Source of the DNA: a virus
Strand: one strand, 5' to 3'
IMG/VR virus record: IMGVR_UViG_3300025655_000241
Location: 1-26,540 of that record
DNA: 26,540 nt
Positions 1-26,540 of the stretch are shown piece after piece. The position numbers were made by a program, and so were the translations under genes. The notes below the pieces were generated by a model. The model saw nothing but the letters and a program-made list of their open reading frames with translations. It was not told where the DNA came from and searched no databases. Each line of letters opens with the position of its first letter. Within the stretch, counting starts at the first letter, position 1.

Positions 1-1
1 G

Positions 2-535
2 ACGATAGATCAGAGATGCGAATTGGCGGCTGAGTTGGCGACACATGACAAGCCTGTCACTGTCTGGTGCGAGACGAATGACGAAAGCAAGATGCTGGCT
101 GATATGATAGACGGCGCGATTGAGGTCCGAGGTGACCAGACACCAGAGGAAAAAGAGCGCCGCCTTTTGGGGTTTGCAGATGGCGAGTTTCGCGCCATCG
201 TGACAAAGCCAAAACTGGCAGGATTTGGCGTCAACTGGCAGCACTGTTCTCATGCCGTTTTCGCTTCGATCAGCTTTAGCTATGAGCAGCACTATCAGGC
301 AATTCGCAGATCGCATCGCTTTGGGCAGTCAGAGCGCGTTCGGAATGATATCGTTATCGCTGATACTGAGGATGTGATTTGGCAGGCGATCAACGTCAAA
401 AGCAAGAAACACGACGAGATGAAAAAGCGCATGGCTGAGGCTATGGCGAAAGCGCAGTCAACCGGGAAAGTCAGAACGGCATATGATAGGCCACTTGATC
501 TGGCATTTCCAGAATGGATCAAGGGAGAAGTATGA
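2..535 (+). CDS. SNF2-family helicase, C-terminal part (5' end outside window)
   Basis: The reading frame is open to the window edge, so this is the end of a longer gene. The visible part is the second RecA-like lobe of an SF2/SNF2-type ATPase. It has a motif V-like segment (TKPKLAGFGVNWQ) and a clear motif VI (QAIRRSHRFGQ, with the paired arginines that act as arginine fingers). The Walker A and DEAH motifs would lie upstream. Phage SNF2-like proteins of this type usually sit in replication or recombination clusters and translocate on duplex DNA, and that role is inferred here. A TTG at 23 is not needed as a start because upstream codons continue the frame. The stop overlaps the next start (ATGA at 532-535). 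Confidence 0.85.
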   Translation, partial: TIDQRCELAAELATHDKPVTVWCETNDESKMLADMIDGAIEVRGDQTPEEKERRLLGFADGEFRAIVTKPKLAGFGVNWQHCSHAVFASISFSYEQHYQAIRRSHRFGQSERVRNDIVIADTEDVIWQAINVKSKKHDEMKKRMAEAMAKAQSTGKVRTAYDRPLDLAFPEWIKGEV

Positions 536-699
536 TGTGTGATGAATTTTATATAGAAATGAAAACTATGACTAAGTGGAAAAAGGCAGGGGACACATTT
601 GAGCCAATAGATGATTGGAATATTAAAAGAGAAGCTAATGACGTTTTGGGAAAAGGCGTTTTTCAAGGTCCGTACAAAACAAAGGGAGAGACGAAATGA
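532..699 (+). CDS. small hypothetical protein (55 aa)
   Basis: I do not recognise this protein. The ATG at 532 (or the next ATG at 535) follows a good Shine-Dalgarno sequence (AGGGAGAAG, 522-530) and overlaps the helicase stop. The stop (697-699) overlaps the methyltransferase start as ATGA, so the gene is probably coupled to both neighbours. The product is polar and lysine-rich with several aromatic residues (WKKAGDTFEPIDDWNIK). It shows no signal peptide, membrane segment or metal motif. The local sequence is more AT-rich than the flanking genes. The tight packing between two real genes is the main evidence for coding. Confidence 0.6.
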   Translation: MMCDEFYIEMKTMTKWKKAGDTFEPIDDWNIKREANDVLGKGVFQGPYKTKGETK

Positions 700-1691
700 A
701 ACAGCCAGAATACAGCGGAGCCGGATGGGCAATCCACAACAGCGATTGCATCGAGGGCATGTGGGCAATGCCAGAAAACAGCATTGATTGTTCCATATTT
801 TCGCCGCCATTCGGGGATTTGTTCGTTTACAGCGATAGCGAGCGCGATCTTGGAAATGCTGGAACGGGCGAGGCTTTTATCAGTCAATACACGTTTTTTG
901 CAGAGGCTTTAACCCGCGTGATGCGCCCAGGCCGGATGGTTTGCGTACACTGCACTGATCTGCCAATGCGCAAGGGCAAGGATGGCGCAATCGGTCTCAA
1001 GGACTTCTCTGGCGATCTGATCCGCGCGCATACTGATGCCGGGTTAATCTATCATGGGCGCGCGACGATCTGGAAAGATCCAGTGGTGGAGATGCAGCGC
1101 ACAAAGGCGCATGGATTGCTCTACAAGAACATCCGTGGCAACAGCACATTCAACCGCGTAGGAATGCCAGACTATATGCTGTTTTTCCGCAAGGATTGCG
1201 AGACAAGCGACCCAGACTATTCGCCAGTCAAACACGCAGCGCCGGGTGATGAAAAGACTGCTATTAAGATCGCGACGGAATGGCTGCGCGATTTGCGCCG
1301 CAATGGGCTTTGCGAAACCGTATTGGATGAAAAGGCTTTGGCGGTCTTGATGGATGACGCAAAATTTGACGTTTACGAGTGGCAAAAACTGGCAAGCCCT
1401 GTTTGGATGGATATCAATCAGGGAAACGTGCTGCGCCGGGTCAAGGCGGTCAATGACGAAAAGCACGTTTGCCCGTTGCAGCTTGACGCAATTTCGAAGT
1501 GCCTGCGTTTGTATACCAAGCCGGGGGATGTGGTCATGGACCCATTTAACGGGATCGGGTCAACCGGATATGAGGCAGTCAAGATGACGCGCCGCTATCT
1601 CGGGTTTGAGTTAAAGCCAGAATATGCAGCGCAAGCGAACGCTAACTTGAAAGATGCTGAGCGGGTCAGTGCTGATTTGTTTGCAGCATAA
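696..1691 (+). CDS. DNA methyltransferase (beta-class, N4-cytosine or N6-adenine)
   Basis: The product is 331 aa with permuted beta-class methyltransferase architecture. The catalytic motif IV, S-P-P-F (residues 36-39), comes first, and the AdoMet-binding motif I, D-P-F-N-G-I-G-S-T (from about residue 282), lies near the C-terminus with a following E-L-K-P-E-Y segment. SPPF/SPPY motifs are most common in N4-cytosine enzymes but also occur in N6-adenine enzymes, so the target base is uncertain. The start is supported by AAAGGGAGAGACGAA just upstream and by the ATGA overlap with the small gene before it. No restriction endonuclease lies beside it. A solitary phage methyltransferase usually protects phage DNA against host restriction or affects expression or packaging. 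That role is inferred. Confidence 0.88.
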   Translation: MKQPEYSGAGWAIHNSDCIEGMWAMPENSIDCSIFSPPFGDLFVYSDSERDLGNAGTGEAFISQYTFFAEALTRVMRPGRMVCVHCTDLPMRKGKDGAIGLKDFSGDLIRAHTDAGLIYHGRATIWKDPVVEMQRTKAHGLLYKNIRGNSTFNRVGMPDYMLFFRKDCETSDPDYSPVKHAAPGDEKTAIKIATEWLRDLRRNGLCETVLDEKALAVLMDDAKFDVYEWQKLASPVWMDINQGNVLRRVKAVNDEKHVCPLQLDAISKCLRLYTKPGDVVMDPFNGIGSTGYEAVKMTRRYLGFELKPEYAAQANANLKDAERVSADLFAA

Positions 1692-1696
1692 ATTTA

Positions 1697-1725
1697 TTGC
1701 AACACATCGCGCCGTGGTTTAGGGT
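1697..1725 (+). promoter_or_regulatory. candidate promoter (TTGCAA-N17-TAGGGT)
   Basis: A -35-like TTGCAA (1697-1702) and a -10-like TAGGGT (1720-1725) are separated by 17 bp in the 59-bp gap before the gene at 1751. The match to sigma-70 consensus is modest. Support comes from the same layout (TTGCAC, 17 bp, TAATAT) at 7298-7326. The reverse complement of the left part reads GTGTTGCAA, part of a motif seen in other gaps of this arm. Confidence 0.35.
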
Positions 1726-1750
1726 GAACGAATTGAAAGGGAGACAAACG

Positions 1751-2128
1751 ATGGACAACAGAGATCAGCTTTGCGCAGACTGGCTTGCCGCCAAGAGCGC
1801 GGAAACTAAGGCTCGCGATCTGCGCGTAAAGATCGAGGTGCAACTTGCAGACGCCTTTGAGGTGCCTGCCGAGGGCAGCAAGACCAGCCAGACGGACGAT
1901 TACAAAATTACGATGACGCAGCCAATCACTCGCAAGATCGATCTGGCCGAGTGGGCCAAGGTCAAGGGCAAGATCGACGCAAGTTTGCAGCCAATCAAGG
2001 TGGCAATCACTGCCGACGCAACTGGTTGCAAGTATTTGGCTGAAAAGGAGCCGAAGGTCTGGGCCAAGATCGCCAAGGCATTCATCGCAACACCCGGCAA
2101 GGTCGGCGTGAAAGTGGAGGCGAAATAA
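1751..2128 (+). CDS. hypothetical phage protein (125 aa) upstream of Sak4-like ATPase
   Basis: The chosen ATG follows AAAGGGAGACAAACG (1736-1750), nearly the same leader as at 681-695. An in-frame upstream extension from 1697 has no ribosome binding site and would cover the candidate promoter. The product is soluble, with a charged helical first half (LAAKSAETKARDLRVKIEVQL) followed by a basic, beta-like middle (DDYKITMTQPITRKIDLAEW). Small proteins of this sort often precede the ATPase and DUF669 genes in phage recombination modules, but I cannot name a function. The stop overlaps the next start (TAATG at 2126-2130). Confidence 0.75.
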   Translation: MDNRDQLCADWLAAKSAETKARDLRVKIEVQLADAFEVPAEGSKTSQTDDYKITMTQPITRKIDLAEWAKVKGKIDASLQPIKVAITADATGCKYLAEKEPKVWAKIAKAFIATPGKVGVKVEAK

Positions 2129-2904
2129 TGGCAATTGATCTCAAAAGCCTGAGCCGTCCGACTGCGGGGCGTCCAATGATTGCCACGCTGTTTTCAGAGG
2201 GCGGCATGGGCAAGACGACGCTCGCCGCTATGTTTCCGCGCCCGGTGTTTATCCGGGCAGAGGATGGAACGGCCAGCCTTGACGGCCACCCGGACGCTAT
2301 GCTGTTTCCGGTTGCCAAGTCCACCAAGGACATTTTCGACGCCATAGAGGCGCTGGCAACGCAGGAGCATGACCGCAAAACGCTGGTTGTGGATAGCGTG
2401 ACGCAGTTTGAAAAGATCGCACAGCGCGAGATTATCGACAGCGAACCAAACCCGAAATGCAAAAACATGGCGGCAGCACATGGCGGCTATGGGAAAGCCT
2501 TTGGGATGCTGGACAAGATGCACCAAGATTTGCGCGAAGCCTGCGATTATCTCGTGACCGATTGCGGGATGAATGTGGTTTTCATTGCCCACGCCACGAC
2601 TGAGGAACTGGAATTGCCAGACGTGGATAAGTACAGCCGATACACAATCCAGCTTCACAAAAATCGCCAATATGATTGCGTTCATCACTATTCGAACAAC
2701 GCTGACATGGTGGCATTTATCCGGCTGGTGACAAACCTGCGCGGGACCGAAGGCGGCAAGAAACGCGCGATCAGCGACGGTGCCCGCGAAATCATCTGCT
2801 TTCCGGTCGCAAGCAACATCAGTAAGAACAGATACAATATCACGGAACGCCTGCCATTTGATCTGGCCGGGGCATTCCCATTTGCAGAATATGTAGCGCA
2901 GTAG
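2128..2904 (+). CDS. Sak4-like RecA-fold ATPase (AAA_24 family)
   Basis: The product is 258 aa. A Walker A motif, G-G-M-G-K-T-T (residues 25-31), and a Walker B motif, T-L-V-V-D (85-89) followed by S-V-T-Q, mark a compact RecA-like NTPase. A later strand with an H-A-T-T-E-E segment (VVFIAHATTEEL) fits the sensor region of Sak4-type phage proteins. Sak4 homologues promote annealing or strand exchange together with an SSB-like partner. The next gene encodes a DUF669 protein, an SSB-like family often paired with this ATPase, which strengthens the assignment. The start overlaps the previous stop (TAATG). It probably acts on ssDNA during phage recombination or replication. Confidence 0.85.
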   Translation: MAIDLKSLSRPTAGRPMIATLFSEGGMGKTTLAAMFPRPVFIRAEDGTASLDGHPDAMLFPVAKSTKDIFDAIEALATQEHDRKTLVVDSVTQFEKIAQREIIDSEPNPKCKNMAAAHGGYGKAFGMLDKMHQDLREACDYLVTDCGMNVVFIAHATTEELELPDVDKYSRYTIQLHKNRQYDCVHHYSNNADMVAFIRLVTNLRGTEGGKKRAISDGAREIICFPVASNISKNRYNITERLPFDLAGAFPFAEYVAQ

Positions 2905-2918
2905 AAGGAAAACCGCAC

Positions 2919-3380
2919 ATGGAACTGAACGGATTTGACGCAAACAATGTAGACCCAGCAGAAAGCCGGGAACCGATCCCTGCCAACTGGTACAAGGTTG
3001 TTATCAGCGCATCTGAGGAAAAGCCGACTAAAGCGCAAACTGGATCATATCTCAATTTGACGCTTGAGATTATTGAAGGCGAGCATGCGGGCCGGAAGGT
3101 TTTTGATCTGCTGAACCTGAACAATCCAAACCAAACGGCGGTCGAGATCGCACAGCGCACCTTGTCCAGCATTTGCCGCGCGGTTGGTGTGATGACGCCG
3201 CGCCAGTCTGAAGATTTGCATGACAAGCCGATGATGGCAAAGGTCTCGGTTAAGCCAGCCGCAAACGGGTATGATGCGCGCAACGAAATCAAAGAATACG
3301 CTGCCACGACCAAGGGCAGCGGGACGGCAGCACAACCTGCCGAGCAGAAGGCCACGCCGCCGTGGAAGCGCGCGGGCTAG
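2919..3380 (+). CDS. DUF669 single-strand DNA-binding-like protein
   Basis: The product is 153 aa. The N-terminal pattern (I-P-A-N-W-Y-K-V, then S-Y-L-N-L-T-L-E-I-I-E-G-E-H-A-G-R-K-V-F-D) is typical of DUF669, a phage family thought to be OB-fold-like or SSB-like. The C-terminus becomes low-complexity (about 125-150, rich in T, A, P, Q) and ends P-P-W-K-R-A-G, which recalls SSB tails although it is not acidic. AGAAGGAAAACCGCAC precedes the ATG. It directly follows the Sak4-like ATPase, its usual partner. It probably coats ssDNA and loads that ATPase. The biochemical role is inferred from the family. Confidence 0.8.
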   Translation: MELNGFDANNVDPAESREPIPANWYKVVISASEEKPTKAQTGSYLNLTLEIIEGEHAGRKVFDLLNLNNPNQTAVEIAQRTLSSICRAVGVMTPRQSEDLHDKPMMAKVSVKPAANGYDARNEIKEYAATTKGSGTAAQPAEQKATPPWKRAG

Positions 3381-3391
3381 TACATCGATTG

Positions 3392-3416
3392 ACGGGGCGA
3401 GCAATCGCCCCGTTTG
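3392..3416 (+). terminator. hairpin, weak intrinsic terminator candidate
   Basis: A perfect 9-bp stem (ACGGGGCGA / TCGCCCCGT, 3392-3400 and 3405-3413) is closed by a GCAA tetraloop, a stable GNRA type. Only three T residues follow the stem core, so termination would be partial. It lies just after the DUF669 stop and before the HD gene, and could tune expression between them or protect mRNA ends. Confidence 0.5.
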
Positions 3417-3437
3417 CTGGATGTATTGGAGGATAAA

Positions 3438-3905
3438 ATGGATCTTAAAGCAATCTTTCGCGCGGGCTTTGTGCGCCGCTGGCATGCCAATCCTGATCTG
3501 TGTCACACAGTTGACCGGATTGACGGACATAGCGCGCGGGTGGCGCGCATCATTCTGGCGTTGCATCCAGAACCGTCCATCGGACTGATTGCGGAGGCGC
3601 TTATTCACGACGATGGCGAGAGCGTAACGGGCGACATGCCACACACCGGAAAGATCGGGCGTGTGGGTGCCGAGTTGCGCGCGGCAGAGGGAAAGGCAGT
3701 GCGCAATCTTTGGGGCGCTTCTTTTCTTTTTTCCGGTGATGATCTTGAATGGCTTGCGTTTGCAGATCGACTTGATGCGTATATGTGGGCAAAGCACCAC
3801 GCGCCGCACATCATGGCTGGCGACGGCTGGCCGAGATCGAGAAACGACATTTTGAACGCCGCCGCCAAGCTGGGTGTCGGTGAAGCTGTTCTTGAGGTGG
3901 TGTGA
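3438..3905 (+). CDS. YfbR-like HD-domain 5'-deoxynucleotidase
   Basis: The product is 155 aa, close to the usual size of phage-encoded YfbR-like proteins. HD-superfamily metal ligands are visible: H31 (in I-D-G-H-S-A-R-V-A-R), H57-D58 (A-L-I-H-D-D), E61, and a late Asp in F-A-D-R-L-D-A-Y. The segment T-G-D-M-P-H-T-G-K (64-72) closely follows the YfbR signature T-G-D-x-P-T-P-x-K. The start is the ATG at 3438, with GGAGG at 3428-3432. A longer in-frame start at 3414 would fall in the preceding hairpin. YfbR dephosphorylates deoxynucleoside 5'-monophosphates, so a role in nucleotide-pool control is likely. It overlaps the nuclease gene by one base (ATG at 3905). Confidence 0.82.
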   Translation: MDLKAIFRAGFVRRWHANPDLCHTVDRIDGHSARVARIILALHPEPSIGLIAEALIHDDGESVTGDMPHTGKIGRVGAELRAAEGKAVRNLWGASFLFSGDDLEWLAFADRLDAYMWAKHHAPHIMAGDGWPRSRNDILNAAAKLGVGEAVLEVV

Positions 3906-4849
3906 TGGATCTTGAGCAATTTAACAGCCCGCCCACTGTGCAAGCAATTTTCGAGTGGTATCAGGCCCAGCGAAAAGACAACCACCGCCCGCATTTGGGT
4001 GGGAGCCAGATCGGGAATGAGTGCAGCCGCGCGCTTTGGTATCAATTCCGGCACATGGATCGAGGGTATTTTGATGGCCGAGTGCTGCGCTTGTTTCAGA
4101 CGGGCGATCGCGAAGAGGATCGCATTTTGGCGAACCTGCGCGCGGTGGGGGTGACGGTCTGGGACCGCGACCCGGACACGGGTAAGCAGATCAGGTTTAC
4201 AGCTCACGACGGACACTTCGCGTTGTCACTGGATGGCGTGGCCGAGGGCTTGAAGGAAAGCAGCCAGCCGCACACGCTTGAGTTCAAAACGATGAACGAC
4301 AAGAATTTCCGGGCGATGGAAAACAAAGGCTGCGAGGAAACCAAGCCCGTATATTTCGCGCAATGCCAGATCGGTATGCACCTGGCGGGTCTGGACCGAT
4401 GCGCGTTTATCGCGGTGAACAAAAACACCGACGCGATTTACATGGAGCGCATCAAATACGATCCGGCGATTGCGCTGAAATTGGTGGCGAAAGCGGGTGA
4501 GATCATTTTCGCGGATAAGCCACCGGCAAAGCTAAACACAGACCCGGCGTTTTATCTGTGCAAGTTTTGCGACTACAGCGCCGTTTGTCATCTCGGCAAG
4601 TTACCAGAAGTTAATTGCCGAACATGCGCTCATGCCTCGCCAGAGCGGGGCGGGGATGGTCTTTGGTCCTGTTCCAATGGGCAGGCGTTTGGGACCGCCT
4701 GCGAAAAGCACCTTTTCAACCCATACGCTATGCCGTGGGATGTGCATGACGCATCACCGGACTGGGTGGAATATGTGACCGAGGACGGCGAGATCATCAG
4801 AAACGAAGGCAACAGCGAAAAGCTTGCATCTGAGTGGGTGCCGTTCTAG
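3905..4849 (+). CDS. Cas4/RecB-like PD-(D/E)XK exonuclease with predicted [4Fe-4S] site
   Basis: The product is 314 aa. The N-terminal G-G-S-Q-I-G-N-E-C-S-R-A-L-W-Y segment (C40), a nuclease core with D110 (L-S-L-D-G) and E126-x-K128 (T-L-E-F-K-T), and a C-terminal C219-x2-C222-x5-C228 together reproduce the Cas4/AddB pattern. In that pattern one early cysteine and three late ones bind a [4Fe-4S] cluster around the PD-(D/E)XK fold. A second cysteine set follows (C238, C241, C256, C266), which looks like a zinc knuckle and is not part of the Cas4 core. It probably resects DNA ends to ssDNA for the ATPase/DUF669 pair. No CRISPR array or cas1/cas2 lies nearby, so a CRISPR role is unlikely. A GTG at 3902 is an alternative start. 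Confidence 0.85.
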   Translation: MDLEQFNSPPTVQAIFEWYQAQRKDNHRPHLGGSQIGNECSRALWYQFRHMDRGYFDGRVLRLFQTGDREEDRILANLRAVGVTVWDRDPDTGKQIRFTAHDGHFALSLDGVAEGLKESSQPHTLEFKTMNDKNFRAMENKGCEETKPVYFAQCQIGMHLAGLDRCAFIAVNKNTDAIYMERIKYDPAIALKLVAKAGEIIFADKPPAKLNTDPAFYLCKFCDYSAVCHLGKLPEVNCRTCAHASPERGGDGLWSCSNGQAFGTACEKHLFNPYAMPWDVHDASPDWVEYVTEDGEIIRNEGNSEKLASEWVPF

Positions 4850-4858
4850 TGTTGCACT

Positions 4859-4918
4859 GCGCGGGCTAGGCTGATCCCCGAATCCCGGCCCTCCCCCGGT
4901 TGCCCGCGCGCTTTTTTT
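4859..4918 (+). terminator. intrinsic terminator before the helicase gene
   Basis: A perfect 8-bp GC stem (GCGCGGGC, 4859-4866; GCCCGCGC, 4902-4909) is followed by GC and seven T residues (4912-4918). The loop is long (35 nt) but C-rich with a possible inner pairing of CCGG blocks. It lies 10 nt after the nuclease stop and 26 nt before the helicase ATG. It probably ends or attenuates the upstream transcript. Confidence 0.7.
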
Positions 4919-4943
4919 GGGAGAACGTCACGGAGGACGCGCT

Positions 4944-6629
4944 ATGAAATTGACACTCAGGCCATACCAAGAGGACGCCATAAACGGGCTGTACGATTAC
5001 TGGTCGGACGGGCGTGGCAATGATCCGTTGATTGTAGCGCCGACAGGCGCGGGGAAAAGCCTGATCCTGGCGAAGCTGGTAGAGGATGCTTTGGGCTTTA
5101 CCGGGACGCGGATATTGATGTTGACGCATGTCAAAGAATTGATCGAGCAGAACGCCCAGGAATTGGTTGGCATTCTGCCGAATGTGGACCTTGGATTTTA
5201 TAGCGCCAGCTTGGGCCAGAAGCGCCTTGATCGGCAAGTGACTTTTGCGGGCATTCAATCAATCTGGGAGCGCGCGCCGGATATGATCCCGCCGCCTGAT
5301 CTTGTCATCATTGACGAGGCGCATCTTGTTCCCAAAAACACAACTACGCGCTACGGCAAGTTTCTAAACGATCTGCGGGTTTGTAATCCAGAGGTAAAAA
5401 TTGTCGGGCTGACGGCCACGCCATACCGCCTTGACAGCGGATATTTGCACAAAGGCAAAGGCGCGATATTTGACGGCATCGCATATGACATTCCGGTTGG
5501 GATGCTGATGGACGAAGGCTATCTTGCCCCTCTGGTATCAAAGGGAGCCAAGGCGCAGATTGATTTGACGAACGTCGGCAAGCGAGGCGGTGAGTTTATC
5601 GAAAGCCAACTGGCGCTGGCCGCGTCTAATCCTGAATTGGTGCAAGCGACGGTTGAGGAAATCGTGCGTTTTGGAGAGGATCGAAAAAGCTGGCTGATCT
5701 TTGCCAGCGGCGTCAACCATGCCAAAATGATCGAAGCCGAAATGCACACGCACGAGATCGATGCGGAGGTGATAACAGGTGCAGACAATAAAACAGATCG
5801 CGCTTGCAAGATTGCTGATTTCAAGGCTGGCAGATTGCGCTGCCTTATTAACATCGGTGTTTTGACAACTGGGTTTAATCACCCAGCAACGGATCTGGTG
5901 GCGCTGGTGCGGGCAACAGCATCGGCTGGGCTTTACGTCCAGATGGCGGGGCGTGGGACGCGCAACGCACCGGGCAAAACGGATTGCCTTTTGCTTGATT
6001 TTGGCGGCAATGTCGCGCGGCATGGTTTCATCGATGCGGTGCAAGTGCGGGATAAAACCCAGAGCAGCGGCGATGGTGACGCGCCTGTAAAGGAATGCCC
6101 AGAATGCCAGTCGCTTGTTCATGCGGCTTTGCGGTTTTGCTCGTGCGGTCACAAGTTTCCTGATCCGGAATTTAATCACGCGGATCTTGCTTATGGTGGA
6201 GCGGTGTTGTCGTCTCAGGTTGTGGCCGAGTGGGTTGATGTGGATTACGTCAATTATTATCGACACAAAAAGGATGGCAAGCCGGATAGCGTCAAGGTCA
6301 CTTATGGGATTGGCATGAATACAATATCAGAATGGCTTTGCCCGGATCACGGCGGATATGCGGCCAGTCGCTACCGCGCGCGCATGGCTGCTCTTGGGGC
6401 AACGGCACTGACGACTGACGACGCGATTGATGAGGCAGAGATTGCTTGGACAATTCCGGATCGAATCAAGATCAAGCCGCGCGCTGACAATCCAAAATTT
6501 GATGAAATCATCCAGCTTGATTACAGCGAAGGGCGCAAGCCAGAAAAACGGGGCGAAGATCTGGGATGGGGCAGTGATGACGGCAATGGCGTAAGTGTGC
6601 GCGAATTGTTGGAGGAAATTCCGTTTTGA
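4944..6629 (+). CDS. DEAD/DEAH-box superfamily 2 helicase
   Basis: The product is 561 aa. SF2 motifs occur in order: Q-like L-R-P-Y-Q (5-9), Walker A A-P-T-G-A-G-K-S (32-39), D-E-A-H (124-127), motif III T-A-T-P (about 157), motif V with L-T-T-G-F-N-H-P, and motif VI Q-M-A-G-R-G-T-R (about 333-340). A C-P-E-C ... C-S-C-G zinc-ribbon-like module follows (about 384-405), and then a C-terminal domain of roughly 140 residues of unknown function. The ATG at 4944 has GGAGG at 4932-4936. An earlier in-frame TTG at 4917 lies in the terminator and is unlikely. The protein probably unwinds or remodels DNA during replication or recombination. It overlaps the VRR-NUC gene by 4 bp if that gene starts at TTG 6626. 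Confidence 0.9.
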   Translation: MKLTLRPYQEDAINGLYDYWSDGRGNDPLIVAPTGAGKSLILAKLVEDALGFTGTRILMLTHVKELIEQNAQELVGILPNVDLGFYSASLGQKRLDRQVTFAGIQSIWERAPDMIPPPDLVIIDEAHLVPKNTTTRYGKFLNDLRVCNPEVKIVGLTATPYRLDSGYLHKGKGAIFDGIAYDIPVGMLMDEGYLAPLVSKGAKAQIDLTNVGKRGGEFIESQLALAASNPELVQATVEEIVRFGEDRKSWLIFASGVNHAKMIEAEMHTHEIDAEVITGADNKTDRACKIADFKAGRLRCLINIGVLTTGFNHPATDLVALVRATASAGLYVQMAGRGTRNAPGKTDCLLLDFGGNVARHGFIDAVQVRDKTQSSGDGDAPVKECPECQSLVHAALRFCSCGHKFPDPEFNHADLAYGGAVLSSQVVAEWVDVDYVNYYRHKKDGKPDSVKVTYGIGMNTISEWLCPDHGGYAASRYRARMAALGATALTTDDAIDEAEIAWTIPDRIKIKPRADNPKFDEIIQLDYSEGRKPEKRGEDLGWGSDDGNGVSVRELLEEIPF

Positions 6630-6979
6630 GCATGCCGACCGAAAGCGCCGAGCAGATCGGATTTTTGAACTGGTGGCGGATGCAGTTTGGCAGCGTCAGG
6701 ATATTCCACATCCCGAACGGCGGGCACCGCGCGATCAGCGTGGCTAAGAAGATGAAAAATGAGGGTGTTTGCGCTGGCGTTCCTGATCTTTACGTTCCGC
6801 AGTGGCGGCTGTGGATCGAAATGAAGCGCCAGAAGGGCGGGCGCTTATCGCCAGATCAAAAGGACTGGATTGAATATCTTGAGGGCGTTGGCGACACCGT
6901 GATTGTCGGGAAAGGTGCCGCCGATGCTAGTCGGCAAGTTCTGGAATTTGTGCGAGAACGGCGCGGATCACGTACTTAG
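6626..6979 (+). CDS. VRR-NUC domain nuclease
   Basis: The product is 117 aa, the usual length for stand-alone phage VRR-NUC proteins. The nuclease core shows an early Glu (E9), H-I-P-N-G-G (28-33), G-V-P-D54-L, then E65-M-K67 and S-P-D-Q, which is the PD...ExK arrangement of this Holliday-junction-resolvase-like fold. Family members cleave structured DNA such as flaps and four-way junctions. I used TTG 6626 as the start because GGAGGA (6611-6616) sits 9 nt upstream and TTG overlaps the helicase stop. ATG 6632 is the alternative but lies 15 nt from that site. The last 53 bp overlap an antisense gene. Confidence 0.85.
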   Translation: MSMPTESAEQIGFLNWWRMQFGSVRIFHIPNGGHRAISVAKKMKNEGVCAGVPDLYVPQWRLWIEMKRQKGGRLSPDQKDWIEYLEGVGDTVIVGKGAADASRQVLEFVRERRGSRT

Positions 6980-7070
6980 TTATTGACAGCCCGGCATCTT
7001 GAGCAGCTTGCGCGATTGCCTGCTGTTCTGCCTCTGTCACTCGGCAGTGGATGACTTTTTCTTTTTTCAT
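6927..7070 (-). CDS. small ribbon-helix-helix (Arc/CopG-like) DNA-binding protein
   Basis: This 47-aa gene lies on the strand opposite its neighbours. It has an ATG at 7070, an AAAGGGGC ribosome binding site about 6 nt upstream (minus sense), and a TAG at 6927. The product begins with a basic strand (KKEKVIHCRVT), then helix A (EAEQQAIAQAAQDAG), a turn, and helix B (S-I-T-K-Y-V-I-R-A-V-L-A-Q). This is the classic ribbon-helix-helix pattern seen in Arc/CopG repressors, antitoxins and MobC-type proteins. Such proteins dimerise and place the beta-ribbon in the major groove of palindromic sites. A perfect 14-bp palindrome sits 17 bp upstream of its start, which suggests autoregulation. Its 3' end overlaps the VRR-NUC gene. 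No toxin is obvious beside it. Confidence 0.72.
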   Translation of the reverse strand: MKKEKVIHCRVTEAEQQAIAQAAQDAGLSITKYVIRAVLAQIPELAD

Positions 7071-7087
7071 GGCATCGCCCCTTTGTG

Positions 7088-7101
7088 GTGTTGCGCAACA
7101 C
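7088..7101. promoter_or_regulatory. perfect 14-bp palindrome, candidate operator
   Basis: GTGTTGCGCAACAC is its own reverse complement. It lies in the 42-bp gap between the divergent starts at 7070 (minus) and 7113 (plus). Position and symmetry fit an operator for a dimeric regulator such as the adjacent ribbon-helix-helix protein. The half-site GTGTTGC recurs at 1700-1706 (inverted), 4849-4855 and 7295-7301. Confidence 0.5.
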
Positions 7102-7112
7102 TATGGCGAAAA

Positions 7113-7292
7113 ATGGCAGAGATCAAGACAGGCTTTGTGGTATTCGCCACGCAAGATACACCATCTGGCATTGCAGATGCGCGCGAGTGGCTGGCAAAAA
7201 AGGCGATGAAACCGGATCATGTGCGCTTGTATCGGATGGATGGTCAGGTTTTGGTTGAGACGCTCAAGCCTGTTTTGATCCCGTCGCAATAA
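7113..7292 (+). CDS. small hypothetical protein (59 aa)
   Basis: I do not recognise this product. It is small and soluble, with beta-like ends (KTGFVVFATQD and GQVLVETLKPVL) around a helical middle (ADAREWLAKKA). The ATG at 7113 has only a weak GGCGA-like site upstream. The in-frame extension back to 6999 runs through the antisense ribbon-helix-helix gene and reads as an unlikely Cys/Phe-rich sequence, so I reject it. The gene starts 12 bp after the palindrome, so its transcription may be controlled from there. The stop at 7292 is followed at once by another GTGTTGCAC motif. Confidence 0.55.
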   Translation: MAEIKTGFVVFATQDTPSGIADAREWLAKKAMKPDHVRLYRMDGQVLVETLKPVLIPSQ

Positions 7293-7297
7293 ATGTG

Positions 7298-7326
7298 TTG
7301 CACATTGCGATTGATGCGGGTAATAT
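7298..7326 (+). promoter_or_regulatory. candidate promoter (TTGCAC-N17-TAATAT)
   Basis: TTGCAC (7298-7303) and TAATAT (7321-7326) are spaced by 17 bp, upstream of the gene at 7360. The -10 element matches four of six sigma-70 consensus positions, and the -35 matches three. The -35 hexamer lies within GTGTTGCAC, the recurrent motif of this arm, so a regulator binding that motif could block or assist polymerase. The same layout occurs at 1697-1725. Confidence 0.4.
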
Positions 7327-7359
7327 CATCCCAAGCAAACACGCAAGGGAGAGACGACA

Positions 7360-7656
7360 ATGAACATCCAGAACCCGCTCGTTACCAGCCCCGCCAGCCG
7401 CGTCCTTGACGCGATGCCAAGGGCGAACGCCACAACAGCCGCCTTTCGCTACCTCAAGACGCGCCATGTTGAATTGGCCGAAATCCTCGACGCGCTACAC
7501 AGCTTTACCGTTTCGCAATGCTCGGACCCGGCAGACGAAGACAGCGTGGGCGGCGCTGATACGATCCTCGAAGCCGCCAGCGATTTTCATGCGAGATGCG
7601 TTAATTATCACACGCTCGATGCCCGCCGCGCCCGTCATCAGGAAGCGAGCGAATGA
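7360..7656 (+). CDS. hypothetical protein (98 aa)
   Basis: The function is unknown. The ATG follows CAAGGGAGAGACGACA, almost the same leader as the methyltransferase gene, so the start is well supported. The product looks soluble and mostly helical, with a central segment (RYLKTRHVELAEILDALHSF) and an acidic loop (D-P-A-D-E-D). There are two cysteines and no metal motif or membrane segment. A candidate promoter lies just upstream, so this may be the first gene of a short operon of very small genes. The stop overlaps the next start (ATGA at 7653-7656). Confidence 0.7.
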   Translation: MNIQNPLVTSPASRVLDAMPRANATTAAFRYLKTRHVELAEILDALHSFTVSQCSDPADEDSVGGADTILEAASDFHARCVNYHTLDARRARHQEASE

Positions 7657-7754
7657 CCGCCCACCGCGTCCTCGCTTGGGCATTTATCGTTGCCGCAACG
7701 GCTGCAATCGGGCTTAGCCTGTCCAGCGCATTCACCATGATCGGGGGTGTGTGA
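7653..7754 (+). CDS. tiny single-span membrane protein (33 aa)
   Basis: The gene starts at an ATGA overlap with the previous stop and ends in a second ATGA-type overlap (7752-7756). The product is almost entirely one hydrophobic segment (VLAWAFIVAATAAIGLSLSS) after a short T-A-H-R start. No function can be assigned. Coupling at both ends and the matching pattern of the next gene support it being real, but its size limits confidence. Confidence 0.5.
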   Translation: MTAHRVLAWAFIVAATAAIGLSLSSAFTMIGGV

Positions 7755-7915
7755 TGCACGAGGACGACATCAAGCGCATCAAGGGCGAAGACCGGGATTA
7801 TGACCCTTACGATTGGACCGCGCCGCCGCCCGATTGGGGACACGTCGCCCGCGTAGTTGCGGTGACAGTCGGCCCGATCGCCGCCCTCGTCATCATCATT
7901 GCGTGTCTTCCATGA
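7754..7915 (+). CDS. small membrane-anchored protein (53 aa)
   Basis: The N-terminus is acidic and charged (H-E-D-D-I-K-R-I-K-G-E-D-R-D-Y-D). A W-T-A-P-P-P-D-W linker follows, then one C-terminal membrane segment (VARVVAVTVGPIAALVIIIAC). Phage genes of this shape (soluble head, tail anchor) are common and mostly uncharacterised. It is coupled to the previous gene by overlap, and its own stop overlaps a further possible start at 7912. No function is assigned. Confidence 0.55.
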   Translation: MHEDDIKRIKGEDRDYDPYDWTAPPPDWGHVARVVAVTVGPIAALVIIIACLP

Positions 7916-8049
7916 CGCGCCACACAGACGCTGCGTCCTCCCCGCAGCCGCAGGCAAGTGGCGACTTCCTCCCCGCTGCTCGCCTGCCCAACCAGATCCA
8001 TCGCCTCCCTGCCGCGCGGGGAGCCGGGAAATACTCCCTCCCCGGTTAA
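7912..8049 (+). CDS. doubtful small ORF (45 aa)
   Basis: The ATG overlaps the previous stop (ATGA) and the frame stays open for 45 codons. The product is rich in Pro, Ala, Ser and Arg with no recognisable pattern. The 3' part covers GC-rich inverted repeats leading into the terminator at 8053-8090. It could be coding, but it could equally be untranslated DNA leading to the terminator. Confidence 0.3.
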   Translation: MTRHTDAASSPQPQASGDFLPAARLPNQIHRLPAARGAGKYSLPG

Positions 8050-8052
8050 CTT

Positions 8053-8090
8053 GCCCCCGGATTGCCTCGCGGCGTCTGGGGGCGCTTTTT
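8053..8090 (+). terminator. intrinsic terminator candidate
   Basis: GCCCCC (8053-8058) pairs with GGGGGC (8078-8083) and is followed by GCTTTTT. The loop is 19 nt. The tail resembles the stronger terminator before the helicase gene (GCGC then a T-run and GGG). It would end transcription of the small-gene run at 7360-8049. Confidence 0.5.
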
Positions 8091-8142
8091 GGGTGGATAG
8101 GCTGTGCGCCGCATGGCTGATAAAAATCAGGGATACAAGACT

Positions 8143-8298
8143 ATGACAAACCAAGAAAAAGAACTTCGCGCCGCGCGCGCATTATGGCTGCGCTTTGCAA
8201 TTATCGCCTTTGTCATGCTGGTGGCTTTGCTGGCGGCAATGGCCGCTGAAATCGCAATGACCAACCACATAGCAAACGTCATCGCGGCAAGGGAATAA
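8143..8298 (+). CDS. small single-TM protein (51 aa)
   Basis: The product has a charged N-terminal helix (NQEKELRAARALWLRF) running into one membrane span (AIIAFVMLVALLAAMAAEIA) and a short polar tail. I chose ATG 8143 because AGGGA (8129-8133) is well placed. ATG 8113 in the same frame is possible and would add ten residues. Function is unknown. It sits between the terminator and the convergent lysis genes of the other arm. Confidence 0.5.
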   Translation: MTNQEKELRAARALWLRFAIIAFVMLVALLAAMAAEIAMTNHIANVIAARE

Positions 8299-8353
8299 GG
8301 CAATGACACACGACGAGCCGCCGCCGCCCTCGCCAGCATCAAGGAGCGTGACA

Positions 8354-8503
8354 ATGGATAGAGAACACATGCTGGACGAATTGGAGGCCGTCATCCTCGA
8401 CACGCACGACCTTGACGTGACCGCCCGCGCCGCAAGATCGGTTGTGGCTTACTTGTTGACCGCCTCAACCACGCCAGACGACCAAGCCACAAACGCCGCG
8501 TGA
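8354..8503 (+). CDS. small hypothetical protein (49 aa), last gene of the + arm
   Basis: A strong Shine-Dalgarno sequence AAGGAG (8341-8346), 7 nt before ATG 8354, decides the start. An upstream in-frame ATG at 8303 would add a Pro-rich stretch and has a weaker site. The product is soluble and acidic (MLDELEAVILDTHDLD) with one helical, moderately hydrophobic stretch (ARSVVAYLL). Function is unknown. Its last 55 bp overlap the 3' end of the o-spanin gene on the other strand, so the two arms meet tail to tail without spacer. Confidence 0.5.
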   Translation: MDREHMLDELEAVILDTHDLDVTARAARSVVAYLLTASTTPDDQATNAA

Positions 8504-8724
8504 CGATCCGCACAGACGCGCAGATTGATCCTGTCGCGCCGCCACGCCGCTGCCTGCTGCCCTTGTGTCGTCAGACCCGCAACGGGCGCAGGCAAGGCGC
8601 ACAAAGAGGCAATCGCCGTGTCAGGCGGTGCAAGTCGGATCTTGTCAGCGGATGGCGTCGATTCCCCGCAGGAGATCAGGAGCCAGACCGGGAAGATCGC
8701 GATTGTCAGACGTGTCAGCATCAT
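8449..8724 (-). CDS. o-spanin (Rz1-like outer-membrane lipoprotein)
   Basis: The product is 91 aa. The N-terminus is a lipoprotein signal peptide (LTRLTIAIFPVWLL) ending in the lipobox L-I-S-C-G, with the lipidated Cys near residue 19. The mature part is Pro/Ala-rich and ends without a membrane segment. The gene begins inside the i-spanin gene in another frame (overlap 8645-8724), the Rz/Rz1 arrangement typical of phages of Gram-negative hosts. GGGAA upstream supports ATG 8724 (ATG 8721 is equally possible). The protein should bridge to the i-spanin across the periplasm and fuse the membranes at the end of lysis. It is somewhat longer than lambda Rz1. Confidence 0.8.
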   Translation of the reverse strand: MMLTRLTIAIFPVWLLISCGESTPSADKIRLAPPDTAIASLCALPAPVAGLTTQGQQAAAWRRDRINLRVCADRHAAFVAWSSGVVEAVNK

Positions 8725-8968
8725 CGGCAAGTTCCCGTTCCAGATCATCAAGGCTTTGCTCAGAGGCGGCCAGCATTGCGGCCAGATCCCGCGCAGCTTT
8801 GTTGCGCTCGGCCAGCCTGTCGTTCAGATCCCGCGTGGCCTCGGCGTTTTTCGCCTCAGACGCCGCATAGCCCGCGTTATAGCCTGTCACCCGCAGATAT
8901 GTGCCACCGCCTGCCAGCGCGCCGCAAAGCGCGAGGATGACCCACGGGTTACCGATCAGTCGGAACAT
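8645..8968 (-). CDS. i-spanin (Rz-like inner-membrane spanin)
   Basis: The product is 107 aa. One N-terminal membrane segment (NPWVILALCGALAGGGTYL, about 7-25) is followed by a long charged, coiled-coil-prone helix (about 35-85) in the periplasm, the standard i-spanin layout. It follows the holin gene, overlapping it by 20 bp, and its 3' part contains the start of the o-spanin. Sequence identity to named spanins cannot be judged by eye. The assignment rests on topology, order and the nested lipoprotein. Confidence 0.82.
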   Translation of the reverse strand: MFRLIGNPWVILALCGALAGGGTYLRVTGYNAGYAASEAKNAEATRDLNDRLAERNKAARDLAAMLAASEQSLDDLERELADDADTSDNRDLPGLAPDLLRGIDAIR

Positions 8969-9227
8969 CCTCGAGCCTCACTTGCTTTGGCGACATGATC
9001 CCGTTGTCGATCATCTTTTGCAGGCCATGCGCCGCCGCCCAGATCGCCAGGACAGACGGCACAATGACCACCAGCGCGCCCGCAGTCGTCGACATGTCTC
9101 GGCCCATAAATTCCGCCACTGCGACAAGGCCCAGCGGGAACACGGCCAGCCAGACCACTAGGAACCAAGCGCCCTCGCGTGACCCGGTATCGCCGCCGAT
9201 GACGTATGAGCGAAACAGGCGCATCAT
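8949..9227 (-). CDS. two-TM holin
   Basis: The product is 92 aa. Two membrane segments are clear (WFLVVWLAVFPLGLVAVAEF, about 21-40, and AGALVVIVPSVLAIWAAAHGL, about 49-69), with a charged tail. ATG 9227 overlaps the endolysin stop (ATGA), so translation is probably coupled. Size, topology and position between the endolysin and spanin genes support a holin that times inner-membrane permeabilisation. Confidence 0.8.
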   Translation of the reverse strand: MMRLFRSYVIGGDTGSREGAWFLVVWLAVFPLGLVAVAEFMGRDMSTTAGALVVIVPSVLAIWAAAHGLQKMIDNGIMSPKQVRLEDVPTDR

Positions 9228-9709
9228 CAGAGATAGCCGAACAGTTCCCAATGTGGCCCGTCATTGAACGCCCGCTTGCCTGCCATGCGCTTGCGCTTGA
9301 CGTATGCTGCAACCCAATTCTCAGGTGCCCCAGCCAAGTCATTGACCACGGCCCAACAGCCGCCCCACCGCAGCTTGACGTTGCTTTCCCGCGCCGCCTG
9401 CGTCATCGCCTCGGCAATGACATAGATTGCAGGCCAGTCCCAGACGGCTCCCCCGTCGATCCAAGGCACGAGGTCAACAGCATGGCCGAACCCGTCGCTT
9501 TGCTTTTGGTGCTTGCCGACCTGGCTGATACCGTCGATCTGTGACGCACCACGGCGATAGAGTGCATTCTGATCCGCCGCCGTTCTGATCCCGTCGAAAA
9601 CAGTGAAGTCTTGTTCAGTGATCTGGATTGCCCGCTCGACCACGCGCACAAGATCCGGATGGACGCCCTGCAATTCCGCGCGTGATTTAGTGCCAAGTGA
9701 ATATGTCAT
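9227..9709 (-). CDS. endolysin, M15 D,D/L,D-peptidase family
   Basis: The product is 160 aa. The M15C zinc site is visible as H76-A-V-D79 (in G-H-A-V-D-L) and H153 (in G-P-H-W-E-L), with R42 in the G-I-R-T segment that helps bind substrate. T5 endolysin and related phage enzymes with this fold cut the L-Ala-D-Glu or D-Ala peptide bonds of peptidoglycan. There is no signal peptide or SAR anchor, so it should need the adjacent holin for release. Its start overlaps the preceding stop by ATGA. Confidence 0.92.
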   Translation of the reverse strand: MTYSLGTKSRAELQGVHPDLVRVVERAIQITEQDFTVFDGIRTAADQNALYRRGASQIDGISQVGKHQKQSDGFGHAVDLVPWIDGGAVWDWPAIYVIAEAMTQAARESNVKLRWGGCWAVVNDLAGAPENWVAAYVKRKRMAGKRAFNDGPHWELFGYL

Positions 9710-10125
9710 TCCGCCGTCCCCACAATAAAACTACCCGTTGTCGTCACTAAGTACCCGAACTCATTTGTGTACGTCCAAGCCGCTGACCCAATGTCACCCG
9801 GCTGCAATTCCGGGCATTCATCGCCCACCCAATCGTTAACCGACCAGGTGGAATCCTCGCCAGTGTAAATCGCCTTGGCGTCGCCTGCACCAGCACACAG
9901 CAGGCGGTTCACGCCGTTTTCGATGCGGGTTATGCGGGCAACCCAATCCGCCGATAAGTTGCCAGACAGTCGCTGCGTGACAGTGCCGTTGCCATTGTAT
10001 CGCAACAGTTCAAGAGTAAGCGATGCCGGGGGATGATCTGCCACCAAGTCAATCGTCGTATTGGTGATCGAAAAACCAGCGACCAGCGCAAACGCCGCCG
10101 CCGTAAAAGTAAACGGCCCATTCAT
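9706..10125 (-). CDS. hypothetical, possibly secreted or membrane-associated (139 aa)
   Basis: The start at 10125 overlaps the previous stop (ATGA). A longer frame from 10248 crosses the small upstream gene and is rejected. The N-terminus is hydrophobic (FTFTAAAFALVAGFSI), like a signal sequence without a strong basic start. The rest is beta-rich with two cysteines (in L-L-C-A-G and D-E-C-P-E) and an aromatic C-terminal part (AAWTYTNEFGYLV). I do not recognise the family. Its place directly before the endolysin suggests a tail-associated or lysis-associated accessory. Confidence 0.6.
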   Translation of the reverse strand: MNGPFTFTAAAFALVAGFSITNTTIDLVADHPPASLTLELLRYNGNGTVTQRLSGNLSADWVARITRIENGVNRLLCAGAGDAKAIYTGEDSTWSVNDWVGDECPELQPGDIGSAAWTYTNEFGYLVTTTGSFIVGTAE

Positions 10126-10346
10126 CCAAAAAACCCCATATTTATGGCCCACGCCACCCCAGCCCCAATCACCGCCGCCCCGCCGATGATTTTGCCGAGC
10201 GCCTTCGCGCCTTTGTTTAGCTGGTCCATGCCAATCACTGTCTGCCACGTTTCCCGTGCATCATTGATAAAATGTCGGTGCTCTGCGGTTTCTTCCGGCG
10301 TCAAAGGCTCTTGGCTGAACCCCTTGCCGTTAAAATGTTCAGCCAT
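10122..10346 (-). CDS. small tail-anchored membrane protein (74 aa)
   Basis: The N-terminal part is charged and soluble (PEETAEHRHFINDARETWQ). One glycine-rich membrane span lies at the C-terminus (IIGGAAVIGAGVAWAINMGFF). The layout resembles XhlA-type lysis accessories, but no signature proves that. The AGGGGG just upstream serves as ribosome binding site. It lies two genes before the endolysin, so an auxiliary lysis role is possible. Confidence 0.6.
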   Translation of the reverse strand: MAEHFNGKGFSQEPLTPEETAEHRHFINDARETWQTVIGMDQLNKGAKALGKIIGGAAVIGAGVAWAINMGFFG

Positions 10347-10354
10347 GCGGCCCC

Positions 10355-10816
10355 CTAGTTTTCTTGCGCGACAAACGCCACAAAAGCAGCCCCAGCACGC
10401 CTAAAGCCAAATCCAAAACGGCGGACCATGCCAGCAATTCCACGGCCAATTCGGCAGAGACCCGGCCACCCAAGGCAAAGAATAGCGCCAACCCCAAGCA
10501 CATCAGAAAGCACAAGGATCGGATTGCCAATCTCATAGGGGAGGCCCACCAGTCGCGCGCGGGGAATACAAAGCCCCGCCACAACCAGTAGTAGACCGGA
10601 AATCAGAAAAGTCCTATTCCCCCGCATCCCGATAATGCCGCCGAATGTCACCCAGATGCCAGACGATACAACCCAAAATGCCGCATCTGATAGGCCCAGC
10701 TTGGCAGCGTAGACCGCCACCAAACCGCCGATGATAAGAGCCAAAGCCGATCTATGCCGCCAGTCGGATGCCAGCATCAGCACAGCGCCAAATTTAGTCT
10801 TTCGTGTTATGCCCAT
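10355..10816 (-). CDS. polytopic membrane protein (153 aa), unknown
   Basis: Four hydrophobic segments are visible (about 24-42, 45-64, 70-84 and 99-121), followed by an Arg-rich amphipathic C-terminus. The family is not recognised. It could be an additional holin or a host-modifying membrane protein. G-rich first codon positions in the last third favour this frame over a second open frame (10339-10536, -) that would encode a hydrophobic 65-aa protein. Only one of the two is likely real unless the gene is frameshifted. No strong ribosome binding site precedes 10816. Confidence 0.55.
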   Translation of the reverse strand: MGITRKTKFGAVLMLASDWRHRSALALIIGGLVAVYAAKLGLSDAAFWVVSSGIWVTFGGIIGMRGNRTFLISGLLLVVAGLCIPRARLVGLPYEIGNPILVLSDVLGVGAILCLGWPGLCRIGRGIAGMVRRFGFGFRRAGAAFVAFVAQEN

Positions 10817-10825
10817 GCGGGCGGG

Positions 10826-11572
10826 TTATGCTCTGTAAATCTCGCTTAGAAACTGGTTATAAATCGCCAGCAGGTCCGCATTTGCTGCTAGCTTCATGTC
10901 CACCGCAAATACTGCCACATGATCTATATTAGCCTCTGGTGCGAGTGACCCATTCTGCGAACCCACAAAAAAGGTAGTGCTTGTCTGGATCGTCGCCGTG
11001 GTCGTGTCTGCCACAGATGTTTCACCGGAAATAGAAAACAAAATATCGTTCGAAGAATCAAACGAAACCATAATTTTCATCAGTCGGCGCGGGTCTTTCG
11101 TTGTCGTTATCGTAGCAAAATCTGCCCCCAAAAAGGCTCTGACCTGGGGCGCGCCTCCCAAACTTGCCGCGCTTCGAATATCAATGACGTCTGCGCCATT
11201 CACGAGCATAAGGCGGCTGTTGTCATTCAGTATCCGGGCACCCATTGCGAGCGTCAGGCCGGGGTATCCCGAAAGGTCCATCGCAACTTCGTACTGCACC
11301 GGGTCCGCATTTGTGCAAGCCAAAACACGCCGCCCAATTACATTGTCTGTAGCAAGTACGCCCCTGTAAGATGTGGACGCAAGCGCAGGGCCGCCTGTTT
11401 TAAGGTTGGAAAACGAGGTTACGTCCGAGCCAGAAAATGTGGCGTATTCGTCATTGAGCCGCCATAGCCCGAGGCAACGGCTATCATTTGCCAAATCTGT
11501 CACATAGTCGATCTGAACAGGCAGGTTTGCTGTTGCCGAGACCGTGCCGGGCAAGTTGAGGGAGAATGTCAT
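10826..11572 (-). CDS. LamG/concanavalin-like tail accessory protein
   Basis: The product is 248 aa. The overall pattern fits a concanavalin A-like jelly roll. An early L-G-L-W-R-L-N-D segment is followed by alternating beta-strands, an R-R-L-M-K-I-M-V-S-F-D strand and a final D-H-V-A-V-F-A-V-D segment leading into L-L-A-I-Y-N-Q-F-L, the usual end of LamG-like domains. Such domains bind glycans or act as fibre tips. It directly follows the large esterase-like fibre gene (AAGGAA upstream of the ATG), so a role in receptor binding is inferred. Confidence 0.65.
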   Translation of the reverse strand: MTFSLNLPGTVSATANLPVQIDYVTDLANDSRCLGLWRLNDEYATFSGSDVTSFSNLKTGGPALASTSYRGVLATDNVIGRRVLACTNADPVQYEVAMDLSGYPGLTLAMGARILNDNSRLMLVNGADVIDIRSAASLGGAPQVRAFLGADFATITTTKDPRRLMKIMVSFDSSNDILFSISGETSVADTTTATIQTSTTFFVGSQNGSLAPEANIDHVAVFAVDMKLAANADLLAIYNQFLSEIYRA

Positions 11573-11582
11573 CTGGCGTTCC

Positions 11583-14138
11583 TTACGCTGTGATTGTTTC
11601 TTTGTGGCTGCATAGCCACGTGTCTATTGTTGCGCCGTCGAAAATCTTTGACGCTGGCCCGACTTGCTTGACGTTGCCCCAGACCCCCGAGCGTGTGCCA
11701 TCATCTGCGACTGCCGCAGTCCTGTACCAAGCGTATGAGACCTCGATGCTGTCTCCGCCTGTTGGGGTAGCTGACAACGTAATCGCCACTTCCAAGCCCG
11801 TGATTACGATTGAGGATATGGTTGCGGTCACGGCATTTACTTTGACGCGAAATCCCTTGTCATCAGCGGCCTCAATCTGCGTGGTGTCTTCAGCCAAAAC
11901 GCCGGACCCAAAAGGGTCTGAGAGTGTCAGCGTCACAACCGCCCCGGCAATCTCAGCAGCCGTGATTTTAAGAGGCACCCATGCCTCACCCTTGCGGAGC
12001 GTCTTGTATTTCACATACCCCTCAAGTTCTCCGATCTGTGTCGTGGCAAGAGCATTGTGGTGGATATTATCGCCCTTAAAGGCATAAGGATAGCGGGGGC
12101 CGATTAGGTGGACCCGGCCAGAATTGTTCGCGGCGAAAGTTACTTGATCCAGCATACTATCACGGCATGTTGACTCTGTACTTGTCGCCGGGGTCTGGTC
12201 CGAGTAGATCCGCATAGGCCCGCCGCGCAGGTTTAGCGCATCATAAGCCGCCATCATTTCTTCAAGTTCTTCGAGGTAGGTTGCGCCTGCCGAAACCACG
12301 CTTGCGTCAGACGGTGCCCCATGGGTCCACCCGAGTGCTGCGAATTTTGGCGCAAGGTTATACTGCGGCAATACGTCTTCTACCTTGGAAAGGATTGTCG
12401 TTTGCGCAGTCCATGCGGGGCTGCCCGGCGCGAGCCAGTCGTCGGTTGAGCCGGTGTTTCCGTCCTCGGACCACCAAGATCCGGGGCGCGGTCCGCCGAC
12501 CGTAATCACACCGCGAATGTGCTGGTTTTCGTCCTTGCAAAAATGTTGATAGACCAAAGCTGACACTCGCCCAATCGAGACACCGCCGCGATTGTCAAAA
12601 TCATAGTTAAGCGTAGTGTTAGCAAGTTCCGGTCCGACCCGCGCAAGGTCAATAACATCATCTGCCAACGTCGCGCGGTAAGACGTATAGAGCGCCCCAA
12701 ATTCGTCCCGCAGCGCGTAGACTGTCGGAAGGCTCTTACCATCCAAATCATCAAAATCCGGGTCCAGCAAATCAGCCCGCCAAGATTGTCCATAATCAAG
12801 ATGCACCTCCATCTCGTAATCCCCGGCATACACATGTGCGGGGTCATCCAGAACGGTGCCGACGAGGTAATTGGCGGGCCACCCCATTGCGTTTCCAGTG
12901 TAGCGCAACAAAGTTGAACTGACCCGCTGGACGTTCGCAATCGGACCAGTCGCGCCAAGATCAATGACGACAGACGCCGGAATGTTCTGCGGTATAAATC
13001 CCACCTCGCCGCTGCGGTTTATTAGAAAAACCTTCCGCCCAGACGCATCTTTAATATTGAAAATGTCATCACAAGAAGGCTGGGCAACCTCACCCCCCAT
13101 TAATTCAACGGCAGTAGCCGAAACAGAAAAAAGCCGAGTTTTGCTTTCGTCGGTCACGTCAAAAAACTGGTCTGATACTGTGCGGCGGAACCTGCCGTCT
13201 AGCAGATCCACGGCACCATCAGCACGGAACCGCATAAAGTCCTGAGCAGTATCATCGACACGGATGCGCGCAAGAACGTCAGGCGTGCCTGTGTCTGTGA
13301 CGAGGTTTGCGACGTTTGTTTTTTCGCTGTCAGTGAAAGCATTTGTATCAGCCTCGCCCTCATAAGCAGCTTTTATTTCTGCGCCGCTCTGTAAAATATT
13401 GTCGCCAACACGTATCCAGCGAGACCACGCGGTGTCCCAGCGATATTCCCCTGCATTGTCAACCGTCGCGCCGTCATAGCCCGTTGCCGAGGCGGCGCTG
13501 TGCGTCCCGGCGTCCGCATCTCCAACGGATGCCCGCTGCCCATCGCCCGTCCCTGTTGCCGCGATCAACTCGACCCAGCTTTCATAGAGGATCGAAACAA
13601 ACGCAGAAGACGACTCAATAGCGGTTTGCGCTGCCTCAGCCGCCGTTTGAGCATCGCTGGCGGCGGACGCGCTAACCCCGGCAGTGGTCGCACTTGCGGA
13701 TGCATCATCAGCAAACCCCGACGCCTCAATGGCACTTGCCGCCGCCGCATCCCTTGCAGCGTCAGCCAAAACCAAAATACTTGCGCTCGGCGGCGTGAAC
13801 GGAGGTGTCTGGATCAGGGCAGAGAACGCCGCACTTGCGCTGTCTGGCACGTAGATCGTGCCGAGACTGATCGGCGCAACTGGCCGCGCAGCCGTAGCCC
13901 CGAACCGCTCAAGCGTAACGTAATAGGCACTCTCGGTCGTGCCCAGTGCGTTTGGCCAAAGGTCAACCGAGAAAGCCCCTGTCGATGTATTGACAGTTGC
14001 CTCAACCCGAATCGGCGCGATAATTTCTGTCTCTTCCTCGACATTCGAGAGAATGAAAACCAGCTTGGCACCGTAGATCGGGATGGTTGTATCGGGTAAC
14101 TGGATGACGCCGGAAACCGTGCATTGCGCTAGAGCCAT
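11583..14138 (-). CDS. large tail fibre/spike with SGNH esterase-like domain
   Basis: The product is 851 aa. The N-terminal domain (about 1-115) is beta-rich and probably attaches to the tail tip. Residues about 120-180 are an Ala/Ser-rich helical shaft. The C-terminal half contains SGNH/GDSL hydrolase-type blocks: Y-G-Q-S452-W (block I, candidate nucleophile), W-T-H606-G-A-P-S-D (block III-like), and D690-N-I-H693-H (block V Asp-His). The spacing suits a sialate O-acetylesterase-like fold. A beta-rich tail domain follows. It probably binds and de-acetylates a surface polysaccharide during adsorption. The activity is predicted from motifs only. The ribosome binding site is weak. Confidence 0.78.
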   Translation of the reverse strand: MALAQCTVSGVIQLPDTTIPIYGAKLVFILSNVEEETEIIAPIRVEATVNTSTGAFSVDLWPNALGTTESAYYVTLERFGATAARPVAPISLGTIYVPDSASAAFSALIQTPPFTPPSASILVLADAARDAAAASAIEASGFADDASASATTAGVSASAASDAQTAAEAAQTAIESSSAFVSILYESWVELIAATGTGDGQRASVGDADAGTHSAASATGYDGATVDNAGEYRWDTAWSRWIRVGDNILQSGAEIKAAYEGEADTNAFTDSEKTNVANLVTDTGTPDVLARIRVDDTAQDFMRFRADGAVDLLDGRFRRTVSDQFFDVTDESKTRLFSVSATAVELMGGEVAQPSCDDIFNIKDASGRKVFLINRSGEVGFIPQNIPASVVIDLGATGPIANVQRVSSTLLRYTGNAMGWPANYLVGTVLDDPAHVYAGDYEMEVHLDYGQSWRADLLDPDFDDLDGKSLPTVYALRDEFGALYTSYRATLADDVIDLARVGPELANTTLNYDFDNRGGVSIGRVSALVYQHFCKDENQHIRGVITVGGPRPGSWWSEDGNTGSTDDWLAPGSPAWTAQTTILSKVEDVLPQYNLAPKFAALGWTHGAPSDASVVSAGATYLEELEEMMAAYDALNLRGGPMRIYSDQTPATSTESTCRDSMLDQVTFAANNSGRVHLIGPRYPYAFKGDNIHHNALATTQIGELEGYVKYKTLRKGEAWVPLKITAAEIAGAVVTLTLSDPFGSGVLAEDTTQIEAADDKGFRVKVNAVTATISSIVITGLEVAITLSATPTGGDSIEVSYAWYRTAAVADDGTRSGVWGNVKQVGPASKIFDGATIDTWLCSHKETITA

Positions 14139-14159
14139 TTTACATTCTCGCTTTCATGT

Positions 14160-14765
14160 TTAGCGCCCGCCATATTCTGCGCGCTTGAGCAGGTAGACCT
14201 TGCCCGCGTCGATGTTCCCGCTGCCGGAAGTGTTTAGCCTGGCTTTTGTGATTGTCGTGCCGCCGCCGTAATGGAATGCCCCGGTTAGAGTTGTAGCATC
14301 AGCAGAGTTTCCTGTTTCTTCCGCAGAGGTTATTTCAGCGAAGTGCATATCCCGAGACCACATTGGGAAAATCATCCGAATGAAAAAGCCAAATTTCTCC
14401 GTGGTGTTGGTATAATTCGCAATACCTCTAACTCCGCTGTAGGTGGAATTTGCTGCCCGATAGACTGAAAACTCCAAATTACTAGCGCTGTTAATCGAGA
14501 CCCCTTCACCGATCAGCGCATATTCCCAACCAGCATCAAAAATGGGCGTTTCAATTTCGGCAACCGTGCCGTCAACAGAGTGATCCCATATCGGGTCAGT
14601 GCCGCCAGCCCCGTCCTCAATCTGCCACGTGAAAGCGGCGATCGGGGCAGTCGCGTCTGTAACGCTAATTGCCAGTAGGTTATCTTTCCACGCTGTCGCG
14701 AGTGCCTGTGTGATTGGGCTGTCTTGGTCAACCTGCCCGGTTGTGATGGCTGTGTATGTCGACAT
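14160..14765 (-). CDS. tail protein of unknown function (201 aa)
   Basis: It begins S-T-Y-T-A-I-T-T-G-Q-V-D-Q-D-S-P-I-T, then A-W-K-D-N-L-L-A-I. I know this opening from tail and fibre-related proteins of marine and rhizobial phages, where a variable beta-rich part follows, as here. There are no catalytic motifs. It sits between the hub and the large fibre, only a few bases from the hub stop, so a tail-tip or fibre-adaptor role is likely. Confidence 0.65.
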   Translation of the reverse strand: MSTYTAITTGQVDQDSPITQALATAWKDNLLAISVTDATAPIAAFTWQIEDGAGGTDPIWDHSVDGTVAEIETPIFDAGWEYALIGEGVSINSASNLEFSVYRAANSTYSGVRGIANYTNTTEKFGFFIRMIFPMWSRDMHFAEITSAEETGNSADATTLTGAFHYGGGTTITKARLNTSGSGNIDAGKVYLLKRAEYGGR

Positions 14766-16532
14766 CTAGTTGATCCTTGCGCAGTTTGAGCCATCGCTTA
14801 GGAGGCCATCATTGTCGCCGATATAGCCGCTTTGAAAAGGCGCGAGTTCTGGGCCGGGGTAGTCTACAGCATCGTCAGCCATGATGTACGAGATCAGGCC
14901 ATATAGCGTCGTATCCTCGGCCTCGTATTTAACAATCTCGCCCGATACGATTTCCTCAGCCTGTACGATTGTCCAAGTTCGAATTTGGCGCTGGCCGAAA
15001 TCATCTACGTCTAGGTGGTGCGAAATGCGAACTTGATCGCCCAGCCAATAATCGCGATCTTTCGCATCGAGTTGGAAAGTGCAGACTTTTGGCGTGTCAG
15101 CAAATCGCGTGACGATTTTTGACCCAACCGTGCCAGCCGTTGCCGCAGTGCTTAAGAAATTTCCCCACACCTTGCGGATTGATGCCTCGCCGTAAAACTC
15201 TTCTGTCTCTGATTCAAGATTGGCGAAAATCTCAGCCGCTTTGAAGCTGGCTGGCTGCTTGTCAGTCGCCACCGCGCTGCGTTTGCCGTAGTAGACCCAA
15301 GCCTGTGAGGCGCGATCAACAGGACGCTCTTCAATGCTGAAACTGTCCGCGATGATGTGGTTTTCTTCCGTCAGGAGATCCGGCTCTGCATCAATGCCCC
15401 GCACGGCTTTAATCTTAATTAGCGATGTGCGTTCGTCCCACCAAGCGTAAGTCATCGTTTGCAGCAGGATCGACGAAATCAATTCCATAACGCCCGTTGG
15501 CTCTGAGACCACGCCATTGAGCAGGAAGAAGCTGAGATAATCGTCACGCTCCGCCGCCCATCCCGCAAGATCCATCCAGTCGGTAGAGACCCCGGCGTAA
15601 TCCTCAAGCAACGTTTGCAGTGCAGTGTCGATAAACGTATCATCGAAGCGCAGGCATTGCTGGACGCCATCCTCTGCGCTGTGGCTGGATGCTGTCGTGT
15701 CGTCCGTCGCACGCGTCACACCTGTGAATGTCACACCGTTTGTCGTGTCTGATCGCCCGGTGTAGGTCATCACCTCGTCACCGATCCGCAGCGTCCCCGT
15801 TTCTGCGTAACTTGCAGACGTGGCCCCGGTGGCCTCGAAGCTGGTTGTGCTGTCCGTGATGTCAGTTTGCAGGACGCCGGGGGAGGCCAGTGGCGCTTGG
15901 GCCTTTCGTTCCTCAACCCGCGTTAGAATGTCCTGACCTTTGATTGAGAGTGTCCCAGAGGCCCCGCTGTGCTGCGCGCTTTGCAGAAAGTAGGTTCTGC
16001 TGGTCATATCGGCCAGCGCCTGCCCTGCGTACCCGTCATACACCGTCATCTCGACGTTTTGCCGATACGGGTTACGCGCAAGCCACCGTGTCCAGAAGCT
16101 GCCACGATCTGCGTCAAGCGGATTCCAACTCCGCCCAGCTCCATATGGGTCAACTTTGGCGTCTGTATGTGGGTGATCTGTGAAAGTGAATGTGCAGGAC
16201 GCCCGCTTGCCGATGGGCTGCGACGTGCTGTCCCCGCCCGCCAGATTGATGCGCGCGGGCACGGTCGAAACAGACTTGAGAGATGGGATGATGTAGGGCG
16301 CTCCCTCAACACCTCTATCCGCCACGTTGCCGCGTGAGAAAAACAGCGAAAGCGGCGTGCCTAGAGCAAAGTTCGCGGTGTCTTTACAAGTCCTGCGCGT
16401 GTTGTAGCATTTCTGATCCGCCGTACCAGATGCGGTGCATGGGGAAGATCCGTAGACATGTGCGCAGAACGGCTGTTTGAGTTCGACAATCTGCACAACC
16501 TCACGGCCCGGTGTGGTCTCAGTCATAGCCAT
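14766..16532 (-). CDS. tail hub/baseplate-like protein with N-terminal cysteine quartet
   Basis: The product is 588 aa. The N-terminal domain carries four cysteines (C23, C32, C42, C49) in the form P-F-C...S-P-C-T-A...K-C-Y-N-T...T-C. I recognise this as a pattern of siphophage tail-tip proteins. By analogy with lambda gpL, which binds a [4Fe-4S] cluster, a cluster or zinc is plausible but unproven. The remainder is long and beta-rich, with an internal segment (about 240-290) resembling a small structural module (R-I-G-D-E-V-M-T-Y-T-G). Gene order after tape measure and distal-tail candidate fits a hub. ATG 16526 is an alternative start, better spaced from AGAGGG. Confidence 0.72.
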   Translation of the reverse strand: MAMTETTPGREVVQIVELKQPFCAHVYGSSPCTASGTADQKCYNTRRTCKDTANFALGTPLSLFFSRGNVADRGVEGAPYIIPSLKSVSTVPARINLAGGDSTSQPIGKRASCTFTFTDHPHTDAKVDPYGAGRSWNPLDADRGSFWTRWLARNPYRQNVEMTVYDGYAGQALADMTSRTYFLQSAQHSGASGTLSIKGQDILTRVEERKAQAPLASPGVLQTDITDSTTSFEATGATSASYAETGTLRIGDEVMTYTGRSDTTNGVTFTGVTRATDDTTASSHSAEDGVQQCLRFDDTFIDTALQTLLEDYAGVSTDWMDLAGWAAERDDYLSFFLLNGVVSEPTGVMELISSILLQTMTYAWWDERTSLIKIKAVRGIDAEPDLLTEENHIIADSFSIEERPVDRASQAWVYYGKRSAVATDKQPASFKAAEIFANLESETEEFYGEASIRKVWGNFLSTAATAGTVGSKIVTRFADTPKVCTFQLDAKDRDYWLGDQVRISHHLDVDDFGQRQIRTWTIVQAEEIVSGEIVKYEAEDTTLYGLISYIMADDAVDYPGPELAPFQSGYIGDNDGLLSDGSNCARIN

Positions 16533-17322
16533 GCCCTCTTCCGCTAAATCCTACTGTCATCAGATTTCTTATTCCCATGTTTGAGGGGCTGTTGAATTGT
16601 GTTGGATTCATCAGCACGACTTCGGCGAAAGTCTCAGGACGCCAAGCAATAAAGAAGGGAACACCCTCACTTGCGACCTGAAACGGCCTCCAAGTTTCTC
16701 TTACCCAATCCGCATCAATGTGCTGCCATGTGTGGGACGTCATCAGCCCGACGCGCTGCTTTGTGCTGCCGAGAAACTCGCCTGTTTCGCTGGTGTTCTG
16801 GCGATATTCAATCATCCGGTTCAAGTGCGTTGGTTCCACGCCGCCGTAGATCGGGCGCGTCATTTGCAGCGCCAGTCCCGCCTTCGCCACGCCGATTTCG
16901 CAGATTACATCAATCGACACCCGCCATTTGGAAAACGTCACAGGTTCGCCGAGCAGGAGCATAATGGGCATGTTGTCCGCCGGGGCCGTCTCCCCGATCT
17001 CGACCCAAACCGCGCCTGTCCAGATTTCAAACGTGACCGTTGCAGATGTCGTGCCCGCCGTATGAGCGCCGATGCAAAAACAGTCCGCTGTTGTGTCCGT
17101 TGACGCGTCGTATTCCCAAGTGGCCGGAACGCTTGCAGGCTTCCATCGCTCATAGGTGAGGGTGTTTGTCGGCCCGCTGGCGAAGTAATCTGCATCTGTA
17201 GTCGATGCCGTGATTGTGCCACCCGTCAGCCATACGCCTGTGTGCAGGATGCGCGCGTGGGTGAACGGATAATCCAGCGGCTCAAGCGGTGCCGGGTATA
17301 AGGGGGAGAATATAACGGCCAT
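16519..17322 (-). CDS. distal-tail-like structural protein (267 aa)
   Basis: It directly follows the tape measure (TAATG overlap at 17320-17324) and overlaps the hub gene by 14 bp, which is the position of distal tail or tail-tip proteins. The sequence is beta-rich with many aromatic residues (E-Y-R-Q-N-T-S-E-T-G-E-F and W-Q-H-I-D-A-D-W-V). I cannot match it to a named family with certainty, so the role is drawn from position and composition. Confidence 0.65.
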   Translation of the reverse strand: MAVIFSPLYPAPLEPLDYPFTHARILHTGVWLTGGTITASTTDADYFASGPTNTLTYERWKPASVPATWEYDASTDTTADCFCIGAHTAGTTSATVTFEIWTGAVWVEIGETAPADNMPIMLLLGEPVTFSKWRVSIDVICEIGVAKAGLALQMTRPIYGGVEPTHLNRMIEYRQNTSETGEFLGSTKQRVGLMTSHTWQHIDADWVRETWRPFQVASEGVPFFIAWRPETFAEVVLMNPTQFNSPSNMGIRNLMTVGFSGRGHGYD

Positions 17323-19136
17323 TATGCGTTGACCGATAAGCCGCGAATAACGCTGCCCCCTGCTATTTCGTCGCCAAATTGCTCCATCAGTCTGCGCACG
17401 TCTGCCCCCGAGAATCTGGCGTTATCGCCGCCTGTTAATGTGACGTTGTAGTATGTGCCCGCCTGCGCTGGTGCAGCCGCTGTAGCACCTACTGAGCCGC
17501 CACCGCCGCCACCGCCGCCACCGCCACCGCCACCGCCGTTTGGCGATGCGCTCTTGATCTGGCTTAAAAGCATCCCTGTTTTGGCAAGCGATGCCGCCGT
17601 GAAAGCTGCCGCAACTGGTGGCCCGCCCAACTCCATGCCCTTGTCCCAGGCAGTTAATGCTGCGCTATACCCGTCGATTATACCCTGAGCGAGTGCAGCC
17701 GTTTTGCCGATGGCAAACAGCTTTTTGTTCTCGGACTGCATCAGGCTGGATAGATCGCCCAGAGCGCCGCTGACCGCCTGCAATTTTAGTTGCAAAGATG
17801 CGCGCTCAATCGCGGCCAATTTATCGGCGTGTTCTTTCTGAATGCGCTCTTCGATGTCGTTGTAATCCGCGCCCAGATCGACCTTGGACTGGCGGAACTC
17901 TTCCAGCTTTGCCAACTGCTCGGCGCGCGAAGCGTCCAGCGCCTCGGTCTCTGTCATCAGCCCTTCTTGCAGGCGGGCCAGATCCTCGGCCAATTCCTCG
18001 GCTGTTGGGATGGTGCCAGATGCCCCGCCGCCGCCATTTTTGGTTTTTTCTTTTTTGGGATTGCGGACTATTTTGGGGGGGACTTTTGTGGCAAGAGCAG
18101 GGCCGCCGTCATCAAGGATGACGTTGCCGTTCTCGTCTAAAAACCGTGTGCCTGTTGTGTTGTCAAAAGACATTTCAGGCGGGAACAAGTCGCGCGCCGC
18201 GTCCTCTTCTGATGGCTGTGCGCTTTCTGTCCCCGGCACATCCAGCCCAGCCGCAATGCCTGCCAGCCGAATGAACTCAGTGACTGCCGTGACCGCTGGC
18301 GTGATTGCCGAAACCCATTCGCCAATTTTGGTGATGAATGAATCGATCGCCGGGATGATATTGTTAATGATGAAATCAGCCGCCGCGACGATTTCGTCAG
18401 AGTATTCCAGAATAGCCGCAGATACTTTGGTCTGAAGTGTCCGCGACAATTCGGATAGCCGCTTATCGAGTTCTACGCCTTTTGCGATTAGACCCGCATC
18501 AAGAACGCGCCCCGCAGCCTGCGCCTCATCTCCGAGCCGCTTCATTTCCGTTCCGTTGTTCCGCAACAGAGGCAGCAGCGCCGTCGCGTCAGAGGCAAGC
18601 GCCTCCATGTAGAAGGTCATTTGCTGTTGACCTACGCCCGCCTTTTCAAGTGAGGAAACGTAAAGCTGCAAAGCCTCTGGGCCGGATAGTCGCGCGAATT
18701 GCTCTGCCGTCACCCCAACGGCTGGCGCGATGTTTTCGAAGAAATCAGCAAGCGGGCCAGCGCCTGTTGACATGAAGTCGCCGAATTTGTCGTTTACGTC
18801 CTTGAAGATGTCGGCCATTTTCTCTTGTGAGAAATTGACAGACCGCCCAGCCTCGGCAAGCCGCTGGAATTCCGTTGTTCCGACCCCGGCCAGATCGGAA
18901 AGCACCTTAATTTCCTTGACAGCAGATCCAGCAGCCTTGCCCGCGGCCAAAACAGCCCCCGCAACTGCGACACCAGCCGCCGCCAGACGAACAGTGAACT
19001 TTCCAACCGTTGCGCCAATCTTTGCCATGTCGCGGGATGTTTTTTTGGTCTCATCGCGGGCGTCGGCCATTCCCTTTTTAAATTCGGCGGTGTCTGCGCC
19101 GATGCGAACGATGATTGATGGTAATGCCATTTTCAT
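17322..19136 (-). CDS. tape measure protein
   Basis: The product is 604 aa, helical and Ala/Lys/Glu-rich, starting with a beta-strand and a K-K-G-M-A-D-A-R segment common in tape measures. It has hydrophobic stretches near 50-80 (AAAGVAVAGAVLAAGKAAG) and near the middle (DFIINNIIPAIDSFI), and a coiled-coil region about 385-460. A 14-glycine tract (534-547) lies before the C-terminal domain. At about 0.15 nm per residue it predicts a tail of roughly 90 nm. It follows the tail chaperone pair, the normal order, and its ATG overlaps the stop of the frameshifted chaperone (ATGA at 19133-19136). Confidence 0.92.
   Translation of the reverse strand: MKMALPSIIVRIGADTAEFKKGMADARDETKKTSRDMAKIGATVGKFTVRLAAAGVAVAGAVLAAGKAAGSAVKEIKVLSDLAGVGTTEFQRLAEAGRSVNFSQEKMADIFKDVNDKFGDFMSTGAGPLADFFENIAPAVGVTAEQFARLSGPEALQLYVSSLEKAGVGQQQMTFYMEALASDATALLPLLRNNGTEMKRLGDEAQAAGRVLDAGLIAKGVELDKRLSELSRTLQTKVSAAILEYSDEIVAAADFIINNIIPAIDSFITKIGEWVSAITPAVTAVTEFIRLAGIAAGLDVPGTESAQPSEEDAARDLFPPEMSFDNTTGTRFLDENGNVILDDGGPALATKVPPKIVRNPKKEKTKNGGGGASGTIPTAEELAEDLARLQEGLMTETEALDASRAEQLAKLEEFRQSKVDLGADYNDIEERIQKEHADKLAAIERASLQLKLQAVSGALGDLSSLMQSENKKLFAIGKTAALAQGIIDGYSAALTAWDKGMELGGPPVAAAFTAASLAKTGMLLSQIKSASPNGGGGGGGGGGGGGGSVGATAAAPAQAGTYYNVTLTGGDNARFSGADVRRLMEQFGDEIAGGSVIRGLSVNA
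17496..17537 (-). repeat. glycine-codon microsatellite in the tape measure gene
   Basis: Fourteen consecutive Gly codons alternate GGC and GGT in the coding strand. In-frame slippage here would change the linker length without breaking the gene. Confidence 0.9.
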
Positions 19137-19734
19137 GCAGCCTTTTTCTCGTCAGCCTTGGCCTGTCTGACCATCTGCCGCACGTCTGCCATATCCTTGC
19201 CACGGCTTCGCTCGCGCTCTGGCATTTTGGCGTCTATCACCCACCACACCTGACCCGGTGGCATGGCCCAGAATTCAGTGGGTGAAACCCAATCATTCGC
19301 AACAAAAATGTGGTGAAGCGTTTTTACTAAGCCGCCGCTTTCTTCTTTTTTGCAGGCTTCAAAGGCTCTGCATCGCTGTCGCCGCTTGAGAGCATGTGCC
19401 CGATTGGCGGGGCAATGATTGAGATCAGCCCGACGATGGCGCTTTGAATTAGGATTGCCGTCTCGCCTTTTGCGTCGGCCATCCCTGACATGATGGTAAG
19501 ATAAACCTCATCGTCAGTCACGCTTGCACCAGCATAGCGCAACGCGGCCCCGTAAGCCCGTGCAAGGGTCGAATAGCTAGGACCAGACCCACGGCATAGA
19601 ACCTCAAGCGCCTGACGCCCAGACGCGCCCGCGAACACGTCCTCAATGGTCGCGATCAGCATCAGTTGTTTATTTGCCGGGATAACGTATTCATTGCCAT
19701 CCCAGCCCAAAGTCACATCTTCGAAACCCTTCAT
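19133..19734 (-). CDS. tail assembly chaperone, predicted -1 frameshift fusion (about 200 aa)
   Basis: This entry joins the first 130 residues of the upstream chaperone to a 70-residue segment in the -1 frame, as in the lambda gpG/gpGT strategy. The heptamer A_AAA_AAG lies at 19351-19345 (minus sense), 15 nt before the zero-frame stop. The -1 frame has no ATG, GTG or TTG between the slip site and an internal Met, yet it encodes a coherent sequence (A-N-D-W-V-S-P-T-E-F-W-A-M-P-P-G-Q-V-W-W). This recalls the small second chaperone of gene transfer agents. The segment ends in E-K-K-A-A with a TGA overlapping the tape measure ATG. The fusion would couple tube and tape measure during tail assembly. 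Confidence 0.7.
19327..19734 (-). CDS. tail assembly chaperone (gpG-like; GTA gp10-like)
   Basis: The product is 135 aa. It has a beta-rich start (F-E-D-V-T-L-G-W-D-G-N-E-Y-V-I-P) and a helical core (L-A-R-A-Y-G-A-A-L-R-Y-A-G), matching the Phage_TAC_11/GTA-type chaperone family. It ends in a lysine tail (K-P-A-K-K-K-K-A-A-A) that contains the slippery site. AAGGGGC is well placed before the ATG. Located between tail tube and tape measure, as expected. The short form would act alone and in excess over the fused form. Confidence 0.85.
   Translation of the reverse strand: MKGFEDVTLGWDGNEYVIPANKQLMLIATIEDVFAGASGRQALEVLCRGSGPSYSTLARAYGAALRYAGASVTDDEVYLTIMSGMADAKGETAILIQSAIVGLISIIAPPIGHMLSSGDSDAEPLKPAKKKKAAA
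19345..19351 (-). other. -1 ribosomal frameshift slippery heptamer A_AAA_AAG
   Basis: In the zero frame the codons are GCA AAA AAG, so X_XXY_YYZ is satisfied. This is the same heptamer as in E. coli dnaX. A weak 5-bp stem (AAGCG/CGCTT) can form downstream. A stronger stimulator is not visible by eye. Confidence 0.7.
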
Positions 19735-19743
19735 GATCGCCCC

Positions 19744-20142
19744 TTATGCTGCTGTATAGGTCCACGTGCCGTTAGATGTGAACGATCCGGAGAAAGTCTG
19801 TGCGTCCTCGTATGCGCCCGTCTCGGAATATCCGGACAAGACAAAGCTACCGCTGATTTCGTCCCCGTCTGGGAATTCGAATGTGATATCCGTCAAGAAG
19901 CTGTCCGTTGCAGTTGTGGACATGGCGATATCGCGCAGCACGTTGTCCTCTTCGTAGCCTTCAATCGAGAGTTCCAAAGAGCGCCCCGTCAGGATGCCCG
20001 CAAGGTGCGTGACGAACCCTGAATCGCCTTGATCCTGCACGTCGATTGGTGAGCCGTTGACAGTGACGGAAACAGTCCGACCGCCCGCGATTGTCACCGC
20101 ATTCTTTTTGATAAGGCACAAGCGGCCTGTGAGTTTCGCCAT
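19744..20142 (-). CDS. major tail tube protein
   Basis: The product is 132 aa, in the size range of short tail tube proteins. It is beta-rich, with D-S-F-L-T-D-I-T-F-E-F-P-D-G-D followed by a G-S-F-V-L-S-G-Y-S-E-T-G segment and a C-terminal G-S-F-T-S-N-G-T-W-T-Y-T-A-A typical of TP901-1/GTA-type tubes. AAAGGG lies 9 nt before the ATG. Position between the tail terminator and the chaperone gene supports the call. Confidence 0.85.
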   Translation of the reverse strand: MAKLTGRLCLIKKNAVTIAGGRTVSVTVNGSPIDVQDQGDSGFVTHLAGILTGRSLELSIEGYEEDNVLRDIAMSTTATDSFLTDITFEFPDGDEISGSFVLSGYSETGAYEDAQTFSGSFTSNGTWTYTAA

Positions 20143-20180
20143 GATAAAAGCCCTTTCGAGTGGCCGTTGTGGTGGTTAAA

Positions 20181-20606
20181 TTATGCGGATTCGTCCAATG
20201 TAATCCGCCATTGAGACACAAAGCGCCGCGTGTCGCCGCCATCGTCCCAACCTGTGTTCACAAGGTCCAGCTTGGTATCGACCCAAATGGCCCCGGTGAC
20301 TGTGAGCGAGTACCATTCCAGCGCCTCGCGGGTGGACGCCCAGAGCGTCAATATGGCGTCCTCTGCACTGGCCGCTGCCGTTGCGCGCGCGTACCCGTCG
20401 ATCTGCACGACGAATTCACCGCCGCGCGCTTGATTGGTGTTCCATGCCGATTCCGCCGCCTGAACAATGGCGACATATGGAAACGGCGATAAGCTTTCGC
20501 CCTGTGCGTTCTGCGGGGCCTTGGGCGACCATACCGGGACGCTCAACTGCGCATCCAGCCGCGTGTAGAGCGCCTGACGTAGCGCCTTGTATGTTGGTGC
20601 TGCCAT
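20181..20606 (-). CDS. DUF3168 tail terminator/completion protein
   Basis: The product is 141 aa. The pattern A-L-R-Q-A-L-Y-T-R-L-D-A-Q-L, then F-P-Y-V-A-I-V-Q-A, V-V-Q-I-D-G-Y-A and the late R-R-F-V-S-Q-W-R-I-T-L strand are typical of DUF3168, which caps the tail tube at the head side. It overlaps the previous stop as TAATG and precedes the tail tube gene, the usual order. Confidence 0.85.
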   Translation of the reverse strand: MAAPTYKALRQALYTRLDAQLSVPVWSPKAPQNAQGESLSPFPYVAIVQAAESAWNTNQARGGEFVVQIDGYARATAAASAEDAILTLWASTREALEWYSLTVTGAIWVDTKLDLVNTGWDDGGDTRRFVSQWRITLDESA

Positions 20607-21043
20607 TAGAGCGCACCATTTATTGCGCGCTCAAGACGCGCTCTGAACTTTGGCCGCATCTTTTCAACCGCTGGAGTGAAATACGGGCGCGGCTCAAGGT
20701 TGCGCGATGGCACACCAAACTCAAGCGCCGCCGCATATACTAGGTTGCTGCCCACGGTCGCGGTGAATTTGTCAACCGCGTCAAAGTCGATGCTGTTGGC
20801 AAGGCGTCCGGTGTCGGTTGCTGGTGCCTCGTCGGGGGCAGATGCTTGGTGAGTTCGTGTCGGGTTTGTTTTCTCGTAAACGATACCCGTGGCAGGCCCG
20901 CGAATGACACGCTGCTTCACGTCGCCTTGAAGGCCAAGAGCGGATGATGTGACCGCCTTAGCGACACCTTCAAGCACATCAGCAGTTGCGTGGCGCATGG
21001 CCTCGATCAGTTCACGGTCGCCTGTGATTTCGAAATCCGTCAT
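20606..21043 (-). CDS. HK97 gp10-like head-tail/tail completion protein
   Basis: The product is 145 aa. It begins F-E-I-T-G-D-R-E-L, with an extended helix and the characteristic central T-G-R-L-A-N-S-I, then Y-A-A-A-L-E-F-G and P-R-P-Y-F-T-P-A segments of the gp10/HK97 family. It lies between the head closure and DUF3168 genes with ATGA and TAATG overlaps on either side. It acts in joining the tail to the head. Confidence 0.88.
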   Translation of the reverse strand: MTDFEITGDRELIEAMRHATADVLEGVAKAVTSSALGLQGDVKQRVIRGPATGIVYEKTNPTRTHQASAPDEAPATDTGRLANSIDFDAVDKFTATVGSNLVYAAALEFGVPSRNLEPRPYFTPAVEKMRPKFRARLERAINGAL

Positions 21044-21390
21044 AGCGCCACTCCGACCTCTGCCGTGATTTCCAACCAGCGATCTGCTAGATCCACGTTA
21101 TTGACGAACCGGATGTTGTACGCCCGCGACCGAATGACGACGCGGTCGACCTCGGTCAGCCCGTCATAATACCGCGTGACGATTTTATGCGTGGACGTTG
21201 CTGCCGAGCGTTGTGACTGCCACCGCTCGCTGCCGCTCATCGCCGAAACCATCGCGCGGGTAGGTGCGCCCGTAATTGTCGCCCACGTCTCTGTGAAGCC
21301 CCCAGCGCCGTCGCTGGCGCGCGTCATGCGCTCGAAGGTGACTGGCTCGCGGAGCATCCCGGAAGAATAATCAGAGCATTTACAGGCCAT
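21040..21390 (-). CDS. SPP1 gp16-like head closure (head-tail adaptor) protein
   Basis: The product is 116 aa. ATG 21390 is chosen because it sits 1 nt after the previous stop. A longer frame to 21477 would lie within the upstream gene. The L-R-E-P-V-T-F-E-R segment, D-G-A-G-G-F-T-E-T-W, and the later R-A-Y-N-I-R-F-V-N-N and W-L-E-I-T-A-E strands fit the family. Three cysteines at the N-terminus (C-K-C and one nearby) are not standard. It closes the portal exit after packaging. Confidence 0.85.
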   Translation of the reverse strand: MACKCSDYSSGMLREPVTFERMTRASDGAGGFTETWATITGAPTRAMVSAMSGSERWQSQRSAATSTHKIVTRYYDGLTEVDRVVIRSRAYNIRFVNNVDLADRWLEITAEVGVAL

Positions 21391-21391
21391 A

Positions 21392-21931
21392 TTAGCGCGC
21401 CTTGTGAGTGCGAGTGATAACATAGCGAATATCGTAAACGTCCATCGTGCCGTTGGCTCGAATATATGTTGTCGCACCGTTCGTTGCCCATGTCGCCAGT
21501 TGATAACCTGCCACCGTGAAATTGATCGGACGCACCACGCCGGTGCCTTTCGGGAAAGAGATCAAGCTCCGGTAAATTTCCCCAACGCCGCCCCCGATAT
21601 CGAACCAAGTTTCCGCAACGGTTGTGTTAACATTGGTTGGAAGCAGTTTGCATTCAAATGTAATTATAATGCCGTCACCAGCGCGCCCGGTTATTGTTGA
21701 GCCGTTGTAAAATGTTGTTACATCGTCAGGCATTTGCGTTTCGTTTGCCGTTCCGCCGTTGTTTGGAACAACGGTATTAGTGTCCGCAAGCACCGAAAAA
21801 GGAGCGCCTGAAGTATATTGGGTATCGACGTATTCCGCCCAGCCGGTGTCATCCGTTTGCAGCGAGGTGTTCGCCGTAGCAATCCCCGCGTCGATCTGCG
21901 CGCCGGTATAACTGGAATTATAATCAGCCAT
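21392..21931 (-). CDS. fibre/decoration-like protein (179 aa) inserted in the connector block
   Basis: It starts D-Y-N-S-S-Y-T-G-A-Q-I-D-A-G-I, an opening seen in phage head-fibre and tail-fibre proteins, where it forms the attachment end. The rest is beta-rich with many Thr, Gly and Asn residues. It lies between the gp6-like connector and the head closure gene, an unusual place for a fibre gene. Base composition is more AT-rich than in the flanking genes. Exact function is unknown. A head fibre or a receptor-contact accessory is possible. Confidence 0.62.
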   Translation of the reverse strand: MADYNSSYTGAQIDAGIATANTSLQTDDTGWAEYVDTQYTSGAPFSVLADTNTVVPNNGGTANETQMPDDVTTFYNGSTITGRAGDGIIITFECKLLPTNVNTTVAETWFDIGGGVGEIYRSLISFPKGTGVVRPINFTVAGYQLATWATNGATTYIRANGTMDVYDIRYVITRTHKAR

Positions 21932-22287
21932 TATGCGGCTTCCTTAACTTTGAACGTGTTTCCGTTGGCTGTCAAAAGACTGTCGCTGCCCAATGGTATG
22001 AAGTTAACATAAACTTCGACTTCGCGCGTTACAATTACAAACGAATTGCCTTTAAATGACCGGGCAAAGAGCCGTTGACCAAGTGTCAAATTAAATAATG
22101 TAAAATCAATCGGCGCTTGGTATGTTTGCACGCGATGGGCTGGCGCATCAATCGCTGGCGGTGTTTGCGAGTTTTCAAAGTGCAGCAGGAATGACCCAGA
22201 AACGCCGCCCTCAACAAGCAAAATATTAGAACCGCCAGTGATTTCAGTCCATGCGCCTTCTGTTAAATCTATCCGCTGAGTAATCAT
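21931..22287 (-). CDS. hypothetical beta-rich protein (118 aa)
   Basis: The family is not recognised. The sequence is a series of beta-strands (N-I-L-L-V-E-G-G-V, G-S-F-L-L-H-F, S-F-V-I-V-T-R, E-V-Y-V-N-F-I-P-L) with no catalytic motif. It is linked to both neighbours by TAATG overlaps (22285-22289 and 21929-21933). It is AT-richer than most of the window. With the fibre-like gene next to it, it forms a two-gene insertion and may be its partner or base. Confidence 0.6.
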   Translation of the reverse strand: MITQRIDLTEGAWTEITGGSNILLVEGGVSGSFLLHFENSQTPPAIDAPAHRVQTYQAPIDFTLFNLTLGQRLFARSFKGNSFVIVTREVEVYVNFIPLGSDSLLTANGNTFKVKEAA

Positions 22288-22961
22288 TAGATGCGCGCCA
22301 CCATGTACGCGCTAAGAAGCGTCTTTGCGCTGGTGGCCTCTGCCGCCTCGTTGCAATCGCCGCGATTGGTATAGAGCCACGCCGCCATGCGCTTGACCGC
22401 CGCCCGCAGTGCTGCCGGGGCGTCTGTGGCTGCATCGCCGTACCCAGCGATATAGTCGATCTGGATGGCATTGCTCGCGCGCAGAGCAACAGGCCATGAC
22501 GCGCCGCGCTGTAGCGTGATGCGACCCGGCTTGCGGTATGTATCAACGTCGAATGTGCTGGCGATATTGACTGCCGTGCTGTTGCTGTCCTCGTCATAGA
22601 CGGTCACGGTATCGACCGTCTGCAATGGGAAGCGGGGCAGATCCACGTCAGCCCATCCAGCCGCGCCATAGAGTTCAGAGATCGACCCTTGGCGCACGCC
22701 ATCCCACCACGGCTCTGCATGGCTGGGCCAGCGATCTAGCGCCAGCTTCCACGATTGCGTGATGATTGCCAGCCCGGTCATTTCCTCGATCCACTCGCGC
22801 GCCTCTGCGATGAAGCCATTGGCCTCTGCGTCGGGCAAGCCCGTGGCGGTCTCATTGAGCAGCGTCCGCAATTCGTCTGCGGTGACTGGCTCAACAGCCG
22901 GGGCAGATGTTTGGACATGGCCGCGATATTGATAGAGCGACATGGGCGAGCGTAGGGCCAT
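22287..22961 (-). CDS. gp6-like head-tail connector protein
   Basis: The product is 224 aa. The pattern P-V-T-A-D-E-L-R-T-L-L, then D-A-E-A-N-G-F-I-A-E-A-R-E-W-I-E-E-M-T-G-L-A-I-I-T-Q-S-W, is typical of the phiE125 gp8/HK97 gp6-like family. These proteins form the ring below the portal. The later D-Y-I-A-G-Y-G-D and P-A-A-L-R-A-A-V segments also fit. The start overlaps the previous stop (ATGA). Confidence 0.88.
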   Translation of the reverse strand: MALRSPMSLYQYRGHVQTSAPAVEPVTADELRTLLNETATGLPDAEANGFIAEAREWIEEMTGLAIITQSWKLALDRWPSHAEPWWDGVRQGSISELYGAAGWADVDLPRFPLQTVDTVTVYDEDSNSTAVNIASTFDVDTYRKPGRITLQRGASWPVALRASNAIQIDYIAGYGDAATDAPAALRAAVKRMAAWLYTNRGDCNEAAEATSAKTLLSAYMVARI

Positions 22962-23191
22962 CAGGTTTTAGCCTTTCCCCGTGGGCGCCCGCGCTTTTTT
23001 GGCGGAGCCTTGGTTTCCAGATCAGGCACAGAGCCGATAGTGTCGCGCGGGTCATATGCCTGCGCTGCGCCCGCATCGATTGCCCATTGCGCCACCCGGC
23101 CATCGACTGCCGTGCCAAGCGGGAATGTGCGGACAGTGTGCCCATCCGGCGCGCACGTGAAGCCATCTGCGCGGGTAATTTTAGCCTGCAT
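22961..23191 (-). CDS. small protein (76 aa) with AT-hook-like C-terminus
   Basis: The N-terminal part (about 1-60) carries a short beta-rich module (T-C-A-P-D-G-H-T-V-R-T-F-P-L-G) with no known family. The last 15 residues are basic and contain K-K-R-G-R-P-R-G-K, matching the G-R-P core of AT-hook DNA-binding motifs. Located between the decoration-like and connector genes, it is coupled to the connector by ATGA. Possible roles include contact with packaged DNA. It could also be a structural tail with a chance basic end. Confidence 0.6.
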   Translation of the reverse strand: MQAKITRADGFTCAPDGHTVRTFPLGTAVDGRVAQWAIDAGAAQAYDPRDTIGSVPDLETKAPPKKRGRPRGKAKT

Positions 23192-23215
23192 TCGTCTATC
23201 CCCTGTGCTTTATGA

Positions 23216-23236
23216 CGGGGCGAACATGCCGCCCCG
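23216..23236 (-). other. intergenic hairpin, transcript processing or partial terminator
   Basis: CGGGGCG and CGCCCCG form a perfect 7-bp stem with a 7-nt loop between the decoration-like gene and the AT-hook-like gene. No T-run follows in the sense of transcription, so full termination is unlikely. It may protect or limit the capsid-gene mRNA. Confidence 0.45.
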
Positions 23237-23253
23237 CTTTAAAACTCAGCTAA

Positions 23254-23697
23254 TTAAGTGCGAGCAACCGCCGTGCCGATAAACGTAGTCGGCGCGCGGT
23301 GAGGCTTGTTGAGAACAGCCATGATTGAGATGTCAGCATCCGAACCAGTGGTGCCCGTGACGCTAATGCCCACATAGCGCTCAGAGCCTTTGTAGCCCAT
23401 GCCGCCCGCCGTGGTATTGTCGGCACTGTCGGATGTGACAACAATGATATTTGTGGCGTCCACAGTATCTGTGGTTGCAACAGTGGTCGCAGCCGCCGCC
23501 GTGGTGTCTGCGCTCTCTTGCAGCGTCACGGTAAAGCCAGCAGCGGTGCCCGCGTCAGTAACGGTGTTGTTGACCACGACGATGGTTGCAGCGTCATAGC
23601 CTTGCAAGTCCACATAGGACGACACTGCTGGCGTAGTGCCCGAGACAGTGACATTGCCCAAATGGACTACGGTTTTGTTGTTTAGCATATCGCGCAT
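23254..23697 (-). CDS. probable capsid decoration or head accessory protein (147 aa)
   Basis: The sequence is Thr/Val/Ala-rich and strongly beta, with strands such as A-A-T-I-V-V-V-N-N-T-V and I-I-V-V-T-S-D, and looks like an immunoglobulin-like or jelly-roll structural protein. It directly follows the major capsid gene, the common position of decoration proteins. AAGGA precedes ATG 23697. No named family can be fixed by eye. Confidence 0.65.
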   Translation of the reverse strand: MRDMLNNKTVVHLGNVTVSGTTPAVSSYVDLQGYDAATIVVVNNTVTDAGTAAGFTVTLQESADTTAAAATTVATTDTVDATNIIVVTSDSADNTTAGGMGYKGSERYVGISVTGTTGSDADISIMAVLNKPHRAPTTFIGTAVART

Positions 23698-23729
23698 CTC
23701 AGAAATCCTTCTATCGGCGCTTCAGGGAA

Positions 23730-23750
23730 GGCGGGCCATCACAGCCCGCC
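23730..23750 (-). other. intergenic hairpin after the major capsid gene
   Basis: GGCGGGC/GCCCGCC forms a 7-bp stem with a 7-nt loop, 8 bp after the capsid stop. The following bases (TTCCC in the transcript) are only mildly U-rich. It could stabilise capsid mRNA or reduce read-through to downstream genes. Confidence 0.45.
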
Positions 23751-23757
23751 AGGTTGA

Positions 23758-25050
23758 TTAGGCTTGAAATGCCACGATTTTCATCGCTTCGAAGTTGACC
23801 ACATCGCCGCCCACACGCTTGGTTGTGTAGAACTGGATGTATGGCTTGCTCGAATAGGGATCACGCAGGACACGAATGCCGATGCGATCCACGATGGTGT
23901 ACGCCTCGCGCCAGTCACCGACCGCAATCGAGAGCGAGCCAGTGGCTGGATCGGGCATGTCTTCAAACGATGCAACGGGATAACCGAGGATCGTCGCAGG
24001 TTGACCGGCGGCAATGCCGGGTGACCAGAGGTAGGAGCCATCGCTGTCCTTAAGTTTGCGCGTCAAGGTCGTGGTGGCCCGGTTCATGGCCCATACCGCA
24101 TTTGCGCGGTAGGGTGCCTTGAGGCCGTAGAGGGCGCTGATAAGGATATCGCCGCCCGATGGAGCCGCAGCAAACGCACCATTCACGCCCGTATCGAATT
24201 GCTCGATAGTGCCGGGGAGAGTGGTGCCGTCGGTGTACGTCAAGAAGCCCCGAGGCTTGTTGATGCCGTTGCCAGTGACAAACGCAGCGGCCTCAGTGCG
24301 GGCAAATTTATCCGCGACCTTGGCCGACAACCACGCTTCCATGTTGATTGCAGCGTCATCAAGCAGTTTCTGCGTGGCCTGTGGCTTTGCAGAAAGTTCA
24401 TGCGCGGGGATGCGGTAGCGACCGATCTGAGGCGTGTCTGTCTCGGCGCGGGATTCGGTTTCCCCGACCCACGATGCCCCGGCTTCGTCCAGATCATACA
24501 GCCCCTCAAGCGCATCGCTCGAAATGGTCTGCACAGTCGCATACGCGCGCATTGGCGAGGTCTCGTATACGCGCTGCACGATGCGGCCCGACATATCCGG
24601 ATAAACGACATAGCCGCCATCTGGATCGGTGCCGACTGACAATGCTTTGTGTTCGTCAGCCGTAAAACGCTCTTCGCCTTTGCGCAGGAAGCGCCCGAAT
24701 GCAGACGAGTATTCGCGCATTGCTTTGGCGTCGAAATCAACCTTGCGGTCACCCGAGATAGACACAGCCCAATCTCGGGCCTTGGCGTCAAGGTCAACCT
24801 CGTTGCCGTTCTGATCCGTCATCACGCGCTGCGAGCGCTTGAATGCCAAGGCAGCGTCGTCGGTGACTTTCTGGTACTTGTCCAGATCGGCCTCGATCTT
24901 TGCCAGCTTCTGCTCAAGCAGAGGATCAGCCGCGCCCTTGGTTTCGATCTCTTTGAGTTTTGCGTCGTTTGCCGCTTTGAATTCCTCAAAGCCTTTATTG
25001 ACGCCTTCCACAGCCTTGATAAGGTCTGCGGGATTGAATTGCTCAGACAT
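23758..25050 (-). CDS. major capsid protein, HK97 fold
   Basis: The product is 430 aa. The N-terminal 135 or so residues are charged and helical with coiled-coil character, matching the scaffold (delta) domain removed by the prohead protease. The mature part would begin near A-L-S-V-G-T-D-P-D-G-G-Y-V-V-Y-P, a standard HK97 opening. Later segments (A-K-P-Q-A-T-Q-K-L-L-D-D-A-A-I-N, W-A-M-N-R-A-T, G-Y-P-V-A-S-F-E-D-M-P and I-V-D-R-I-G-I-R-V-L-R-D-P-Y) are typical family markers. ATG 25050 has AGGAGG 9 nt upstream. An in-frame start at 25086 lacks this. It overlaps the protease gene by 8 bp. Confidence 0.95.
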   Translation of the reverse strand: MSEQFNPADLIKAVEGVNKGFEEFKAANDAKLKEIETKGAADPLLEQKLAKIEADLDKYQKVTDDAALAFKRSQRVMTDQNGNEVDLDAKARDWAVSISGDRKVDFDAKAMREYSSAFGRFLRKGEERFTADEHKALSVGTDPDGGYVVYPDMSGRIVQRVYETSPMRAYATVQTISSDALEGLYDLDEAGASWVGETESRAETDTPQIGRYRIPAHELSAKPQATQKLLDDAAINMEAWLSAKVADKFARTEAAAFVTGNGINKPRGFLTYTDGTTLPGTIEQFDTGVNGAFAAAPSGGDILISALYGLKAPYRANAVWAMNRATTTLTRKLKDSDGSYLWSPGIAAGQPATILGYPVASFEDMPDPATGSLSIAVGDWREAYTIVDRIGIRVLRDPYSSKPYIQFYTTKRVGGDVVNFEAMKIVAFQA

Positions 25051-25696
25051 TGGCGAACGCCTCCTGTAATAGTCTGATACGGTCATGAAGCGCCTTGAGC
25101 GCCTCGGTGTCCGGCTCGACCTCTACATCGTCCCGATGATCGGCTAGGCCATTGAAACCATCAGCCGCGACGGCCTTGGCTTCGGTCTTGGAAAAACCTG
25201 CGTCCCGCAGGGCTTTCTCAAATTCTCTGATTGTGCGGATTGATTTCACGCTTGCGCGCGCATCATCCAGCATGGGGATAGTCACTGCGGAGATTTCCCA
25301 CAGTTCGACTTCATCCAAACGGCGAACCCGCCCGCTGCCCTCGGCAGATGCTTGGATAGTGCGGTAGCCGATGCTCAGGCTGTCCATCGCGCCCATCTTG
25401 TAGAGAGCGATTGCCTCTGCGCCCTTGCCAACCTCTTTCGAGATCCGGCCCCGGACGCGCAGCCCGCGCTCGTCTTCCTCAACCTCATCCCAGACGCCGA
25501 TTGGCTGGCTCATGTCGTGCTGCCACAGCATCCGAACCTTGCGCCCAGAGCCAAGGGATTTGCGAAACGCGCCCCGGCTGATAACGTCCATCCCGTTGTC
25601 CACCACGTCGAAAACGCTGGCGTACCCCTCAATGGTGCCGTCCTGATCTGGTTCGCGCTTCAACTCGAAGGCGACTGATTTTGTCTGCATTGTCAT
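25043..25696 (-). CDS. HK97-family prohead protease
   Basis: The product is 217 aa. The opening D-G-T-I-E-G-Y-A-S-V-F-D, then R-G-A-F-R-K-S-L, the L-W-Q-H60-D catalytic His segment, the M-D-S-L-S108-I-G-Y catalytic Ser segment, and the L-W-E-I-S-A-V-T-I-P-M segment define peptidase family U35/S78. The C-terminal part (about 150-217) is variable. It cleaves the delta domain of the capsid protein during maturation. It sits directly upstream of the capsid gene in the usual order. Confidence 0.95.
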   Translation of the reverse strand: MTMQTKSVAFELKREPDQDGTIEGYASVFDVVDNGMDVISRGAFRKSLGSGRKVRMLWQHDMSQPIGVWDEVEEDERGLRVRGRISKEVGKGAEAIALYKMGAMDSLSIGYRTIQASAEGSGRVRRLDEVELWEISAVTIPMLDDARASVKSIRTIREFEKALRDAGFSKTEAKAVAADGFNGLADHRDDVEVEPDTEALKALHDRIRLLQEAFANV

Positions 25697-25707
25697 TTGG
25701 TAGCCCT

Positions 25708-26511
25708 TTAAAATCCGTCGTCCACGATGTAGGAAACGGCACAGCGGCAGTTGATGCTTGCCCCCGCTGGTAGTGATCTGTCGCCCGGATACATGGCATC
25801 TATGGTGCCGCCCGGTGCTGGCATTTTGAACGGCTCGTCACGCTCGACAATTTGCCCGTCCATGCTCAAGTGATCGTATTTGTCGCCTGCCTCTGCGCCG
25901 CGCGTTCGTTTGTCAGAAACGGCCAGCCATTCTTTTTTTAGCGTCAGCCCTGTGGCCTTCGCTGCCTCATTCGCCCCGTAATTCGCCGCCCCGTGTGTCT
26001 CTGTTCGCGCTATCAGAGCGCCGCGCCAGCGCGAGATTGTCGGCACTCGGCGATTGATGTTTTTCGCTATCTCAGAAACGCCAAGGCCCTCTCCCTGCCC
26101 ACCCATAATCACCGAGATGATGCTGGTCCGTGTGAATTCCGATATGCTGGTGATGCGCCGCCGTATCGCCTCTGCGCTGATCCATTCCAGCGCGAGCCGT
26201 TGAAAGAATTCGGCAAAGCCCTCTTTGGTTTCAATCCGAAATTTCAGCGCCTTGCCCTGTCTCAAGATCCGATCGCCGAATGCCTCGATCATCGTCACGC
26301 CAACGGCCAAGAATAGATCACGAATGCGCCGCTCGTGGTCATCTGGTAGGGCCGGGAAATTGCCTGTTGCCTCATATTTGTCTGACATTTCGCGCATGGC
26401 CCGCGCAATTTCCGCCGCGAATTGCCGTGAAAAGCGCCGATCCGCTGCCGATATGATCCTGTTTTGCCGCGCTGCCTCTCTGCGCGGATCTTGATCTATG
26501 AGGCGTCTCAC
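25708..26511 (-). CDS. Mu gpF/SPP1 gp7-like minor head protein
   Basis: The product is 267 aa. The C-terminal signature is clear: R-T-E-T-H-G-A, K-E-W-L-A-V-S-D-K-R-T-R, D-H-L-S-M-D-G-Q-I-V-E-R-D-E-P-F, then M-Y-P-G-D...P-A-G...I-N-C-R-C (PF04233). The N-terminal half is helical. Such proteins sit near the portal and may enter the cell with DNA. The GTG at 26511 overlaps the stop of the preceding gene (GTGA). Position between the (probable) portal and the prohead protease agrees. Confidence 0.88.
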   Translation of the reverse strand: MRRLIDQDPRREAARQNRIISAADRRFSRQFAAEIARAMREMSDKYEATGNFPALPDDHERRIRDLFLAVGVTMIEAFGDRILRQGKALKFRIETKEGFAEFFQRLALEWISAEAIRRRITSISEFTRTSIISVIMGGQGEGLGVSEIAKNINRRVPTISRWRGALIARTETHGAANYGANEAAKATGLTLKKEWLAVSDKRTRGAEAGDKYDHLSMDGQIVERDEPFKMPAPGGTIDAMYPGDRSLPAGASINCRCAVSYIVDDGF

Positions 26512-26540
26512 TGTGCCTTGCGATCCAGCGGCGTGACGTT
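26508..26540 (-). CDS. C-terminal end of upstream gene, probably portal (partial)
   Basis: Only ten residues and the stop are inside the window (N-V-T-P-L-D-R-K-A-Q). Identification as portal rests solely on gene order, since portal normally precedes gpF/gp7-like and protease genes. The TGA overlaps the next GTG. Confidence 0.35.
   Translation of the reverse strand, partial: NVTPLDRKAQ

Follow-up and report, generated by a model that had tools for sequence, protein, structure and literature searches.

Small ribbon-helix-helix (RHH) repressors occur in temperate phage P22, where Arc serves the temperate immunity region, and RHH dimers often bind repeats one helical turn apart. Other RHH proteins act with partners: NikA with a relaxase, and TacA and KacA with an acetyltransferase toxin. 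A regulator of several early promoters is described for p576, a conjugative plasmid of the pLS20 family. In the sections of the source drawn on here, its RHH protein Regp576 represses four early (establishment) promoters, its own among them, through operators that directly precede the −35 element and/or closely follow the start site (PMC8708921). The relevant excerpt of PMC5569661 presents SvtR and AvtR of the archaeal viruses SIRV1 and AFV6 as RHH proteins that repress their own genes and have multiple sites in the genome, AvtR being described as a tandem RHH protein. The Aca repressors of phage anti-CRISPR genes are helix-turn-helix proteins, according to the same sections of PMC8708921, and early regulatory sequences of archaeal viruses are the subject of a Nature Communications article that, as excerpted, used such a motif to find early anti-defense genes (PMC11065993).

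The locus studied here lies in a window of 26,540 bases that comprises an entire virus record. Genes of the left arm point rightward and encode a helicase plus methylase, a Sak4-like annealing protein, an SSB-like DUF669 protein, a Cas4-like exonuclease, a DEAD helicase, a VRR-NUC nuclease, and a run of small genes; the right part reads leftward, with tail, capsid, and head genes. Opposite in orientation to the surrounding left-arm genes is a gene for 47 amino acids (aa) at positions 6927 to 7070 (minus strand, ATG start, TAG stop included). We consider it likely that this gene encodes an RHH autorepressor of a tailed, probably virulent phage, which would also curtail other early promoters through the motif GTGTTGC(A); in this model the binding, its repressive direction, the promoters, the start points, and the timing role are predictions. 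The proposed mode of action resembles that of Regp576: the same operator-like motif accompanies an RHH gene at its own promoter (25/25 contigs) and in the zone of another early promoter (18/25), with binding here predicted. Regp576 belongs to a conjugative plasmid, whereas the window is a phage, and TTATCCCnnTTATCCC, its dual operator of direct heptamers, bears no relation to GTGTTGCA; the conserved element here is GTGTTGC(A) and not a dual TTATCCC heptamer. SvtR and AvtR share with the window protein that they are virus-encoded RHH proteins, but in the excerpted account they differ in having archaeal promoters, other operators, and unrelated hosts (PMC5569661). The GTGTTGC operator motif matches none of those described for Regp576, for SvtR and AvtR, or as archaeal early motifs in the parts of these sources drawn on (PMC8708921, PMC5569661, and PMC11065993). 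Within the CC-licensed PMC literature, represented by such excerpts, we recognized no paper describing this RHH protein or motif, which is weak evidence of absence.

An earlier note, made from the letters alone, had proposed a minus-strand gene with a ribosome binding site over the 3′ end of the VRR-NUC gene, and an Arc/CopG-type product; both proposals are borne out. The minus strand ahead of the start codon reads AAAGGGG-N7-ATG, a fair Shine-Dalgarno sequence (7078 to 7084), the open reading frame (ORF) is also called by a simple codon-usage gene caller, and it overlaps the VRR-NUC gene (6626 to 6979, plus strand; Pfam PF08774, 1e-7) by 53 nt. Frame disruption in relatives was looked for and none was found: codons 2 to 29, outside the overlap, contain no stops and have a pN/pS of 0.31 (12 relatives), and TAG ends the gene in all 12 relatives compared. 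By these measures the ORF is a real coding gene under purifying selection. Two Pfam models score above their curated cutoffs and place the product in the RHH (MetJ/Arc/CopG) superfamily, namely, NikA-like PF21983 (7.7e-11; 42.4 bits, cutoff 27) and TacA1 PF08681 (3.4e-5; 24.1 bits, cutoff 21). The AlphaFold2 model (mean pLDDT of 82, from 13 aligned sequences) has helices at residues 13 to 26 and 30 to 41 and, as a monomer, no assigned strand; the strand would pair only in a dimer. The best Foldseek matches in the PDB are RHH proteins (NikA, KacA-DNA, AtaR-DNA, TacA, Arc, and CopG) at probabilities of 0.9 to 1.0, with E values of only 0.04 to 0.4 for this query of 47 residues. Residues K5, I7, H8, C9, R10, and T12 are invariant in 15 RHH sequences and lie in or around the presumed DNA-reading strand. 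The product is very probably a DNA-binding repressor, a putative role read from profile and fold.

Nearest in sequence profile and fold are the RHH domains of NikA and TacA/KacA (PF21983 and PF08681; 2ba3 and 5zgn), but neither a relaxase nor a toxin partner was found beside the 47-aa gene. The full-length NikA/MobC family models score below their cutoffs (NCBIfam MobA, 29.6 of 80 bits; MbpA, 28.2 of 90), and the protein ends six residues past helix 2, without the toxin-binding tail of TacA/KacA (DUF1778) antitoxins; the neighboring genes at 7113 and 7360 have no match in Pfam, NCBIfam, or PADLOC. P22 Arc and plasmid CopG (1par and 2cpg) are comparable as minimal RHH repressors of about 45 to 50 aa and match in fold; a sequence-profile search of the PDB returned no match to either. 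The likeness to Aca proteins is that of an autorepressor limiting transient early expression, whereas the window protein is RHH, not helix-turn-helix, by profile and fold, and no known anti-CRISPR gene was seen.

The 53-nt convergent overlap, which is kept in the main group of relatives, suggests another function that the earlier note had raised, in which transcription running from the RHH gene across the 3′ end of the VRR-NUC gene would down-regulate the nuclease. Dual coding by itself would account for the low pS in the overlap (0.30 versus 0.66). In two divergent contigs, L102 and L103, the RHH gene lies opposite the helicase and VRR-NUC genes in the same orientation, with further sequence between; the overlap is missing there, yet the motif and the divergent arrangement persist. 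Antisense action on the nuclease is possible in the window's virus, but as a shared or general role it is not supported, and we regard it as a very improbable explanation of the gene.

With VRR-NUC as bait we obtained 80 virus loci, in 20 of which the RHH gene lies antisense at the VRR-NUC 3′ end. An RHH profile search added L092, L093, L102, and L103, for 25 contigs with the gene (RHH+), including the window and L082, which is 99.9% the same virus. From the VRR-NUC stop to the next small gene (7113 to 7292 in the window, plus strand, 59 aa), the distance is 95 to 146 nt in all 22 RHH+ contigs in which it could be placed, the window and L082 among them. In L007, L013, and L016, which have no RHH gene, VRR-NUC and the small gene overlap directly by 25 nt (3/3). 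Judged by these layouts, the RHH gene behaves as a clean presence/absence cassette. The set of 59 contigs without it (RHH−) leaves out L005, which is cut inside VRR-NUC and is 99% identical to the window, as well as shorter duplicates of RHH+ contigs. Among its members are L072 and L026, the latter a contig ending at VRR-NUC, so that its RHH status lies beyond the contig. Fifty of the 59 RHH− loci were surveyed over their entire records, which contain no RHH gene of this family apart from a distant copy in L072 (3053 to 3181; 36% identity over 33 residues). That copy is on the same strand directly behind VRR-NUC, has its own AT-rich leader, and falls outside the GTGTTGC set. The replication proteins of L102 and L103 are roughly 30 to 45% identical to those of the window group (helicase, 32%; Sak4, 40%; VRR-NUC, 30%), their RHH proteins are 57% and 47% identical to that of the window, respectively (55 to 70% over BLAST segments), and the half-site motif is still common to both.

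The gap between the RHH start and the ATG at 7113 measures 42 nt and contains, as the earlier note had reported, a perfect 14-bp palindrome, GTGTTGCGCAACAC (7088 to 7101), made of two half-sites. Perfect 14-bp palindromes, of which about 1.6 would be expected in 26.5 kb, are represented in the window by this one alone, and one arises in 59 of 20,000 shuffles of the gap; at up to three mismatches, the string is not overrepresented in the window (3 matches, 2.1 expected). As a conserved operator, the perfect palindrome was ruled out, being kept in only 6 of the 25 RHH+ contigs (the window, L082, L095, L099, L100, and L101). Relatives conserve the right half-site (AGTGTTGC, 7095 to 7102, minus-strand reading) and not the left one, and the conserved unit is the half-site GTGTTGC. 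It stands 15 to 36 nt ahead of the RHH start codon in 25/25 RHH+ contigs, in the form GTGTGGC in L092, L102, and L103. All 12 main-group rows of the upstream alignment have GTGTTGC preceded by TA (TAG-TGTTGC), and L088, outside that alignment, carries TGGTGTTGC. In L095 and L099 to L101, a second TGTGTTGC follows as a direct repeat 11 bp off, that is, one helical turn. A large inverted pair, TGTGTTGC-N8-GCAACACA, occupies a noncoding gap of L091 (6880 to 6903) and is possibly a stronger putative operator.

Read on the RHH strand, a −10-like TATAGT or CATAGT runs into GTTGC, with TTGA(T/A) 15 to 17 nt upstream; in L102 and L103, TATTGT runs into GTGGC. The promoter proposed for the RHH gene of the window (P_L) has CATAGT as its −10 element (7100 to 7105, minus strand), overlapped by the half-site, and TTGATC as its −35 element (7121 to 7126, minus strand), across a 15-nt spacer and within the 5′ end of the divergent small gene. 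Of the 18 listed P_L sites, 16 have a −35-like element (4 or 5 of 6 positions) 15 to 17 nt from the −10 element, the exceptions being extra upstream copies in L095 and L099. A consensus promoter scan recovered neither P_L nor the promoter P_R proposed below, and overall returned 7 sites versus 5.4 expected. Since the P_L site covers the last bases of the −10 element and the start point, bound repressor would block RNA polymerase, and the gene would be autorepressed.

The motif recurs elsewhere in the early arm. Noncoding DNA makes up 8.0% of the window, though all four copies of WGTGTTGC (1698, 4848, 7094, and 7294) lie in it, in intergenic gaps of the rightward arm. The operator-like site TGTGTTGCA at 7294 to 7302 (plus strand) runs into TTGCAC (7298 to 7303), which with TAATAT (7321 to 7326) and an N17 spacer forms the proposed P_R; downstream is a 98-aa gene (7360 to 7656, plus strand), the first of the next small-gene run. 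AGTGTTGCA, at 4848 to 4856 (plus strand), is located at a stop codon ahead of the helicase operon, and TGTGTTGCA occurs again at 1698 to 1706 (minus strand) ahead of the recombination operon, with TTGCAA-N17-TAGGGT (1697 to 1725) on the other strand. The sister record L082 adds a fifth place, GTGTTGCAACAC ahead of the helicase gene, about 0.9 kb to the left of the window start. No half-site is present in the gap from 3381 to 3437 or in four window gaps longer than 30 nt between 7657 and 8644.

Among 15 RHH+ representatives, 28 of 36 WGTGTTGC matches are noncoding (1.78 per kb of noncoding versus 0.057 per kb of coding DNA), compared with 8 of 32 in the 59 RHH− contigs (0.14 versus 0.062 per kb). 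These counts depend on home-made gene calls that miss some genes (a match at position 754 of L084, counted as noncoding, lies in a VRR-NUC-like coding stretch), and a cruder gene caller places no more than 16 of 58 RHH+ matches, versus 2 of 32 RHH− matches, in noncoding DNA. When noncoding 8-mers of the 15 representatives are ranked without bias, with 110 nt of flank on each side of the RHH start excluded, GTGTTGCA comes first (18 copies in 12 of the 15 contigs, fewer than 1 expected), and GCAACAC is second among 7-mers, behind a simple repeat. After dereplication, and with the RHH promoter excluded, noncoding GTGTTGCA has 15 copies in 9/12 RHH+ contigs versus 0/19 RHH− contigs (P = 1.1e-5; P values here overstate independence, because the contigs are related and served both to define the motif and to count it). 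Within 3 kb of the anchor, it occurs in 6/12 versus 0/19 contigs (7 versus 0 occurrences), and 300 permuted 8-mers reach at most 4. The looser GTGTKGC is present in RHH− contigs (5 matches, in 5 of 19 dereplicated), and L007 has one noncoding 7-mer GTGTTGC; CRP-902, a cultured relative with helicase and VRR-NUC and no antisense gene annotated behind VRR-NUC, has no GTGTTGC in 8.3 kb. The earlier note had envisaged a repressor of itself and of the small-gene run, or of the whole arm. Given half-sites at four early-arm gaps and the association with the RHH gene across relatives, self-regulation and control of the small-gene run are supported, and the whole arm is reduced to probably most of the early arm.

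Alternatively, the protein could be a purely local autorepressor, the other GTGTTGCA copies serving some other regulator, of phage or host, or acting as promoter elements with TTGCA as the −35 element. At P_R and at 1697 the motif does coincide with a −35-like TTGCA(A/C), with a −10-like hexamer 16 to 18 nt on in several phages, and RHH binding at these other sites is predicted from sequence. The −10 match downstream of non-P_L sites averages 2.81 of 6, versus 2.19 in shifted controls, a modest gain. However, the same motif is downstream of the −10 element at P_L, at the −35 element of P_R in most phages, and in L094, L096, and L097 reversed at P_R beside a different −35-like sequence. Because it shifts place and orientation relative to promoter elements yet stays at promoters, an operator is the best reading, and for the reversed copy in the L096/L097 clade an operator is a better fit than a promoter element. 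In addition, GTGTTGCA is absent from the noncoding DNA of 19 dereplicated RHH− relatives, an absence for which a host factor would not account. We consider a purely local role unlikely. Another phage regulator, encoded beyond the contig fragments, could bind the half-site; on the best reading, the protein that accompanies the operator-like motif in these contigs is the RHH protein, which makes it the candidate binder.

The distribution of sites also bears on whether the protein serves in segregation, in a relaxosome, or at an origin instead of regulating transcription, the position of its repeats in gaps being fortuitous. Its best family is NikA-like, the MobA and MbpA models match below cutoff, and the repeats could be iteron-like. 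The sites, however, tend to be solitary and scattered and to mark operon starts, the RHH gene's own promoter always has one, and a Pfam scan of 19 window proteins detected no relaxase; such a function seems to us highly unlikely. Under the autorepressor model that we prefer, RHH dimers would recognize GTGTTGC(A) half-sites, either alone or in pairs that are inverted or directly repeated at 11-bp spacing. At 1698, 4848, 7294, and the L082 place, where the sites overlap or abut promoter-like sequences, they would compete with polymerase, and as the protein accumulates, early transcription would be curtailed.

A repressor with several operators, encoded opposite to the early genes, could also be the lysogeny repressor of a temperate phage, with Arc/Mnt- or CI-like immunity, and temperate P22 has small RHH repressors. 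Against this, a tyrosine integrase (PF00589) was detected in 0 of 14 RHH+ records, all of them fragments (control searches were positive in 14/14), and no RHH relative was found in cellular genome contigs (one genome each of 84,980 species) at the threshold used. Lysogeny is less likely because these 14 fragmentary records have no tyrosine integrase and the cellular genomes searched no relative. We consider it improbable, and lytic timing is weakly favored by these comparisons.

RHH relatives are likewise missing from the plasmid collection (E of 0.01) and from 50,697 deposited phage records (E of 1), in which the window region from 6300 to 7700 also has no DNA-level relatives; no carrier of the gene turned up among those records. 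Comparison of L007, L013, and L016 with the window indicates that regulator and sites are gained or lost together. We tentatively suggest, as a possibility that falls somewhat short of an even chance, that a mobile cassette of RHH gene and operator-promoter has spread among different uncultured virulent tailed phages, each acquiring matching operators at its early operons. It would then amount to an RHH-based counterpart of plasmid Regp576 that times early genes, possibly anti-host ones. If the autorepressor model is true, this would be a very small phage regulator whose operator set can be read directly from the genome, a small switch that times early genes in an uncultured bacterial virus, with a half-site at most early operon boundaries. 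The operator could then serve to catalogue the early, promoter-proximal genes of related phages.

Among viral contigs, a search for the promoter-like pattern TTGAT-N15-18-ATAGTGTTGCA was rejected as too loose: it returned at least 120 stretches, and the RHH protein was present in 1 of the 117 loci numbered L104 and above (L135, the contig of L022). A stricter promoter pattern modeled on L092 and L102 had no match in viral contigs. In L103 (8235 to 10471), the helicase and methylase genes are 70 to 85% identical to those of several RHH+ phages and the other shared genes are far more diverged, which points to some recent gene exchange between the groups. A GC-rich inverted repeat followed by seven T (4858 to 4917), located after the 4848 site and ahead of the helicase gene, looks terminator-like by eye; as a terminator ahead of the helicase (4852 to 4926), it folds no better than shuffles (z of 0.29) and was set aside. 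The 59-aa protein encoded at 7113 to 7292 had no convincing match in the PDB (all E values >0.1). It is conserved at 37 to 64% identity in 10 relatives, has a confident beta-alpha-beta model (pLDDT of 87.9), and its gene adjoins VRR-NUC with or without the RHH cassette.

Follow-up and report, generated by a model that had tools for sequence, protein, structure and literature searches.

The window analysed here, a 26,540-nucleotide virus contig of IMG/VR, encodes a siphophage tail assembly chaperone that is very likely produced as two proteins, G and a G-T fusion, through programmed -1 ribosomal frameshifting (rough probability, 0.93). We favor this reading because of the position of the gene, an in-frame slippery heptamer, an open -1 frame that lacks a start codon, the conservation of the junction among relatives, and selection acting on T in the -1 frame only. 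The initial annotation had proposed such a frameshift, and both heptamer conservation and selection on T support it. The junction is an ordinary, well-supported case of a known and widespread phage mechanism, and it allows both products, G and G-T, to be annotated correctly, whereas T would escape a gene caller.

The window contains a late module (Table 1) with a head protease, major head protein, neck genes, tail terminator, major tail protein, G, tape measure, and tail-tip genes. Pfam and PHROGs assignments place G and T between the major tail protein and the tape measure, all on the same strand. The glycine run in the tape measure protein is encoded by mixed GGC/GGT codons, and a separate pair of overlapping genes resembles Rz/Rz1 spanins, the second having a weak match, under the cut-off, to an Rz1-like family (LysC).

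Table 1 Features of the window discussed in the text
Feature	Position	Strand	Basis or remark
Window			Virus contig of IMG/VR
Late module	right half of window	-	ORFs, Pfam, PHROGs
Major tail (tube) protein	19744..20142	-	Pfam PF06199, E = 1e-7; PHROG 1407; directly upstream of G
Gene G, tail assembly chaperone, zero-frame product	19327..19734	-	ORF; 135 codons (135 aa) + TAG
Unchanged stretch upstream of heptamer	19355..19368		GAGCCTTTGAAGCC
Slippery heptamer A_AAA_AAG, G frame	19345..19351	-	Sequence
Heptamer-to-TAG spacing	19330..19344	-	15 nt
G stop codon TAG	19327..19329	-	
T extension, -1 frame	19133..19345	-	Open frame, 70 codons + TGA; EFWxMxPGQ[VL]WW core
T stop codon TGA	19133..19135	-	Overlaps tape measure ATG (19134..19136)
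Tail tape measure protein, 604 aa	17322..19136	-	PHROG 2854, E = 1.4e-79
Run of 14 glycines in tape measure protein	17496..17537	-	
Second in-frame A_AAA_AAG	22994..23000	-	Near end of small gene 22961..23191
Spanin-like overlapping genes	8449..8751; 8645..8968	-	

On the minus strand, G ends in GCA AAA AAG AAG AAA GCG GCG GCT TAG, so that the heptamer is read as GCA AAA AAG in the G frame. Its C-terminal tail is rich in lysine and alanine, and residues 119 to 135 are disordered in the AlphaFold2 model. Past the slip site the -1 frame reads EESGGLVKTLHHIFVANDWVSPTEFWAMPPGQVWWVIDAKMPERERSRGKDMADVRQMVRQAKADEKKAA. Between the last -1-frame stop, which precedes the heptamer, and codon 28, this frame has no ATG, GTG, or TTG; its first start codon is the ATG of FWAMPPG at codon 28, within the conserved core. 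The initial annotation gave the coordinates, the heptamer, its spacing of 15 nt from the stop, the length of 70 codons, and the tape measure overlap exactly; we add the strand (minus). It was also right that the -1 frame has no usable initiation codon near its beginning.

In the proposed mechanism, the majority of ribosomes would translate G through to its TAG. In a minority, slippage of both lysyl-tRNAs from AAA AAG onto AAA AAA would set the ribosome back by one base, and translation would carry on in the -1 frame to yield a minor product in which G is fused to the 70-residue T domain. By analogy with lambda G-GT, the frameshift precedent from which the roles of G and T are drawn (PMC5009743), G would coat the tape measure protein, T would bring in subunits of the tail tube, and the two products would be needed in a fixed G:GT ratio.

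Taken as a single sequence, the heptamer proves little about a functional slip site, because an in-frame heptamer arises by chance in the lysine-rich tail of G with P = 0.43 under a synonymous-codon null and AAAAAAG is overrepresented in the window (10 occurrences versus 3.7 expected). Two observations nevertheless carry it beyond chance. Of the in-frame X_XXY_YYZ heptamers (Y = A or T) in the minus-strand late genes that we examined, eight in all, the one in G alone gives access to an extended -1 frame (70 codons), and the other seven lead to frames of 1 to 20 codons. The second observation is conservation in relatives, which we collected via the tape measure, T, and G in bacterial genomes, together with named phages; the resulting set holds 35 nonredundant junctions, an automatic junction call in L026 having been dropped as it has no recognizable T. 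An in-frame heptamer lies inside the G/T overlap in 32 of these 35 junctions, compared with 5.8 expected under synonymous reshuffling (P about 5e-28, with relatedness not corrected). We note that the other in-frame A_AAA_AAG listed in Table 1 is probably functionless, since the -1 frame there stops after 8 codons.

The phage is known only from metagenomic contigs, but one relative, in a Pseudogemmobacter humi strain (L094), is carried as a prophage. The exact A_AAA_AAG recurs in L001, L014, and L016, and close phage relatives with the same layout carry A_AAA_AAG, A_AAA_AAA, or G_GGA_AAG. More distant relatives, again with the same layout, carry G_GGA_AAR (G_GGA_AAA), G_GGA_AAC, A_AAA_AAC, or C_CCA_AAG. 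A canonical heptamer is missing from three of the 35 (L051, L008, and Pan4/L093), so that lack of the site, which the initial annotation had named as evidence against frameshifting if seen in close relatives, is confined to these, while the alignment it had proposed as a check shows the heptamer and the -1 frame to be conserved. As judged from these junctions, frameshifting is the usual state in the phage group of the window and in the D3-type phages compared. In Pan4 the sole candidate slip site is the noncanonical G_GAA_AAG. Both Pan4 and the Oceanospirillum phage vB_OliS_GJ44 (L012) have a G annotated as similar to that of gene transfer agents (GTAs), in Pan4 as a "GTA-like tail tube protein," and a frameshifted T that is unannotated.

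T could instead be a separate gene, translated by re-initiation either at the ATG within it (codon 28) or at some nonstandard codon, for example, the ATT of codon 13. Several relatives do have an ATG or GTG 8 to 26 nt beyond the G stop, and in many GTAs an ATG that overlaps the G stop starts T. Homologues with a T start, the other finding that had been named as adverse, thus exist, but where an ATG stands 8 to 20 nt past the G stop (L018, L024, L109, and L031) the heptamer is kept in all, and a separate T gene would leave no reason for its retention. In the window no ATG, GTG, or TTG precedes codon 28, and a start at that codon would fall inside the most conserved motif and remove the first part of the domain. 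No T start with at least 50 codons left is present in the window or in L014, L019, L020, L022, L036, L046, and L009, and frameshifting is therefore the simplest route of expression. We consider a separate T gene very improbable.

An equally improbable alternative places the slippage in transcription, on the run of A residues, rather than on the ribosome. Longer A runs with several overlapping A heptamers are found in L018, L019, L095, and L109, but the run in the window is A6, short for polymerase slippage, and many relatives use G_GGA_AAR or G_GGA_AAC, which contain no long homopolymer. A sequencing error or gene decay as the cause of the split, which nothing favors but the frame change itself, is refuted by the relatives: the junction recurs in the independent contigs L001, L014, and L016, its layout recurs in many others, and T is under purifying selection.

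The substitution patterns of T show purifying selection at the protein level in the -1 frame only. Between the window and L014, T in this frame differs by 5 synonymous changes and 1 nonsynonymous change (dN/dS, 0.049), and the comparison with L016 gives a dN/dS of 0.154 in the -1 frame versus 1.1 to 2.1 in the other two; overall, values outside the -1 frame are 0.48 to 2.1 or there is no synonymous change. The FW, Q, and WW core is invariant in the T alignment, which bears out the earlier description of the -1 frame as a coherent sequence with an FWAMPPGQVWW core. AlphaFold2 models T as all-helical with moderate confidence (pLDDT, 79.8) and G as a beta hairpin plus helices (pLDDT, 82.6). A PDB fold search with the G model gave no significant match, and its matches in a viral structure library are phage proteins, mostly unnamed. 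T has no match in Pfam or PHROGs, and against PHROGs G has only a weak partial match to a family of unknown function (phrog_7343; E = 0.011). With tblastn against named phages, G found none and T found three weak cyanophage matches, which led to Pan4; a G profile that included distant members left no scannable stretch.

The last 60 nt of G are identical between the window and L014 despite a dS of 0.28 over G. L016 and the window also share, letter for letter, the stretch that immediately precedes the heptamer, GAGCCTTTGAAGCC, despite a dS of about 1.4; this second stretch may be an upstream element or may reflect chance. Downstream RNA structure at the window heptamer is not significant (z between -0.56 and +1.17), and no Shine-Dalgarno-like element occurs in the 20 nt upstream of it; we therefore guess that frameshift efficiency in the window is low, in the percent range. 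Across the related set, downstream structure has a mean z of -0.99 ± 0.22, versus -0.01 to -0.69 in four control stretches, a signal too weak to warrant the claim of a stimulator, and an Rfam search returned no match. The initial annotation had called the site dnaX-type, which holds for the heptamer (Escherichia coli dnaX likewise uses A_AAA_AAG) and not for the stimulators: dnaX shifts with 50% efficiency to a shorter product, aided by Shine-Dalgarno and hairpin elements (PMC3711429), neither of which was found in the window.

The closest parallels in organization are lambda G/GT and the HK97/D3 chaperones, which share with the window the gene position, a short G running to its stop, an X_XXY_YYZ site close to that stop at which the -1 slip takes place, and a T extension that finishes at the tape measure gene. 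They differ in using G_GGA_AAG rather than A_AAA_AAG, and their proteins cannot be aligned to those of the window by simple search; D3 (L010), which we compared directly, has G_GGA_AAG and a T in the -1 frame, and an HK97-like chaperone cluster shifts at 6 to 7% in E. coli (PMC3711429). Frameshifts in alphaproteobacterial phages have already been reported, including those of Rhodobacter capsulatus (PMC8601537, PMC4882933) and of Caulobacter (PMC3556154). By the description in the latter paper, phiCbK gp93/gp94 resembles the window in that it comes from an alphaproteobacterial phage and is a pre-tape-measure chaperone whose slip site is rich in A (AAAAAAC; Colossus has GGGAAAC), although its heptamer ends in C and the phage is of another type. 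GJ44 shares A_AAA_AAG and a T in the -1 frame; its G stop immediately follows the heptamer, its G is annotated as "gene transfer agent family protein" and is 26% identical to that of the window, and it carries no frameshift annotation.

The initial annotation had further suggested that this junction is a GTA-like intermediate. Neither G nor T of the window matches PF11836 or PF09550 directly, and a direct comparison of G with GTA G gives a probability of only 5.8%. Profile alignment connects G with the group of L116, L023, L046, L115, and GJ44 (99.4% probability), in which three of five members match PF11836 (GTA gp10; best, 1.6e-5). For T, the alignment with the profile of GTA T scores 76% (E = 2e-5), one of the aligned T sequences matches PF09550 at 2.4e-4, and in G012 a window-type G stands beside a T above the PF09550 cut-off, joined by A_AAA_AAG. 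A remote relationship to GTA chaperones, through such intermediates, is thus credible from profile comparisons. RcGTA g10/g10.5 (PF11836, PF09550), as probable remote homologues, have the same gene order. In the RcGTA-type layout, a tape measure of ~220 aa precedes genes for the Rcc01695-type distal tail, hub, NlpC, and megatron. The window departs from this layout: its tape measure has 604 aa, compared with about 200 to 245 aa in the GTA clusters examined, and in the PHROGs search its next genes match PHROG 11633 and 11439 instead.

The GTA literature names two chaperone genes (PMC11409702), and the initial annotation had taken this as general. It applies to the Rhodobacteraceae, where 30 of 31 loci (L143 was not resolved) provide T with a start codon of its own, which in 20 loci overlaps the G stop precisely as ATGA or GTGA, and where, unlike in the window, no in-frame A/T-type heptamer occurs. 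It fails in three other alphaproteobacterial groups (with loci such as L156, L148, L160, L150, L212-L217, and L218-L248): 39 of their 65 PF09550 loci lack a T start and all 39 have an in-frame C_CCU_UUN, 25 have a start without the heptamer, and 1 (L230) has both. In the loci named, the junction lies about 19 to 46 nt before the G stop. CCC and TTT are fixed in the C_CCU_UUN sites, although in the same loci CCC averages only 25% of the codons for proline and TTT only 35% of those for phenylalanine. We base the GTA identity of the loci on NCBIfam matches in two of them, L182 (RcGTA tape measure, under the cut-off, and Rcc01695-type distal tail, hub, NlpC, and megatron) and L180 (tape measure and distal tail), and on homologues of RcGTA g9, g11, and g12 in 85 to 88 of the 96 loci.

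A quick, midpoint-rooted tree of g9/g11/g12 needs three changes between the two arrangements, since the start form appears at three distinct positions on it; most simply, an ancestral frameshift would have been lost three times. It is likely, on this comparative evidence, that RcGTA-type GTAs ancestrally frameshift at C_CCU_UUN and that at least three lineages, including Rhodobacteraceae/RcGTA, swapped to a stop-overlapping start. Because many GTAs frameshift, probably ancestrally, the idea of the window as an intermediate falls; frameshifting is moreover usual in its phage group, and the window is probably no more than a remote relative of GTA chaperones.

The C_CCU_UUN slip sites of GTAs, which lie outside the window, are the newest result; we found no report of frameshifting in GTA chaperones in the literature searched, the coverage of which was incomplete, so priority is not certain. 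The GTA comparison matters more than the window case; GTA producers have short tails of fixed length. If the reading is true, the lineages that swapped would have exchanged a G/G-T fusion chaperone for a pair of independent proteins. The nearly mutually exclusive states "slip site, no start" and "start, no slip site" amount to a natural experiment: they bear on whether a G-T fusion is required for tails to assemble, or merely both parts in some ratio. In two other alphaproteobacterial PF09550 loci (L165 and L166), C_CCU_UUA or C_CCU_UUG is followed immediately by UGA, so that the slip site shares its bases with an AUGA or GUGA start; from their sequence, these are possible true intermediates between the two arrangements.
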